Source: Stenotrophomonas sp. ISL-67
Lineage (GTDB): Bacteria; Pseudomonadota; Gammaproteobacteria; Xanthomonadales; Xanthomonadaceae
Length of the DNA: 64,000 nt
Assembly: GCF_018612915.1 (NCBI RefSeq)
Contig: NZ_JAGGRL010000002.1
Location: 124,001 to 188,000 of the forward strand
Direction: 5' to 3'
Shown here: one piece after another, positions 1 through 64,000 of the stretch
Layout of the letters: every line of letters starts with the position of its first letter
Numbering within the stretch: the stretch's first letter is position 1
The notes under the pieces: generated by a model
What the model was told of the DNA's origin: nothing
Seen by the model: the letters and a program-made list of their open reading frames with translations, nothing else
Databases searched by the model: none
Program-made: the position numbers and the translations under genes

Positions 1-537
1 GCCCGCATCCAGCACCGCATCAAGGGCACCGTATCCAGTTCGGAGCAGAGCACCGCACGGCTGAAACAGCACGGCATCGAGGTGCTGGAATTGAACCACA
101 CCGGCGGCCTGTCGCTGTACGTGGACGGCGCCGACGAATGCGATGGCAACAAGTGCCTGATCAAGGGCGGCGGAGCCGCGCTGACCCGCGAGAAGATCAT
201 CGCCGAGGCCAGCGAGCGCTTCGTGTGCATCATCGACCCGAGCAAGCAGGTGCCCGTGCTGGGCCGGTTCCCGTTGCCGGTGGAAGTCATTCCGATGGCA
301 CGCAGCCTGATCGCCCGCCGCATCATGGACATGACCGGCGGCCAGCCGGCCTGGCGCGAAGGCGTGGTGACCGACAACGGCAACCAGATCCTGGACATCC
401 ACCACCTGCAGATCACCGACCCGGTCGCCCTTGAGCGCGAGCTCAACCAGCTGCCCGGCGTGGTCGCGGTGGGCCTGTTCGCGCGCCGCCCGGCCGATGT
501 GGTGATTGTTGGCGGTGAACCGCCGATGGTGTTCTGA
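1..537 (+). CDS. rpiA: Ribose-5-phosphate isomerase A, 5' end cut off by the window
   Basis: The enzyme interconverts ribose 5-phosphate and ribulose 5-phosphate in the non-oxidative pentose phosphate pathway (cytosol). Reading frame 1 is open from the first base, and 178 residues are visible to the stop. The family is usually about 215-220 residues, so roughly the first 40 are outside. The hallmark stretches are present: [12 protein letters not shown] near the left edge, then YVDGADECD and [13 protein letters not shown], which carry the substrate-binding and catalytic Asp, Glu and Lys residues of RpiA. The conserved C-terminal [12 protein letters not shown] segment also fits. The internal ATG at 82 is not the true start, because homology continues upstream of it. 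Confidence 0.95.
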
Positions 538-584
538 TATCCCCCGCCGGCACGCCCGTGCCGGCTCCCTTGCGAGAACCGCCC

Positions 585-1040
585 ATGCCCTTCATGCGTC
601 TGCTGCTGCCGCTGCTGTTGCTGCTCACCCTGTCCGGCTGCGCCAGCGCCGGTGCCAGCCACTGGGTGGAACTGGGTGGCGCGCGCTACCAGGTCGAACT
701 GGCCACCAATGATGAAACCCGCGCCCGCGGCCTGATGTTCCGCGACGAGATGGCGCCCGACCACGGCATGCTGTTCCTGCACGACCGCCAGGAACTGCAG
801 GCGTACTGGATGAAGAACACCAAGATCGCGCTGGATATCCTGTACTTCGACGAGCAGCGCCGCCTGGTCACCCAGCAACGCGACGTGCCGCCGTGCTCGG
901 CCGGCGATCGTTGCCCGCCCTACCCCAGCAGCGGCCCGGCCCGTTACGTGCTGGAGCTCAATGCCGGCCAGGCCGAGAAGCTGGGCCTGCAGGATGGCGC
1001 GGTGCTGACCTTCGGCCCGGGTATCGCCGACGCGCCCTGA
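585..1040 (+). CDS. DUF192 family lipoprotein
   Basis: This 151-residue exported protein starts at ATG 585 (MPFMRLLLPLLLLL), followed by a lipobox LSGC, so it is probably anchored as a lipoprotein with the Cys at about residue 18. The rest matches the DUF192 fold, a small beta-barrel of unknown role: VELATNDETRARGLMFRDEM, then HGMLFLHD, YWMKNTKIALDILYFD and the C-terminal YVLELNAGQAEKLGL. A GTG at 558 would add nine residues before the signal peptide and is less likely. It lies 47 nt after rpiA. The function of DUF192 proteins is not established. Confidence 0.85.
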   Translation: MPFMRLLLPLLLLLTLSGCASAGASHWVELGGARYQVELATNDETRARGLMFRDEMAPDHGMLFLHDRQELQAYWMKNTKIALDILYFDEQRRLVTQQRDVPPCSAGDRCPPYPSSGPARYVLELNAGQAEKLGLQDGAVLTFGPGIADAP

Positions 1041-1128
1041 ACCCCGCTGGCGGGCATGCCCCGCCAGCCCCGGATGTTTTCACGCCATCCCGCTTGAATC
1101 GGGCCGCGTTTGTCGCCAGTCTGTGTCC

Positions 1129-1974
1129 ATGCAGGCGCGAATCACATTGCCGGCGTGGGACTCCCTGGCCGAACTGGACGACGAGGCACTGCCGCTGTTG
1201 CCCACGGCCCTGCTCATTGCCCGCGACGAGTACCCGAACCTGGACCCGCAGGTCTACGACGCGCTGGTGCAGAGCCACGCCGACCACCTGCGCACCGAAG
1301 TGGATACGATCGAGCACTGGCCGCTCAAGATGGCCGCCGTCAATCGCCACCTGTTCGATGAACTCGGCTATGGCGGCGACCACGGCGAGTATTACGACCC
1401 GCGCAACAGCTACCTCAACCAGGTATTCGAGCGCCGCCTGGGCAACCCGATCTCACTGGCCATGGTGCAGATGGAAGTGGCGCGGCGGCTGGGCATTCCG
1501 CTGGACGGCGTGTCCTTCCCCGGCCATTTCCTGGTACGGCTGCCGGTGGATGATGGAATGCTGGTGATGGACCCCTTCAACGGCGGGCGGCCGCTGGACG
1601 TGGAGGAGCTGCGTGAACGCGCGCGCTCGCACCTGGGCGGCGAAGTACCCGACGACAACGTGCTGGCGCAGATCCTGGATGCCGCACCGGCCCGCGCGAT
1701 CCTGATGCGAATGCTGCGCAACCTGCATGGCGTGTACGTGGAGCGCAGCGAGTGGGACCGGGCCGCGCGCAGTGCCGACCGCCTGCTCAAGCTGGCCCCC
1801 GAACAGGACGATGCGCTGCGCGACCGCGGACTGGCCTACCTGCAGCTGGATTACCAGGCCGGCGCGCGCCAGGACCTGGCGCTGTACCTGCAGCGCAACG
1901 GCCAGGCCAACGATGCCCAGTGGGTGCGCGAGAAGCTGGTGGAAATGGGCGGCCGCGTACCGAGGTTGCATTGA
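1129..1974 (+). CDS. SirB1 family protein (transglutaminase-like plus TPR)
   Basis: The 281-residue protein has the SirB1 architecture. An N-terminal helical region is followed by a transglutaminase-like domain (NQVFERRLGNPISLAMVQM, then GVSFPGHFLVRLPV around residues 105-145) and a C-terminal tetratricopeptide-like part (RLLKLAPEQDDALRDRGLAY). The usual transglutaminase cysteine is not seen in the NPISL segment, which is normal for this family, so enzymatic activity is doubtful. An alternative GTG start lies two codons upstream at 1123. I see no clear Shine-Dalgarno for either. It stands alone and is followed by a repeat array. The role in Xanthomonadaceae is unknown. Confidence 0.82.
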   Translation: MQARITLPAWDSLAELDDEALPLLPTALLIARDEYPNLDPQVYDALVQSHADHLRTEVDTIEHWPLKMAAVNRHLFDELGYGGDHGEYYDPRNSYLNQVFERRLGNPISLAMVQMEVARRLGIPLDGVSFPGHFLVRLPVDDGMLVMDPFNGGRPLDVEELRERARSHLGGEVPDDNVLAQILDAAPARAILMRMLRNLHGVYVERSEWDRAARSADRLLKLAPEQDDALRDRGLAYLQLDYQAGARQDLALYLQRNGQANDAQWVREKLVEMGGRVPRLH

Positions 1975-1980
1975 AAGCAA

Positions 1981-2247
1981 GCCGGGCAGAGCCCGGCTCT
2001 ACGAGCATGCATCACCGAACCGGACGTAGTGCCGGGCTCTGCCCGGCCGTACAACCATGCATCACCGAACCGGACGTAGCGCCGGGCTCTGCCCGGCCGT
2101 ACAACCATGCATCACCGAACCGGACGTAGCGCCGGGCTCTGCCCGGCCGTACAACCATGCATCGCCGAACCGGACGTAGGCCGGGCTCTGCCCGGCCGTA
2201 CAAGCATGCATCGCCGAACCGGACGTAGCGCCGGGCTCTGCCCGGCT
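1981..2247 (+). repeat. Array of GTAG-headed palindromic (SMAG-type) repeats: one inverted plus five tandem units
   Basis: The unit is about 50 nt and repeats at 2001-2050, 2051-2100, 2101-2150, 2151-2199 (one base shorter) and 2200-2247. Each unit holds GTAG followed by the hairpin GCCGGGC-TCT-GCCCGGC and a spacer containing CATGCATC(A/G)CCGAACCGGAC. A sixth hairpin at 1981-2002 lies in the opposite orientation, ending CTAC. GTAG-headed REP hairpins are the signature of SMAG repeats in Stenotrophomonas. The array sits between two convergent genes (SirB1-like and rubredoxin), so it may also end transcription from both sides. Confidence 0.9.
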
Positions 2248-2255
2248 GCCTGCAA

Positions 2256-2447
2256 TCAATCGACCTCGACCATTTCGAAATCGTCCTTGGTCACGCCACA
2301 ATCCGGGCAGGTCCAGGTATCGGGCACGTCTTCCCAGGCGGTGCCCGGGGCGATGCCCTCTTCAGGCAGGCCCTCGGCCTCCTTGTAGATGAAGCCGCAG
2401 ACAACGCACATCCAGGTGCGGAAGGTGGTGGCGGTGGCGTCGGTCAT
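2256..2447 (-). CDS. rubA: Rubredoxin
   Basis: This is a 63-residue one-iron electron carrier of the cytosol. Both iron-binding knuckles are visible: MCVVCGFIYKEAEG (CxxCG) and TWTCPDCGVTKDDFE (CPxCG). The spacing and the aromatic residues between them (GTAWEDVPDTW) are standard for rubredoxin. A short N-terminal extension (MTDATATTFR) precedes the first knuckle. Rubredoxins pass single electrons to partners such as alkane hydroxylases or oxygen-reducing enzymes, but no obvious partner gene is adjacent. The gene is divergent from thiE, with about 70 nt between the starts. Its 3' end abuts the SMAG array. Confidence 0.97.
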   Translation of the reverse strand: MTDATATTFRTWMCVVCGFIYKEAEGLPEEGIAPGTAWEDVPDTWTCPDCGVTKDDFEMVEVD

Positions 2448-2519
2448 CGGATAATCAGGCGTTGGGCAGTACGGTCATAGGCCATTGTCCCACTCCCGCC
2501 GCGCTACCGGTAGCCATCG

Positions 2520-3167
2520 ATGACACCCCCCGCTTCCCCGGCCGCGCCTGTGCGCGGCGTGTACCTGATCACCCCCGACGACGCCGATACCGCCCGCCTG
2601 CTGGCCCGCGTGGCGCCGCTGCTGGCCGCCAGTCCGACCTGGCTGCAGTACCGCAACAAGACCGCCAGCGACGCGCTGCGCCGCGAACAGGCAATGGCAC
2701 TGCAGGGCCTGTGCGCCGCCCATGGCGTACCCCTGATCATCAATGATGACGCTGCCCTGGCCAACGAGGTCGGCGCGGCCGGCGTGCACCTGGGCGGCAC
2801 CGATGGCGATATCGGCGCCGCCCGCGCCCTGCTCGGCCCGGGCGCCATCATTGGCGCCTCCTGCTACGACCAGCTCGCCAACGCCGAACAGGCCGTTGCC
2901 ACAGGGGCCAGTTACGTGGCCTTCGGCGCCTTCTTCCCGACCACCACCAAGGTCACCCGCAGCCGCGCCCAACCGGACCTGCTGCGGCAAAGCGCCGCAC
3001 TCGGGGTGCCGCGGGTGGCGATCGGGGGGCTGACGCCGGACAATGTCGGCCCGATCATCGCCGCCGGCGCCGATCTGGTGGCCGTGGTCAGCAGCGTATT
3101 CGCCGCCGCCGACCCGGTGGCCACCCTGCACGCCTATCTTGCTCGTTTCCAGGACCCTTCCGCATGA
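2520..3167 (+). CDS. thiE: Thiamine-phosphate synthase
   Basis: ThiE couples HMP-diphosphate and the thiazole phosphate to form thiamine monophosphate. The 215-residue TIM-barrel protein shows family motifs in order: GVYLITPD near the N-terminus, WLQYRNK (diphosphate binding), [37 protein letters not shown] and the C-terminal [10 protein letters not shown] and [11 protein letters not shown]. The stop overlaps the start of hemL by 4 nt (ATGA), so the two are translationally coupled although their pathways differ. The pyrimidine-branch gene thiC lies about 39 kb away at 41407 and carries a TPP riboswitch. I see no such element upstream of thiE. Confidence 0.95.
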
Positions 3168-4456
3168 ACCACGACCAGTCCCACGCCCTGTTCACCCGCG
3201 CCCAGGTACTGCTGCCGGGCGGCGTCAATTCGCCGGTGCGCGCGTTTAAGTCGGTGGGCGGCGAACCGTTCTTCGTCGAGCGCGCCGACGGCCCGTACCT
3301 GTACGACGTCGACGGCAACCGCTACATCGACTACGTGGGCTCGTGGGGCCCGATGATCGTCGGCCACAACCACAGCGCCGTGCGCCAGGCGGTCAAGCAC
3401 GCGATCAACAACGGCCTGTCGTTCGGCGCGCCGTGCGCGGCCGAAGTGACCATGGCCGAAACCCTGACCCGGCTGGTGCCCTCGTGCGAGATGGTGCGCA
3501 TGGTCAACTCGGGCACCGAGGCCACGCTGTCGGCGATCCGGCTGGCGCGCGGCGCCACCGGGCGCAACCGCATCGTGAAGTTCGACGGCTGCTACCACGG
3601 CCACGGCGACTCGTTCCTGGTCAAGGCCGGCAGCGGCATGCTGACCCTGGGCGTGCCGACCTCGCCGGGCGTGCCGGCCGGCCTGAGCGAACTGACCCTG
3701 ACCCTGCCCTACAACGATTTCGATGCCGCCACCGCGTTGTTCGCCGAACAGGGCGCGGACATCGCCGGCCTGATCATCGAACCGGTGGTGGGCAACGCCA
3801 ACTGCATTCCGCCGCGCGAGGGTTACCTGCAGCACCTTCGCGACCTGTGCACGCAGCATGGCACCGTGCTGATCTTCGACGAAGTGATGACCGGCTTCCG
3901 CGTGGCCCTCGGTGGTGCGCAGGCGCACTATGGGATCACCCCGGACCTGACCACCTTTGGCAAGATCATCGGCGGCGGCATGCCGGTGGGCGCCTACGGC
4001 GGCCGCCGCGAGCTGATGTCGCAGATCGCCCCGGCCGGCCCGATCTACCAGGCCGGCACGCTGAGCGGCAATCCGGTGGCGATGGCGGCAGGCCTTGCCA
4101 TGCTGGAACTGGTGCAGGAACCGGGCTTCCACGACCGGTTGTCGGCCGCCAGCGCGCGCCTGTGCGCCGGGTTGGAAGCGGCCGCGGCCGACGCCGGCGT
4201 CGCCGTCACCACCAACCAGGTCGGGGCGATGTTCGGGCTGTTCTTCACCGACCAGAAGGTGGAGACCTATGCCCAGGCAGTGGCCTGTGACACCGCCGCG
4301 TTCAACCGTTTCTTCCACGCAATGCTGGAGCGCGGCGTGTTCCTGGCGCCGTCGGCGTACGAGGCCGGGTTCCTGTCGAGTGCGCACGATGACAGCATCA
4401 TCGACGCGACGATTGAAGCCGCGCGCGAAGCGTTCAAGGTGGTTGCGGCTGGGTGA
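3164..4456 (+). CDS. hemL: Glutamate-1-semialdehyde 2,1-aminomutase
   Basis: This PLP enzyme converts glutamate-1-semialdehyde to 5-aminolevulinate, the first committed tetrapyrrole precursor in the C5 pathway. The 430-residue length is typical. It begins [20 protein letters not shown], the classic HemL N-terminus. Further motifs are [39 protein letters not shown] (PLP-binding Asp) and [17 protein letters not shown]. The Schiff-base lysine in the last motif is about residue 267. The start codon overlaps the thiE stop (ATGA). The gene is followed by a 349-nt gene-free stretch filled with repeats. Confidence 0.97.
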
Positions 4457-4805
4457 TGGGGCTTCGGTGGATGTAAACGCCGGTTGACGAATCGCCACCG
4501 GTGATGGATTGGCTTCGGACGTATCTGCCGCGCTGCGCGCGGTTCCGGCCAACGTTATGCCCGCCGTCCTTGGCTGGCACCCTTCGGGCCATCGCTGCGC
4601 GATGTTGAGAACGGCTCCTGCCGTTCTCTTCGGGGCTACGAATTTATACGTGGCGGTTGGGATCGGGATCAATCAACCGTGGGCCCATTGGGATCGGGAT
4701 CAATCGACCGTGGGCCCGTCAGGCGCAATCGGTGACCCGCGCCTCGGTAGCGCCGGCCGTTGGCCGGCCCGCATGAACCCATCATCGCGCGGACGGACGT
4801 GGCGC
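4457..4805. repeat. Gene-free stretch with composite palindromic repeats between hemL and azurin
   Basis: No gene is visible. From left to right it holds: a GC-rich block at about 4509-4545 containing the hairpin CCGCGC-TGC-GCGCGG, closely similar to a block at about 8479-8513; an inverted GTAG hairpin at 4607-4639 (GAGAACGG...CCGTTCTC, ending CTAC), related to 25934-25977; the flank CTACGAATTTATACG, which recurs near other such hairpins; a 31-nt tandem duplication; and a SMAG hairpin at 4747-4768 (GTAGCGCCGGCC-GTT-GGCCGGC). The region lies between convergent genes. Confidence 0.8.
4657..4718 (+). repeat. 31-nt tandem duplication
   Basis: Two adjacent 31-nt copies, 4657-4687 and 4688-4718, differ at only two positions (CAATCAACCG versus CAATCGACCG, and the last base). 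Each contains GGGATCGGGATC and GTGGGCCC. Part of the unit (GGGCCCATTGGGATC) recurs in inverted orientation at about 25907-25925, next to a related GTAG hairpin, which suggests a dispersed composite repeat. Confidence 0.85.
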
Positions 4806-5264
4806 TCAGCCGAATACCAGCTTGCCCCTCATCATCGCGAAATGCCCAGGGAACGAGCAGAAGAACGTGTAGTCGCCGCCCTTGCGCAGGGCGGCGGTGG
4901 AAAACGTCACGCTGGTGCTTTGTCCACCACCGATCACCACCGTATGCGCCAGCACGCGCGCATCCTTCTTCGGCAGGTAACTGTCAGCCAGCGTCATCCG
5001 CATCCCGGCCATCGCCACCGGCGGGTAATCGGCCGTCTTCGTCAGCACCCAGTTGTGCCCCATCGCCGTGGCCGCCAGCTTGCCGGTGTGGCGCAGGGTC
5101 AGCTTCACCTGGCTGCAATCGGCCGCGACGTTGATCTGCCTGGTGCTGAAGCTCATCTGGTCGGTGCTGTCCAGGCTGACCGCACACACGCGCGCCTGCG
5201 CGGCGGGCGCCAGGGCCAGGCCAGCCAGCATCACGGGGACAAACACTCTCACGGCACTCTCCAT
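4806..5264 (-). CDS. azu: Azurin (type 1 blue copper protein)
   Basis: Azurin is a periplasmic single-copper electron carrier. The 152-residue precursor has a signal peptide (RVFVPVMLAGLALAPAAQA), and the mature protein begins near RVCAVSLDSTDQMSF. The copper ligands are visible: the His in MGHNW, and Cys, His and Met in FFCSFPGHFAMM. The Cys pair in VCAV and ADCSQ would form the usual disulfide. The internal GTG of VRVFV may be the true start, since MESA adds nothing to the signal. No cytochrome peroxidase or nitrite reductase gene is adjacent. It is convergent with hemL and divergent from the HAD phosphatase gene. Confidence 0.96.
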   Translation of the reverse strand: MESAVRVFVPVMLAGLALAPAAQARVCAVSLDSTDQMSFSTRQINVAADCSQVKLTLRHTGKLAATAMGHNWVLTKTADYPPVAMAGMRMTLADSYLPKKDARVLAHTVVIGGGQSTSVTFSTAALRKGGDYTFFCSFPGHFAMMRGKLVFG

Positions 5265-5378
5265 CCTTCAGTCACTGCAATTCTAGGCAGCCCGACCACG
5301 GACGAGGTGCGACGGGATGTCGCAGCGACGCTCGACAGTGCGGTAACGTCAGCTCTCGCTTCGCACACAAGGGGAACC

Positions 5379-5987
5379 ATGCCGGTCGCTTTGGACTGCC
5401 TGCTGCTGGATTTCGATGGCGTACTGGTCAACTACGCAAGGCACCTGCGCGTACGCCATCTGGCCGACACCTGCGCGCGCACGCCCGCACAGGTGCACGC
5501 GGCATTGTTCGACAGCGGGCTGGAACGGCAGTTCGACCTGGGGCTGCACAGCGCCAGCTACCTGCAGCAGTTGGGCGATGCGCTCGGTGTGTCGATAAGC
5601 ATTGCGCAGTGGCAGGACGCCCGCATTGCCGCCTCACCGCCGCAGACCGGCGTGATCGAGCGCGTGCAGCGCATCGCGCAGGTGATGCCGATCGCCATCC
5701 TCACCAACAACGGCGCGCTGATGGCGCAGACCATCCCGCGCATCCTGCCCAGCCTGGCGCCCATGCTGGAAGGGCGCATCCTGTGCAGCGGCGAACTGGG
5801 CGGCCGCAAACCCGACCCGGCCGTGTTCCTGCGGGCGGTGGAACGGCTCGACGCGCGCCCCACCCGCACCCTGTTCGTCGACGACCTGTTCGTCAACGTA
5901 CGCGGCGCCCGCCAGGCGGGGCTGCTCGCCGACACCGCACGCGACAGCCGCAGTTTCGGCAAGCTCATCAAAAGGCACGGCCTGTGA
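5379..5987 (+). CDS. HAD-family hydrolase / phosphatase
   Basis: The 202-residue haloacid dehalogenase-type enzyme starts at ATG 5379 behind AAGGGGAA. The long open frame upstream of that start (from 4509) is not coding. Motif I is LLLDFDGVLVN (nucleophile Asp and acid/base Asp at about residues 10 and 12), motif II AILTNNG, motif III GGRKPDPAVF (Lys), and motif IV LFVDDLFVNVRGARQAG. A helical cap lies between motifs I and II, making it a subfamily IA member like the epoxide hydrolase N-terminal and phosphoglycolate phosphatase groups. The substrate cannot be told from sequence. It is followed by a three-hairpin repeat. Confidence 0.88.
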   Translation: MPVALDCLLLDFDGVLVNYARHLRVRHLADTCARTPAQVHAALFDSGLERQFDLGLHSASYLQQLGDALGVSISIAQWQDARIAASPPQTGVIERVQRIAQVMPIAILTNNGALMAQTIPRILPSLAPMLEGRILCSGELGGRKPDPAVFLRAVERLDARPTRTLFVDDLFVNVRGARQAGLLADTARDSRSFGKLIKRHGL

Positions 5988-6027
5988 TGCGAACAGGGCG
6001 GACACCCTGAGCTGGCCGGAGGCAGAG

Positions 6028-6140
6028 CCCCCTTGAGTCAAGGGGGCGCGCCGACAGGCGCGGGGTTCTGGAGGCATGGCAAGGCGGGGGCCCACGGTTT
6101 GCGCAGCAAAGCGTGGGAGGAAACACGCGATCGCGTGTTT
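6028..6140 (+). repeat. Three-hairpin dispersed repeat module, copy 1
   Basis: The module runs CCCCCTTGAGTCAAGGGGG, then a GC-rich linker with CGGGGTTCTGGA and GCATG, then CCCACGGTTTGCGCAGCAAA with its pairing arm, then AAACACGCGATCGCGTGTTT, a perfect palindrome. Each block can fold as its own hairpin. Two further copies stand in tandem at 23448-23676. It separates two convergent genes (HAD phosphatase and the aminotransferase), so it may act as a bidirectional terminator or transcript-end structure. Confidence 0.8.
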
Positions 6141-6154
6141 CCCCGCGCAGTCGT

Positions 6155-7384
6155 TCATCGCGACGCGATGAACGACTGGACAGCGGCCCGCAGCCGCTTC
6201 AAGCCTTCGGCAATCTCTTCATCGGTAATGTTCAACGCCGGCACGAACCGCAACACATCCGGCCCGGCCTGCAACGTCAGCAGCCCGTGCTCGGCCGCAT
6301 GGTCGAGGATTCCCCCTGCCTGCCCGGCAAAATCCTTGGCCAGCACCGCGCCCAGCATCAGCCCGCGACCGCGTACCTGGCTGAACACCTTGAACTCGTC
6401 GTTGATGCTGCCCAGGCCATCGCGCAGCGCCTGCGACTGACGGCTCACATTGCGCGCGATCTCCGCCGACGACAGCTTGCGCAGCGCCACGCGCGCCACC
6501 GCCGCCGCCAGCGGGTTGCCGCCGAAGGTGGTGCCATGCGCACCGAACTGCATGGTTTCGGCCACCTTGGGTCCGGCCAGCATCGCACCGATCGGGAAAC
6601 CGCCGCCCAGCGCCTTGGCCAAGGTCACGATGTCCGGCTTGATCTCATCCTGCCAGTGCGCGAACAGCGTACCGGTGCGGCCCATGCCGACCTGGATCTC
6701 ATCGAGCACCATCAGCGCGTTGTGCTGGTCGCACAGCTCACGGACGCGCTTCATGAAGCCCGGCTTGGCCGGCATCACCCCGCCCTCGCCCTGGATCGGC
6801 TCGAGCATCACCGCGGCCACGTCACCGGCGGCCATCGCCGTTTCCAGCTGCACCTCGTCGTTGAAGTCGACGTAGCGGAAGCCACCGGGCAGCGGCTCGT
6901 AGCCCTCCTGGTACTTGGGCTGCGCGGTGGCGGTAACGGCCGCCAGCGTGCGGCCATGGAAGCTGCCACGGAAGGTCACGATCACCCGCTGGTGGGCGGG
7001 GCGGCCCTGCGAAGAGGCCCACTTGCGCACCAACTTGATCGCCACTTCATTGGCTTCGGCGCCGGAATTGCACAGGAACACCCGCTCGGCGAAGCGCGAG
7101 GCGGTCACCAGCTCTTCGGCCAGGCGCAGCGGCGGTTCGCTGTAGAACACGTTGCTGGTGTGCCACAGCTTGCCGGCCTGCTCGATCAGCGCCGCCTTCA
7201 GGTCCGGGTCGTTGTGGCCCAGGCCACACACGGCGATGCCGGCAGCCAGGTCGATGAACTCACGGCCCTGGGTGTCCCACACGCGGGCGCCCTGGCCACG
7301 CTCAAGCACCACCTGGCGCGGCCTGTACACCGGCAGGTAGTAATGCGACAGGGACAGAAGCGGGTCGGTGGCAGCAGCGGTCAT
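6155..7384 (-). CDS. argD: Acetylornithine / succinyldiaminopimelate-type aminotransferase
   Basis: This class III PLP aminotransferase of 409 residues probably transfers the amino group of glutamate in arginine (and possibly lysine) biosynthesis. Motifs are FIDLAAGIAVCGLGHNDP, FLCNSGAEANEVAIKLVR, SFHGRTLA, MLEPIQGEGGV, LMVLDEIQVGMGRTG and IVTLAKALGGGFPIGA, with the PLP lysine at about residue 257. I chose the start at MTAAATDPLL (7384). Upstream codons in frame (MCPSRWRGRMN) would overlap the divergent channel gene and lack homology. ArgD, AstC and AruC forms are hard to tell apart, and no arg or ast genes are adjacent. Confidence 0.88.
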   Translation of the reverse strand: MTAAATDPLLSLSHYYLPVYRPRQVVLERGQGARVWDTQGREFIDLAAGIAVCGLGHNDPDLKAALIEQAGKLWHTSNVFYSEPPLRLAEELVTASRFAERVFLCNSGAEANEVAIKLVRKWASSQGRPAHQRVIVTFRGSFHGRTLAAVTATAQPKYQEGYEPLPGGFRYVDFNDEVQLETAMAAGDVAAVMLEPIQGEGGVMPAKPGFMKRVRELCDQHNALMVLDEIQVGMGRTGTLFAHWQDEIKPDIVTLAKALGGGFPIGAMLAGPKVAETMQFGAHGTTFGGNPLAAAVARVALRKLSSAEIARNVSRQSQALRDGLGSINDEFKVFSQVRGRGLMLGAVLAKDFAGQAGGILDHAAEHGLLTLQAGPDVLRFVPALNITDEEIAEGLKRLRAAVQSFIASR

Positions 7385-7449
7385 GGCGGTCAAGGGTCCG
7401 AGGGGTCCGGGAAGGGGATTCATTCTCCCCCTCCACCGGCTGGGGCACA

Positions 7450-8331
7450 ATGCGGCCCATGCACCCCCTGCGCGCGCCCCAGCTGAACCCCGCCACCGAG
7501 ACCGGCTGGCGCCGGACCTGGTTCGACATCATTTACCGCCACGACACCCGGCGGTCGCGCAATTTCGACCTGCTGCTGGTCTACGCCATCATCGCCAGCG
7601 TGCTGGTGGTGATGTTCGACAGCGTGCAGCGCTTCCATATCGAACATGCCAGCTGGCTGTACGTGGTCGAATGGGCGTTCACGGTGCTGTTCACCGCCGA
7701 GTACCTGCTGCGCCTGGTGGTGGTGAAGCGGCCGCTGCGCTATGCCTTCAGCATCTGGGGCATCATCGACCTGGCCTCGATCCTGCCGACCTATCTGTCG
7801 CTGTTCATTCCCGGCGCGCAGAGCCTGCTGGTGGTGCGCGCGCTGCGCATCCTGCGCGTGTTCCGCATCCTCAAGCTGACCCGCTACATCGAAGAAAGCG
7901 GCGTGCTGATGGAATCGCTGTGGCGCAGCCGGCGCAAGATCCTGCTGTTCCTGTTCACGGTGATCACCATTACCATCATCGCCGGCACGATGATGTACGT
8001 GATCGAAGGGCCCAACCATGGGTTCACCAGCATCCCCAGTGCGATGTACTGGGCGGTGGTCACGATGGCCACGGTGGGCTTTGGCGACATCGTGCCGCAG
8101 ACCGTGCTCGGCCGCTTCGTCACCTCGGTGCTGATCCTGATCGGCTACAGCATCATCGCCGTGCCCACCGGCATCTATACCGCCGAACTGGCCAATACCA
8201 TGCGTGATGCGGAACGCGCCGCGAAACGCGACGCACGCGGCTGCCCGCAGTGCGGGCTGGAAGGACATGAGGCGGATGCGAAGCATTGCCGGGCGTGTGG
8301 GGCGGGGTTGCCGGAAGCGTTCAATCATTGA
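7450..8331 (+). CDS. Voltage-gated potassium channel with C-terminal zinc-ribbon-like tail
   Basis: The 293-residue six-helix inner-membrane protein is of the Kv type. S1-S3 lie at about residues 35-120. The voltage sensor S4 reads VVRALRILRVFRILKLTRY, with arginines every third position. The pore helix and filter are MYWAVVTMATVGFGDIVP (GFG in place of the commoner GYG), and S6 is SVLILIGYSIIAVPTGIYTAEL. After S6, a short cytosolic tail holds CPQCGLEGHEADAKHCRACG, a CxxC...CxxC treble-clef-like pattern that probably binds zinc. A second ATG at 7459 is an alternative start. The gene is divergent from argD, with 65 nt between starts. Confidence 0.93.
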   Translation: MRPMHPLRAPQLNPATETGWRRTWFDIIYRHDTRRSRNFDLLLVYAIIASVLVVMFDSVQRFHIEHASWLYVVEWAFTVLFTAEYLLRLVVVKRPLRYAFSIWGIIDLASILPTYLSLFIPGAQSLLVVRALRILRVFRILKLTRYIEESGVLMESLWRSRRKILLFLFTVITITIIAGTMMYVIEGPNHGFTSIPSAMYWAVVTMATVGFGDIVPQTVLGRFVTSVLILIGYSIIAVPTGIYTAELANTMRDAERAAKRDARGCPQCGLEGHEADAKHCRACGAGLPEAFNH

Positions 8332-8610
8332 ACGGCCCCGCGCGAAACGGACAAACGCGGGGTTTGGGTGCGTAGATCCACGCCCTGCGTGGATGCTCTT
8401 CGTTCCGTGGTCATGAACGCCTGACGATCTTCTTCGGATCGTCTAAACGTCGGTCGCCAATCGGGGGCCCACGTCATATGGCTTCGGAGGCTTGTGCCGC
8501 GCTGCGCGCGGTGTCCACGCAGGGCGTGGACCTACGAATTGTTACGTGCGCAGGACGACGGCGTAATCAAAAGCGTTTCCATGCATGTGTGTACGTATGC
8601 GTTTGCCGGA
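8332..8610. repeat. Gene-free region with a facing pair of GTAG hairpins
   Basis: No gene is seen between the channel and the SDR gene (convergent). A SMAG hairpin at 8372-8394 (GTAGATCCACGCC...GGCGTGGAT type, loop CT) faces an inverted one at 8513-8535 (GTCCACGCAGGGCGTGGAC then CTAC). Between them lie a perfect 7-bp hairpin at 8423-8443 (GACGATC...GATCGTC) and a block at about 8479-8513 that closely resembles 4509-4545. The inverted unit is followed by CTACGAATTGTTACGTGC, a flank shared with 4636-4652 and, reversed, with 25922-25937. Confidence 0.8.
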
Positions 8611-9435
8611 TCAACCCAGGAACAGATCCGGCAACAACGGGCGCGTCGGATCCACCGCATACCCGGACAGATCCGTGATTCCGGCCTGTGCCAGCACCTC
8701 ATCGTCCAGCAGGAACTGTCCGCTGAAACCCGCCGCCTCGCGCGTCAGTACCTCGTGCGCGGCGTCGGCCAGTATCTCCGGGGTGCGGCAGCCACTGACA
8801 TCCATGCCCGGAATCATGTTGATTGCGTCAGTGGCGATCACGGTGCGCGGCCACAGTGCGTTCACCGCCACGCCCTGCGGGCCGAATTCGGCGGCCAGGC
8901 CCAGGGTGACGAAGCTCATGCCCATCTTGGCCAGCGTGTAACCGGTGTGCGGGCCCCACCACTTCGGGTCCAGGCTCGGTGGCGGCGCCAGGGTCAGGAT
9001 GTGCGGATTTGGCGCCTGCAGCAGGTGCGGCAGGCAGGCCTGCGCGCACAGGAAGCTGCCGCGTGAATTGACCTGCTGCATCAGGTCGAAGCGCTTCATC
9101 GGCGTGTCCAGCGTGCCACGCAACCAGATCGCACTGGCGTTGTTGACCAGGATGTCGATGCCACCGAAGGTGTCCACGGTGGCGGCCACCGCCGCATTCA
9201 CCTGGTCTTCTTCGCGGATGTCGCACTTCAGCGCCAGGCCTTGGCCACCGGCGGCGGTAACCGCCTCGGCCGCGCTGTGAATGGTGCCGGGCAGCTTCGG
9301 ATTGGGCACAGCCGACTTCGCCGCGATCGCCACGTTGGCGCCGTCGCGCGCCGCACGCAGCGCGATGGCCAGGCCGATGCCGCGCGAGGCGCCGGTGATG
9401 AATAAGGTCTTCCCTTGCAGACTGGCCACGTCCAT
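8611..9435 (-). CDS. SDR-family oxidoreductase, HSDL2-like
   Basis: The 274-residue short-chain dehydrogenase/reductase has the Rossmann glycine motif TGASRGIGLAIA at about residue 14 and ILVNNASAIWLRGT. The active-site YTLAK sits at about residue 168. The stretch HILTLAPPPSLDPKWWGPHT before the tyrosine is typical of the hydroxysteroid dehydrogenase-like 2 (HSDL2) branch, in which the usual SDR serine position is altered. The NADP preference and substrate are unknown; HSDL2-type proteins are linked to lipid metabolism in eukaryotes. No fatty-acid gene is adjacent. It stands divergent from the next lipoprotein gene. Confidence 0.9.
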   Translation of the reverse strand: MDVASLQGKTLFITGASRGIGLAIALRAARDGANVAIAAKSAVPNPKLPGTIHSAAEAVTAAGGQGLALKCDIREEDQVNAAVAATVDTFGGIDILVNNASAIWLRGTLDTPMKRFDLMQQVNSRGSFLCAQACLPHLLQAPNPHILTLAPPPSLDPKWWGPHTGYTLAKMGMSFVTLGLAAEFGPQGVAVNALWPRTVIATDAINMIPGMDVSGCRTPEILADAAHEVLTREAAGFSGQFLLDDEVLAQAGITDLSGYAVDPTRPLLPDLFLG

Positions 9436-9536
9436 TGCTCCCGCGAATTCATGATGCGCCAGTATGCCGCGCCCACGCGCAATTAACCGCCTCTTTACGA
9501 TAGTGATGTCCCGGTTACTGCTGCGAGGTATTCATC

Positions 9537-10244
9537 ATGCGCCGTTCCCGCTGTTTACTCACCGCCATGGGTGTGCTGCTGTTCGCAACCGCCTGCCAAC
9601 GCGGCGCTGACGAACCCAGCCCCGCCAATCCCGACACAGCCGCTGCGGGTGCTGCCGCTGCCAGCTCCACTGAACAGGCAACCGCAAACGTCACCCTGCG
9701 CTGGAGCAATGCGGTGGTCTGGAGCGGCGACCTCAACAGCTGCCGGCAGGGCGAGACTGCGGCTACCCGCGAGTGCCTGGTCAAGGCGATGCAGGCCGGG
9801 GGCGCGAGTGCCGATGCCGTGACCGCCGCCGAACAGCTGAGCAGCGCCGGCGAACTGGCCTATGTCACCGCGTGGCATGACCAGGATGGCGTCGGCGTGG
9901 CCACGGTGAATTACCCGTTCCGCGCCAACACCAACGAGGGCACCCGCCTGATTGATGCCAGTGGCAAGCGGATCGACGTGGACAACCTGCAGCTGGACGA
10001 CACGTTGCGTGCCGATCCGGGCGTGCAGGCGCTGTTGACCACCGATCCGCAGGCGACCCCGTTCGCGCCCGCACAGGCGGCAGGCAGCGCCCCCTTGGAC
10101 GGCGGCGGCGTTCGCCTGCTGTACCGCACACCGCTGCGCGAGTGCCATGCCTGTGTGGATGTGGGCACCGTGCAGATCGGGTATGACTTTGATGCCAAGC
10201 GCAATTTCATCGCGCAGCAGGCCGTTCCGTCAGCGCTCAAATGA
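9537..10244 (+). CDS. Putative lipoprotein of unknown function
   Basis: The 235-residue protein begins MRRSRCLLTAMGVLLFATAC, a signal peptide ending in a lipobox with Cys20, followed by a low-complexity Ala/Ser/Pro linker (about residues 23-45). The rest is a soluble periplasmic domain with YVTAWHDQDGVGVATVNYPF and a C-terminal RECHACVDVGTVQIGYDFD containing a CxxC. I do not recognise a family. A GAGG sequence precedes the ATG. A SMAG hairpin lies just after the stop, where the gene converges with a kinase gene. Confidence 0.75.
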   Translation: MRRSRCLLTAMGVLLFATACQRGADEPSPANPDTAAAGAAAASSTEQATANVTLRWSNAVVWSGDLNSCRQGETAATRECLVKAMQAGGASADAVTAAEQLSSAGELAYVTAWHDQDGVGVATVNYPFRANTNEGTRLIDASGKRIDVDNLQLDDTLRADPGVQALLTTDPQATPFAPAQAAGSAPLDGGGVRLLYRTPLRECHACVDVGTVQIGYDFDAKRNFIAQQAVPSALK

Positions 10245-10250
10245 GGAGCA

Positions 10251-10272
10251 GCCCCGCAGGGCGGGGATCTAC
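10251..10272 (-). repeat. SMAG-type hairpin, inverted
   Basis: GCCCCGC-AGG-GCGGGGATCTAC reads, on the minus strand, as GTAG followed by a GC-rich hairpin. It lies between the convergent lipoprotein and kinase genes, where it may help end transcripts. Confidence 0.8.
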
Positions 10273-10277
10273 GCCCC

Positions 10278-10940
10278 TCACGGCTTCGGCCCCTGCCCTT
10301 CGTTGTCTTCCCAATGCAGGATCTTCCGGGTAACGAACCGGTACACCGGCTTGCCGGTGCGGAACCACAGGTCGCGCACCCACGAGTGGCGCTTGAGCAA
10401 TCGCTTCTCCACCGGGGTCAGCGACTCGCGGCAGTACATCCGCTTGTGCTTGAGCAGGTGGCGCAGGTCTTCGCGGGCCAGCAGGCGCATCCAGCGCGAG
10501 CGCGGGTTGCCGATCACCGCCAGCTGGAAGTCGATCAGCGCCGGGCTGCCGTCTTCGCGTACCAGCCAGTTGGCTTCCTTGGCCAGGTCGTTGTGGGCGA
10601 TGCCGTGGCGGTGCACCCGCTGAAGCAGCCGGCGTGCCGCGCGGAAGTAGGCCACGTCTCCACGCGGCGGGCGCTGGTACATGGCGTCGCCGGCCATGAA
10701 GCTGCGGTCCAGCCAGCGCCCGTTCCAGGCCAGCAGCGCCGGGGTGTCGGGCATGCCATCCAGGTGCGCCAGCGCGCGCGCTTCGCGCCGGGCCAGCCAC
10801 CAGGCCGGCAGCCGCAGCCACCATGGGGTGGCAAGCAGGTCACGACGGACAAAGCGCCTGCCGCCCTCTTCCATCAACAGGATGCGGCCGAAGCTGTCGG
10901 CCTTCAGGGCTTGGGAGGCGGGTGGTAGCGGACGATTCAT
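10278..10940 (-). CDS. Small RIO1/Kdo-kinase-like protein kinase
   Basis: The 220-residue cytosolic protein carries a minimal kinase core. RRDLLATPWWLRLPAWWLARREARAL covers the N-lobe region. The catalytic loop is VHRHGIAHNDLAKEANWLV (HND with Asp and Asn), and the metal-binding segment is PALIDFQLAV (DFQ in place of DFG). This arrangement is seen in the RIO1-like and KdkA/WaaP lipopolysaccharide kinase groups. The basic C-terminus (KHKRMYCRESL, RKILHWED) could contact membrane or lipid. The ATG at 10949 would add three residues. It is divergent from the DedA-PAP2 gene, which handles lipid phosphates, but the target is unknown. Confidence 0.75.
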   Translation of the reverse strand: MNRPLPPASQALKADSFGRILLMEEGGRRFVRRDLLATPWWLRLPAWWLARREARALAHLDGMPDTPALLAWNGRWLDRSFMAGDAMYQRPPRGDVAYFRAARRLLQRVHRHGIAHNDLAKEANWLVREDGSPALIDFQLAVIGNPRSRWMRLLAREDLRHLLKHKRMYCRESLTPVEKRLLKRHSWVRDLWFRTGKPVYRFVTRKILHWEDNEGQGPKP

Positions 10941-11043
10941 GGCCGCCATTCTAGGCGGCAGATCGCGCGCATTGCCGACAGTTCATGCACTTTGCCTGCC
11001 GCTGGCCGGCAGCCAGTCACTTCGCCCCCTCTATAATCCCCCG

Positions 11044-13035
11044 ATGGACTCGTCATGGATCGATGCCACGCTTGCGTGGATCTCAGCTCACCCGGTGCTT
11101 GCCGGTGCGGTCGTCTTCCTCATCGCCTTCTGCGATGCGGTGATCGTGCTTGGTGCCATCGTGCCCGCCCTGCCGTTGCTGTTCGCGGTGGGCGTGTTCA
11201 TCGGCCTGGGCCAGATATCCGGGCCGTACGCGGTCGCCTGCGCAGCGCTGGGCGCATTCGCCGGTGACGGCATCAGCTACTGGATCGGCCGACGCTGGGG
11301 TGACCGCCTGCGCGGGGTATGGCCGTTCAGCCGCTACCCGCAGCTGCTCGATCGCGGCGAGACGATGTTCCGCCGCAATGCCTTCAAGAGCATCCTGGTG
11401 GCGCGCTACGTCGGCGCCATCCGTCCGTTCGTGCCGGCCATTGCCGGCATGATGAACATGCCGGCAATGCGCTACGTGCAGGCCAGCGGCATCGCCAGCC
11501 TGTCCTGGGCGGTGCTGTTCCTGGCCCCCGGCTGGGTGCTGGGCGAAGCCTACGACGCCGTGGCCGCCGTGGCCGGGCGGCTGGTGACGGTGCTGGCGCT
11601 GGTCGGCCTGGTAATGGGCGTGGTCTGGGCGATCGTGCTGTACGGCTATCGCTGGTCGGCCGCGCGCATGGACAGCTGGCTGGCCAGCCTGCTGCGCTGG
11701 TCGCAGCGCCACCCCACGCTGGGTCGCTATTCGGTCTCGGTGTTCGATCCGCAGCGCCGTGAGTCGGTGCCGCTGGCGATGCTGGCACTGATGCTGCTCC
11801 TGCTGGGCTGGGGCTGGTTCGCATTGTTGATGGCGGTGGTCGCGCACGGCGAACCGCTCAGCCTGGACCTGGCCGTACACCAGGCCATGCTCGCACTGCG
11901 CAACCCGCTGGCCGACTACCCGATGGCCGCGCTTGCCTCGCTGGGTGCCTGGCAGGTGCTGCTGCCGCCCACGCTGGTGACCATGGGCTACCTGATCTGG
12001 CGGCGGCGCTGGATGGCCGCCGCCCATTGGCTGGCGGCGCTGGCGTTCGGCCTGGCCCTGACCCGGCTGCTGGGCGCCACCGTGGACGTGGTGCGCCCGC
12101 CGGATGCGAGCAGCGGCTTCGGTTTCCCATCAGTGTCGGTGACCATGGCCACCATCACCTTCGGCTTCTTCGCGGTGCTGATCGCGCGCGAGCTGCCCGG
12201 GCGAACGCGCGTATGGCCGTACCTGCTGTCGGGCATCATCGTCAGCCTGATCGGCTTTGCGCGGCTGTACCTGGGCGCGCACTGGCTGAGCGACGTGGTG
12301 GGCGGGATGCTGTTCGGCATGTTCTGGCTGCTGGTGCTGGGCATCGCCTACCGCCGCCGCTTCAACCGCTCGTTCTGGGTCAAGCCGGTGTCGTGGTTGT
12401 TCTATGGCACCTTTGCGGTGGCCGCGCTCTGGTATGCGCCCCGCAACATCGGGGTAAAGCTGGAACGCTTCGAGCCAGCCCAGCCGGCGCCGGCCAACGT
12501 CGCCGCGCAGGACTGGTGGGGCAGCCAGTGGCGCACCCTGCCCTCGCGGCGCAATGAATTCGACGATGACCAGCGCTGGCCGCTGGACGTGCAGGTGGCC
12601 GGTCCACTGGCGCCCCTGCGCGAGCGTCTGGAGAGCCAGGGCTGGCGTGTGCAGCCGCAGGCCGGCTGGGAACAGGCGCTGCTGATGCTGGACAAATCGG
12701 CCACGCCGGACGAAGTGCCCGTGCTGCCCGCCACGCTGGACACCCAGGTGGAATCGCTGCTGCTGCTGCGCCCGGGCAACGCGCCCAACGAGATCTTCGC
12801 GCTGCGCCTGTGGCCGGCACCGGCACAGTTGCAGCCCGGCGACCAGCCGTTGTGGCTGGGCAGCGCGCAGACCCTGCACTACCAGCAGCATTTCCACCTG
12901 ATCGGGATGTGGCGGCCGATGCGCGGCATCGATCCATCGTTGAAGGCGGTGCGTGAGGCGTTGGAGGGGTTGCCGCAGCACGTGGACACGCATCCGGACA
13001 CCGGCATGCCGGTGTTGCGCGTCAGGACCTATTGA
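11044..13035 (+). CDS. DedA - PAP2 - LssY_C fusion membrane protein
   Basis: A 663-residue inner-membrane protein has three parts. Residues 1-200 are a DedA/VTT domain (GDGISYWIGRRWG, VARYVGAIRPFVPAIAG). Residues 240-440 are a PAP2 phosphatase-like domain with several helices, and residues 460-663 are a soluble LssY C-terminal domain. The PAP2 motifs are eroded: RPPD, then GFGFPSVSVTMA where PSGH is usual, then ARLYLGAHWLSDVVGG for SR-x5-H-x3-D. The likely role is lipid phosphate transport or turnover. The ATG at 11044 is chosen because coding homology begins there; the frame stays open upstream only by chance. Confidence 0.88.
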   Translation: MDSSWIDATLAWISAHPVLAGAVVFLIAFCDAVIVLGAIVPALPLLFAVGVFIGLGQISGPYAVACAALGAFAGDGISYWIGRRWGDRLRGVWPFSRYPQLLDRGETMFRRNAFKSILVARYVGAIRPFVPAIAGMMNMPAMRYVQASGIASLSWAVLFLAPGWVLGEAYDAVAAVAGRLVTVLALVGLVMGVVWAIVLYGYRWSAARMDSWLASLLRWSQRHPTLGRYSVSVFDPQRRESVPLAMLALMLLLLGWGWFALLMAVVAHGEPLSLDLAVHQAMLALRNPLADYPMAALASLGAWQVLLPPTLVTMGYLIWRRRWMAAAHWLAALAFGLALTRLLGATVDVVRPPDASSGFGFPSVSVTMATITFGFFAVLIARELPGRTRVWPYLLSGIIVSLIGFARLYLGAHWLSDVVGGMLFGMFWLLVLGIAYRRRFNRSFWVKPVSWLFYGTFAVAALWYAPRNIGVKLERFEPAQPAPANVAAQDWWGSQWRTLPSRRNEFDDDQRWPLDVQVAGPLAPLRERLESQGWRVQPQAGWEQALLMLDKSATPDEVPVLPATLDTQVESLLLLRPGNAPNEIFALRLWPAPAQLQPGDQPLWLGSAQTLHYQQHFHLIGMWRPMRGIDPSLKAVREALEGLPQHVDTHPDTGMPVLRVRTY

Positions 13036-13036
13036 G

Positions 13037-13062
13037 GGTCACGACCAACGGTCGTGACCTAC
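13037..13062 (-). repeat. SMAG-type hairpin, inverted
   Basis: GGTCACGACC-AAC-GGTCGTGACC is a perfect 10-bp stem followed by TAC, so the minus strand reads GTAGGTCACGACC. It sits between the stops of two convergent genes and overlaps the last codons of the minus-strand one. Confidence 0.85.
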
Positions 13063-13667
13063 CAGTTTTCGTCGATCGGCGTGGCGTTCGCCGGTATCCA
13101 GCGCAACAGTGCATCCAGGCGCTGGTGCGGGTCGTCGTGCTGCAGCAGCTGCAATCGCTGGGCTTCTTCCAGCGGCAGCAGCTCGGCCAACCGCCAGCCG
13201 ACCCACGCAGCCTGGTCCAGCAGCGCCGGATGACTGGGCGCGTACGCCGTACCCGCCTGCTCGATGATGTGCCCCAGCACGGTGGACAACAGGGCGTGTT
13301 CGGGTCGCAGTTCGTCATCGTGGTCGGGCGTGCCCCATTCCACGTCGGCCATGATCAGCCCGTTGTCGCGTACCCGCGCCTGGCGCACGTGGAAACGGCG
13401 GTGGCCACGCAGGCGCAGCACCAGCACGCCGTCTGCACCCATGTCGAAATCGTCGATGCGCGCTTCCACGCCGTGCGCGGCCGGGGTCGCCGGCGCGCCC
13501 ACCTCGTTGCCGTCCAGGATCAGGCAGACCCCGAAGTGGGTGTCGTTGCGGCTGCACTCGCGCAGCATGTCCAGGTAACGGCGCTCGAACACGCGCAGGC
13601 CCAGCGTGGCACCGGGCAGCAATACCGCATGCAGCGGGAACAACGGCAGGGAAGCGGAATCGGTCAT
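13059..13667 (-). CDS. Lon-type N-terminal substrate-binding domain protein
   Basis: The 202-residue stand-alone protein resembles the N-terminal (LAN) domain of Lon protease but has no AAA or protease part. It begins LPLFPLHAVLLPGATLGLRVFERRYLDMLREC, the family hallmark, with FGVCLILDG and RLRGHRRFHVRQARV following. An upstream ATG at 13679 (MPPAM) is also possible. The frame is open far upstream, inside the porin gene, but that part is not coding. Such proteins are common but their targets are unknown. It lies about 100 nt beyond the porin gene of the catabolic operon and could be read through from it. Confidence 0.85.
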   Translation of the reverse strand: MTDSASLPLFPLHAVLLPGATLGLRVFERRYLDMLRECSRNDTHFGVCLILDGNEVGAPATPAAHGVEARIDDFDMGADGVLVLRLRGHRRFHVRQARVRDNGLIMADVEWGTPDHDDELRPEHALLSTVLGHIIEQAGTAYAPSHPALLDQAAWVGWRLAELLPLEEAQRLQLLQHDDPHQRLDALLRWIPANATPIDENW

Positions 13668-13765
13668 TGCAGGCGGCATGCGCCGCGATCGGGGGAGACT
13701 GCGGGCGATCTTACCGCAGCCGCCGCGAAGGGCGCAGCGCAAGGCGCTGCGCCCCGTGCAGGACG

Positions 13766-15115
13766 TCAGAAGTTGTACTTCACATGGGTATGCAGGCGGT
13801 TCAGGTCGCCCGCCTCGCCATTTTCCAGCCGACGCTGTGCGTGGCTGAGCTCGGCACCCAGGTCCAGCTTCGGGAATGGCGAGTAGATCAGGTTGACGCG
13901 CCACGACTGCGCACGCTCGGTGACCAACGCGCCGGTCCATTGCGCATCGTTGTCCAGCCATGCGCCGGAATAGACCAGGTTGCCACGCAACTTCGGCGAG
14001 AACGCATGCCGCCACGCGACAAAGCCGCCGTAGCCATCCTGCGCATGCAGTGCTCCTTCGGCATCGAGCACGCTGTCGGCACCCAGGGCGAAGCCCAGGT
14101 AGCGGCCGATGCCCTGGCCACCGCTGACCATGTAGCGCAGGTCGTCGTTGCTGCCCAGGTTGAAGCGGCCGGACACGCTGGCGGCCACGCCGGTGTCGGT
14201 GCGACCATCGTAACGAAGATTGCGCAGCATGCCGGCGACGGTGAAGTGGCCCCAATCGCCGCGCTGCAGCCAGCGCGCGGTGACGTCTGGCACGGTGTCG
14301 TCACCACTGTTCAGGCGCGTGCCGTTGCCCTGGTAGGTGGCCAGTGTGGTCTGGGGGTTCTCCAGCGAGAACGACCACGGGCCGCGCGTATAGCGCACCT
14401 GCGCCTGCCGCGAGAACACGGTGCCTTCGGAGGGCCCGGTGAAGTCCACCGTGTCCGGCAGCGCCGCGACATCCTGGAAGTTGGACCAGGTCTGGCCAGC
14501 CAGCCAGTGGTTCCAGCTCACGTACGCCTGGCGCAGGGTAAGCGCGTAGGTGTTGGTGATGACCTCGTTGCCGGCGAAGGCATTGCTGCCGCCGCCGTAC
14601 ATGTCCGCCTCGATGTAGGCCTTGAGCGTGTCGCCGTTGTCGGTGACGGTGTCCGCGCCCAGCCAGAACCGCGAGAACTGCGCATGCACATCGGTATAGC
14701 TGGCGCTGCGGCCATTGCCGTCGGCGGCCACCGGGGTGGCGCCGGGGAAGTAGAACAGGCGCCCTGCCGAGCCGTCGGCAATGGCGCCATCGCTGGTTCG
14801 CGTGGTCATCGCATCGAGCTTGATGAAGCCCCCAAAGGAGAAACGCGTGCCCGGCATCGCCCCGGGCAGGATCGGCGCGGCGGCAGCCGGCGTGCCGGCC
14901 ACAACCGGTGCTGCAGCGGGTGCAGCGACCGCAGCAGCCTGCGCATCACGCTGCTGGTACTGCTGCAGCAGCGCACGCATCTGATGCATCTCGGTCTCCA
15001 GCTCGGCCATGCGCGCTTCCAGCGTGGCGGCATCCACCGCCTGCGCCAGTGCCGTGCACGGCAGTGCCGACAACACCAGCCACAGCGATGCCGTAGCCGC
15101 CACCCTCCTCTTCAT
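13766..15115 (-). CDS. DcaP-like outer-membrane porin
   Basis: The 449-residue exported protein has a signal peptide (MKRRVAATASLWLVLSALPCTALAQA), then a short coiled coil (TLEARMAELETEMHQMRALLQQYQQ, about residues 30-57). A proline/alanine linker and a beta-barrel follow, beginning FSFGGFIKLDAM and ending in the aromatic residue of VKYNF, as outer-membrane barrels do. This plan (coiled coil plus barrel) is that of DcaP-type porins, which admit dicarboxylate or aromatic acids. It is the last gene of the meta-pathway operon, 90 nt after the decarboxylase gene, so it probably brings the substrate through the outer membrane. ATG at 15124 is an alternative start. Confidence 0.85.
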   Translation of the reverse strand: MKRRVAATASLWLVLSALPCTALAQAVDAATLEARMAELETEMHQMRALLQQYQQRDAQAAAVAAPAAAPVVAGTPAAAAPILPGAMPGTRFSFGGFIKLDAMTTRTSDGAIADGSAGRLFYFPGATPVAADGNGRSASYTDVHAQFSRFWLGADTVTDNGDTLKAYIEADMYGGGSNAFAGNEVITNTYALTLRQAYVSWNHWLAGQTWSNFQDVAALPDTVDFTGPSEGTVFSRQAQVRYTRGPWSFSLENPQTTLATYQGNGTRLNSGDDTVPDVTARWLQRGDWGHFTVAGMLRNLRYDGRTDTGVAASVSGRFNLGSNDDLRYMVSGGQGIGRYLGFALGADSVLDAEGALHAQDGYGGFVAWRHAFSPKLRGNLVYSGAWLDNDAQWTGALVTERAQSWRVNLIYSPFPKLDLGAELSHAQRRLENGEAGDLNRLHTHVKYNF

Positions 15116-15205
15116 TGCAACCATGTCTCCCCTCCCAGGGCATAGCGATGCCCGCGCGGCCCAACAAGGCAGGCCGCGTGGCGTTGATGAAAGCGGTTGT
15201 ATTGC

Positions 15206-15994
15206 CTAGATGAAACGCATCGAAACAGTACCGATGCCGTCGGCGCGCACCTGTACGTTGTCACCCGCAGCGACGGCGATGGCGGCGGTGATCGCACCGG
15301 ACAGCACCACCGAGCCGGCGGCCAGCGGTTGCCCGTGCCCAGCCAGCATGTTGACCAGCATCGCCACGGCTGCGGCGGGATCGCCGAGCACGGCGGCACC
15401 GGCGCCGACTTCCGCCACCTGGCCGTTCTTCTCCAGCACCACACCCAGCGTCTGCAGGTCCAGGCTGGATACCTCGGTCGGGCGCGAGCCCAGCACGTAA
15501 CGCGACGCCGAGGTGTTGTCGGCGATGACACTGGGCAGGTCGAAGCGGAAGTTCTCGTAGCGCGAATCGATCAGCTCGATGGCCGGCACCACGTAATCCG
15601 TGGCGGCCAGCACGTCGGCGGCGGTACACCCGGGGCCATGCAGTGCCTCGCGCATCACGAAGGCGATTTCCGCTTCCACCTTGGGATGGATCAGCGCGCG
15701 GGTGTCCACCACCGCGCCGTCGTCGACCGCGTTGTCGCTGCCCAGGAAGCCATAGATCGGGGTATCCACTCCCATCTGCTGCATCTTGGCGTGCGAGGTC
15801 AGGCCCATCTTCATGCCGACGATGCGCACGCCTTCGGCCTGCTTGAGCGAGCAAAGGCGCTGCTGGATGCGATACGCATCGGCAACGTCCAGGCCCGGGT
15901 GATCGTCGGTCAGTTTGTGTACCTCGCGGACCTCCCGTTCGGCGTCGCGCAGCAGCACCGCGCAGTGGTCGAGGGTGGCGTTGTCCAGGCTCAT
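15206..15994 (-). CDS. dmpH: 2-oxo-3-hexenedioate (4-oxalocrotonate) decarboxylase
   Basis: The 262-residue enzyme belongs to the fumarylacetoacetate-hydrolase-like fold shared by the vinylpyruvate hydratases and decarboxylases (DmpH/XylI/NahK). Motifs are [33 protein letters not shown] (metal-binding glutamates) and [12 protein letters not shown]. It decarboxylates 4-oxalocrotonate to 2-hydroxypentadienoate, normally in complex with the hydratase. The paralogous hydratase is encoded two genes upstream, and the two share the same overall pattern. The start overlaps the aldolase stop by 4 nt (ATGA), indicating coupling. Assignment as decarboxylase rather than a second hydratase rests on its similarity and on the presence of the tautomerase. 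Confidence 0.85.
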
Positions 15995-17031
15995 GCGGTT
16001 TCCTCCGCTGCAGCCGTGTCTCGACGGCGCAGCATGTCCAGGGCGACGTCGACGATCATGTCTTCCTGGCCGCCGACCATCCGGCGCTTGCCCAGTTCGA
16101 CCAGGATGTCGACCGTGTTGATGCCGAAGCGGTGCGCCGCGGCCTCGGCGTGGCGCAGGAAGCTGGAGTAGACCCCGGCATAGCCCAGCGCCAGCGTTTC
16201 TCGATCCACCCGCACCGGGCGATCCTGCAGCGGTCGTACGATGTCATCGGCCGCGTCCATCAGCGCGTACAGATCGCAGCCGTGTTCCCAGCCCAGGCGC
16301 TCAGCGGCGGCAATGAATACTTCCAGCGGTGCGTTGCCGGCACCGGCCCCCATGCCGGCCAGGCTTGCGTCGATGCGGATCGCGCCCGCCTCGGCCGCGA
16401 CGATGGAGTTGGCCACGCCCAGCGACAGGTTGTGGTGGGCGTGGATGCCGATCTCGGTCCGGGGATGCAGGGTTTCGCGCAGCGCGCTTACCCGCTCGCG
16501 CACATCGTTCATGCCCAGCGCGCCGCCAGAGTCCACCACATAAACGCACGAAGCGCCGTAGCTTTCCATCAGGCGGGCCTGCTCGGCCAGGACGGCCGGC
16601 GCGATCATGTGGCTCATCATCAGGAAACCCACTGCGTCCATGCCCAGCGCAGTGGCCGCTTCCAGGTGCTGGCGCGAAATGTCGGCTTCCGTGCAGTGGG
16701 TGGCCACGCGCACGATCCGCGCGCCGGCGGCATGTGCGTTCTTCAGGTCGTGCACCGTACCGATGCCGGGCAGCAGCAGCGTGGCAATACGCGCATGGCT
16801 TACCGATTCGGCAGCGGCGGCGATCCACTCCAGGTAACTGTGCGCGCCGAAGCCGTAGTTGAACGATGCTCCCTGCAGCCCGTCGCCGTGGGCGACCTCG
16901 ATCGAATCCACGCGGGCCTGGTCGAGGGCGGTGGCAATCGCGCGCACCTGGTCCAGGCTGTATTGGTGGCGCACGGCGTGCGAGCCATCGCGCAGGGTGA
17001 CATCGGAGATGTAGAGCTTGGAAACGGTCAT
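15991..17031 (-). CDS. dmpG: 4-hydroxy-2-oxovalerate aldolase
   Basis: The 346-residue enzyme cleaves 4-hydroxy-2-oxovalerate to pyruvate and acetaldehyde. It shows the HMGL-like TIM-barrel signature [19 protein letters not shown], with the catalytic Arg and metal Asp of LRDG, and the metal histidines in [16 protein letters not shown] DmpG-type C-terminal communication domain follows ([15 protein letters not shown] onward), which docks with the acylating dehydrogenase so acetaldehyde can be channelled. The start at 17031 follows GAGGAGACCACC, a strong ribosome site; an upstream in-frame ATG is less likely. The partner gene ends 10 nt upstream. Confidence 0.95.
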
Positions 17032-17041
17032 GGTGGTCTCC

Positions 17042-17980
17042 TCAGGCGCCAACGCGCGTTGCCAGAACGGCGGCGGCGATGCGCTCGGCAGTGGCCAGCG
17101 CCGCCGAGGTCATGATGTCCAGGTTGCCTGCGTAGGCCGGCAGGTAGTGCGCGGCACCCTCGACCTCCAGGAAGATGGAGGTCTTCAGGCCGGTGGTCGG
17201 GCCGCCGCCCGGCACGTTCACCGGTACCGTGATCGCCTCGAACTGCACGGCCTGTTTGAGCCGGTAACCTGGCACGTAGGCCGCCACGCGTTCGACCATC
17301 TCGTGCACCGCCGCTTCCACCCGCGCGGTATCGACCGCCTCGGAGAGCACGTACACGGTATCGCGCATCAGCAGCGGCGGATCGGCCGGGTTGAGCACGA
17401 TGATCGCCTTGCCCACCGCTGCGCCGCCGACCGTTTCGATAGCGCGCGAAGTGGTTTCGGTGAATTCGTCGATGTTGGCGCGGGTACCAGGGCCAGCCGA
17501 CCGGCTGGCGATGGACGCGACGATCTCGGCGTAGTGGACCTTCGCCACCGACGCCACCGATGCGACTATCGGGATGGTCGCCTGGCCACCACAGGTGACC
17601 ATGTTGACGTTGGGGGCCGACAGGTTGGCGTCGAGGTTGACGGTCGGCACGCAGTACGGACCGATCGCCGCGGGGGTCAGGTCGACCACGCGGATGTCCG
17701 CACGCGCCTTGCGCAGCAGGGCGTCGTTGCGGACATGTGCCGACGCGGAGGTGGCATCGAACACGATGTCGATGTCCTCGAACAACGGCGAGGCGATCAG
17801 CCCTTCCACGCCGGTGGCGATGGTGGGAACGCCGAGCCGCACCGCACGCGCCAGCCCGTCGGATGCCGGGTCGATGCCGACCAGCGCGCCCATTTCCAGG
17901 TGTTGGCCGTGGCGCATTACTTTGATCATCAGGTCGGTACCGATGTTGCCGGGGCCGATGATGGCGACTTTCAGGGTCAT
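17042..17980 (-). CDS. dmpF: Acetaldehyde dehydrogenase (acylating)
   Basis: The 312-residue enzyme oxidises acetaldehyde to acetyl-CoA with NAD+ and CoA. It starts [18 protein letters not shown], a Rossmann glycine motif, and has [15 protein letters not shown], the catalytic Cys in [14 protein letters not shown] and the C-terminal [23 protein letters not shown]. This is the DmpF/MhpF family, which binds the DmpG aldolase. An in-frame ATG at 18046 would overlap the hydratase gene, and the ATG at 17980 with CAGGAG upstream is preferred. It lies between the hydratase and aldolase genes, the order typical of meta-cleavage operons. Confidence 0.96.
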
Positions 17981-18023
17981 ACCGCACTCCTGGTGGAACG
18001 GTGGATTGGAGGAGGAAGCAGGC

Positions 18024-18818
18024 TCAGGCGAAATGCACTTCGGCACTGCCCAGTGCGCCCACGCGCACGCACATGTGGTCGCCGCGCTGCACCGGGATCA
18101 GCGGCACCAGCGCACCGGACAGAATGGTTTCGCCCGCCTTGAGCGGGGTACCGAGCCGGCCGAGCGTATTGGCCAGCCACACCACGCAGTTGATCGGCGA
18201 GCCCAGCGCAGCCGCACCGGCACCGCTGGCGACCAGCTCACCGTTCTTTTCCACCACCATGCCCAGCGTGCCCAGGTCCAGCCCCTTGGGCGGGACGCGG
18301 CGGTCGCCGAGCACGAATGCGGCCGCCGACGCGTTGTCGGCCACGGTGTCGGTAATGCCGATCTTCCAGTCGCGGATGCGCGAATCGACGATTTCGAAGC
18401 ACACCGACAGCGACTCGGTCGCCGCGACCACGTCGTGGTGGGTGATGCCCGGGCCGCATAGATCGTGCTTGAGGTGGAAGGCGATCTCGCCTTCGGCGCG
18501 CGGGGCGATCATGCCGTCCAGCGACAGGGTCGCGCCGTTGCGCACCGCCATGCGGTCGGTAAGAAAGCCAAAGTCCGGCTGGTCCACCTTCAGCATGCGC
18601 TGTACCGCGGAACTGGTCGCACCGATCTTCTTGCCGACCACGCGCTCGCCCTCGTCCAGGCGCCGCTGCAGCAGATTGCGGGAGATCGCATAGGCATCTT
18701 CGAGTCGCAGCCCGGCGATGCGTTCGCTGAGCGGTTCGATGGCCTGCCCGTCACGCAGCGCGCGGTGCAGGTCGGTGGCGTGGGCGACGATCTCGGCCGC
18801 CGACAGCGACGCGGTCAT
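18024..18818 (-). CDS. dmpE: 2-oxopent-4-enoate hydratase
   Basis: The 264-residue enzyme adds water to 2-hydroxypenta-2,4-dienoate to give 4-hydroxy-2-oxovalerate (DmpE/MhpD/XylJ family). Motifs are [39 protein letters not shown] with metal-binding Glu residues, and [23 protein letters not shown]. It is a paralogue of the decarboxylase at 15206, and the two enzymes usually form a complex that keeps the unstable dienol bound. Its start overlaps the tautomerase stop by 4 nt. Confidence 0.92.
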
Positions 18819-19018
18819 GCCGCCTCCCCAGCCGGTGGATCGCTCTTGAGCACGTCGCCCACCGCAAAGCGTTGCGGCGACACTTCGTTCACCATCACCC
18901 GGATGGTGTGCATCGGCGCGTCCAGCTGCTGGTGCGCCGCGCGGGCCACCTCACGGATGAAATTCTGCACTTTCTGTTCGTCGCGGCCCTGCACCAGGGT
19001 CACTTGGATGATCGGCAT
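18815..19018 (-). CDS. dmpI: 4-oxalocrotonate tautomerase
   Basis: This 67-codon protein loses its Met to expose the catalytic Pro1 (PIIQVTLVQGRDEQK). Counting from that proline, Arg11, Arg39 and Phe50 fall exactly where the Pseudomonas 4-OT active-site residues lie, so activity is well supported. The enzyme converts 2-hydroxymuconate to 4-oxalocrotonate before decarboxylation. The gene is 17 nt after the transporter gene and overlaps the hydratase start by 4 nt, placing it firmly in the operon. Its presence points to a 4-oxalocrotonate branch rather than the hydrolytic branch of meta cleavage. Confidence 0.95.
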   Translation of the reverse strand: MPIIQVTLVQGRDEQKVQNFIREVARAAHQQLDAPMHTIRVMVNEVSPQRFAVGDVLKSDPPAGEAA

Positions 19019-19035
19019 GTCGGTCTCCGGTTGAA

Positions 19036-20298
19036 TCAGGTCAGTTCCGCGCCCTTGGTTTCGGGCAGGAACAGCAGCACGATCAGGCCCGCCAACGCAA
19101 AGAAGGCGGCGGTGGCCAGCAGGCCGCTGCCGACGCCGTAGCGCGTGGCGAGGAAACCGATCAGGGCCGGTGCGATCGCAGCAATGGCGCGGCCGCCGTT
19201 GTAGACAAACCCCTGCGCGGTAGCGCGTACCGAGGTAGGGAACATTTCAGCGAAAGTCGGCGCGAAGCCACTGTAGAAGCCGGTACCGAAGTACGCCACG
19301 ACGATGCCGAATGCCATCAGCAGCATCGGCGTCTGGATCATCACGAACAGCGGCACCGATACCGCCGAGCAGGCGAAGAAGATCATGAAGGCCTTCTTGC
19401 GGCCCAGGCGGTCGGCGATGTAGCCGAAGGTGATGTAGCCCAGCGCCGCGCCGACCTGCATGATCACGATCCACAGCGTGGACTTGACCAGGTCCAGGCC
19501 CGGGCCGCCCTCGGCCACCGGCGTGGCCAGGTAGGTCGGAATCCAGGTGAACAGCCCCCAGTAGCCGCACATGGCAGCCGTGGTGAACGCCAACCCGACC
19601 AGCGTGTTGCGTCGGTGCGCGTTGAACAGCGCGCCCACGGTTTCGCCGAAGCCCAGCCGCTTGGTCTGGTTGAGCCAGATCTCCGGCTCCTTGACGTGGC
19701 GGCGCACGTAGAAGGCCAATAGCGCCGGCAACAGGCCGACCGCGAACACCCAGCGCCAGCCGAACGTGGGCACCACCACAAGCGCCACCACCGCTGCAGC
19801 GGCGTAACCGGCCGCGAACGCGCTCTGGATCCACGCCATGACCTTGCCGCGGTGCTGGGCCGGCCAGGTTTCGCTGACCAGGGCGGAACCTGCCGACCAT
19901 TCCCCGCCCACCCCAAGGCCGACAATGACCCGGAACAGCATCAGCTGGCCCAGCGTGTCCGACAGCCCGCACAGCGCAGTGCCGACCGAGTAGCAGATGA
20001 TGCTCAGGATCATCGACTTGGCGCGGCCCATGCGGTCGGCCAGGAAGCCGAACAGCAGGCCACCGGCGGCCGTGGCCAGCAGCGTGGCCGACATCACCAT
20101 GCCCGCGTCGGATTTGTCGAACCCCAGGTCGGCACTGACGTGCTTGATGACCATGGCGAACAACATCAGGTCCATGATGTCCAGCGCCCAGCCAAGGTAG
20201 GCCGAACGGAAGGTGCCCCACTGTTGCCGGCTGGCACCCTGCCACCACCGTGTGTTGCCTGCGTCGCCAAGTGGCGACGTTGACGGACTGCGTGCCAT
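19036..20298 (-). CDS. MFS transporter, aromatic acid/H+ symporter type
   Basis: The 420-residue protein has twelve predicted helices. The loop 2-3 motif FGFLADRMGRAKSM and its second-half counterpart FGYIADRLGRKKAF are both present, as are helix-1 acidic residues in GWALDIMDLMLFAMV. The latter feature and the GVGGEWSAGSALVSE stretch are typical of the AAHS (PcaK/MhpT-like) family. It probably imports the aromatic or unsaturated acid degraded by the enzymes encoded downstream. The start at 20298 follows GGAGGGGGAACGC. It is the first gene of the operon, and its promoter region is shared with the divergent cupin gene. Confidence 0.9.
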   Translation of the reverse strand: MARSPSTSPLGDAGNTRWWQGASRQQWGTFRSAYLGWALDIMDLMLFAMVIKHVSADLGFDKSDAGMVMSATLLATAAGGLLFGFLADRMGRAKSMILSIICYSVGTALCGLSDTLGQLMLFRVIVGLGVGGEWSAGSALVSETWPAQHRGKVMAWIQSAFAAGYAAAAVVALVVVPTFGWRWVFAVGLLPALLAFYVRRHVKEPEIWLNQTKRLGFGETVGALFNAHRRNTLVGLAFTTAAMCGYWGLFTWIPTYLATPVAEGGPGLDLVKSTLWIVIMQVGAALGYITFGYIADRLGRKKAFMIFFACSAVSVPLFVMIQTPMLLMAFGIVVAYFGTGFYSGFAPTFAEMFPTSVRATAQGFVYNGGRAIAAIAPALIGFLATRYGVGSGLLATAAFFALAGLIVLLFLPETKGAELT

Positions 20299-20404
20299 GC
20301 GTTCCCCCTCCGGAATCTGTGGCAAGTATGAGTGTGTATCGGCGAACGATACCGACGTCTCACTATAGATCATAAATTTCAAAAACAAAACATATTCAAG
20401 ACGT

Positions 20405-20425
20405 ACGTATCGATATACGATACGT
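20405..20425 (+). promoter_or_regulatory. Inverted-repeat operator candidate between MFS and cupin genes
   Basis: ACGTATCG-ATATA-CGATACGT is a perfect 8-bp inverted repeat in the AT-rich 150-nt region between the divergent MFS and cupin genes. A related half (AACGATACCGACG) lies at 20342-20354. An IclR-family gene follows the cupin gene, and members of that family bind such short palindromes, so this is the best candidate operator for both directions. Confidence 0.6.
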
Positions 20426-20448
20426 CAACCATATGCCGAGGGTTGTCC

Positions 20449-21120
20449 ATGTCTGATCTCATCCTGCGCCTCCATGAAGACCACCTGCCTGCCGGCTGTC
20501 CGCCCATTTACCTGCCGGCCCGCCCCCGGGCGCTGTACGTGCGCAGCGGCGGGGTGTCGGTGGACGGACCGGCTGACGGCCGCTGGCTGGGCGAAGCGCA
20601 TGCCCATGTCACGCAGAGCGAGACAACCTTGAATAACGGCGCCGAAGCCACGGTGCTGTGGCGCTGGGAGCTTGCCCGCGCAGATGCGCCCGAGGCGCTG
20701 CAGCTGCCGTCTGCGCCAGCCTCCCGCAGCATCCTGAAGCTGGCCGCCCCCCTCCAGCTTGATCCGGACTTCAGCTGGCTGATGCGTTGCGATCGGGTTG
20801 ACTTCCCCGCCGGTGGCGTTGCACTCACCCATGTGCACCAGGGTCCTGGCATACGGATCTGCCTGCATGGCGAGATCCGGATCGAGACGCTTGGCGAGGA
20901 AAATGCCTACCCCGCCGGCGACGCGTGGTTCGAGCTCGGCCACGCGCCCGTGCTGGCACCGACCACCGAGCACGAAGCTACCGCGTTCGTCCGCTGCTTC
21001 CTGCTGCCGCGCCAGTTGAAGGGGCGCAGTTCCATCCGCTACGTGCGCGCCGAGGACGCGGCAGCGACCAAGGTCCAGCAATACCGTGTTTTTGCAGAGC
21101 GATACATCGACCTGCCGTAA
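20449..21120 (+). CDS. Cupin-domain protein, unknown function, in the catabolic locus
   Basis: The 223-residue cytosolic protein starts at ATG 20449. The C-terminal half has a cupin pattern: THVHQGPGIRICLHGEIRIE resembles motif 1 (HxH...E) and NAYPAGDAWFELGHAP resembles motif 2 (PxG...H), a set that could bind one divalent metal. The N-terminal half (LPARPRALYVRSGGVSVDG, WLGEAHAHVTQSETTL) may be a second, degenerate cupin. It is divergent from the catabolic operon and 52 nt upstream of the IclR gene, so it is probably co-regulated. It could be a metal-dependent enzyme acting before the tautomerase, or a sensor; the sequence does not decide. Confidence 0.75.
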   Translation: MSDLILRLHEDHLPAGCPPIYLPARPRALYVRSGGVSVDGPADGRWLGEAHAHVTQSETTLNNGAEATVLWRWELARADAPEALQLPSAPASRSILKLAAPLQLDPDFSWLMRCDRVDFPAGGVALTHVHQGPGIRICLHGEIRIETLGEENAYPAGDAWFELGHAPVLAPTTEHEATAFVRCFLLPRQLKGRSSIRYVRAEDAAATKVQQYRVFAERYIDLP

Positions 21121-21172
21121 CCCCACGGGTACTCTAGGTGACGTTCCGCCCCACCTTTGCACGAAGGCCGTC

Positions 21173-22000
21173 ATGCCGCGCCAGAACACCCGCACCCCTG
21201 GGGACACCCCGTCCCCTGAAATCCCGGCCGACACCGGCGCCGAACCAGGCCTGCCGACCGCGATCGTCTCGCTCAAGGTAATCGAAGCCCTGGCGGCCGC
21301 ACCGGCGGGCCTGGGCGTCACCCGGTTGGGCGAACTGCTGGGCATGCCCAAGGCGCGCATCCACCGCCACCTGAGCATGTTGCGCGAACACGGTTACGTG
21401 GACCAGGACCCGCGCAGCAACCACTACCGGGTGGGTTGGCAGATGTTCCTGCTTGGCCGTGCCTGCACCAGCCGCTTCGATGTGATGTCGCTGGCCAAGC
21501 CGGTGCTGGAGCGCCTGCGCGACCAGGTCGGGCAGACGGTGGTGATTGCTACCTATTCGGACAACGAAGTGGTGGTGATCGACTTCCTGCGCGGCACCGC
21601 GCCGGTGGAAATCAGCCTGCGCCCAGGCACCCGCTTCCACCACAACACCGTGGCACAGGGCAAAGTAGTGCTGGCGTTCGCCCCTGATCGGGTGCGCCAG
21701 CAGTTCCTTGCCCAAGGCACGCTGCCGTCGAGCACGCCGCGCAGCATCACCGACCCGGACCGGCTGCGCGCCGAGATCGAACTGGTACGTCGCCGTGGCT
21801 GGGCCGATGCGCCCGAAGAGCTCTACATCGGCATCAACGCGCTGGCCGCGCCGTTGTTGCAGGCCAACGGTGAACTGTTCGGCACGGTGGCCATCATCGG
21901 CTCGATCCACTACCTGCCGGGCACGCCGGATCCGGCGCACGTGCAGGCGCTGTTGGATACCTCGCAGCAGATTTCCGCGTTGATGGGCTACCACGCCTGA
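21173..22000 (+). CDS. IclR-family transcriptional regulator
   Basis: The 275-residue regulator has an N-terminal winged helix (IVSLKVIEALAAAPAGLGVTRLGELLGMPKARIHRHLSML, about residues 30-68) and a C-terminal GAF-like effector domain (VGQTVVIATYSDNEVVVIDF, PGTRFHHNTVAQGKVVLAF, GWADAPEELYIGINALAAPL). The first 28 residues are a polar extension. Such regulators control aromatic catabolism (PcaR, PobR, MhpR). It probably senses a pathway intermediate and acts at the palindrome between the MFS and cupin genes. I chose ATG 21173; the frame is open upstream but lies in the cupin gene. Confidence 0.92.
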   Translation: MPRQNTRTPGDTPSPEIPADTGAEPGLPTAIVSLKVIEALAAAPAGLGVTRLGELLGMPKARIHRHLSMLREHGYVDQDPRSNHYRVGWQMFLLGRACTSRFDVMSLAKPVLERLRDQVGQTVVIATYSDNEVVVIDFLRGTAPVEISLRPGTRFHHNTVAQGKVVLAFAPDRVRQQFLAQGTLPSSTPRSITDPDRLRAEIELVRRRGWADAPEELYIGINALAAPLLQANGELFGTVAIIGSIHYLPGTPDPAHVQALLDTSQQISALMGYHA

Positions 22001-22016
22001 GTGGCGCGGCAGGCCC

Positions 22017-23381
22017 TCAGGCCTGCTGCAGCTGGGCCAGGAAACGGCGCGGCGCGCCGTCGAAGCCACCGTTGGACATAAACACCACGTGGTCGCCGGG
22101 CTGCACGATCGCACCAAGCTGTGCCAGCAGCGCATCAGTATCGGGCACGGCATGCGCCTGGCCACGCACCGCGGCAATGACACCGGCGGCATCCCAGGCC
22201 AGTTCCGGCCGGTGCAGGAACACCACCGCATCGGCCAGCGCCAGCGACGGCGCCAGCGCGTCGGCGTGTGCACCCAACCGCATCGAGTTGCTGCGTGGCT
22301 CCATCGCCACCACGATGCGGCGCTCGCCAACCTTGGCGCGCAGCCCTTCCAGCGTGGTATGGATGGCGGTGGGGTGGTGGGCGAAATCGTCGTAGATTGT
22401 GATGTCGCCGGCCACGCCGATCACTTCCATGCGGCGTTTGACGCTGCGGAAGTTGGCGAGCGCGGGAATCACCGTGGCCGGCGCAACGCCCACCGCGTGC
22501 GCGGCGGCAAGTGCAGCCAGCCCGTTGAGCACGTTGTGGCGGCCCAGCAGCGACCAGCGCACCTGGCCCAGCGCCACACCACGGTGGTGCACGAGGAAGG
22601 CACTGCCGTCGGCGTTGACCAGTTCGGCATGCCATTCCAGGCCCGGGTCGAAACCGAAGCGTTCCACCGGCGTCCAGCACCCCATGGCCAGCACCTCGGC
22701 CAGGTACGCATCTTCGCCGTTGACGATCAACCGCCCGCGCGCGGGTACGGTGCGCACCAGGTGGTGGAACTGGCGCTGGATCGCCGCCACGTCCGGGAAG
22801 ATGTCAGCGTGGTCGTACTCGAGATTGTTGAGGATCGCCACCAGCGGGCGGTAGTGCACGAACTTGCTGCGCTTGTCGAAGAACGCGGTGTCGTACTCAT
22901 CGGCCTCGACCACGAACTCACGGCCCTGGCCCACGCGCGCGGACACGCCGAAATCCTCGGCCACCCCGCCGATGAGGAAGCCCGGCTCGCGGCCGGCGGC
23001 CTGCAACAGCCAGGTCAGGATGGTGGTGGTGGTGGTTTTGCCGTGGGTACCGGCCACGGCCAGCGTGTCGCGGCCCGGCAGCACCTGTTCGGACAGCCAC
23101 TGCGCGCCGGAAATATAGCGCTGGCCGGCATCCAGCACCGCTTCCACGGCCGGATTGCCGCGCGACAGCGCATTGCCGACCACCACGTCGTCGCAATCGC
23201 GGGCCACGCTGTCGGCGCGATACCCCGGGTCGAGGGTGATGCCCAGCTGCTCCAGCTGCGTGGACATCGGCGGGTAGATCGCCTGGTCGCTGCCACGGAC
23301 CGTATGGCCCAGTTCCCGCGCCAGCGCGGCCACGCCGCCCATGAAGGTGCCGGCAATACCAAGAATGTGGATCGTGCTCAT
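22017..23381 (-). CDS. mpl: UDP-N-acetylmuramate:L-alanyl-gamma-D-glutamyl-meso-diaminopimelate ligase
   Basis: Mpl recycles the murein tripeptide by joining it to UDP-MurNAc at the cost of ATP (cytosol). The 454-residue length is typical. The N-terminal domain begins MSTIHILGIAGTFMGGVAALA. The ATP loop GTHGKTTTTTILTWLLQ is near residue 110, then FVVEADEYDTAFFDKRSKFVHY and NLEYDHADIF, which distinguish Mpl from MurC, and finally IYDDFAHHPTAI with the C-terminal ligase domain. It is convergent with the IclR gene, 16 nt apart. A 518-nt repeat-filled stretch lies upstream. Confidence 0.96.
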   Translation of the reverse strand: MSTIHILGIAGTFMGGVAALARELGHTVRGSDQAIYPPMSTQLEQLGITLDPGYRADSVARDCDDVVVGNALSRGNPAVEAVLDAGQRYISGAQWLSEQVLPGRDTLAVAGTHGKTTTTTILTWLLQAAGREPGFLIGGVAEDFGVSARVGQGREFVVEADEYDTAFFDKRSKFVHYRPLVAILNNLEYDHADIFPDVAAIQRQFHHLVRTVPARGRLIVNGEDAYLAEVLAMGCWTPVERFGFDPGLEWHAELVNADGSAFLVHHRGVALGQVRWSLLGRHNVLNGLAALAAAHAVGVAPATVIPALANFRSVKRRMEVIGVAGDITIYDDFAHHPTAIHTTLEGLRAKVGERRIVVAMEPRSNSMRLGAHADALAPSLALADAVVFLHRPELAWDAAGVIAAVRGQAHAVPDTDALLAQLGAIVQPGDHVVFMSNGGFDGAPRRFLAQLQQA

Positions 23382-23447
23382 CCCCCGATTGTCGCCTATC
23401 GCCCACCGCGATGGGAGACGCGCCAGCGCATTACGTCTGGAGGAAAG

Positions 23448-23676
23448 CCCCCTGAGTCAGGGGGCGGCCGCGCAGCGGCGGGGGTGTGGGAGATGGTAAG
23501 AGGGGCCCGCGGTTTGCGCAGCAAACTGTGGGGCGACAGCGCGCATGCGGTGGCGCGTACCCCCCTGAGTCAGGGGGCGGCAGCGCAGCGGCGGGGGTCT
23601 GGAAGCATGAAAAGGGGCCCACGGTTTGCGCAGCAAACTGTGGGACGACAGCGCGCATGTAAATGCGTGCTGTCAG
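23448..23676 (+). repeat. Three-hairpin repeat module, copies 2 and 3 in tandem
   Basis: Two copies start with CCCCCTGAGTCAGGGGG at about 23448 and 23561, spaced 113 nt. Each continues with GCGCAGCGGCGGGGGT, a TGGrAGvATGr segment, then the hairpin CCCACGGTTTGC-GCA-GCAAACTGTGGG (first copy has CCCGCGG), then CGACAGCGCGCATG. The second copy ends in a third hairpin GACAGCGCGCATGTAAATGCG with GTGCTGTC. The single copy at 6028-6140 has the same order of hairpins. The rest of the 23382-23899 gap holds no gene I can support. Confidence 0.85.
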
Positions 23677-23825
23677 GAAAATCCCGATAGCAACATTCTG
23701 TGAAGACGGACACAATTCGTCGTGCCAGCCGCACTACCCCCGATGGTCCTACTCCCCAAGAGGCCGTCCCCAGGGGGGCTCATAATGTGGGGCTCTGAGC
23801 AAGCCCGATCGCTGGCGCTCTACAC

Positions 23826-23893
23826 CGCACGCCCGGTTCCGAAAGGACCGGGCGTGCGCGTGTGGGTTGCAGGCACTGCCGCAGCAGTGCCTG
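23826..23893. terminator. Two strong hairpins downstream of adk
   Basis: Hairpin one, 23826-23858, pairs CGCACGCCCGG(T)TCC with GGACCGGGCGTGCG around a GAAA loop (14 bp, one bulge). Hairpin two, 23870-23893, pairs CAGGCACTGC with GCAGTGCCTG around CGCA and lies just beyond the adk stop on the minus strand. Neither has a long T-run, so termination is likely but not certain. Confidence 0.6.
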
Positions 23894-23899
23894 GCCGGA

Positions 23900-24463
23900 T
23901 CAGCGCTTGAGCGCCGCGTGGATACGCGCTTCCACTTCTTCCAGCCCGCCCACGCCATCAACGCGCGTCAGCGTGCCGCGACCCGCATAGAAATCCACCA
24001 CCGGCGCGGTCTGGTCGGTATAGACCTGCAGGCGCTGGCGCACGGATTCGGGATTGTCATCGGCGCGGCCCTGTTCCTGCGCGCGGCCGGCGATGCGCTC
24101 GACCAGCAGTTCGCTCGGCACGTCCAGCTGCACCACCGCATCCAGCGGCTGGCCGATCTTGGCCAGCAGCGCATCCAGCGCATTGGCCTGGGCCACGTTG
24201 CGCGGGTAACCGTCCAGGATGAAGCCATTGGCCACGTCGCTCTGGCCCAGGCGCGATTCCAGCATGCCCAGCAGGATGGCGTCGGACACCAGGTTGCCAG
24301 CGTCCATCACGGCCTTGGCCTGCTTGCCCAGCTCGGTGCCGGCGGCCACTTCGGCACGCAGCAGGTCACCGGTGGAAATATGCGCAATGCTGAGGTGTTC
24401 CTTCAGGCGCGTCGCCTGTGTCCCCTTGCCCGAACCGGGCGGTCCCAACAGAACCAATCGCAT
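23900..24463 (-). CDS. adk: Adenylate kinase, short form
   Basis: The 187-residue enzyme interconverts ATP + AMP and 2 ADP. The P-loop is MRLVLLGPPGSGKGTQA. AMP-binding STGDLLRAEVA and GFILDGYPRNVAQA follow, then the lid region RIAGRAQEQGRADDNPESVRQRL. The lid is the short type, without the roughly 27-residue zinc-or-salt-bridge insert of long adenylate kinases. The true start is MRLVLL at 24463; the frame runs upstream but the extra residues are not homologous. It is divergent from the PPi-phosphofructokinase gene, with 139 nt between starts. Confidence 0.97.
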   Translation of the reverse strand: MRLVLLGPPGSGKGTQATRLKEHLSIAHISTGDLLRAEVAAGTELGKQAKAVMDAGNLVSDAILLGMLESRLGQSDVANGFILDGYPRNVAQANALDALLAKIGQPLDAVVQLDVPSELLVERIAGRAQEQGRADDNPESVRQRLQVYTDQTAPVVDFYAGRGTLTRVDGVGGLEEVEARIHAALKR

Positions 24464-24602
24464 CAACCTGACTCCAACTTGGTAAAAAACGGAAGGGCGC
24501 GCGCCCTGGGATTGTCCACAATCACGCTGCACCGCAATACACGCACTTTACCTCATACCGGTAATGTCCCTGCAATGTCCCTCCCCCGACAAAGGTCCCA
24601 CC

Positions 24603-25859
24603 ATGTCCAAAGGTACCCTGCTCTACGCCCAGTCAGGCGGCGTCACCGCCGTCATCAATGCCACCGCCTCGGCGGTGATCAGCACCGCCAGGGCCAAGGG
24701 AATCAAGGTCTTGGCCGCGCGCAACGGCATCCTTGGCGCGCTGCGCGAGGAGCTGATCGACACCTCGAAGGAGTCGGCGGCGGCCATCGCGGCGCTGGCC
24801 CATACCCCTGGAGGGGCGTTTGGCTCGTGCCGCTACAAGCTCAAATCGCTGGAGGCCGACCGTGCCCGCTACGAGCGCCTGCTGGCGGTGCTGCGCGCCC
24901 ATGACGTGCGCTGGTTCCTCTACAACGGCGGCAATGATTCGGCCGATACCGCCTGGAAGGTCTCCCAACTGGCCAAGGCCTTCGATTACGACCTGACCTG
25001 CATCGGCGTGCCCAAGACCATCGACAATGACCTGGCGGTGACCGATACCTGCCCCGGCTTCGGTTCGGCGGCCAAGTACACCGCCGTGTCGGTGCGCGAA
25101 GCGGCGCTGGACGTGGCGGCCATGGCTGAAACCTCCACCAAGGTGTTCGTGTACGAGGCGATGGGCCGGCATGCGGGCTGGCTGGCGGCCGCCGCCGGGC
25201 TGGCCGGAAACGGGCCGGACGAGGCCCCGCACATCATCCTGCTGCCCGAGCGCGCCTATGACGAGACCGCGTTCCTGGCGAAGGTGAAACAGGTGGTCGA
25301 ACGCGTGGGCCACTGCGTGGTGGTGGCCTCCGAAGGCATCCAGACCGCCGATGGCCGGTTCGTCGCCGATGCCGGCGGCGGCAAGGATTCGTTCGGGCAT
25401 ACCCAGCTGGGTGGGGTGGCCTCACAACTGGCTGCGCGGGTCAAGGACGCACTGGGCTACAAGGTGCACTGGACCCTGCCCGACTACCTGCAGCGCTCGG
25501 CCCGCCATATCGCCTCGAAAACCGACTGGGAACAGGCGCAGGCAGTGGGCAAGGCAGCGGTGCAGTACGCGCTCAAGGGCCAGAACGCGGTGATGCCGGT
25601 GATCGTGCGCAGCAGCGATGCCCCATACCGCTGGAAGATCGAGCCGGCGCCGCTGCACAAGGTGGCCAACCACGAGAAGAAGATGCCGGCAGGGTTCATC
25701 CGCCGCGATGGTTTCGGCATCACCGACAAGGCCCGCGCGTACCTGTCGCCGTTGATCAAGGGCGAGGCACCGCTGCCGTATGGCACCGATGGCCTGCCGA
25801 AATACGTGACCCTGAAGAACGTGGCGGTAAAAAAGAAACTGCCGGCGTTTGAGGCATAA
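24603..25859 (+). CDS. pfp: Pyrophosphate-dependent 6-phosphofructokinase
   Basis: The 418-residue enzyme phosphorylates fructose 6-phosphate, probably with PPi and reversibly. It starts MSKGTLLYAQSGGVTAVINA. The nucleotide-site loop reads YNGGNDSADTAWK: Asp112 stands where ATP-type enzymes have Gly, and PKTIDNDLAVTDTCPGFG has Lys138 where ATP-type enzymes have Gly. Both substitutions mark PPi users. The active base Asp is in TIDND, and YEAMGRHAGWLA is the sugar-phosphate segment. Xanthomonas is known to use a PPi enzyme for this step. hppA lies 1 kb downstream and ppa 6 kb downstream, both PPi-consuming. Confidence 0.92.
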   Translation: MSKGTLLYAQSGGVTAVINATASAVISTARAKGIKVLAARNGILGALREELIDTSKESAAAIAALAHTPGGAFGSCRYKLKSLEADRARYERLLAVLRAHDVRWFLYNGGNDSADTAWKVSQLAKAFDYDLTCIGVPKTIDNDLAVTDTCPGFGSAAKYTAVSVREAALDVAAMAETSTKVFVYEAMGRHAGWLAAAAGLAGNGPDEAPHIILLPERAYDETAFLAKVKQVVERVGHCVVVASEGIQTADGRFVADAGGGKDSFGHTQLGGVASQLAARVKDALGYKVHWTLPDYLQRSARHIASKTDWEQAQAVGKAAVQYALKGQNAVMPVIVRSSDAPYRWKIEPAPLHKVANHEKKMPAGFIRRDGFGITDKARAYLSPLIKGEAPLPYGTDGLPKYVTLKNVAVKKKLPAFEA

Positions 25860-25933
25860 CGGAAACCCGGGCACCGCCATGCATCCGGCGCCACGGTTGT
25901 TTAATCCGGATCCCAATGGGCCCGTAACAATTC

Positions 25934-25977
25934 GTAGGTCCGAAGAGAACGGCAGAAGCCGTTCTCTTCGGGGCTAC
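25934..25977 (+). repeat. Symmetric GTAG...CTAC hairpin
   Basis: GTAGGTCCGAAGAGAACGGC-AGAA-GCCGTTCTCTTCGGGGCTAC forms a long stem with GTAG at one end and CTAC at the other. The right half (CCGTTCTCTTCGGGGCTACG) is identical to 4621-4640. Both sides carry AATTC flanks, and the left flank GTAACAATTCGTAG is the reverse of the one at 8532-8549. The element follows the pfp gene, and no other gene lies in 25860-26029. Confidence 0.85.
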
Positions 25978-26029
25978 GAATTCCCCCGAACGTGATTAGA
26001 TCCGGATACGTCGGGACCAGAAGCCGGCA

Positions 26030-26533
26030 TTACCGACAGGCGGCGCCTTCCACCGCCAGCTGCGCGGCAAACATAGGGATCTTCGCGATCTGGCCGGCGG
26101 CGGCCTGCTTCTTCGCTTCTTCCAGGTAGATACGCGACTGCCCTTGGCCGTCAAGCTCCTGCTTCTGCTCCACCGGCAGGCGCCAGACCCGTACCACGGC
26201 CTGCTGTGCGGGACAGGCCGCGCTGGGCACGCGGATCACGTCGTTGAGTTTCCAGCCCTGGGCTTCGCTGGGTTGCGCCTTGTCGTAATCGACAAAGCGG
26301 GCGCGCGGCTGGCACTGCTCGCTGGTGCGGACCACGTTGAGGGCGTAAGGCTGGGCGGCGTCGCCGGTGAACCTGCCTTCCAGACGCGCGCAGGCTTCGG
26401 GAATCTGGCGCAGGGTGTGGGTGACGTTGAGCGCCTGCGCGGCGCCCACTGGGCGCTGGCGTTCGGGGGTTTCGGCGGCGGTGGCGGCAAGAGCGGGAAG
26501 CAGGGCCAGCAGGATGAGGTGGCGGGGGGACAT
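26030..26533 (-). CDS. Exported protein of unknown function
   Basis: The 167-residue protein begins [26 protein letters not shown], a clear cleavable signal peptide, so it is periplasmic or secreted. The mature part has cysteines in [29 protein letters not shown] and EGAACR, an even number that could form two disulfides. It contains the segment [22 protein letters not shown] do not recognise the family. The start at 26533 follows AAGGAGGCCCCGCCC, a strong ribosome site. It stands between convergent pfp and divergent hppA. Confidence 0.75.
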
Positions 26534-26886
26534 GGGCGGGGCCTCCTTGGGGATGCTGGGAGGCTGGCATTGGGTGGATGAATGGTGTGGCAAGGCGCCG
26601 CACGGGTGGTCAGCAGGTTTGCGCCAAGGGCCGATCCGGCCAACGGCCGGGGCTACCGCCTCGTGCGCCTTGCCTTGTGGGCTTCGCTGCGCAATGGGGC
26701 GCAGTGGGTGGTCATGGCCGATGGTTTCACTGCATACTCGGGGGGCGCACCAGGATTGCTGAACAAAGCCACACGCTTGATGACCGGGCACGGTCTGAAC
26801 GGGTTGGTCCATCGTTGCAGCCCGTTGTGCCCCGCGTGGTGAGGTTCATCCGTCGACTGGATGCCATCCATCACCCGGGAGGGGAC
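26534..26886. repeat. 353-nt region between divergent genes, with one SMAG hairpin
   Basis: The region holds the promoters of the exported-protein gene and hppA, though I cannot place either with confidence. An inverted SMAG hairpin at 26636-26656 (CCGGCC-AAC-GGCCGG then GGCTAC) is the same type as those at 4747 and 34018. No gene is supported here; the open frame from 26578 is the non-coding extension of hppA. Confidence 0.7.
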
Positions 26887-28914
26887 ATGCTGGAACGTTA
26901 TGGGCTTTCTCTGGCGCTGTTCTGCGCCATTCTCGCGATTCTCTACGGCATCGTGTCGGCACGCTGGATCCTCCGGCAACCGGCTGGCAATGCCCGCATG
27001 CAGGAAATCGCCGCCGCCATCCAGGAAGGCGCGCGCGCCTACCTCAACCGCCAATACCTCACCATCGGCATCGCCGGAGTGGTGCTGTTCGTGCTCGTCG
27101 GCATCTTCCTCAGCTGGTATACCGCGATCGGCTTTGCGATCGGTGCGGTGCTGTCCGGTGCGGCCGGATACATCGGCATGAACGTGTCGGTACGCGCCAA
27201 CGTGCGCACCGCCGAAGCGGCGCGCAAGGGGCTGAGTGCGGCCATGGACGTGGCATTCCGCGGCGGGGCGATCACCGGCATGCTGGTGGTCGGGCTGGGC
27301 CTGCTGGGCGTGGCCGGCTATTACGCGCTGCTGCTGCGGATGGGGCTGGACACTGCGGCAGCCCTGCACGCGCTGGTCGGGCTGGCGTTCGGTTCCTCGC
27401 TGATCTCGATCTTCGCGCGGCTGGGCGGCGGTATCTTCACCAAGGGCGCCGATGTGGGCGCGGACCTGGTCGGCAAGGTCGAAGCCGGCATTCCCGAAGA
27501 TGACCCGCGCAACCCGGCGGTGATCGCCGACAACGTGGGCGACAACGTGGGCGATTGCGCCGGCATGGCCGCTGACCTGTTCGAAACCTACGCGGTGACG
27601 GTGATCGCCACCATGCTGCTGGGCAGCCTGATGATCGCCGAGGCCGGACGCAACGCGATCCTGTACCCGCTGGTGCTGGGTGGCGTATCGATCATCGCGT
27701 CGATCATCGGCGCGCTGTTCGTCAAGGTGAAGCCGGGCGGCTCGATCATGGGTGCGCTGTACAAGGGCGTGATCGTGTCGGGCGTGCTGGCCGCGATCGC
27801 CTTCTACCCGATCACCCTGCAGCTGATGCCGGACAACGCCCATGGCGCGTTCAACCTGTACATCTGCGCGCTGATCGGACTGGTCCTGACCGGGTTGATC
27901 GTGTGGATCACCGAGTACTACACCGGCACCCAGTACAAGCCGGTGCAGCACGTGGCACAAGCGTCCACCACCGGCCATGGCACCAACATCATCGCCGGGC
28001 TGGGCGTGTCGATGAAGTCGACCGCGTTGCCGGTCATCGCGGTGTGCCTGGCGATCTGGCTGGCGCACCTGCACGGCGGCCTGTATGGCATTGCCATCGC
28101 CGCCACCGCGATGCTGTCGATGGCCGGCATGATCGTGGCGCTGGATGCGTACGGGCCGATCACCGACAACGCCGGCGGCATCGCCGAAATGGCCGAGCTG
28201 CCACCGGAGATCCGCAGCATCACCGACCCGCTGGATGCGGTCGGCAACACCACCAAGGCGGTGACCAAGGGCTACGCGATCGGCTCGGCCGCGCTGGCCG
28301 CACTGGTGCTGTTTGCCGACTACACCCACAACCTGCAGGCCGCCCATCCCGGTGAAGTGTTCGCCTTCGACCTGTCCGACCACACCGTGATCATCGGCCT
28401 GCTGATCGGTGGGCTGATTCCCTACCTGTTCGGCGCGATGGCGATGGAAGCGGTGGGGCGTGCAGCCGGTGCGGTGGTGGAGGAAGTGCGCCGGCAGTTC
28501 CGCGAGATTCCCGGGATCATGCAGGGCACCGGCAAGCCGCAGTACGACCGTGCAGTGGACATGCTGACCCGCTCGGCGATCCGCGAAATGATCGTGCCCT
28601 CGCTGTTGCCGGTCGCGGTACCGGTGGTGGTGGGCCTGCTGCTCGGGCCACGTGCATTGGGCGGGCTGTTGATCGGCACCATCGTGACCGGCCTGTTCGT
28701 GGCGATTTCGATGACCACCGGCGGCGGCGCCTGGGACAATGCCAAGAAGTACATCGAAGATGGCCATTTCGGCGGCAAGGGCAGCGAGGCGCACAAGGCG
28801 GCGGTGACCGGCGATACGGTCGGCGATCCGTACAAGGACACCGCGGGGCCGGCGATCAACCCGCTGATCAAGATCATCAACATCGTGGCGTTGTTGCTGG
28901 TTCCGCTGCTGTAG
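26887..28914 (+). CDS. hppA: K+-independent proton-pumping membrane pyrophosphatase
   Basis: The 675-residue integral membrane enzyme, with about 16 helices, hydrolyses cytosolic PPi and exports H+. PPi- and Mg-binding segments are seen: [54 protein letters not shown] and [37 protein letters not shown] has Lys457 and Thr460, the pair that marks the K+-independent subfamily (K+-dependent enzymes have Ala there). The start at 26887 follows GGGAGGGGAC. It sits near the PPi-dependent phosphofructokinase gene, an arrangement also known in methanotrophs, so glycolytic PPi use and membrane energisation may be balanced here. Confidence 0.96.
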
Positions 28915-28922
28915 GACGTATC

Positions 28923-28953
28923 AGGTGCACCCGACCAACGGTCGGGTGCACCT
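28923..28953 (+). terminator. Perfect 14-bp hairpin after hppA
   Basis: AGGTGCACCCGACC-AAC-GGTCGGGTGCACCT is a perfect 14-bp stem 9 nt after the hppA stop. It lacks a T-run but lies between convergent genes and has GTAG just after it (28956), so it may be a SMAG-type repeat that also ends transcription. Confidence 0.65.
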
Positions 28954-28987
28954 CGTAGCGCCGCGCCCTGCGTGGCTGCACCGCACG

Positions 28988-29656
28988 TCAAGCGTGCGGG
29001 CGACGCACCGCGCGGACCTTGCCGCTGCGCCCGCCACCGGCGTAGAACAACCCTGCACCGTCTGCCTCCAGCCCGCTGACATGCATGCCTGCGGGCATGC
29101 GCAACTGTTCCAGTACCTGCCCGCTGCCAGCATCCACACGGCGGATGTCGCTGCGTTCGCCATCGTCGGTGCCATGCCAGAGCTGGCCATCCACCCAGGT
29201 CACGCCGGTGACGAAGCGGTCCGATTCGATCGTGCGCAGCACCTTGCCCGTGGCTGGATCGACCTGGTGGATGCGGCGTTCGCGGTACTGCCCCACCCAC
29301 AGGCTGCCCTCGGCCCAGGCCATGCCCGAATCGGTGCCGCCACCCGGCGCGGGAATCGAAGCCAGCACCTGGCCGGTGTGCGGGTCGATCTTGTCGATGC
29401 GTGCTTCGGCGATCTGGTACAGATGGGTGCCGTCGAATGCCGTGCCCGCATCGCAGGGCACGGCCAGCGTGCGAACCGGTTTGCCGCTGTCCGGTTCCAA
29501 GGCGAGCAGCGCCGTGCCGGTGGCGGCCCAGACATGCGTGCCATCGAAGCTGACGCCGTGGATGCAGTCGGCACCCTCGAACGGGCCGTATTCGCGCGCC
29601 ACTTCGGCGTCGCGCACGCGCGGGGCAGTGGCAGGGCTCAGCGTTTCAATATTCAT
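28988..29656 (-). CDS. Beta-propeller protein, glutamine-cyclotransferase/NHL-like
   Basis: The 222-residue protein is made of repeated blades of about 40 residues: GVSFDGTHVWAATGTALLALEPDSGKPV, GTAFDGTHLYQIAEARIDKIDPHTGQVL, GMAWAEGSLWVGQYRERRIHQVDPATGKVL, GVTWVDGQLWHGTDDG. Each has the pattern hydrophobic-D/G-LWV...I..IDP.TG. There is no signal peptide from the chosen start MNIETLSP, so it is probably cytosolic. The in-frame ATG at 29695 would overlap the ribosome-site region. It is just downstream of a winged-helix regulator, 44 nt away and probably in one transcript. The substrate is unknown. Confidence 0.75.
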   Translation of the reverse strand: MNIETLSPATAPRVRDAEVAREYGPFEGADCIHGVSFDGTHVWAATGTALLALEPDSGKPVRTLAVPCDAGTAFDGTHLYQIAEARIDKIDPHTGQVLASIPAPGGGTDSGMAWAEGSLWVGQYRERRIHQVDPATGKVLRTIESDRFVTGVTWVDGQLWHGTDDGERSDIRRVDAGSGQVLEQLRMPAGMHVSGLEADGAGLFYAGGGRSGKVRAVRRPHA

Positions 29657-29700
29657 TGCAGCGTCTCCTGGCACATCGGAAGGGGTGCCTGCCAACCACC

Positions 29701-30924
29701 CTAGTCGCCCGGCAGCGAGGCGGGGAGTAACAAGATCGTCGTGAATCCGGACAGCGGTGCGGCCAGCCAGCGCTGCGTGCGCCCACGCCCGGTTGCACGC
29801 ACCTGGCCGGTGCTTTCAAGCGACGCCAGCGCGCGCTGCACCGTGCGCTGGCTGGCGCCCAGCGCCAGGGCCAGGGCCGAGCTGGACCAGGCCGCCCCAT
29901 CGCCCAACAGCGCAGCGACAGCGCCCGGCTCCCCCTCGATCGGTGGCATCAGTACCGCAACCTCGTTGCCGGGCGCTGCCACCAGCCGATAGCCGCCAGT
30001 GGTCGCTTCGACCTGAAGCAGCCCCTGCACCGCGACGCGGACACGCCCGATTTCCACGCGCAGCCGCGCGCGGTGGGTGTGGTCGCCATCACGTGTGCGG
30101 AATACATCGGCAATCAATACCTCGCGTTCGACATCCCCGGGCCACGCCTGCCCCAACGCACGCAGCAATGCGAACAGCAGCGGCCGCCGTGCCAGTGGCC
30201 GCCAGCGGCCGCCCACCCACACGCCGCGCCGGCAGCCGTCGACCACGCAGGCCGATGAGGCAAGCAGATGTTGCACTGAATGCAGATCCAGCAGGCGGTC
30301 AGCACTGTTGCGCGCGACCCGACGCGCTGCCGGCTGCGTGAGGTGGGTGCGTGCCTGCGCGACTTCCGCCTGCAATGTTGTGATGCCCGACGCCTGCGCG
30401 GCGGCGGTCGCCGCTTCCAGCGCTGCCGCTGCCTGCGGCACCTGCAGCGCACGTGCAGCCAAGGCGGCTTCGGTCAGGCCGGCCATGGCTGCCAGGGCCG
30501 GCGTCAGCACCTTCGACTGCAGCTGCGCCAAGGCCGCTTCGGCTTCCTTCCGCCGCCCAAGCAACAACCATCGGCGGGCCAGGATCAACCATGCCTGCAG
30601 CGCATTGTGGGGATCGGCACGGGCCTCGAGGGCACGGGCTGCGGCCAGCAGCGGCGCGGGGCTGCCAGCCAGATCACGCAGCGCCAGTCCTACTTCCGCC
30701 TCGGCGACGACACAGCGCGCCCGGGCCTGCACCTCGTCGGTACCGAAACCGCGCCAGGCCAGACGCAGCAGCTCCCGGCCCCGTTCCAGCTCGCCCAGCT
30801 GGGCCATGGCGACACCGCGCAGTGCCAGTGCCGGCGGATCACTGCGCAGGGCCACATGGCCCAACGCAGTCAGCACATCGCCTGCGGCGAGGGCACGAGC
30901 GGCGGCGGCAAGCAGGGAGTCCAT
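29701..30924 (-). CDS. Transcriptional regulator with helical-repeat N-terminus and two winged-helix-like parts
   Basis: The 407-residue protein has a TPR-like N-terminal half rich in Ala/Leu helices (about residues 1-200). Residues 225-320 then resemble an OmpR-type winged helix (RPLLFALLRALGQAWPGDVEREVLIADVF, ending VEATTGGYRLVAAPG). A final helix-turn-helix follows at about 345-385 (SSSALALALGASQRTVQRALASLESTGQVRATGRGRTQRW). It is the first gene of a probable two-gene unit with the beta-propeller gene. I do not know a characterised orthologue; an activator of the propeller gene is a reasonable guess. Confidence 0.7.
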   Translation of the reverse strand: MDSLLAAAARALAAGDVLTALGHVALRSDPPALALRGVAMAQLGELERGRELLRLAWRGFGTDEVQARARCVVAEAEVGLALRDLAGSPAPLLAAARALEARADPHNALQAWLILARRWLLLGRRKEAEAALAQLQSKVLTPALAAMAGLTEAALAARALQVPQAAAALEAATAAAQASGITTLQAEVAQARTHLTQPAARRVARNSADRLLDLHSVQHLLASSACVVDGCRRGVWVGGRWRPLARRPLLFALLRALGQAWPGDVEREVLIADVFRTRDGDHTHRARLRVEIGRVRVAVQGLLQVEATTGGYRLVAAPGNEVAVLMPPIEGEPGAVAALLGDGAAWSSSALALALGASQRTVQRALASLESTGQVRATGRGRTQRWLAAPLSGFTTILLLPASLPGD

Positions 30925-30933
30925 GCGTGCAGG

Positions 30934-31440
30934 CTAGCGCAGGCAGTCTCCCAGCGCCTCGAACAGGGTCTCCCCCGTGCCGGGAAGACGCTGGAACAGC
31001 GGTTGCGGCCCCTCCATTGCCGCCAACAACGCCGCTACGGTGGTTCCGCCCCCGATCGGGAAATGGCACAGCCAGGTCGGTTGCTGCCGCTGCAGCGCCC
31101 CGGTCGCCGGATCGACCCGCAGCTCGCTGGCGGCAAATGCCCACCCGCAGACGTTGACCCTGCCAGTAGCCCGCTCGACCGAACAGCGCAGCTTCAACGG
31201 TTGGTAGTCGGTGTACTCACCTTCGCAGAAGGTGTCGGGACAGACGTCGTCGAACCCGGCTTCGAGGCGGTGGCGCAGGTCCCGGAACGCGGACCAGTTC
31301 GCCTGCGGCGTGGGGTAATCGACCAGGTCGACGTGCAAGGGCGGAACACCCGCTGCGGCGCGCGCCACCGAGGCAGGGAGCAGGAACAGCAGCGCGGCGG
31401 ACAGCAGGGAACACCGGATCAGAAAGGGAATGACAGGCAT
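30934..31440 (-). CDS. Exported cysteine-rich protein, member 1 of a tandem pair
   Basis: The 168-residue precursor has a signal peptide (PFLIRCSLLSAALLFLLPASVARA). The mature part has six cysteines: DDVCPDTFCEGEYTDYQPLKLRCSV, VNVCGWAFAASELRVDP, TWLCHFPI and EALGDCLR at the very end. The next gene upstream encodes a clear paralogue with the same cysteine spacing and the same closing motif (LPG...LFE.L..CL). A strong ribosome site GAGGAGAACCACC precedes the ATG. I recognise no characterised family; the even number of cysteines suggests three disulfides in the periplasm or outside. Confidence 0.8.
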   Translation of the reverse strand: MPVIPFLIRCSLLSAALLFLLPASVARAAAGVPPLHVDLVDYPTPQANWSAFRDLRHRLEAGFDDVCPDTFCEGEYTDYQPLKLRCSVERATGRVNVCGWAFAASELRVDPATGALQRQQPTWLCHFPIGGGTTVAALLAAMEGPQPLFQRLPGTGETLFEALGDCLR

Positions 31441-31472
31441 GGTGGTTCTCCTCGGGTCAGGGCATCAGGGCA

Positions 31473-31997
31473 TCAGGGCAGGCAGCGGCGCAGCACGTCG
31501 AACAGCGACTGCGACGAACCGGGCAGGTGGTTGAACAGGTAGCCGGAGCTGTCCGGCTGCAGCGTGGTCATGGCGGAGAGGAACGCCGCCACCGGCAATC
31601 CCGACGGCAACGGCACCGGGCAGTACCACTGGCTGAGCTCGGTGGTGATCGCTCCGTTGCCGGGGTGCACCCGACTCTGGCTGGCGACCACGGCAAACCG
31701 ACAGGCCTGGATCTGGTCCTGGCGGGTATCGACCACGCAGTTCAGGCGCAGCGGGCGGTAGTTGTCGAACGCGCCGGCGCAGAAGGCATCGGGGCAGGCA
31801 TCGGTGAATTCGCTGGCCAGCCACCGGTTCAGGTCCTGGTAGGCGGAGTCGTCAGCGGGCTCGCCGGGGTCGAGGCGCTCGGCCAGGTCAATGTAACGCG
31901 GCGGGCTGGCAGCGACCGGGCCGGCAACGGACAACGCCAACAGGATCAGGGTTGCCAAGGGCATCGACAGGTGGCGGGAAGGCAGGGAAAAGGTCAT
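31473..31997 (-). CDS. Exported cysteine-rich protein, member 2 of a tandem pair
   Basis: The 174-residue precursor has a signal peptide (MPLATLILLALSVAGPVAAS) behind a short n-region. Six mature cysteines match its neighbour: TDACPDAFCAGAFDNYRPLRLNCVV, IQACRFAVVASQSRVHP, SQWYCPVPLP and DVLRRCLP at the end. The two genes are 32 nt apart in one orientation, with start sites behind GGAG (here) and GAGGAGA (member 1), so they form an operon that arose by duplication. An upstream ATG at 32024 is a weaker start. The function is unknown. Confidence 0.8.
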   Translation of the reverse strand: MTFSLPSRHLSMPLATLILLALSVAGPVAASPPRYIDLAERLDPGEPADDSAYQDLNRWLASEFTDACPDAFCAGAFDNYRPLRLNCVVDTRQDQIQACRFAVVASQSRVHPGNGAITTELSQWYCPVPLPSGLPVAAFLSAMTTLQPDSSGYLFNHLPGSSQSLFDVLRRCLP

Positions 31998-32182
31998 GGG
32001 CGGACTCCGTGAAGGGAGTTCCACCGTGCGCCTGCGCGCGCGCCGGCGGGATCAGGTGGGTGCGCAGGCGCAGGTCGGTGATCTCCACTGCGGCCGGTCG
32101 GATACCCCCCACCCTGCACGTTGGCCGGCAAAGGCATAAAATGGGAGGTCTTATCGCGCCATCCCCCCTCTCGGAGCACACC

Positions 32183-32719
32183 ATGGGTCTGGAACTCGTC
32201 TCGCCCGGCAAGAACCCGCCGGAAGAAATCAACGTCATCATCGAGATCCCGAAGGACTCGGAGCCGGTCAAGTACGAAGTGGACAAGGAAACCGGCGCGA
32301 TCTTCGTCGACCGCATCCTTTCCACCCCGATGCGCTACCCGTGCAACTACGGCTACGTGCCGAGCACCCTGTGCGGCGACGGCGATCCGGCCGACGTGCT
32401 GGTCGTGCTGCCGCTGCCGCTGGTGCCGGGCTCGGTGGTGCGCTGCCGTCCGGTGGGCGTGCTGAAGATGAGCGACGAGGCAGGCGGCGACGAGAAGATC
32501 CTGGCCGTGCCGATCTCCAAGGTGTTCAGCGGCTACGCGCACGTGGAAGACATCGAACAGGTGTCCAAGCACTGGCTGGAGCGCATCGGCCACTTCTTCG
32601 AGCACTACAAGGACCTGGAGAAGGGCAAGTGGGTCAAGCTCGACGGCTGGGGCGGCGCCGCTGAAGCCAAGCAGATCCTGGTGGAAGCGCACCAGCGCTA
32701 CCTGTCCAGCAACAGCTGA
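32183..32719 (+). CDS. ppa: Inorganic pyrophosphatase (family I)
   Basis: The 178-residue cytosolic enzyme hydrolyses PPi to phosphate. The family I signature is complete: EINVIIEIPKDSEPVKYEVDKETG, FVDRILSTPMRYPCNYGYVP, GDGDPADVLVVLPLPLVPGS (three metal-binding Asp), DEAGGDEKILAVP and HFFEHYKDLEKGKWVKLDGW. Bacterial hexameric enzymes are of this length. The start at 32183 follows CTCGGAGCACACC. It lies in the same neighbourhood as the PPi-dependent phosphofructokinase and the membrane pyrophosphatase, and competes with both for PPi. Confidence 0.97.
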   Translation: MGLELVSPGKNPPEEINVIIEIPKDSEPVKYEVDKETGAIFVDRILSTPMRYPCNYGYVPSTLCGDGDPADVLVVLPLPLVPGSVVRCRPVGVLKMSDEAGGDEKILAVPISKVFSGYAHVEDIEQVSKHWLERIGHFFEHYKDLEKGKWVKLDGWGGAAEAKQILVEAHQRYLSSNS

Positions 32720-32831
32720 GGCTGAATGACCACCGCTCCGGCGCCCAGCGGCGGAGCGATGGCCATCACGTTTTTACAATGAGGCCCATCACTGTTTGGG
32801 CCGAATTGGGTACATTGCGACTTCTACACCG

Positions 32832-32853
32832 TCCACGGTGCATTCCACCGTGG
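32832..32853 (+). promoter_or_regulatory. Hairpin in the 5' leader of the HDOD gene
   Basis: CCACGGTG-CATTC-CACCGTGG, a perfect 8-bp stem, ends about 20 nt before the GTG start of the HDOD gene and about 8 nt before its GGGGAC ribosome site. It may affect translation or message stability. Upstream, CGCTCCG...CGGAGCG at about 32734-32758 is a hairpin that could end the ppa transcript. Confidence 0.4.
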
Positions 32854-32872
32854 TCACCCAGGGGACTGTGTC

Positions 32873-33994
32873 GTGCGTATTCTGCTAGTTGGGGACGAAG
32901 CCAGCCTGTCGGCTGAGCTGTTGGAATTCATTGCCGATCTTGGGGAAGAGTGGCAGCCGTTGACGGCCGCCGATGGCCAGACGGCCATGAGCATCGTGGC
33001 GGCTTCGCCGGTCGATGCGGTCATTGCCTGCCCCACCCTGCCCGATCTGACCGCGACCACGCTGCTGGGCCAGATCCGGACGCTGCGCCCGGAGACGATC
33101 CGCATCGCGCTGGTCGAAGCGCCGCAGGGCAACCGGCCGCCGCCGGCCCGCCTGATCGGCGTGGCCCACCGTTTCCTGCCGTTGCCGCTGGCCCCCGAAG
33201 TGCTGCTGGAAGCGCTGACCAGCCTCGAAGAGCTGCGCGAACTGCTCGACAGCGAGCGCCTGCGCAGCGCCATTGGCCGCATCGAGAAGCTGCCCTCGCC
33301 GCCGCACCTGTACCTGAGCCTGACCCAGGCGCTGGAGCACGACGACGACACCGACACGGCCGACGTGGCCAAGCTGGTTTCGGCCGACCCGGCGATTGCA
33401 GCCAAGGTGCTGCAGTTGTCCAATTCGGCCTTCTTCAACAGCGGCCGGACCATTTCCGACCTGCGCAGCGCGGTGACGCGGCTGGGCCTGGCCACGCTGC
33501 GCGACCTGGTGCTGGCCAGCGAAGTGTTTTCGGCGTCGGCGTTGTCCGGTGCCGAGCGCAACGCGTTGCAGCAACGTGCGCTGATGGCGTCGCGGCTGGC
33601 CGCCAAGCTGCTGCCGGAATCGAGCGCCGAACTGGGCGCGACCGCCGCGCTGCTGGCCGATATCGGCCTGCTGCTGCCGGGCGTGCGCAACGAACGCAGC
33701 GAGCCGGCCAACGATGCCGACCCGCGCCCGGGCCACAGCGAAGCCGGTGCCTACCTGCTGGGCCTGTGGGGCCTGCCGATGCCGATCATCGAAGCGGTTG
33801 CGTTCCACCTGCAGCCGCAGCGTTCGAACACGCGCAGCTTCTGGGTGACGGGCGCGGTGCACGTGGCGCTGGCGCTGGTCAACGGCGACCCGGTGGACGA
33901 GGAATACCTGCAGCGTGCAGGCGTGCTGGCCAAGCTGCCGCAGTGGCGCGACCACGCCAATGGTTTGATGGGGTTGGCTGCGGCTGACGCCTGA
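32873..33994 (+). CDS. HDOD-domain protein with degenerate receiver domain
   Basis: The 373-residue protein starts at GTG 32873. Residues 1-120 have a receiver-like fold (MRILLVGDEASLSAELLEFI), but the phospho-acceptor Asp is missing (DAVIACPTLPDL in place of DxxxxD) and the conserved Lys is a Pro (HRFLPLPLAPE). It therefore probably cannot be phosphorylated. Residues 140-345 are an HDOD domain (IEKLPSPPHLYLSLTQAL, LVSADPAIAAKVLQLSNSAFFN, SAVTRLGLATLRDLVLASEVF), a non-catalytic relative of HD phosphohydrolases used as a signalling scaffold. Members in Xanthomonas affect regulation of virulence and motility. It stands alone before a terminator. Confidence 0.9.
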   Translation: MRILLVGDEASLSAELLEFIADLGEEWQPLTAADGQTAMSIVAASPVDAVIACPTLPDLTATTLLGQIRTLRPETIRIALVEAPQGNRPPPARLIGVAHRFLPLPLAPEVLLEALTSLEELRELLDSERLRSAIGRIEKLPSPPHLYLSLTQALEHDDDTDTADVAKLVSADPAIAAKVLQLSNSAFFNSGRTISDLRSAVTRLGLATLRDLVLASEVFSASALSGAERNALQQRALMASRLAAKLLPESSAELGATAALLADIGLLLPGVRNERSEPANDADPRPGHSEAGAYLLGLWGLPMPIIEAVAFHLQPQRSNTRSFWVTGAVHVALALVNGDPVDEEYLQRAGVLAKLPQWRDHANGLMGLAAADA

Positions 33995-34017
33995 TTCCTT
34001 TTTACGGAAAGTCAAAA

Positions 34018-34072
34018 GCCGGCCAACGGCCGGCGCTACCGAAAAAGCCGACCTGCAAGGTCGGCTTTTTTT
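34018..34072 (+). terminator. SMAG hairpin followed by Rho-independent terminator of the HDOD gene
   Basis: First comes an inverted SMAG hairpin at 34018-34039 (GCCGGCC-AAC-GGCCGGCGCTAC). Then at 34042-34072 AAAAAGCCGACCT-GCAA-GGTCGGC is followed by TTTTTTT, a textbook terminator for the plus-strand HDOD transcript. Confidence 0.9.
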
Positions 34073-34092
34073 CTTTGCCCGAAGGGCAAAGA

Positions 34093-34122
34093 AGAAGGGC
34101 GGGCCTTGCGGCCCGCCCTTCT
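34093..34122 (-). terminator. Terminator hairpin for the TonB-dependent receptor gene
   Basis: AGAAGGGCGGGCC-TTGC-GGCCCGCCCTTCT is a perfect 13-bp stem 25 nt beyond the receptor stop on the minus strand. On that strand it is followed by TCTTCTTTG, a weak T-rich tract, consistent with termination of the receptor message. Confidence 0.75.
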
Positions 34123-34147
34123 CTTATCGCACCAGCGTTCCGATGGA

Positions 34148-36991
34148 TCAGAAGCGCTGGGTGTACTTCATGTACAGCATGCGACCGATATCGAAGCCAC
34201 CGTAGTAGGCGAAGCTCGAATTCGGTGCCGAGTACATCAGCGGGCCCTTGTGGTCGAACACGTTGTTCGCGCCCAGGGCGATGGTGGCATCCCACGGTGC
34301 CTTCCAGCTGACCTGCAGGTCATGGAAGGTGTTGGAGCCGGTCTTGCGCAGCGGAGCCGCTTCGCCGTTGGCGTAACGGTCCGGATCGGTGCAGCCGATG
34401 GAGATGCAGTCTTCGTTCATGCCCGAGTAGTAACGCGCGGTGTAGTTGACACCGAAGTCACCCAGCGCCCAGTTGACGTTCAGGTTCGAACGCACGCGGA
34501 ACAGGGCATCCTGCGCCACGAGGCCGATCATGATGTCGTTGCCTGCAGCGTTCTGTGCCGACTCGTCGTACTTGGCCAGGTAGCTGGTCTGCCAGTCGAT
34601 GTTGAACTGACCGATGCCCAGTTCCGGCAGGCGGTACTTGATGCCCAGATCGTAACCTTCGGTTTCCATGCTGCCCAGGTTGGCAGTGCCGTAGGTCAGC
34701 GCGCTGATGTGGCCGTCGGCGGCGCGGACGATGCCGTCGCAACGCGACGAGTCACCCAGCACGTAGCAGTCACGCAGGATGCGATCAACGCTGTCAGCGA
34801 TGATCATGTCCTTGATCTCGTAACGGTACCAATCCAGCGAGACGTCCAGACCCTGCACCCAGCGCGGGCTCCAGACCAGACCGACGGTCTTGCTCTTGGA
34901 GGTTTCCGGCGAGAGGTTCGGGTTGGCACCCGAGACGAACTGGTCGCCCGACTGGCACGGCAGGGTGCCGCATACTTCACCGGCCTGGCCCAGCTGTACG
35001 TAGTCAGCCGGAACACCTGCGGCCGAGCACGGGCCGTTGCCGGCGACGCTGCCCGGTGCGGTGGTGCCGCACGGATCGATGTAACGCTCGAAGCTGGAGC
35101 TCAGGCCGCCATACAGGTCGGCGATGGTCGGAGCGCGGAAGCCCTCGGCGTAGGTGCCGCGGACCAGCAGCTCGTCCATCGGACGCCAGGTGATGCCGAA
35201 CTTGCTGTTGGTGGTGCCACCGAAGTTGCTGTAGTCCGAATAACGGCTGGCAACGTTCAGGGTCAGTTCCTTGGCGTAGGCCATGTCGGCCAGGATCGGC
35301 ACGTTCAGTTCGAGGTAGACCTCGTTCAGATCGTACTCACCCTGGGTCGGCTTCTGGCCCAGGCCGGTGGACATGCCCGACTGCGCGAAGGCGTCCGGCA
35401 CGTAGCTGCCTTCTTCCTTGCGGTGCTCCACGCCCACGGCGAAGCCGAGGTCGCCGGCCGGCAGGCTCACGATGGAACCGGACAGGTTGGCGGTGAAGCT
35501 GGTGGTCTTGGTCACACCACGGGTGGTGTAGGTCGGGAACAGGAAGTCCTGCAGCTCCGGATCCGCCAGCGAACCCTGGCCTGCCACGCCGTACGGCAGC
35601 AGCGGGTTCCACGGACGGCAGTCGCCGAGCGCGACCGGCTTGGCAGCGGTACCGCACTGTGCCACGCCCTGCGCGTTGATGAAGGACGAACCCAGGGCCT
35701 GCTCGGAACCGATCAGGCTCATGTCGCCGCGCTGGGTCTTGATCGACTCATTGCGGTTCCACAGCGCGCCGACGTCCCAATCGAAGGACTTGCCGGCCAG
35801 CTCGAAGTAGCCGCTGACGGTCGGGGCGAAGCGCAGGGTCTTCAGCTGGCTGTCGGTGGTGCGCGGCACTTCCCACAGGCGGCGACGGAAGTCGACGCTC
35901 TGGCCAACCGGGTTGAAGGCGCTGTCGGCGGCAAGCGGGGTTTCGAACGAGGTCGACTGGTACGGGTAACCGGCGATCTGCTGGAACGTGTTGCGCTCGT
36001 TGTAGAGCACATCGGTGTTCAGGCTGATGGTGTCGGTGAAGTCGTAGGTACCGTTGACGTACAGCGACTTGCGCTCAACGCCAGTCAGCACGCTCATCTG
36101 CTCGTTGGAGTTGGCGAACTCGGCACCGGTGAGCTGGTGGTAGTCGTTCGGGTCGTTCGGGTTGCCACCGGGGTTCAGCGTCTTCCACACTGCTGCGTCG
36201 GTGTCGGTGCAGTCGACCTGCAGCGGGTTGCACCAGCTGCCATTCTGGCTGACGGCGCTCCAGTCGGCGGTGGTGGAGTTCGGACCCTTGCCGCCATCGC
36301 GGCTGTACCAGCGGTCCTTGGCCCACACCGGATCCTGCTTGGCGTATTCGGCCGACAGGGTCAGGCTGCCACGCTCACCGGTAGCACCCAGGGTCATGGA
36401 GTACTGCTCGTTCTGGCCGTCGCCCTGGTCGTACTGGCCGAAGTAGACGTTGGCTTCGCCGCCGTCGAAGTTCTTGCGGGTGATCACGTTGACCACGCCG
36501 GCAATGGCGTCGGAACCGTAGATGGACGATGCGCCGTCCTTCAGGATCTCGATGCGCTCAACGGCCGACATCGGGATCTGGCTCAGGTCCTGCAGGCCCG
36601 AGGTGGTGGCGCCCAGGCGCTTGCCGTTCATCAGGACCAGGGTGCGCTGTGCGCCCAGGTTGCGGATGTCGACGTAGGAACCGCCCACGTCTTCGCCCGA
36701 GGACAGCGAATCCGAACGCGAGATGGCCGGCGAACCGGCCGAGGTCAGGTTGTTCAGCACGTCGGCGACGCTCGAGAAGCCCTGCTTTTCCAGGGATTCG
36801 CGGGTCATCGTCAGGATCGGCTGCTGGGTCTCCATGTTGGCGCCGCGAATACGCGAGCCGGTGACCGAGATGCGATCGAGGTCAGTGGTGCCGGAGGCTG
36901 CTTCCTGTGCCGAAGCGAAGCTCGGCACGAGCGCCAGCGCAATGCCGGCAGGCAGAAGACCCAGCCGCACTGCGGGAGTACGAAAATTCAT
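34148..36991 (-). CDS. TonB-dependent outer-membrane receptor
   Basis: The 947-residue receptor has a signal peptide (MNFRTPAVRLGLLPAGIALALVPSFASA) and a TonB box region DLDRISVTGSRI. The plug domain (about residues 45-165) has VADVLNNLTSAGSPA, VDIRNLGAQRTLVLMNGKR, AVERIEILKDGASSIYGSDAIAGVVNVIT. A 22-strand-type barrel follows, with LLVRGTYAEGFRAPTIADLYGG and a terminal aromatic (YTQRF). Several extracellular-loop cysteines are seen. Substrate is unknown; Xanthomonadaceae have many such receptors for iron complexes and plant or protein-derived nutrients. The start at 36991 follows GGAGAGATTG. It is downstream of an AraC regulator that may control it. Confidence 0.95.
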   Translation of the reverse strand: MNFRTPAVRLGLLPAGIALALVPSFASAQEAASGTTDLDRISVTGSRIRGANMETQQPILTMTRESLEKQGFSSVADVLNNLTSAGSPAISRSDSLSSGEDVGGSYVDIRNLGAQRTLVLMNGKRLGATTSGLQDLSQIPMSAVERIEILKDGASSIYGSDAIAGVVNVITRKNFDGGEANVYFGQYDQGDGQNEQYSMTLGATGERGSLTLSAEYAKQDPVWAKDRWYSRDGGKGPNSTTADWSAVSQNGSWCNPLQVDCTDTDAAVWKTLNPGGNPNDPNDYHQLTGAEFANSNEQMSVLTGVERKSLYVNGTYDFTDTISLNTDVLYNERNTFQQIAGYPYQSTSFETPLAADSAFNPVGQSVDFRRRLWEVPRTTDSQLKTLRFAPTVSGYFELAGKSFDWDVGALWNRNESIKTQRGDMSLIGSEQALGSSFINAQGVAQCGTAAKPVALGDCRPWNPLLPYGVAGQGSLADPELQDFLFPTYTTRGVTKTTSFTANLSGSIVSLPAGDLGFAVGVEHRKEEGSYVPDAFAQSGMSTGLGQKPTQGEYDLNEVYLELNVPILADMAYAKELTLNVASRYSDYSNFGGTTNSKFGITWRPMDELLVRGTYAEGFRAPTIADLYGGLSSSFERYIDPCGTTAPGSVAGNGPCSAAGVPADYVQLGQAGEVCGTLPCQSGDQFVSGANPNLSPETSKSKTVGLVWSPRWVQGLDVSLDWYRYEIKDMIIADSVDRILRDCYVLGDSSRCDGIVRAADGHISALTYGTANLGSMETEGYDLGIKYRLPELGIGQFNIDWQTSYLAKYDESAQNAAGNDIMIGLVAQDALFRVRSNLNVNWALGDFGVNYTARYYSGMNEDCISIGCTDPDRYANGEAAPLRKTGSNTFHDLQVSWKAPWDATIALGANNVFDHKGPLMYSAPNSSFAYYGGFDIGRMLYMKYTQRF

Positions 36992-37059
36992 CAATCTCTC
37001 CAAGGTACGTTAGTAGCGTGTTAAACCGCCTCGGAAAGTTACGATTGCGTTACCGTTAA

Positions 37060-37941
37060 TTATTTGCGCGATGCAACCGTACTCTTTGCCGACTTTGGCG
37101 AAAGCGATCCGCCGGTCTGCCGATAGCCCGACGCCGACTGGCCATAACGGGCGCGGAACGCACGCGCGAAGCTGCAGCAGTTGTCGAAGCCGCTGGCTGC
37201 AGCCACTTCGCCGATCATCATGTCGGTGTCGCGCAACAGGTCCGCCGCGCGCTCCAGGCGCAGGCGCGCCGACAGCGACTGCGGGCTCTCTTCGTAGAGA
37301 CTCTGGAAGGTCTTGGACAGGTACCAGCTGGAGAAGTTGGTCAGCTCGGCCAGTTCGCCGATGCGCACCACCCGGTGGCTGTTGCCTTCCAGGTACAGGC
37401 GCGCGCGCTGCATGCGGCCGAACACCTGGCGCTTGCGGATGCGCGAACGGCCCGGGCAACGCTGCACGCCGGTGGCCATGCCACGCTGCATCGACGCCAG
37501 GTGCAGCAACACCGGGCGCAGGGCCTGGGCGGGCGGGCCGCTGGCCAGCGCATCGCGCCACAGGCGCAGCGCCACGCGCACTTCGCCGCGCGTCATGCTG
37601 CCGCGCCCGGCGTACAGGCTGCAGTCGGCCAGCTCGCCCAGCGCGCGCAGGGCCTCGGGTGCCAGGCTCAGGCCGATGCACAGGCCATCGCGCCCCGCCT
37701 GGATCATCGGCCTGGATTCCTTCTCGAATGCGATCCACTCGCGCTGGCGCAGGCGGAAGCGGCCTTCCTTTGATTCCACCCACGCGCTGCCGCGCAATTG
37801 CATCCACACGGTGAAGGTGGTGCCCGCGGTCTGCAGGCTGCCCAGCCGGGCCACGCCCAGGCAGGTCGGCAGCAGACCGTCGTCGACGATCTTGTCCAGG
37901 GAGAGCGATTGGCCGCGATCGGCGAGGGAAAGCTGACGCAT
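37060..37941 (-). CDS. AraC-family transcriptional regulator
   Basis: The 293-residue protein has an N-terminal cupin-like sensing domain (TTFTVWMQLRGSAWVESKEGRFRLRQREWIAFEKESRP). A C-terminal pair of helix-turn-helix motifs follows: RIGELAELTNFSSWYLSKTFQ, then LLRDTDMMIGEVAAASGFDNCCSFARAFRARYGQSASGYRQ, the AraC signature. It lies 68 nt upstream of the TonB-dependent receptor gene in the same orientation, so it probably activates that gene or is co-transcribed with it. ATG at 37950 is an alternative start. Confidence 0.9.
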   Translation of the reverse strand: MRQLSLADRGQSLSLDKIVDDGLLPTCLGVARLGSLQTAGTTFTVWMQLRGSAWVESKEGRFRLRQREWIAFEKESRPMIQAGRDGLCIGLSLAPEALRALGELADCSLYAGRGSMTRGEVRVALRLWRDALASGPPAQALRPVLLHLASMQRGMATGVQRCPGRSRIRKRQVFGRMQRARLYLEGNSHRVVRIGELAELTNFSSWYLSKTFQSLYEESPQSLSARLRLERAADLLRDTDMMIGEVAAASGFDNCCSFARAFRARYGQSASGYRQTGGSLSPKSAKSTVASRK

Positions 37942-38064
37942 GACGTACACCGGGGTTTGCCGTTACGGGGCACCCGTTTTGCCAAATCAGGCGGTCTGCA
38001 TCAGGACGATTCGACGAGATTGATCCGAATTCGTCACGACGCCATCACGAAAGAAGTACGACGA

Positions 38065-40371
38065 CTACTTTCCTTTCCAGAACAACAGGTTGGGCACCGA
38101 CGAGAACACCGCGCGCGGCGGTTCGGGCAATGTCATCACCCCGATGTCGGCGCCATCGACGACCGCCAGGGCCAGGTACAGGGCGCTACCGTCGGGTTGC
38201 GCACTGAAGCCGTTGCCGGCGCTGAGCCGGTCGGTGTCCAGGCAGTACTCCGCGCCCTGCGAGGGGCGGTTGATCCGGGCGAACACGGTGGAGCAATCGG
38301 CGCGGCTGGACAGGTAATCCAGGCTGCCATCGCGGCCCACGGCCCAGGTGCGATAGCGCCAGCGCGACGGACGGTCCTCGCTGACCTGCTGGATGCTGGC
38401 CGGGTCCAGTTGCAGATCGGCCGACCACAGCCCGCCTGCCGCCAGGCGGGTAAACAATACGCGCTGGTGGGCCGGGTCCAACCGTGCCTGGGACACCCCA
38501 TCGACGTGGCCCAGCAGCTTCCAGGGCGTGCTGCGGCGGTCGAACAACGATAGACGCATGCGCTCGTCGTGATCGCGCTCCACCACCAGCACGTGGTCGC
38601 TGTCACCGGCATACAACGCCTGCAGCGGCTGCGCCACGGGAACCGGAAGCGCCACGATCTGTTCATCGCGCGGCGATACTTCGTAGATCACCGGCCGCGC
38701 CTGCGCGTCACGCCCCGACACCAGCAGGCGCGTACTGTCTGGCGACCAATCGGCGGACTGCCGGGTCTCCGGGCGCAGGCCTTCTACCGGGCGCAGCGAG
38801 TCGGGGCGCGTCAGATCGGCCCACCACAGGCCGTAGTTGCCGGAACGATCGGACGTGAACACCAGCTGCTGGCCATCCGGCGCCAGCATCGGTTGGCCAT
38901 CGCGGCCGTTGGAGGGGAACAGGCGTTCGGGCGTACCGGGGCGCCCGTCCTTCACCGGAACGCGGAACAACCCGAACTGCGCTTTGCGGTGCACGAAGGC
39001 CAGCGTGTTGTTGTTGCGCGACAACGCCGGCGACTGCGCATCGTCAAGGCCCACGTCGCGCAGCGTGCGCGTTTCGGTATCCAGTTCGTACAGGCGGGCT
39101 TCGCTGTCCACGCGCCGCCCGAACACGATGTGCCGGCTGTCGCCGCGCCACGCCCAGCCACGGATCTCGGCCGAATCGTTGGTGAGCTGTTCGGGTTGGC
39201 CGCCAGCGGCGGGCAACCGCCACAGGTCACCGATCTGCGGGTTGCGCACGAACACGATCCAGCGGCCGTCCGGCGAAAAGCGCGGCGCGTAGTCGAAGCT
39301 GTCGTCTGCCATCGGGTAATCGATCGGGGTCCAGCTGCCGTTGGCGAGGTCGAGCACGCGGATGCCGCGATGGGCATGGCGGCCGGACAGCGAGCCAAAC
39401 ACCAGGCCACGCCCATTGGGCGTCCAGTCGAAGCTGAGCAGTTCGGTGCCGTCGCAGCGCGTGACGTGGCGGATCGCCCCGCCCGTTGCGCTGGCGATCA
39501 GCACCTCGCAGCTGCCCGCCGGGCCGAACCGTGCAAACGCGATATCGCGGCCGTTCGGCGACCAGTTCGGGAAGCGGTCTGAATGTCCCGCAGGCCTGTC
39601 GGTCAGCAGGCGCGCCGGCGCGTTGCCGGAGGTCTGCACCTTGATTGCGCTGCCGCCACCGGCGGCGTCATCGGCCTCATAGGCCACCTGCGAGCCATCC
39701 GGCGATACGGTCGGGTAGGTCTCGAAGCCGGCCGTGGCGGTGATCAGACGATAGGGACGCTGTGGGCTGCCGACCACGCGGCTGCCATCGTCCAGCACAC
39801 CACTGCCTTCGGCCCCGCGCGGCGGGCGCTGCAGCAGCAGCGCGGCCATCACCATCAGGGCAATGAACATGCCCAGGCCGATGGCCAGCAACACGTAGCG
39901 CCGATTACGCCGCCAGCGGCTGCGCGGGCGCGGTACCGGCGTTGCCGCCGCGAACACGGCGGAAAGCGCATCACGTTCATCATCGTTGGGTGCTGCATCG
40001 ACGTCCGCGCCGGATTCCACCAGCACCGAGACAGGCTGCAGCAGCCGGTATCCGGTCTTGGCAATGGTTTCGATATAGGCGGTGCCCGCGTCATCATCGC
40101 GCGAGAACGCCTTGCGCAGCTGGGTGATGGCCTGGGTCAGTACGTCGTTGGTGGGCAACGTGTCCGGCCAGACCTCGGCGAACAGTTCGTCACGGGTCAC
40201 CACCGCACCCGGTACGCGCACGAGCACCTTGAGCACACCCAATGCCTTGGGCGTGAGCCGGCGCGGACGACGCGCGCCCTCCACCACCACCTCACGCGAT
40301 GACAGCGTGATGGTGCATTCACCGATCCGGAGGCGGTCGGCAGCGGGTGTCTCACTATCCAGGCTGATCAT
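38065..40371 (-). CDS. CadC/ToxR-type membrane regulator with periplasmic TolB-like propeller
   Basis: The 768-residue protein has three parts. The first is an OmpR-type winged helix at about residues 15-115 (RRLTPKALGVLKVLVRVPGAVVTRDELFAEVW, ending YIETIAKTGYRLLQP). The second is one membrane helix at about 160-185 (YVLLAIGLGMFIALMVMAALLL). The third is a large periplasmic domain of PD40/TolB repeats (TVSPDGSQVAYEADD, NWSPNGRDIAFARFG, RFSPDGRWIVFVRNP, APDGQQLVFTSDRSGNYGLW). It should bind DNA in the cytosol while sensing a periplasmic signal, as ToxR-like one-component systems do. Start 40371 is chosen because the residues before it are not conserved. Confidence 0.88.
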   Translation of the reverse strand: MISLDSETPAADRLRIGECTITLSSREVVVEGARRPRRLTPKALGVLKVLVRVPGAVVTRDELFAEVWPDTLPTNDVLTQAITQLRKAFSRDDDAGTAYIETIAKTGYRLLQPVSVLVESGADVDAAPNDDERDALSAVFAAATPVPRPRSRWRRNRRYVLLAIGLGMFIALMVMAALLLQRPPRGAEGSGVLDDGSRVVGSPQRPYRLITATAGFETYPTVSPDGSQVAYEADDAAGGGSAIKVQTSGNAPARLLTDRPAGHSDRFPNWSPNGRDIAFARFGPAGSCEVLIASATGGAIRHVTRCDGTELLSFDWTPNGRGLVFGSLSGRHAHRGIRVLDLANGSWTPIDYPMADDSFDYAPRFSPDGRWIVFVRNPQIGDLWRLPAAGGQPEQLTNDSAEIRGWAWRGDSRHIVFGRRVDSEARLYELDTETRTLRDVGLDDAQSPALSRNNNTLAFVHRKAQFGLFRVPVKDGRPGTPERLFPSNGRDGQPMLAPDGQQLVFTSDRSGNYGLWWADLTRPDSLRPVEGLRPETRQSADWSPDSTRLLVSGRDAQARPVIYEVSPRDEQIVALPVPVAQPLQALYAGDSDHVLVVERDHDERMRLSLFDRRSTPWKLLGHVDGVSQARLDPAHQRVLFTRLAAGGLWSADLQLDPASIQQVSEDRPSRWRYRTWAVGRDGSLDYLSSRADCSTVFARINRPSQGAEYCLDTDRLSAGNGFSAQPDGSALYLALAVVDGADIGVMTLPEPPRAVFSSVPNLLFWKGK

Positions 40372-40584
40372 TCCGGCGCTACGTAATACAACTGAACAAC
40401 AGGAACGCAGCATTCATCGAATCAACCACAGATCGAACGAACCGCCAGATTCCGCACACGTCATCAGCGCAAAGGGCAAAAACACTGAAGCGCGCGAATA
40501 TTAGCCTATGCCGGTTAACTGCGCCTGTGCGCGCAGAGGACACCAGGCCTCTCTCGCCGACGAATCCATATAAATTGCGTCAAT

Positions 40585-40612
40585 ATTCGCGCCTTCTGGC
40601 GCGAATTTTTTA
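40585..40612 (+). terminator. Plus-strand Rho-independent terminator with no gene before it
   Basis: ATTCGCGCC-TTCT-GGCGCGAAT is a perfect 9-bp stem followed by TTTTTAT on the plus strand. Both neighbouring genes run on the minus strand, so it would end a plus-strand transcript starting within 40372-40584, where smaller hairpins (CTGCGC-CTGT-GCGCGCAG at about 40518, GAGG...CCTC at about 40538) occur. A small RNA is possible. Alternatively it works weakly in reverse for the channel gene that stops at 40643. Confidence 0.5.
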
Positions 40613-40642
40613 TGCGCGATTCAGCATTTTTTTATCGATGAT

Positions 40643-41320
40643 TCAGTTTCGCGCGTTGCGGATCATGGTCAATCCGACCAGTCGCGACACCACCAACGCT
40701 ACGTACATCACGCCTGCGAACTGTTCCAGCATCACCAGCGCCCGAGCCTGCGGGTGCACCGGCACCACGTCGCTCAAGCCGACCCCGGACAACAAACTGA
40801 AGCTCAGATAAAGCAGCTCCATCCACGTGCGCAGTTCGCTCTCGCTGGTGGCCACGAAACTGCCCGGGTACCACTGTTGGCAGACCGCGAACGCGAAAGC
40901 GAACGCCCAGGCCAGCAGGGTGAAGGTGGCGCCCGCGGCGAACAGTTCGTCGCGGGTGACCTTGTGGTCCTGCAGCATGTAGGCGATCAGGCTGCCGGCG
41001 GTGTAGAAGTACAGCAGGCACTCCAGCAACTGGGCCGTGGTGGCCAGGGCCGGCCGCCCCAGCAGCGCGCCGCTGATGGAGAACACCACTGCGGGGATGG
41101 CCAGCAGCAGCGCCACCCACGTCCCCAGCGGGCTGCGCCGCACCACCCACAGCGCGAGGCCAAGCACGGCAATGCCGAATGCCCCGAACAGGGCGCGGCT
41201 GGCGCCGGCCTCGTCCATCGCCGGGTACAGCAGCACGCCCAGCAGCTGCACGCCCAGCAGCCACGCCGAGGGATGACGGCGGGCGATGGCCAGCCATTTG
41301 GTGGTGCGTGCTATCGCCAT
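40643..41320 (-). CDS. Ion-channel-like membrane protein with non-canonical pore loop
   Basis: The 225-residue protein has about six hydrophobic helices. The last two flank a pore-like segment resembling Ion_trans_2: LYLSFSLLSGVGLSDVVPVHPQARALVMLEQFAGVMYVALVVSRL. In K+ channels this region reads TxGYGD-x-x-P; here GVGLSD replaces the selectivity filter while the downstream VPV and the inner helix are kept. It could therefore be a channel of altered selectivity or a non-conducting relative. No signal peptide or soluble domain is seen. It is convergent with nothing and lies between the CadC-like gene and thiC on the same strand. Confidence 0.72.
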   Translation of the reverse strand: MAIARTTKWLAIARRHPSAWLLGVQLLGVLLYPAMDEAGASRALFGAFGIAVLGLALWVVRRSPLGTWVALLLAIPAVVFSISGALLGRPALATTAQLLECLLYFYTAGSLIAYMLQDHKVTRDELFAAGATFTLLAWAFAFAFAVCQQWYPGSFVATSESELRTWMELLYLSFSLLSGVGLSDVVPVHPQARALVMLEQFAGVMYVALVVSRLVGLTMIRNARN

Positions 41321-41406
41321 CGTCCGAGCCCCTGCCCCTGTGTCGTTGGCGGGAGCTTACCGGCTGCGGTGCCGAGGCTGCATGATGGCCATGCTGCCCC
41401 CCCTGC

Positions 41407-43302
<1,896 letters not shown>

Positions 43303-43410
43303 TCACGCCCGCACGGGGTGTGCGGAACGGGGACGAAGCGGCGGCGCACGGCAGTTGCGCGGCGCGGCTCGGGTCTGCATGGACCGGTTGGCGCGCTGCA
43401 TCTGCTGTTG

Positions 43411-43500
43411 CGAAGCTTCCCTACGCCGGTATCAACCGGATCAGGTTCGATGGGACTGTCTCAACCGTGGCCCCAGGGCCGCGGTACCCCCGCTTCGGGG
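43411..43500 (-). promoter_or_regulatory. TPP riboswitch (THI element) for thiC
   Basis: Read on the minus strand, the element begins CGAAGCGGGGGTACC, contains GGTTGAGACAGTCCC and ATCGAACCTGATCCGG, and closes with GATACCGGCGTAGGGAAGC. These are the conserved TPP aptamer blocks: the UGAGA of the pyrimidine arm, and CCUGAUC and GCGUAGGGA of the diphosphate arm and P1. Stem P1 pairs CGAAGC with GCTTCG at the two ends. No T-run terminator follows before the thiC start, so control is probably at translation or by Rho. About 125 nt separate the aptamer from the ATG. Confidence 0.95.
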
Positions 43501-43623
43501 CGGATTAGACCACACTGGCGTGGCGTTGGACATGCTGCATCGCGAACGTGAACAGGGCGGTCATGCGGGCTTGGCTAGACTCCTGCCCAGCGACACTCCT
43601 GTTGCGTACGGAGACACGCCGAC

Positions 43624-45195
43624 ATGGTGTTCCGCATATCGATCACACTGGTCCTGCTGCTGGTGCTGGTCGCCGGCATCGCGCCGGCGCCGTTCAACGC
43701 CGTGGTCCAGACCGGCCTGGCGCACATCGTCCGCAGCGCCGGCTGGCTGTACCTGCTGGTGGTGTTCATTACGCTGTCGTTCCTATTGTACCTGGCGTTC
43801 GGCAGGCTGGGGTCGCTGCGCATCGGCGGCGAGGACGCCGAGCCGGACTTCTCCAATGCCAGCTGGATGTCAATGCTGTTCGCCGCCGGCATGGGCATCG
43901 GCCTGGTGTTCTGGGGCGCGGCGGAGCCGGTCTCGCATTTCGTCAAACCGCCGGAAGGGCTCGCCCCGCAGAGCATGGAAGCGGCGCGCGCGTCGATGCG
44001 TTATGTATTCTTCCACTGGGGCCTGCATCCTTGGGCGATCTACGCGCTGATCGGGCTGGCGATGGCCTGGTTCCAGTACAACCGCAATGGGCGCGGGCAG
44101 ATCAGCGACCTGCTGCAGCCGCTCATCGGGCGTCACCATCGCGGCTGGATCGGGACGTTGGTGGATGTCGCCGCCGTGGTCGCCACGGCGATCGGTGTTG
44201 CGACCACGCTGGGCTTTGGCACCATCCAGATCGCGGCCGGGCTGGAACGGGTGTTCGGCATCCGCGATTCGGCGGGGCTGCAGCTGACCGTCATCGTGGT
44301 GGCCTTCGTGCTGTACATGGCCTCCACCACCAGCGGCGTGAACCGTGGCATCAAGTGGTTGTCCAACTTCAACCTGGGCCTGGCCGCACTGCTGCTGGCG
44401 CTGGTGCTGGTGCTGGGGCCGACCGGTTTCATCTTCGACACCTTCACCACCACCGTGGGTTCCTACCTCAACCAGTTGGTGACCATGAGCCTGCGCATGT
44501 CGCCATTCTCGGGCAGCACATGGGTGGCGGACTGGACGATCTTCTACTGGGCCTGGTGGATCGCGTGGGCGCCGTTCGTGGGCTCGTTCATCGCGCGCGT
44601 GTCGCGCGGGCGCAGCATCCGCGAGTTCGTGCTGGGAGTGGTGATCGCGCCGAGCATCCTGGGCTTCCTGTGGTTCTCGGTGTTCGGCGGCACGGCACTG
44701 TGGCAGCAGATCTTCGGCCACGTGGACCTGGTGCAGGCGCTGGGCAACGGTTACGAAACCGTGTTGTTCACGCTGTTCGACAGCATGCCGATGCCGATGG
44801 TGCTGTCGGTGATCGCGCTGGTGCTGTTGATCATCTTCTTCGTGACCTCGGCCGATTCGGCGGTGCTGGTGCTGGCCACCATGTCTACCGACCAGGCCGG
44901 CGACCCGCCCCTTTCGCGCAAGATCACCTGGGGGGTTGCGATCGCGCTGATCGCGGCCGCGCTGTTGCTGGCCGGCGGACTGGATGCGCTGCAGGGCATG
45001 ATCACGATCGCTGCACTGCCGTTCGCGCTGCTGATGCTGGCGGTAATTTACTCGCTGTATCGCGTGCTGGACCTGGAGTACCAGCTGCAGCACCGGCGGG
45101 CCAAGCGCGCACGGCAGATGATGGATGCGTGGATCGAACGCGAGATTGCCGCGCAGGAAGAGACGCGGGATGAGGCGTCGCGCGCGGAGTCTTGA
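43624..45195 (+). CDS. BCCT-family betaine/choline/carnitine transporter
   Basis: The 523-residue inner-membrane protein has twelve helices and the BCCT fold. The diagnostic segments are SMLFAAGMGIGLVFWGAAEP and FYWAWWIAWAPFVGSFIARVSRGRSIREF; the latter holds the tryptophan-rich substrate box of helix 8. It probably imports glycine betaine, choline or a related compound by Na+ or H+ symport for osmoprotection. The charged C-terminal tail (YQLQHRRAKRARQMMDAWIEREIAAQEETRDEASRAES) is of the type that senses osmotic stress in BetP but is shorter. CGGAGAC precedes the ATG. No betaine synthesis genes are adjacent. Confidence 0.93.
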   Translation: MVFRISITLVLLLVLVAGIAPAPFNAVVQTGLAHIVRSAGWLYLLVVFITLSFLLYLAFGRLGSLRIGGEDAEPDFSNASWMSMLFAAGMGIGLVFWGAAEPVSHFVKPPEGLAPQSMEAARASMRYVFFHWGLHPWAIYALIGLAMAWFQYNRNGRGQISDLLQPLIGRHHRGWIGTLVDVAAVVATAIGVATTLGFGTIQIAAGLERVFGIRDSAGLQLTVIVVAFVLYMASTTSGVNRGIKWLSNFNLGLAALLLALVLVLGPTGFIFDTFTTTVGSYLNQLVTMSLRMSPFSGSTWVADWTIFYWAWWIAWAPFVGSFIARVSRGRSIREFVLGVVIAPSILGFLWFSVFGGTALWQQIFGHVDLVQALGNGYETVLFTLFDSMPMPMVLSVIALVLLIIFFVTSADSAVLVLATMSTDQAGDPPLSRKITWGVAIALIAAALLLAGGLDALQGMITIAALPFALLMLAVIYSLYRVLDLEYQLQHRRAKRARQMMDAWIEREIAAQEETRDEASRAES

Positions 45196-45292
45196 TTGTT
45201 GCCGAGCGCTTGAAAGCAGCGTTTCAATTGCTAAGTGCAAGGGCGGCCGGCGGGCAGCCCCCATACATGGTCGTGAGGCGGACAGGAAAGTT

Positions 45293-45457
45293 GGTAGCGT
45301 CGGTCGCAAGACGACTGCCGGTAATGGCGATCGATTCTTTGACGCATGGAACCCAGACAAAGAGGCTTTGGGTGCTGCCAACGACGATCTCGATCCGGTT
45401 CCATGCGTCAAAGCGCCGATCACCACCATTGGCAGTCGTCTTGCGACCGACCCTACC
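45293..45457. repeat. 165-nt long inverted-repeat element, GTAG-ended (family member A)
   Basis: The left arm from 45293 (GGTAGCGTCGGTCGCAAGAC...) and the right arm ending at 45457 (...GTCTTGCGACCGACCCTACC) pair over about 60 nt with few mismatches. They enclose about 45 nt of spacer. Inside the arms lie TTTGACGCATGGAACC and its complement GGTTCCATGCGTCAAAG. Element B at 57524-57668 has the same plan and shares CCATGCGTCAAAGC. Both sit between the stops of convergent genes (here the BCCT gene and ggt), so the element probably ends or protects transcripts from both sides. No gene is seen in 45196-45511. Confidence 0.85.
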
Positions 45458-45511
45458 GGCACGGCCGGACGCCGGCATGACGCACGCGCCACGCCGGTCA
45501 TCGCCGGTCGG

Positions 45512-47230
45512 TCAGTACCCCGCCGCCTGGCCGTCCTTGCGGCTTTCAGAAGCGCCGTAGTACACCCCGGTTTCCGGATCGCGCATGATCGCCTGGTATC
45601 CGCCGTACGGACCATCGGCGAAGACCACGCGGTGGCCTTTGCGCATCAGTGCGCGCACCGTTTCGTACGGGTAGCCGGTTTCCAGGTTCACTTCGCCGCC
45701 GTCGCTCATCGCGGTGGCCTGGCCGGTCGGTTCGGTCGAACCTTCATGCTGGATGCGCGGCGCATCGCCCGCCTCCTGCAGGTTCATGCCGAAGTCCACC
45801 AGGTTCATCACGATCTGCGCATGGCCCTGTGGCTGCATTGCGCCGCCCATCACCCCGAAACTCATCCACGGCTTGCCGTCCTTGGTCACGAAGCCGGGAA
45901 TGATGGTCTGGAATGGGCGCTTGCCCGGCGCGTAGCCATTGGGGTGGTCCTTGCGCAGCACGAACATCTCGCCGCGATCCTGCAGGATGAAGCCCAGTCC
46001 CGGCGGCGCCATGCCACTGCCCATGCCGCGGTAGTTGGACTGGATCAGCGACACCATCATCCCGTCTGCATCGGCCACCGTCATGTAGATCGTGTCGCCC
46101 TCTTCCAGCTGCTTCGGCGTGCCCGGTTGCACCTCACGCAGCGCCTTGTCCATTGAAATCAGCTTGCGGCGCTCGGCCGCGTATTCCTTCGACACCAGTT
46201 TGGCCACCGGCGCCGGCTGGAACGCCGGGTCGGTGTAGAAACGCGCACGGTCGGCGAAGGCCAGTTTCTTGGCTTCCACGAACAGGTGCACATGTTCCGG
46301 CGAGCCGAACGGAATCTTCGAGAAATCGTAACCCTCCAGCACGTTGAGGATCTGCAGCGCCGCGATGCCCTGGCTGTTCGGCGGCAGCTCCCACACGTCG
46401 TAGCCACGGTAGTTGCTGCTGACCGGATCTACCCATTCGCCATGGTGGCTGGCCATGTCGTCGTAGCTCAGGTAACCGCCATTGGCCTTGAAGTACGTCC
46501 CGATCGTGCGCGCGATGTCGCCCTTGTAGAACGCATCGCGTCCGCCCTGCGCGATCTGCTCCAGGGTACTGGCCAGGTTCGGGTTCTTCCACAGTTCACC
46601 CTTGCGCGGCGCGTGGCCGTTGATCGTGAACTGCTCCTTGAAGCCCGGGTATTGCGACAGCTTGGGCACCGAACGGTCCCAGTAGTAGGCGATCACTTCG
46701 GCCACCGGATGGCCCTCGCGTGCGTAGCGGATCGCCGGCGCCAGGTTGTCGGCCATCGGCTTGCGCCCGAAGCGGTCGTGCAGCGCGAACCACCCATCCA
46801 CCGCGCCCGGCACCGACACCGGCAACGGGCCCGTGGCCGGGATGTCCTTCAGCCCCCGGCGCTGGAACTCGGCCAGGGTCAGCGACTTCGGCGAGCGGCC
46901 CGATCCGTTGTAGCCGTACAGCTTCTGCGTCTTCGGGTCCCACACGATCGCGAACAGGTCTCCGCCCACGCCGTTGCCGGTGGGCTCCATCAAGCCCAGC
47001 GCGGCGTTGGCGGCGATGGCCGCATCCACCGCCGAGCCGCCGCCCTTCATCACATCCAGCGCGATCTGGGTGGCCAGCGGCTGCGAGGTCGCCGCCATCG
47101 CGTGCGGCGCGATCACCTCCGAGCGGGTGGCGAAGCCATGCCCGGTGACCCGGTCGGCAGCAGAAGACAGCATCGGCAGGGCGCACAGCAGCGCGGTGGC
47201 CAGTACGGCACGGACAAGGGGTCGGGACAC
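45512..47230 (-). CDS. ggt: Gamma-glutamyltransferase
   Basis: This periplasmic N-terminal-nucleophile hydrolase cleaves gamma-glutamyl bonds such as those of glutathione. The precursor of about 572 residues from the GTG at 47230 has a signal peptide ([20 protein letters not shown]). The large-subunit start is [31 protein letters not shown]. Self-cleavage should occur before the Thr in [32 protein letters not shown] and [14 protein letters not shown] form the small subunit. Further ATGs upstream (47293, 47356) would give an overlong n-region, so the start is uncertain. It is divergent from the ilv operon. Confidence 0.9.
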
Positions 47231-47498
47231 GGAATGGATTCCTGGAAGGGTGGCAAGCGCTTGATGGTGGCGGCTGGAGCCCAGTGCGCACATCCGACAA
47301 TGGTCATGCACAGGTCCATCCACGACACTCCGATCCGCGCAGAAACCCCGCTTCAAAACTTGAACTGGCGTTCACCAGAACGCTTTCACGCGCAACCATC
47401 GTTACGTGGCGGGGCTGTGCGCTGGATTCAGCCGAAACCGTTGGAAAATGTCGAAACACGGTTGACAGCGGCAAAACCGCTGTGGTTTTCTCGATCAC

Positions 47499-47627
47499 AT
47501 GTTGCAGCGCCACACGCCCATTCGCGATTCCTTCCCGCCCACCGGTTCCGGTGCGGCCGCGGTCGCCTCGCTTCTTGTCCTCGTACTTATTACCCAACCA
47601 ACAGGTGCGGGACGGACCGGCGTGTAA
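47499..47627 (+). CDS. ilv-leu operon leader peptide
   Basis: This 42-codon open frame runs from ATG 47499 to TAA 47627, upstream of ilvC. Residues 25-31 read LLVLVLI (codons 47571-47591), followed by [12 protein letters not shown] run of Leu, Val and Ile just before a terminator is the hallmark of attenuation control of branched-chain amino-acid operons. The codons used are CTT, CTT, GTC, CTC, GTA, CTT and ATT, which are unusual in a genome that otherwise prefers CTG, GTG and ATC; rare codons would sharpen stalling. It is too short for routine annotation. Confidence 0.85.
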
Positions 47628-47682
47628 GTAGAACTGCCAGGTATCCATCAAAACCCGCACCCACCCTGGTGCGGGTTTTTTC
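47604..47682 (+). terminator. Attenuator of the ilv-leu operon: terminator with competing antiterminator segment
   Basis: The terminator is AAAACCCGCACC-CACCCT-GGTGCGGGTTTT, 47650-47679, a 12-bp stem ending in six T's. The octamer GGTGCGGG at 47604-47611, inside the leader frame, equals the 3' arm and so can pair with the 5' arm CCCGCACC (47654-47661). A ribosome stalled on the Leu/Val/Ile codons would leave 47604-47611 free to form this antiterminator. One that reaches the stop at 47625 would cover it and let the terminator form. This is read directly from the sequence; the mechanism is inference. Confidence 0.88.
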
Positions 47683-47722
47683 GTTTCAGAACCCTCCGCT
47701 TTCCCTCCAAAGGACCTCCCCC

Positions 47723-48697
47723 ATGAGCACCAACGACCTGCCCCAGATCAAGATCGCTGTTGTCGGCTACGGCAGCCAGGGCCGCGCCCACGCCCTCAAC
47801 CTGCGTGAATCCGGCTTCGACGTGGTCATCGGCCTGCGTCCGGGTGGCCCGACCGAGGTCAAGGCACAGGCCGACGGCTTCACCGTCAAGGCGCCCGCCG
47901 AGGCCGTGAAGGACGCCGACCTGGTTGCCGTGCTGACCCCGGACATGGTGCAGAAGAAGCTCTACGAAGACGTGCTGGCGCCGAACATGAAACAGGGCGC
48001 GGTGCTGCTGTTCGCCCACGGGTTGAACGTGCACTTCAACATGATCGCCCCGCGCGATGACCTGGACGTGGTGCTGGTCGCGCCGAAGGGCCCGGGCGCG
48101 CTGGTCCGCCGCGAATATGAAATCGGCCGTGGCGTGCCGTGCATCTGGGCGGTCTACCAGGACCGCAGCGGCAAGGCCGCCGAGTACGCGCTGGCCTACG
48201 CCGCCGGCCTGGGCGGGGCGCGCGCCAACCTGATCCAGACCACGTTCAAGGAAGAAACCGAGACCGACCTGTTCGGTGAGCAGGCGGTGCTGTGCGGCGG
48301 CGCCTCGGCACTGGTCCAGGCCGGTTTCGAAACGCTGGTGGAAGCCGGCTACCAGCCGGAAATCGCCTATTACGAAGTGCTGCACGAACTGAAGCTGATC
48401 GTGGACCTGTTCTACGAAGGCGGCATCACCCGCATGCTGGAGTTCATCTCCGAAACCGCGCAGTACGGCGATTACGTGAGCGGCCCGCGGGTGATCGACG
48501 CCGGCACCAAGGAGCGCATGAAGGCGGTGCTGGCCGACATCCAGGACGGCACGTTCACCAAGAACTGGGTGGCCGAATACGAAGCGGGCCTGCCGAACTA
48601 CAACAGGTTCAAGCAGGCCGACCTGGAACACCCGATCGAGAAGGTAGGCAAGGAACTGCGCGCCAAGATGGTCTGGTTGCAAGGTCAAGCCGCGTAA
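47723..48697 (+). CDS. ilvC: Ketol-acid reductoisomerase
   Basis: IlvC carries out the second common step of valine and isoleucine synthesis, isomerising and reducing acetohydroxy acids with NADPH and Mg2+. The 324-residue class I enzyme has the N-terminal Rossmann motif [37 protein letters not shown] and [14 protein letters not shown]. The knotted C-terminal domain with metal-binding acids follows ([36 protein letters not shown]). AAAGGACC precedes the ATG at 47723. It is the first structural gene after the attenuator. Confidence 0.97.
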
Positions 48698-48735
48698 CCG
48701 CGCGGCTCCCCCACCGCTTTGTCAAAGGTCACCGC

Positions 48736-50472
48736 ATGAACACCTCCGCACACAGCACCGCGCCCCGCAACGGCGCACGCTGGTTGACGCAGGCCCTGGA
48801 AGCCGAGGGCGTCGATACGCTGTTCGGCTATCCGGGCGGCACCATCATGCCCTTCTACGACGCCCTGGTGGATTCGGGGCTCAAGCACATCCTGGTGCGC
48901 CACGAACAGGGCGCCGCATTGGCCGCCAACGGCTATGCCCGCGCCAGCGGACGGGTGGGTGTTTGCGTAGCCACCTCCGGCCCGGGCGCCTCCAACCTGG
49001 TCACCGGCATCGCCGATGCGATGCTGGATTCGGTGCCGATGGTCTGCATCACCGGCCAGGTCGCCACGCCGCTGCTGGGCACCGACGCGTTCCAGGAACT
49101 GGACGTGTTCGGGCTGACCCTGCCGATCGTCAAGCACAGCTGGCTGGTGCGCTCGGTCGACGATCTGCCGCGCGTGGTCCGCGAAGCCTTCCGGATCGCG
49201 CGCGAAGGCCGCCCCGGCCCGGTGCTGATCGACCTGCCCAAGGATGTGCAGGTCGCCGACGCCAACCACCTGCCGGTGCATGTGCCGGAGACGGTCAACC
49301 CGCCGGTTGCCCCGGCTGACGCGGCCCTGGCCGACGCCATCGCCGCGATCCAGGCCGCTGAAAAGCCGGTGGTCTACGCCGGTGGCGGCGTGGCCCTGGG
49401 CGATGCGGTGGAAGACTTCCGCGCCTTCGTCGACGCCACCGCCATTCCCACCGTACTGACCCTGCGTGGCCTGGGTGGGTTGCCGGCACAGCACCCGCAC
49501 TACCTGGGCATGCTGGGCATGCACGGCACCCGCGCGGCGAACATGGCCGTGCAGGAAAGCGACCTGCTGGTGGTGGTCGGCGCACGTTTCGACGACCGCG
49601 CCACCGGCAAGTTGAACGAATTCGCGCCGTTCGCCCGCGTCATCCACATCGACGCCGATGCCTATGAGATCTCCAAGCTGCGTACCGCCGATGTGGCGGT
49701 GCCGGGCAATGTCGGCGCCGCACTGCGTGCGCTGACCGCGGCCGTGGCCGGCGCACCCGCGTCGCAGGAAGCATGGCGCAGGCGCTGTGCCGGGCACCGC
49801 GAGCGTTTTGCCGCCCGCTACGACGCACCGGGCGCGCATATCTACGCCCCGGCGCTGTTGAAACGCCTGAGCGAAGTGGCTCCGGCCGACGCGATCATTG
49901 CCTGCGATGTCGGCCAGCACCAGATGTGGGTAGCCCAACACTGCCGCTTCAACCACCCGCGCAACCACCTGACCAGCGGTGCACTGGGCACCATGGGCTT
50001 CGGCCTGCCGGCGGCGATGGGCGCGCAGTTCGCCTGCCCCGACCGCACCGTGGTACTGGTCTCCGGCGACGGCAGCTTCATGATGAACGTGCAGGAGCTG
50101 GCCACCATCGCCCGCTGCCGCCTGCCGGTGAAGATCGTGCTGCTGGACAACAGCTCGCTGGGCATGGTCCGACAGTGGCAGGAACTGTTCTTCGCCGAGC
50201 GTTACAGCGAGATCGACCTGTCCGACAACCCGGACTTCGCTGCACTGGCCAAGGTGTTCGGCATTCCGGCTACCCGCATCGACGCCCGCGACGACGTTGA
50301 AGGCGGCCTGGCCGCGCTGCTGGCCGAACCCGGCCCGGCGCTGCTGCACGTGGCCATCGACGCGCGTGCCAACGTGTGGCCGCTGGTGCCGCCCAACAAT
50401 GCCAACAGCACCATGCTGGAAAGCAACCCTGCCCATCAGCCCCAGGAGTTCCCCCATGCAATACCGGCTTGA
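48736..50472 (+). CDS. ilvG: Acetolactate synthase, large (catalytic) subunit
   Basis: The 578-residue thiamine-diphosphate enzyme condenses two pyruvates, or pyruvate with 2-oxobutyrate. The N-terminal domain has DTLFGYPGGTIMPFYDAL and the catalytic Glu in VRHEQGAALAANGYARASG. The central domain has GTDAFQELDVFGLTLPIVKHS, and the C-terminal ThDP motif is GDGSFMMNVQELATIARCRLP...LDNSSLGMVRQWQ. It overlaps the small-subunit gene by 17 nt. The name ilvG versus ilvB depends on convention; in this operon it pairs with an ilvM-like ACT subunit. Confidence 0.95.
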   Translation: MNTSAHSTAPRNGARWLTQALEAEGVDTLFGYPGGTIMPFYDALVDSGLKHILVRHEQGAALAANGYARASGRVGVCVATSGPGASNLVTGIADAMLDSVPMVCITGQVATPLLGTDAFQELDVFGLTLPIVKHSWLVRSVDDLPRVVREAFRIAREGRPGPVLIDLPKDVQVADANHLPVHVPETVNPPVAPADAALADAIAAIQAAEKPVVYAGGGVALGDAVEDFRAFVDATAIPTVLTLRGLGGLPAQHPHYLGMLGMHGTRAANMAVQESDLLVVVGARFDDRATGKLNEFAPFARVIHIDADAYEISKLRTADVAVPGNVGAALRALTAAVAGAPASQEAWRRRCAGHRERFAARYDAPGAHIYAPALLKRLSEVAPADAIIACDVGQHQMWVAQHCRFNHPRNHLTSGALGTMGFGLPAAMGAQFACPDRTVVLVSGDGSFMMNVQELATIARCRLPVKIVLLDNSSLGMVRQWQELFFAERYSEIDLSDNPDFAALAKVFGIPATRIDARDDVEGGLAALLAEPGPALLHVAIDARANVWPLVPPNNANSTMLESNPAHQPQEFPHAIPA

Positions 50473-50716
50473 CCTGGTGCTGGTTCCGGCCGAAGGCGCG
50501 CTGCTGCGCGTGATCGGCATGGCCGAACGCCGTGGCTTTGCGCCGCGCGCGATCGTGGGTGCGCCGAATGCGGCCGACGACGGTCGCTGGCACCTGCAGC
50601 TGGTGGTGGACAGCACCCGTCCGCCGGAGACGCTGTGCCGCCAGATCGAAAAGATCTACGACTGTGTTTCGGTGCGCATCAGTGCGCTGGAACCGGGTAG
50701 TGGAGTCACTGTATGA
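50456..50716 (+). CDS. ilvM: Acetolactate synthase small subunit (ACT domain)
   Basis: The 86-residue protein is a single ACT domain (YRLDLVLVPAEGALLRVIGMAERRGFAPRAIVG, then WHLQLVVDSTRPPETLCRQIEKIYDCVSV). It is the size of IlvM-type regulatory subunits rather than the longer IlvH/IlvN types. It should bind and activate the large subunit and may carry feedback control. The start at 50456 follows CCAGGAG and lies inside the end of the large-subunit gene, so translation is coupled. A 219-nt gap to ilvA follows, unusual within this otherwise tight operon. Confidence 0.9.
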   Translation: MQYRLDLVLVPAEGALLRVIGMAERRGFAPRAIVGAPNAADDGRWHLQLVVDSTRPPETLCRQIEKIYDCVSVRISALEPGSGVTV

Positions 50717-50935
50717 ACGCCCGCGCCGTGGTTTCGGTGCCGGTACGGAGGGGTCTTCTTCAAGGCCGGTCGCCGACATGCAGCCGCATGGGTCATTTCC
50801 GCGCAGCCACGCGTGAATCACGTTCCGTCCTTGCGGCGGGTTCCGCGCGCATGGCGATGCGTTCATCGCACAGGCGCCCGCTGGTCATGGGGCGCGGCGT
50901 GGCTCTACGGCCAACGGTCGTTCACCGGAGCGGTC

Positions 50936-52033
50936 ATGCCGGCTAGCCGTGCCCCGCAGGAATCGGAGGTAGGCGATGTAAGTGTCGCCGACGTGCTGGC
51001 CGCGCAGGCGCGGCTGCGCCGGTTCCTGCCGCCCACGCCACTGCATTATGCGGAGCGGTTCGGCACCTGGCTGAAGCTGGAGAACCTGCAGCGCACCGGG
51101 TCGTACAAGGTGCGCGGTGCATTGAACGCGCTGCTGGCCGGTCGCGAGCGCGGCGATGACCGTCCGGTGATCTGCGCCTCGGCCGGCAACCACGCCCAGG
51201 GCGTGGCGTGGTCGGCCTACCGGCTGGATATCCCGGCCATCACCGTGATGCCGCACGGTGCCCCGGCGACCAAGATCGCCGGCGTCGCACATTGGGGCGC
51301 TACCGTGCGCCAGCATGGCACCAGTTATGACGAGGCGTACGCCTTCGCACGCGCCCTGGCTGACCAGCATGGCTACCGCTTCCTGTCGGCATTCGACGAT
51401 CCGGACGTGATCGCCGGCCAGGGCACGCTGGGCATCGAGCTGGCCGCGCACGCACCAGACGTGGTGATCGTGCCGATCGGCGGCGGCGGGCTCGCCTCCG
51501 GCGTGGCGCTGGCACTCAAGTCGCAGGGCGTGCGCATCGTCGGCGCGCAGGTCGAGGGCGTGGATTCCATGGCCCGCGCGATCCGCGGCGATGTGCGCGA
51601 AATCGCGCCGGTGGCCACCCTGGCCGACGGCGTGAAAGTAAAGATTCCCGGCACGCTCACCCGCCGCCTGTGCAGCGCGCTGCTGGATGACGTGGTGATC
51701 GTGCGCGAAGCCGAGCTGCGTGAAACCCTGGTCCGGCTGGCGCTGGAGGAACACATCATCGCCGAAGGCGCCGGCGCGCTGGCGCTGGCCGCCGGCCGCC
51801 GCGTGGCCGGCAGGCGCAAGTGCGCGGTGGTATCTGGCGGCAACATCGACGCGATGGTGCTGGCGCAGCTGCTCTCCGACATCCGCCCGCGCCCGCCGCG
51901 CAAACCGCGCCGCCGCGCCAGCGAGCGAACACGGCCACCGCTACCGACCGTGCTCGCGCCACCCCCGAATTCCATCGCCCTTCCTTCCCCTGCCTTGCCA
52001 TCCGACCTTGCCGTCGAGGAGACCTCCTGGTGA
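50936..52033 (+). CDS. ilvA: Threonine dehydratase without regulatory ACT-like domain
   Basis: This PLP enzyme deaminates threonine to 2-oxobutyrate for isoleucine. The 365-residue protein starts at ATG 50936 behind ACCGGAGCGG. The PLP lysine is in [14 protein letters not shown], and other motifs are [15 protein letters not shown] and the phosphate loop [18 protein letters not shown]. The catalytic part ends near [21 protein letters not shown]. It is followed by a basic and proline-rich tail ([21 protein letters not shown]...) in place of the C-terminal isoleucine-sensing domain of E. coli IlvA. The overlap with leuA is 4 nt if leuA starts at GTG 52030. Confidence 0.92.
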
Positions 52034-52035
52034 CC

Positions 52036-53583
<1,548 letters not shown>

Positions 53584-53593
53584 GGAACACGCC

Positions 53594-54376
53594 ATGAGCG
53601 CCTTCGACAGCTTGAATACCGCTGACCCGTCCCAGACCTGGAACGCACACGACTACGCCATCGATGCCGGCTTCGTGCCGGTGCTCGGCGGTGCGGTGGC
53701 ACGCCTGCTCGACCCGCAGCGCGGCGAGCGGATCCTCGACCTGGGCTGCGGCGATGGCGTGCTCAGCTTCGACCTGGCACTCAGCGGTGCGCACGTGACC
53801 GGCGTGGACAGCTCGCCCGAGCTGATCGGCGGCGCGCGCGCACGCGGCATCGACGCTCAGCTGATGGATGCCCAGGCGATGACCTTCGAGCGCCGCTTCG
53901 ATGCGGTGTTCAGCAACGCCGCGCTGCACTGGATGCGCGAACCGGACAAGGTGGTCGACGGCGTGCGCCGTGCGCTGCGCCCTGGCGGCCGTTTCGTGGC
54001 CGAGATGGGTGGCCAGGGCAACGTCGCCACGATCACCAGCGCGCTGCAGGCCGCCCTGTGCAGCAACGGCCATGCGGTGCCGGCGTTCCCGTGGTACTTC
54101 CCGAGTGAAGACGAGTACGCCGACCGCCTGCGCGCGCACGGCTTCCAGGTACGCCACATCGAATGCCTGGCGCGCCCGACCGTACTGCCCACCGGCATGC
54201 AGGGCTGGCTGCGCACCTTCGCGTCGCCGTTCCTGGCCGGGCTGGATGCCAGCCAGCGCCAGCGCGTGCTCGACGACACCGTGGCCCTGCTGTCGCCGAC
54301 CCAGCGCGATGCGCACGGCCAGTGGACCGCCGATTACGTGCGCCTGCGCTTCGATGCGCGGCTGCGCACTTCCTGA
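53594..54376 (+). CDS. SAM-dependent methyltransferase within the leucine operon, trans-aconitate methyltransferase-like
   Basis: The 260-residue class I methyltransferase has motif I RILDLGCGDGVLSFDLA (about residues 46-62), an acidic loop VTGVDSSPELIGGAR, FDAVFSNAALHWMREPDKVVDGVRRALRPGGRFVAEMGG and a C-terminal helical cap. The SSPxxI and FSNAALHW segments resemble the Tam/Tmt1 trans-aconitate methyltransferases. It lies 10 nt after leuA and 48 nt before leuC in the same strand, so it is co-transcribed with leucine genes. Yeast Tmt1 also methylates 3-isopropylmalate, the LeuC substrate, which makes a role in handling that intermediate or its dehydration by-product plausible. This is inference. 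Confidence 0.85.
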   Translation: MSAFDSLNTADPSQTWNAHDYAIDAGFVPVLGGAVARLLDPQRGERILDLGCGDGVLSFDLALSGAHVTGVDSSPELIGGARARGIDAQLMDAQAMTFERRFDAVFSNAALHWMREPDKVVDGVRRALRPGGRFVAEMGGQGNVATITSALQAALCSNGHAVPAFPWYFPSEDEYADRLRAHGFQVRHIECLARPTVLPTGMQGWLRTFASPFLAGLDASQRQRVLDDTVALLSPTQRDAHGQWTADYVRLRFDARLRTS

Positions 54377-54424
54377 CAGAACCGAACCCACCTATCGTCA
54401 CATGAACCACCGCAAGGCCATTCC

Positions 54425-55846
54425 ATGAACCCAGCTCCCCGCACCCTGTACGACAAACTGTGGGACGCCCACGTGGTCGTGCCCGAATCGGACAGCGCGC
54501 CCGCCGTGCTGTACATCGACCTGCACCTGATCCACGAAGTGACCTCGCCGCAGGCCTTCACCGAACTGCGCGAGCGCGGCCTGTCGCCGCGCCGCCCGGA
54601 CCGGACCAAGGCCACGATGGATCATTCCACCCCGACCCTGCCGGCCGGTGCCGACGGCAGGCTGCCGTATGCCAGCGCCGCCTCCGAGGCGCAGGTGGCG
54701 ATGCTGGCGCGCAACTGCACCGGGTACGGCATCGAGCTGTTCGACCTGCAGTCGGCCAACCGCGGCATCGTGCATGTGATCGCGCCGGAACAGGGCTTCA
54801 CCCAGCCCGGCATGACCATTGTGTGCGGCGACAGCCACACCTCCACCCACGGCGCTTTTGGTGCGCTGGCGTTCGGCATCGGCACCAGCGAGATCGGCCA
54901 CGTGCTGGCCACCCAGTGCCTGCTGCAGCGCAAGGCGAAGACCATGGCGATCACCGTCGACGGCGCGTTGGCGCCGGGCGTGGGCGCCAAGGACGTGGTG
55001 CTGCACATCATCGGCGTGATCGGCGTGAATGGCGGTACCGGCCATGTGCTGGAGTTCCGTGGCAGCGCGATCACCGCGATGGACATGGAACAGCGCATGA
55101 CCCTGTGCAACATGTCGATTGAAGCCGGCGCGCGCGCCGGCATGGTCGCGCCGGACCAGGTCACCTTCGACTGGGTGGCCAACACCCCGCGCGGCCCCAA
55201 AGGCGCGGAGTTCGACGCGGCCGTGGCGCAGTGGTCGCAGCTGCGCAGCGATGCCGGCGCCCGCTTCGACGTGGAGGTCCACATCGACGCCGCCGACATC
55301 CGCCCGACCCTGACCTGGGGTACCCACCCGGGCACGGCCATCGCCGTGGACGCGCCGATCCCGGCGGCCAACGATGCCGCCGACCAGAAGGGCCTGGACT
55401 ACATGCACTTCCACGCCGGGCAGACCCTGGTCGGCACGCCGGTGGACGTGGTGTTCGTCGGCTCGTGCACCAACGGCCGCCTCAGCGACATGCGGGAAGT
55501 GGCGCACGTGCTGCAGGGCCGGCGCGTCGCCACCGGCGTGCGCATGCTGGTCGTGCCGGGGTCGGAAATCGTCAAGCGCCAGGCCGAGGCCGAAGGCATC
55601 GACGCCATCGTGCGCGCCGCCGGGGCCGAATGGCGCGAGCCGGGCTGCTCGATGTGCATCGCCATGAACGGCGACCTGGTCGCGCCCGGGCAGCTGGCGG
55701 TGAGCACCAGCAACCGCAACTTCGAAGGTCGCCAGGGCCCGGGTTCGCGCACCCTGCTCGCTTCGCCGATCACCGCGGCGTGGGCGGCAGTGAATGGCCG
55801 GGTAGCCGACCCGCGTGAACTGTATGCCAGCCAGGAGGTGGCCTGA
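54425..55846 (+). CDS. leuC: 3-isopropylmalate dehydratase, large subunit
   Basis: LeuC holds the 4Fe-4S cluster of the isomerase that converts 2- to 3-isopropylmalate. The 473-residue length is usual. It begins [13 protein letters not shown], with [48 protein letters not shown] and the cluster cysteines in [15 protein letters not shown] and [11 protein letters not shown]. The 3' end carries [27 protein letters not shown]. The stop overlaps the leuD start by one base (TGATG). Confidence 0.97.
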
Positions 55847-56424
55847 TGAGCGGCTTCCGTACCCTGGCCTCGACCAGCGTGGTGCTGCGCGAGACCAACA
55901 TCGACACCGACCAGATCATTCCGGCGCGGTTCCTGTCCACCACCGAACGCGCCGGGCTGGGCAAGCACGCCTTCAACGACTGGCGCTGGCAGGCCGACGG
56001 CACCCCGAACCCGGGCTTCGCGTTCAACCAGCCACACAACGCCGGGCGCGGCATCCTGCTGGCCGGCCGCAACTTCGGCTGCGGCTCGTCACGCGAGCAT
56101 GCACCGTGGGCGCTGGCCGACCTGGGCCTGCGCGCGATCGTCAGCAGTGAAATCGCCGACATCTTCCGTGGCAATTCGCTGAAGAACGGCTTGTTGCCGA
56201 TCGTGCTGGACGAAGCCGACGTGCAGACCCTGATGCAGCGGCCTGACGACGAACTGACCATCGACATCGCCGCGCGCGAACTGCGCACGCCCGATGGCCG
56301 CGTTTATGCTTTCCCGCTGGACGGGTTCTCGCAGACCTGCCTGCTCGAAGGCGTGGACCAGCTGGGATACCTGTTGGGCCGCGCCCCCGATATCGAACGT
56401 TACGAGAGTGAACATGCACGCTGA
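55846..56424 (+). CDS. leuD: 3-isopropylmalate dehydratase, small subunit
   Basis: The 192-residue partner of LeuC supplies the swivel domain. Motifs are [19 protein letters not shown] near the N-terminus, then [49 protein letters not shown]. Its start shares one base with the leuC stop, and its end overlaps leuB by 11 nt, so all three leu genes are translationally coupled. Confidence 0.97.
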
Positions 56425-57475
56425 GATTGTCGTATTGCCCGGTGATGGCATCGGTCCCGAAGTTGCCGCTGCCGCTGTTGCGGTGCTTGGCGCGGTTGCC
56501 GGGCGTTTTGGCCACACCTTCCGTTTCAGCGAGCACGATATCGGCGGCATCGCCATCGACCGCCACGGCGAGCCGCTGCCCGCCGCCACGCTGGATGCCT
56601 GCCGGCAGGCCAAGGCGATCCTGCTGGGCGCAGTGGGCGGGCCCAAGTGGTCCAACCCCAACGCCAAGGTGCGTCCCGAGCAGGGCCTGCTGGCGATCCG
56701 CAAGGCCTTGGGGCTGTATGCCAATCTGCGCCCGGTGCGCACCCATCCGGCCGCCCTGGGCGCCTCGCCGATCAAGGCCGAGCTGCTTGAAGGCGTGGAC
56801 TTCGTCGTGGTGCGCGAGCTCACCGGCGGCATCTACTTCGGTGAGAAGACCCGCACCGCCGACGCCGCCAGCGACCTGTGCAGCTACAGCGTGGCTGAAA
56901 TCGAGCGGGTGATGCGCAGCGCGTTCCGGCTGGCGCAGCAGCGCCGCGGCAAGGTCACCTCGGTGGACAAGGCCAACGTGCTGGAGACCTCGCGCCTGTG
57001 GCGCGACGTGGCCGCGCGGATCGGCCGCGAGGAATTCCCGGCGATCGCGCTGGAGCACCAGCTGGTGGATTCAATGGCCATGCACCTGCTGGCCAAGCCA
57101 CGCGAGTACGACGTGATCGTGACCGAGAACATGTTCGGCGACATCCTCACCGACGAGGCGTCGATGCTGGCCGGTTCGCTGGGCCTGCTGCCGTCTGCGT
57201 CGCTGGGTGAACCGGGCGCGGTGGGCATCTACGAGCCGATCCACGGCTCGGCACCGGATATCGCCGGCAAGGGCATCGCCAACCCGTACGCCACGATCTT
57301 CAGCGCGGCGATGCTGCTGCGGCATTCGTTGGGGTTGGAAGCCGAAGCGGCAGCCGTGGAAGCCGCCGTACATGCCGCGTTGGATGATGGCGTGTTCACC
57401 GCCGATCTGGCGGCAAAGGGCCAGGCGGTCAGCACCACGCAGGCCACCGACGCGGTGCTGGCGCGGTTGGCGTAA
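56414..57475 (+). CDS. leuB: 3-isopropylmalate dehydrogenase
   Basis: LeuB oxidatively decarboxylates 3-isopropylmalate with NAD+. The 353-residue enzyme begins [18 protein letters not shown] and has [10 protein letters not shown], the substrate-binding [39 protein letters not shown], the metal-binding [33 protein letters not shown] and [19 protein letters not shown]. It is the last gene of the operon. A long inverted-repeat element follows the stop. Confidence 0.97.
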
Positions 57476-57523
57476 GTCGGGCGCCGCACGCGTGTCGTGT
57501 AGCGTGTAACGGGACACCGGCCC

Positions 57524-57668
57524 GGTAGGGTCGGTTCCCAAACGACCGCACGTAACCGCGCAACGCCCGGTAACGCATGACCCCAAACGAAGAGCGCGTC
57601 CCCGAAAGGGTCCATGCGTCAAAGCACCGACCACCTGCGTCGGCGGTCGTTTGGGAACCGACCCTACC
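57524..57668. repeat. 145-nt long inverted-repeat element, GTAG-ended (family member B)
   Basis: The left arm (GGTAGGGTCGGTTCCCAAAC, GACCGC) and the right arm ending at 57668 pair perfectly over 26 nt and then partially through CGCATG...CCATGCG. The spacer contains CCCCAAACGAAGAGCGCG. The core CCATGCGTCAAAGC-CCGACCACC is shared with element A at 45293-45457. Here too the element lies between convergent genes (leuB and the RND pump gene). The rest of 57476-57737 holds no gene. Confidence 0.85.
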
Positions 57669-57737
57669 CCCGCGTCTGCAGCGCCGGGGATCCAGGCGAT
57701 TCAACGGCGCCGCAGTTGCGGCGCCGTCGGCGTAGTT

Positions 57738-60700
57738 TCATTCCGCTTCGTCCGGCCTCACCCGGAACCACGCCGCATACAACGCCGGCAGGAACACCAG
57801 GGTCAGCACGGTACCGACAATCAACCCGCCCATGATCGAGATCGCCATCGAGCCGTAGAACGCGCTGCGCGACAGCGGGATCATCGCCAGCACCGCCGCC
57901 AGCGCAGTGAGCACGATCGGGCGGAAACGCCGCACGGTCGCGTCGATGATCGCGTGCCAGCGGTCATGGCCGGCATCGATGTCCTGCTGGATCTGGTCGA
58001 TCAGGATCACCGAGTTGCGCATGATCATGCCTGCCAATGCGATCGTGCCCAGCAGCGCCACGAACCCGAACGGCGCGCGGAACAACAGCAGGAACAACGT
58101 GGCACCGATGATGCCCAGCGGCGCGGTCACCAGCACCATCGCCGCGCGCGAAAAGCTGCGCAGCTGCAGCATCAGCAACGTGGCCACCACGATCAGGAAC
58201 AGCGGCATGCCGGCCTTGATCGAATCCTGCCCGCGCGCCGAATCTTCCACCGTGCCGCCGGTCTCCAGCAGGTAGCCCGACGGCAGCTCTGCGCGGATAC
58301 CATCCAGCGTCGGCAGGATCTGCTGGATCACATCCAGTGGCTGCTTGCCGTCACCGATGTCCGCACGCACGGTCACCGTCGGCAACCGGTTGCGGTGCCA
58401 GATGATGCCGTCTTCGAACACATTCTCCAGCCGCGCAACCTGCGACAACGTCACCGACGTGCCGCTGGCGGTCGGAATGGCCAGGCTGCCCAGCATATCC
58501 AGCCGTACCCGCTCGTTCTCCGGGCCGCGCAGCAGCATTTCGATCAGGCGGTTGCCTTCGCGGTAGGTGCTCACGCTCATGCCCGACAGCGAGGTGCCCA
58601 GCAGCTGGCTCACCTGCGCACTGCTCACGCCCAGCGCACGCGCGCGGTCCTGGTCGATCACCAGCCGCACCACCTTGCTCGGCTCGCTCCAGTCCAGGTT
58701 GACGTTGATCACGTGCGGGTTCTCGCGCACCTTGGCCTGAACCTGCCGGGCGATGGCCTGCACCTGCTCGATGTGCTCGCCGGAAATGCGCATCTGCACC
58801 GGGTAGCCCACCGGCGGCCCGTTCTCCAAGCGGGTCACGCGCATCTGCACGTCGGTGAACTGCGGAATCACCTCCTTGATCAACCAGTCGCGCGTGGCCT
58901 CACGCGCTTCGGCATTCTCGGTGAGCACCACGAACTGCGAGAAGTTGGTGGCCGGCAACTGCTGGTCCAGCGGCAGGTAGAAGCGCGGCGAACCGGTGCC
59001 CACGTAGGCCACGTAATTGCTGATGCCCTCGCGGCCATGCAGCAGCTTCTCCAGCTTCGCCGCCTGCGCCTTGGTCGCCTCCAGCGATGCGCCTTCGGCC
59101 AGCTCGATGTCCACCATCAGCTCCGGCCGGGTCGAATCCGGGAAGAACTGCTGCGGCACGAAGCGGAAGATCAGCAGCGAGAACACGAACAGCGCCGCCG
59201 TGGCGCCGATCACCCACCAGCGGTGGCGCAGGCAGGTGTCCAGGAAACGGCGGAAGCGGGTGTAGAACGGGCGCTGGTACGGGTCGTGGTCGTGCGCATG
59301 CTGCTTGGGCACGATCCAGCGCGACAGCGCCGGGAAACGGTCGCCCCAGGCCAGCCGGCGCGCATGCCAGCGCGCGGCGAAGCTGCCCGGCCTGGGCCGC
59401 TGCGGATTGAACAGGTCCGGCAGCATCTTGTCGCCCAGGTACGGGATGAACAGCACCGCGGCGATCCACGACACCACCAGCGCGATGGTCACCACCTGGA
59501 ACAGCGAACGGGTGTATTCACCGGTGCTCGACGCCGCCGTGGCGATCGGCAGGAAGCCGGCCGCCGTGATCAGCGTACCGGTCAGCATCGGGAACGCGGT
59601 CGATTCCCAGGCGAAGCTGGCCGCGCGCAGGCGGTCGTAGCCCTGCTCCATCTTGGTGGCCATCATCTCCACCGCGATGATCGCATCGTCCACCAGCAGG
59701 CCGAGTGCCAGCACCAGCGCACCCAGCGAAATCTTGTGCAGGCCGATGTCGAAGTAGTGCATGACGAAGAAGGTCATCGCCAGCACCAGTGGAATGGTCA
59801 CGCCCACCACCAGGCCGGTGCGCAGCCCCAGCGAGAAGAAGCTGACCAGCAGCACGATCACCACCGCTTCGGTGAGCACCTGCACGAACTCGCCCACCGA
59901 TTCTTCCACCGCATGCGGCTGGTCGGAGACCTTGCGCAGCTGCATCCCGGCCGGCAGCGTCTTCTGCAGGCGTTCGAACTCGGCGTCCAGGGTGGTGCCC
60001 AACTTGAGGATGTCGCCACCGTCCTTCATCGCCACCGCGATGCCGATGGCGTCTTCCCCCATGAAGCGCATCTTCGGCGACGCCGGATCGGCAAACCCAC
60101 GCTTGACCTCGGCGATGTCGCCCAGGTGCACGGTGCGGTCGCCGGCCTGGATCGGGAAGCGGCGGATGTCGTCCACGCTCTGGAACTGGCCGGTCACGCG
60201 CAGCTGTACGCGGTCGGTCGGGGTTTCAAAGAAGCTGGTGGCGGCAATCGCATTCTGGTCTGCCAGCGCCTGCTGCACCTGCTGCAACGACACGCCCAGC
60301 GTGGCCAGCTTGGTGTTGGACAGCTCGATCCAGACCTTTTCGTCCTGCAGGCCTTCCAGCTCGATCTTGCCCACGTCCGGCACGCGCTGCAGTTCCAGCT
60401 GGATGCGGTCGGCGTAGTCTCGCATCACCGCGTAGTCGAAGCCCTGCCCGGTCAGCGCATAGATGTTGCCGAAGGTGTCGCCGAACTCATCATTGAAGAA
60501 CGGGCCGACGATCTCGCGCGGCAGGTTCGGCTTGATGTCGCCGACGCGCTTGCGCACCTGGTACCACAGGTCCGGGATCGCCTTGGAACGCAGGCTGTCC
60601 TTGGCCGCGAAGATCACCTGCGATTCGCCGGGGCGCGAGTACGAGCGGATGAACTCGTACTGCCCGGTGTTGAGCAGCGCTTTTTCGATCGGCTCGGTGA

Positions 60701-60896
60701 CCTGCCGCGAGACCTGCTCGGCGGTGGCGCCCGGCCACATCGTGCGTACCACCATCACCTTGAAGGTGAACGGCGGGTCCTCGGATTGGCCCAGGTGCTT
60801 GTACGACCACGCGCCGATGATCGCGAAGGCCAGCATCGCAAACAGCACCAGCGCGCGGTTGCCCAGCGCCCATTCGGAAAGATTGAAGCGGCGCAC
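57738..60896 (-). CDS. smeP: RND efflux pump inner-membrane subunit, SmeP-like
   Basis: The 1052-residue proton-driven exporter has twelve helices and two large periplasmic loops. Helix 4 has the proton-relay aspartates in LALGLLVDDAIIAVEMM, and the N-terminus NRALVLFAMLAFAIIGAWSYKHLGQSEDPPFTF is typical of this RND branch. It forms a tripartite pump with the adaptor encoded 4 nt upstream and TolC. The set adaptor-RND with divergent TetR gene, pcm and tolC matches smeRo-smeOP-pcm-tolCSm of S. maltophilia, which exports several antibiotics and detergents. I infer the name from that order. Confidence 0.9.
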   Translation of the reverse strand: MRRFNLSEWALGNRALVLFAMLAFAIIGAWSYKHLGQSEDPPFTFKVMVVRTMWPGATAEQVSRQVTEPIEKALLNTGQYEFIRSYSRPGESQVIFAAKDSLRSKAIPDLWYQVRKRVGDIKPNLPREIVGPFFNDEFGDTFGNIYALTGQGFDYAVMRDYADRIQLELQRVPDVGKIELEGLQDEKVWIELSNTKLATLGVSLQQVQQALADQNAIAATSFFETPTDRVQLRVTGQFQSVDDIRRFPIQAGDRTVHLGDIAEVKRGFADPASPKMRFMGEDAIGIAVAMKDGGDILKLGTTLDAEFERLQKTLPAGMQLRKVSDQPHAVEESVGEFVQVLTEAVVIVLLVSFFSLGLRTGLVVGVTIPLVLAMTFFVMHYFDIGLHKISLGALVLALGLLVDDAIIAVEMMATKMEQGYDRLRAASFAWESTAFPMLTGTLITAAGFLPIATAASSTGEYTRSLFQVVTIALVVSWIAAVLFIPYLGDKMLPDLFNPQRPRPGSFAARWHARRLAWGDRFPALSRWIVPKQHAHDHDPYQRPFYTRFRRFLDTCLRHRWWVIGATAALFVFSLLIFRFVPQQFFPDSTRPELMVDIELAEGASLEATKAQAAKLEKLLHGREGISNYVAYVGTGSPRFYLPLDQQLPATNFSQFVVLTENAEAREATRDWLIKEVIPQFTDVQMRVTRLENGPPVGYPVQMRISGEHIEQVQAIARQVQAKVRENPHVINVNLDWSEPSKVVRLVIDQDRARALGVSSAQVSQLLGTSLSGMSVSTYREGNRLIEMLLRGPENERVRLDMLGSLAIPTASGTSVTLSQVARLENVFEDGIIWHRNRLPTVTVRADIGDGKQPLDVIQQILPTLDGIRAELPSGYLLETGGTVEDSARGQDSIKAGMPLFLIVVATLLMLQLRSFSRAAMVLVTAPLGIIGATLFLLLFRAPFGFVALLGTIALAGMIMRNSVILIDQIQQDIDAGHDRWHAIIDATVRRFRPIVLTALAAVLAMIPLSRSAFYGSMAISIMGGLIVGTVLTLVFLPALYAAWFRVRPDEAE

Positions 60897-60900
60897 GGGG

Positions 60901-62019
60901 TCAGTGCCCCTTGGCCGCAGCGGCCGGCTTCAGCACCGGGCGGTTCTGGCGATCAACCGGGGTGACTGCCTGGCCTTCGCGCAGGAGGTGCCCACCCGCG
61001 GCAACGACCCAATCCTGCGCGGCAACGCCGGACAGCACCGGCACCGCGTCGGGGCCATAGGCACCCACCGTCACCGGCGTGGCCTTGATCGCGCCGTTTG
61101 CAGGATTGACCACCCACACGCTGGCCGTGCCATCGGCGCCGCGCAGCACCGCCCCCAGCGGCACCTGCAGGGTGCCGGCGCGGCCGGCGGCGGCGAACAC
61201 GCGCGCGCTCTGGCCCAGTTCCACTTCGCTCGCCGCTTCCGGTGCCAGGCTCACACGGGTGGCGTAGGTACGCGCCTGCGCATCCGCAGCCGGCGCGATC
61301 TCGCGGATCGTGCCCGGCAGCATCTGGCCCGGCTTGTTCCACAGTTCCACCTGCACGTCCTGGCCGACCTGGTAATCGCGGATGTTGCTTTCCGGCAGCG
61401 CGATCAGCACCTCGCGGCCACCGTCGGCGGCCAGGGTGAACACCGTCTGCCCGGCGCCTACCACCTGCCCGGCTTCGGCCTGGCGGCTGGCGATCACGCC
61501 ATCGGCCGGCGCGCGCAGCTGGGCGTAGCCGGTCTGGTTGCGGGCCACCGCCAGGTTGGCGCGGGCGGCGTTGGCCTGGCCCTGCGCGGCCTTGTAGGCG
61601 GCGGTCTGTGCATCGAGGGTGGACTGGCTGACCAGCTGCTGCTCGGCCAGCGTGGCGTAGCGCTTCTGGTCATCGCGGGCACGCACGAGGTCGGCTTCGG
61701 CCGCCGCCAGCTGCGCCTGGGAGGCGCTCGCCTGGGAGGCGAAATCGGCAGCGTCCAGTTCAGCCAACAGGTCACCCTTGCGCACGCGCTGGCCGGCATC
61801 GACGTGCCGCTTGACCAGGTTGCCACCGACGCGGAACGACAGCGGGCTTTCCTGGAGGGCATGCACCTCGCCCGGATACGCCGCCACTTCCTGGCCGCTC
61901 ACCGTGCCCGGCTGCACCACCAGCACCGGAATCGGCGCGGCCGGCTCGGCATCCTGTTTGCCACACGCTGCCAGCATTAACGCCAGCAGGCCACTGCCCA
62001 TCCATCGCAAGTTGTTCAT
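60901..62019 (-). CDS. smeO: RND pump periplasmic adaptor lipoprotein, SmeO-like
   Basis: The 372-residue membrane fusion protein begins WMGSGLLALMLAACGKQ, a signal peptide with lipobox LAAC. A split lipoyl domain follows (VGGNLVKRHVDAGQRVRKGDLLAELD and YAQLRAPADGVIASRQAEAGQVVGAGQTVFTLA). They flank a coiled-coil hairpin (SQASASQAQLAAAEADLVRARDDQKRYATLAEQQLVSQSTLDAQ). Beta-barrel and membrane-proximal domains come last. It links the RND pump to TolC. The gene starts the pump operon and is divergent from the TetR gene, with 96 nt between the starts. Confidence 0.92.
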   Translation of the reverse strand: MNNLRWMGSGLLALMLAACGKQDAEPAAPIPVLVVQPGTVSGQEVAAYPGEVHALQESPLSFRVGGNLVKRHVDAGQRVRKGDLLAELDAADFASQASASQAQLAAAEADLVRARDDQKRYATLAEQQLVSQSTLDAQTAAYKAAQGQANAARANLAVARNQTGYAQLRAPADGVIASRQAEAGQVVGAGQTVFTLAADGGREVLIALPESNIRDYQVGQDVQVELWNKPGQMLPGTIREIAPAADAQARTYATRVSLAPEAASEVELGQSARVFAAAGRAGTLQVPLGAVLRGADGTASVWVVNPANGAIKATPVTVGAYGPDAVPVLSGVAAQDWVVAAGGHLLREGQAVTPVDRQNRPVLKPAAAAKGH

Positions 62020-62063
62020 GAGGTCCTGGACCTTGAAGTACCGGGGGGAACCCGGCTAATAGT

Positions 62064-62108
62064 GAACCAGCCGGTATAGTATAAATATCGAACCGATTGG
62101 TCTAGTAT
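62064..62108. promoter_or_regulatory. Two similar operator-like sites between smeO and smeRo
   Basis: GAACCAGCCGGTATAGTAT (62064-62082) and GAACCGATTGGTCTAGTAT (62090-62108) are direct repeats spaced 26 nt. Each has an ACC-N4-GGT dyad. They overlap AT-rich -10-like sequences for both directions (TATACT on the minus strand, TAGTAT on the plus). This is where a TetR-type repressor would be expected to bind. Confidence 0.7.
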
Positions 62109-62115
62109 TGTTTGA

Positions 62116-62787
62116 ATGACTGATTCGACTTCTTCCGCCGCGCCGCCCAAGCCCGCCGCCAAAGCGGCCGGACCCGGCCGCCCGAAGGATCTGGGCAAGC
62201 GTGCAGCCATCCTCGACGCGGCCAAGGCATTGTTCGTGGACCAGGGATATGGCGGCGTCAGCATGGACAGCATCGCGGCCCAGGCCGGCGTTTCCAAGCT
62301 GACCGTTTATAGCCATTTCGGCGACAAAGAGGCGCTTTTCGCCGAAGCTGTGAAGTCAACCTGCGTGGAAATGCTGCCCGATGCGCTGTTCGTCACCGAC
62401 GCCGACGGCGCCCTGCGCGAGCAGCTGCTGGGCATCGGCCGGGCGTTCTTCGCCATGATCACCTCGCCGGCCGCCGTGGCCGTGCAGCGGGTGATGATGG
62501 CCCCCGATACCGACGACCGGATCCGCGAGATGTTCTGGCTGGCCGGCCCACAACGCACCAGCGATGCCCTGGCTGAGTTCCTGCGTGCCCGCACCGAACG
62601 TGGCGAACTGGAGATCACCGACTTCCAGACCGCCGCCCTGCAGTTCTTCACCCTCATCAAAGGCGAGCTGCATACGCATATGATGTGCGGGCTGCGAACG
62701 GCCCCGGCCGAGTGCGACGCCGACGCCCATGTCGAGGCCAGCGTGACCTTCTTCCTGAGGGCATACGCGACCCGCCCCGGGCAGTAA
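62116..62787 (+). CDS. smeRo: TetR-family repressor of the efflux pump, SmeRo-like
   Basis: The 223-residue protein has an Ala/Pro-rich N-terminal extension, then a TetR helix-turn-helix (RAAILDAAKALFVDQGYGGVSMDSIAAQAGVSKLTVYSHFGDKEALFAEAV, about residues 30-80) and a helical ligand-binding domain. It lies divergent from smeOP and upstream of pcm-tolC. In S. maltophilia the equivalent SmeRo represses the pump. No Shine-Dalgarno is visible before the ATG, and the -10-like TAGTAT ends only 7 nt upstream, so the message may be leaderless. Confidence 0.88.
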   Translation: MTDSTSSAAPPKPAAKAAGPGRPKDLGKRAAILDAAKALFVDQGYGGVSMDSIAAQAGVSKLTVYSHFGDKEALFAEAVKSTCVEMLPDALFVTDADGALREQLLGIGRAFFAMITSPAAVAVQRVMMAPDTDDRIREMFWLAGPQRTSDALAEFLRARTERGELEITDFQTAALQFFTLIKGELHTHMMCGLRTAPAECDADAHVEASVTFFLRAYATRPGQ

Positions 62788-62922
62788 CACCAAGATGAAT
62801 GGCTGGAGGTCGCGGTGACTTCCGGCACTGCGACCCCGGCGCGACGGCAGCGATGCTCTCAGCGCGCCGCCGGCTCCCGGCACCGGTAAAATGGCCGGCC
62901 CACTGCGCTGGATTAGAACCTC

Positions 62923-63573
62923 ATGACGATCGATTACGCCCACGCCCGCGAACTGATGGTTGAACAGCAGATCCGTCCCTGGGACGTGCTGGACATCCGT
63001 GTGCTCGACGTACTGGCACGTTTGCCGCGCGAGGCGTTCGTCGCCGAAGCGAACCGCGCCCTGGCCTATGCCGACATTGAACTGCCGCTGGGCAATGGCC
63101 AGAAGATGATGAAGCCGGTCATCGAAGGCCGCACCCTGCAGGCGCTGGACCTGCAGCCGGGCGACGAAGTGCTGGAAATCGGCACCGGCAGCGGCTTCCT
63201 CAGTGCCTGCATGGGCGAGCTGGCACGCGAAGTGCTCAGCCTGGAAATCGACCCGGTACTGGCCGACGGTGCGCGTGCGCGCCTGGATGCCGCCGCATTG
63301 GGCAACAATGTGCGCATTGAAGTTGCCGATGCGCTGAGTTGGGACACCGAACGCCGCTTCGACGCCATCTGCGTCACCGGCGCGGTGGACACCCTCCCGG
63401 CGCGCTTCACCCAGTGGCTGCGCCCCGGTGGCCGCCTGTTCGTGATCCGTGGCCGTTCGCCGGTGATGGAAGCGGTGCTGGTCAACGCCGATGGCAGCCT
63501 CAACGAATCGCTGTTTGAAACCGATATTGATTACCTGCGCGGTGCCGCGCCGGCACCCCAGTTCCACCTCTGA
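62923..63573 (+). CDS. pcm: Protein-L-isoaspartate O-methyltransferase family protein
   Basis: The 216-residue protein belongs to the PCMT family, which methylates isoaspartyl residues in damaged proteins. It begins MTIDYAHARELMVEQQIRPWDVLDIRVLDVLARLPREAFV, has LPLGNGQKMMKPVIEGRTLQAL (the substrate-binding loop; the usual IxQPY is altered) and motif I DEVLEIGTGSGFLSACMGELA, then RFDAICVTGAVDTLPARFTQWLRPGGRLFVI. It is part of the SmeOP region, 16 nt before tolC and probably co-transcribed with it, although its tie to efflux is unclear. GATTAGAACCTC precedes the ATG. Confidence 0.92.
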   Translation: MTIDYAHARELMVEQQIRPWDVLDIRVLDVLARLPREAFVAEANRALAYADIELPLGNGQKMMKPVIEGRTLQALDLQPGDEVLEIGTGSGFLSACMGELAREVLSLEIDPVLADGARARLDAAALGNNVRIEVADALSWDTERRFDAICVTGAVDTLPARFTQWLRPGGRLFVIRGRSPVMEAVLVNADGSLNESLFETDIDYLRGAAPAPQFHL

Positions 63574-63589
63574 GTCCAAGGAAGCCGCA

Positions 63590-64000
63590 ATGATCCGCCG
63601 ATCCCTCGCTATTGCGCTGGCCGCCGCCCTGCTGCCGATGACCGCCTCTGCCGCCGACCTGTTGCAGGTCTACGAAATGGCGCGCAACGGCGATCCGCAG
63701 CTGTCCGCAGCAGAATCGACCCGCCTGTTCGACAAGGAAGGCGCCGTGCAGGCCCGCGCCGCGCTGCTGCCACAGATCAACGGCGAAGCCTCGTTCACGC
63801 AGAACCGCACCACGCCCAACCACGACGTCAGCTCGACCTCGTACACCACCAAGAGCCGCAACTACGGCCTGAACGCGTCGCAGACGCTGATCAACTTCAC
63901 CCAGTTCGCCAACCTGCGTGCGCAGCGCGAGCTGAGCAAGGCAGCGGACTTCACCCTGGATTCGGCCAATGACGACCTGATCGTGCGCAGCTCGGCGGCG
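63590..64000 (+). CDS. tolC: TolC-family outer-membrane efflux protein, 3' end cut off by the window
   Basis: The frame is open from ATG 63590 to the right edge (137 codons). It begins MIRRSLAIALAAALLPMTASA, a signal peptide. The mature start ADLLQVYEMARNGDPQLSAAESTR is typical of TolC, as are KEGAVQARAALLPQINGEASF and NYGLNASQTLINFTQFANL, the first barrel strands and coiled-coil entry. It follows pcm by 16 nt, with AAGGAAG as ribosome site. It would be the outer-membrane channel for SmeOP and other pumps. Confidence 0.95.
   Translation, partial: MIRRSLAIALAAALLPMTASAADLLQVYEMARNGDPQLSAAESTRLFDKEGAVQARAALLPQINGEASFTQNRTTPNHDVSSTSYTTKSRNYGLNASQTLINFTQFANLRAQRELSKAADFTLDSANDDLIVRSSAA

Follow-up and report, generated by a model that had tools for sequence, protein, structure and literature searches.

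The segment studied here stands at the head of a branched-chain amino acid operon in Stenotrophomonas sp. ISL-67, within a stretch of 64,000 nucleotides that we refer to as the window. Family identification indicates that the genes downstream of the leader make the amino acids that it would sense. The operon comprises the following features.

47723..48697, plus strand: ilvC, ketol-acid reductoisomerase, first gene of the operon
48736..50472, plus strand: ilvG, acetolactate synthase large subunit (start placed by eye)
50456..50716, plus strand: ilvM-like small subunit (start placed by eye; E 1.6e-8, below the curated cut-off)
50936..52033, plus strand: ilvA, threonine dehydratase (start placed by eye)
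52036..53583, plus strand: leuA, 2-isopropylmalate synthase (start placed by eye)
53594..54376, plus strand: SAM-dependent methyltransferase-like gene between leuA and leuC
54425..57475, plus strand: leuC, leuD and leuB

The methyltransferase-like gene scored over cut-off with none of the 25 NCBIfam models listed, and a pattern scan from 48600 to 57720 gave no terminator-like site on the plus strand. The IlvC of the window is 99% identical to that of an S. maltophilia MAG (L031). The original prediction was that one attenuator controls the whole branched-chain pathway. Most of the pathway does lie behind the leader, but the best ilvD match is on another contig (C10), as is the best ilvE-like match (C15, below the family cut-off), so that most, not all, of the pathway would be under the attenuator. 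No ilvD-linked second leader was found in this genome (L330), the assembly of which is estimated to be 76% complete. Other Rfam matches in the window are the sRNA sX11 (23722–23863, plus strand) and a TPP riboswitch (43400–43501, minus strand).

Leader peptide, control codons and candidate promoter

The region ahead of ilvC contains a short reading frame preceded by promoter-like elements.

47462..47467, plus strand: −35 element TTGACA
47483..47491, plus strand: candidate extended −10, TGG-TTTTCT, assigned by position and spacing (18-nt spacer; predicted start near 47498)
47499..47627, plus strand: leader peptide ORF, 42 codons from ATG to TAA, by direct reading
47571..47591, plus strand: control codons Leu-Leu-Val-Leu-Val-Leu-Ile, from sequence, codon usage and homologous ORFs

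The control codons read CTT CTT GTC CTC GTA CTT ATT. They had been noted as rare for this genome, which is borne out by usage both in 11 window genes (5,024 codons) and in 74 distinct leaders. In the window genes CTT and CTC make up 1.4% and 4.8% of Leu codons (CTG, 85%), GTA and GTC 5.5% and 19.5% of Val codons (GTG, 71%), and ATT 9.5% of Ile codons (ATC, 90%). The 501 run codons of the 74 leaders comprise 135 CTC, 121 CTT, 2 CTG and 1 TTG for Leu, 73 GTA, 55 GTC, 24 GTG and 1 GTT for Val, and 87 ATT and 2 ATC for Ile; CTG is thus used for 2 of 259 Leu codons and ATC for 2 of 89 Ile codons. This apparent avoidance of common codons in the run exceeds chance. Under ordinary wobble rules CTT and CTC are read by one minor Leu tRNA, so the rare Leu codons plausibly sharpen Leu sensing; ATT and ATC are served by one tRNA, and the rarity of the Ile codon therefore gives no like argument. 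The choice of run codons is also constrained by their pairing in the hairpin P1, described below.

In the 74 distinct homologous ORFs, which span 36–47 codons, the Leu/Val/Ile run remains in frame with the ATG. The leader peptides share a C-terminal end, LVLVLI(T/S)xPTGAGR, and their middle varies freely among relatives. The N-terminus (window 47499–47519) recurs as MLQRH, MTQRN or MSQRN in the window and its relatives although it lies outside the control codons: MTQR, MSQR, MPQR or MTHR begins 56 of 84 order-wide leaders, and the ilvC-first group has mostly MLQR/MLHR types. Such conservation would be explained if the leader peptide or the attenuated RNA also acted in trans, for which the peTrpL peptide and rnTrpL RNA of Sinorhizobium offer a precedent (PMC7298713). 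We consider trans action unlikely, given the freely varying middle of the peptide and the fact that N-terminal conservation could instead serve leaderless initiation. A long-range pairing of ACACGCC at the leader start with GGCGTGT in the stop region, suggested by a whole-leader fold, was not supported, scoring 16.00 against a mean of 15.83 and a maximum of 16.28 for swapped partners.

The TTGACA element is present in all 79 distinct ilvC-type leaders, and its first base lies 36–37 nt before the leader ATG in 75 of them and 35–39 nt before it in all 79. Order-wide, the distance was 35–38 nt in 84 of 86 leaders; since the script used there picked the ATG nearest 36.5, the count in the ilvC-type leaders is the cleaner test. 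A spacer of 17–18 nt and a TTTTCT-like −10 put the predicted start at the AUG or no more than about two bases from it. Because the distance from TTGACA to the ATG is fixed, the leader mRNA is probably leaderless, with transcription starting at or near the AUG. The same attenuator might instead have an ordinary 5′ untranslated region, with a start further upstream and a fixed distance that reflects something else. The −10-like TTTTCT/TTATCT matches the TATAAT consensus poorly, and a promoter scan, which demands A at −10 position 2, called none, both of which favor that arrangement. However, inspection by eye revealed no Shine-Dalgarno-like stretch before the leader ATG, and the near-constant promoter distance contrasts with the spacer between terminator and ilvC, which varies from 44 to 251 nt among 63 distinct spacers. 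An ordinary untranslated region therefore seems improbable to us, and we favor the leaderless start.

Predicted mutually exclusive hairpins in the leader RNA

Four RNA features were assigned from the second half of the ORF to the end of the leader.

47577..47613, plus strand: sequestering hairpin P1 (47577–47580 with 47610–47613; 47582–47588 with 47603–47609)
47604..47611, plus strand: octamer GGTGCGGG, 5′ strand of the antiterminator, assigned by its pairing with the terminator 5′ arm
47604..47661, plus strand: antiterminator, octamer with 47654–47661 and inner helix 47614–47646, from folding and covariation
47650..47681, plus strand: intrinsic terminator hairpin and U tract, −19.8 kcal/mol

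Direct reading confirmed the original placement of the ORF, run, octamer, hairpin and T run. The terminator, which had been described as a 12-bp stem with six T's, is formed by 47650–47661 and 47668–47679 (12 pairs, 6-nt loop) with the T run at 47676–47681. As its outer four A:T pairs take up the first four of the six T's, it is better regarded as an 8-bp core containing seven G-C pairs followed by a 6-U tract. It is separated from ilvC by 43 bases, and it is unlikely to serve an upstream gene because the long ORF upstream of the leader is on the opposite strand and runs leftward. A generic terminator scan of this single sequence returned 2 sites versus 1.5 in shuffles, and the case for an attenuator is weaker from the single sequence alone than from comparison.

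The octamer had been proposed as the antiterminator. Its pairing with the terminator 5′ arm is possible throughout the leaders compared, with at least 6 of 8 pairs in 63/63 minimum-energy folds of segments running from octamer to arm, which exclude the competing strands. Because the pattern used to gather the 63 leaders required the run and the x-Ala-Gly residues spanning the octamer, the conservation of these within the set is partly by choice. In 77 of 86 order-wide leaders, a scan that made no demand for x-Ala-Gly found an exact arm complement of at least 6 bases in the interval from run to stop, a count that has no chance baseline. A partial second copy of the octamer (47550–47556), upstream of the control codons, sits in a hairpin, and this stretch varies among relatives.

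The antiterminator proved to extend past the octamer into an inner helix, which closes it two bases further on and has a coding 5′ side and a noncoding 3′ side. The GNN triplet near the octamer (47614–47616 in the window) has an exact complement in the 16 bases that precede the arm in 49 of 63 sequences; when G-U pairs are allowed, 61 of 63 have a complement there. Among 46 unique combinations, exact complements number 34 versus a mean of 16.4 and a maximum of 27 over 2,000 partner swaps, and 44 versus 33.6 and 40, respectively, with G-U pairs; the swaps take no account of shared descent, and several different pair types occur, including CGAA/TTCG, CGAG/CTCG, CGAT/ATCG and CGGA/TCCG. In three leaders (L034, L146 and L162) the exact triplet and the four-base form are both absent. 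The inner helix is seldom more stable than shuffles (p ≤ 0.05 in 7 of 63; p = 0.54 in the window), so the claim for this putative helix rests on its covariation.

All parts of the switch were originally thought to be visible, which overlooked P1, the hairpin that sequesters the octamer. In the window, without a ribosome, P1 has a probability of 0.97 and the antiterminator one of 0.00, the latter rising to 0.98 when the octamer is freed. In 57 of 75 leaders the octamer pairs with the control-codon region at P ≥ 0.5; over all 75, the mean antiterminator probability is 0.15 without a ribosome and 0.95 with the octamer freed. Without a ribosome it is below 0.2 in 58 of the 75 and at least 0.5 in 11. 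When the upstream RNA was codon-shuffled, the mean was 0.44 as against 0.15 for native sequences; 67 leaders fell under their own shuffled mean and 8 did not. The register of P1 differs between lineages. In these folding models the hairpin between control codons and octamer is the predicted default off state. In free RNA from 47604, the terminator state (−33.0 kcal/mol) is slightly better than the forced antiterminator (−30.7 kcal/mol), from which it follows that the on state must win kinetically.

With a standard ribosome footprint, placing the Ile codon (47589–47591) in the A site puts the front edge at about 47602, so that the octamer just escapes it. Once at the stop codon (47625), the ribosome would cover RNA from about 47608 on, masking part of the octamer. 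The geometry fits control by all seven codons.

Taken together, 47499–47682 is very probably a ribosome-mediated transcription attenuator with three mutually exclusive hairpins, at which RNA polymerase probably starts at or near the leader AUG. The octamer pairing in all 63 leaders and the conserved run in relatives support the attenuator reading with which the work began. The ORF, control codons, alternative pairings, conservation and covariation are read from sequence and comparison; from them we infer the start site, translation, termination and the response to each amino acid. In the proposed mechanism, RNA polymerase would start at or a few bases from the leader AUG, and a ribosome would load at the transcript 5′ end without a Shine-Dalgarno sequence. 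Under a shortage of charged Leu-, Val- or Ile-tRNA, the ribosome would stall in the control codons and open P1, leaving the octamer just past its front edge. The freed octamer would pair with 47654–47661 while bases from 47614 on close the inner helix and, with the terminator 5′ arm occupied, the operon would be transcribed. When amino acids are plentiful, the ribosome would reach the stop codon and cover the octamer; when no ribosome is present, P1 would hold it. In either case the terminator would form and transcription would end near 47681.

A simple terminator that is partial and constitutive, reducing expression of the operon and preceded by an ORF that is there by chance, would also give a short RNA and basal readthrough, yet it would not call for the rare-codon Leu/Val/Ile run, reading frame, P1 and antiterminator that recur in relatives, and we regard it as very unlikely.

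Distribution across the order and a second element

Lack of the Leu/Val/Ile run and the octamer in related genomes had been named as grounds for rejecting the attenuator, and the comparison did not refute it. Both are found ahead of ilvC in Stenotrophomonas, Xanthomonas, Pseudoxanthomonas and Thermomonas records, and elsewhere in the order additional genera and families have a leader of like kind in front of ilv/leu operons. IlvC was detected at E ≤ 1e-60 in 139 of 198 family genomes; the other 59, some of them nearly complete, gave no match at this threshold, and it is possible that they have lost branched-chain synthesis or have a divergent IlvC. Upstream of ilvC, the leader motif was present in 89 of 124 loci scanned, several of which come from one genome, and the 89 reduce to 63 distinct core sequences, that of the window included, which come from the four genera named above and others. 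Among the 35 loci lacking the motif, four operons were read (G236, G161, G188 and G337), of which three begin with ilvD and one with leuA. A nucleotide query matched 124 of 150 genomes, which is no count of leaders because 178 bases of the query are ilvC sequence, and it is there that most matches outside the genus fall.

A covariance model built from the 63 cores matched 172 of 198 family genomes and 138 of 200 order genomes at E ≤ 0.01, tallies that overcount, since a scan found the Leu/Val/Ile ORF absent from 11 of 11 fetched lower-scoring secondary matches (L318–L328). In 86 of 100 fetched matches that ranked high in the family and order lists (L218–L317), an ORF contains an uninterrupted Leu/Val/Ile run of at least 5 codons and is followed by a terminator. 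Four of the 14 misses were inspected by eye: the runs of L222, L235 and L237 are interrupted or fail another criterion, and L226 has none. L329 duplicates the primary match of L235. The chance pattern matches L132 and L136 (plus strand) were dropped ahead of the counts that followed the 124-locus scan.

The first recognised gene behind the covariance match in 20 longer stretches is ilvD in 11, leuA in 7 and ilvG in 1, with none in the 1-kb stretch L234; ilvD was probed by its C-terminal part only. In most of these stretches the other ilv and leu genes lie downstream in the same orientation. One genome has leu and ilv genes at two places (L226 and L237), and it is the leuA-side match, L226, that is without the run. 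Gene order therefore differs across the order (ilvD-, leuA- or ilvG-first in L218–L237 versus ilvC-first) with the leader still first, which makes the leader the more constant element while gene order moves.

Thirty-one of the 63 spacers between terminator and ilvC are at least 150 nt long. A second terminator-like hairpin is present in 30 of these, an ATG ORF of at least 15 codons in 30 and both in 29 (for example, at about 1286–1500 in L032); the exceptions are L035, without a hairpin by scan, and L140, without an ATG ORF. None of the 32 short spacers, including that of the window, has the second hairpin. The second small ORF often contains Thr and Cys and, in those compared by eye, its stop codon falls at the hairpin's foot, within its loop or at its end, so that translation of the ORF should hinder termination. 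Judging by this arrangement, the second element would be a switch of opposite sign to the first, in which translation of the ORF would prevent termination and its failure would permit it. A tentative and rather doubtful scenario is that an ancestral leaderless attenuator was kept in front of the branched-chain operon for much of the order's history while the gene behind it was swapped (ilvC, ilvD, leuA, ilvG), and that in a subset of Stenotrophomonas- and Xanthomonas-like lineages the opposite-sign switch joined it in series to form an AND gate. If so, the gate would combine branched-chain starvation with working translation or another signal.

Relation to known attenuators and significance

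The ilvGMEDA, leuABCD, his and thr operons of E. coli and Salmonella are controlled by leader-peptide attenuators. The window leader resembles these in its ORF, which carries control codons, in its alternative antiterminator and terminator structures and in its position before the first structural gene, and resembles that of ilvGMEDA in involving three amino acids. Unlike them, it has a compact three-hairpin form, precedes both ilv and leu genes, matches no Rfam family over cut-off and probably lacks a Shine-Dalgarno sequence. Vitreschak et al. (2004) reportedly predicted branched-chain attenuators across proteobacteria, and their set may already include Xanthomonas or Xylella.

The leader of Corynebacterium glutamicum ilvBNC has a start site one nucleotide from the start codon, a terminator, an antiterminator and an anti-antiterminator, and Ile/Val/Leu codons including CUU and GUA. 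It differs from the window leader in belonging to another phylum, encoding 15 residues and preceding ilvBNC only (PMC11857589). In a proteobacterium, Sinorhizobium meliloti trpL provides a leaderless leader ORF on an attenuated RNA, but it senses tryptophan and its RNA and peptide act also in trans (PMC7298713).

No Rfam family scored over its gathering threshold at the leader, and T-box matches were absent at both gathering and E ≤ 1. A permissive search gave, on the plus strand, Leu_leader RF00512 at 21.1 bits (cut-off 50) and Thr_leader at 18.5 (cut-off 55), the only other match being Hrs10 on the minus strand at 20.3 (cut-off 108). T-boxes in Firmicutes and leader peptides in Proteobacteria replace each other (PMC2965389); control of this operon by a T-box or metabolite riboswitch with an incidental ORF is nevertheless very unlikely, given the Rfam result and the conservation of the coding frame and control codons. 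The attenuator is of a known kind; in the open-access literature searched, no description was found of a leader of the window type, nor of its probable leaderless start and wide history in the order.

The leader is well supported as a regulatory element of a major biosynthetic operon, in an order whose members include environmental, plant-associated and opportunistic bacteria, and it has no over-threshold match in Rfam 15. If leaderless, it would offer a natural system for studying how ribosome and RNA polymerase keep pace with each other on a transcript that is translated from its first base. Its place at the head of the operon, kept through gene shuffling, would be a clean case of a regulator that outlasts gene order.
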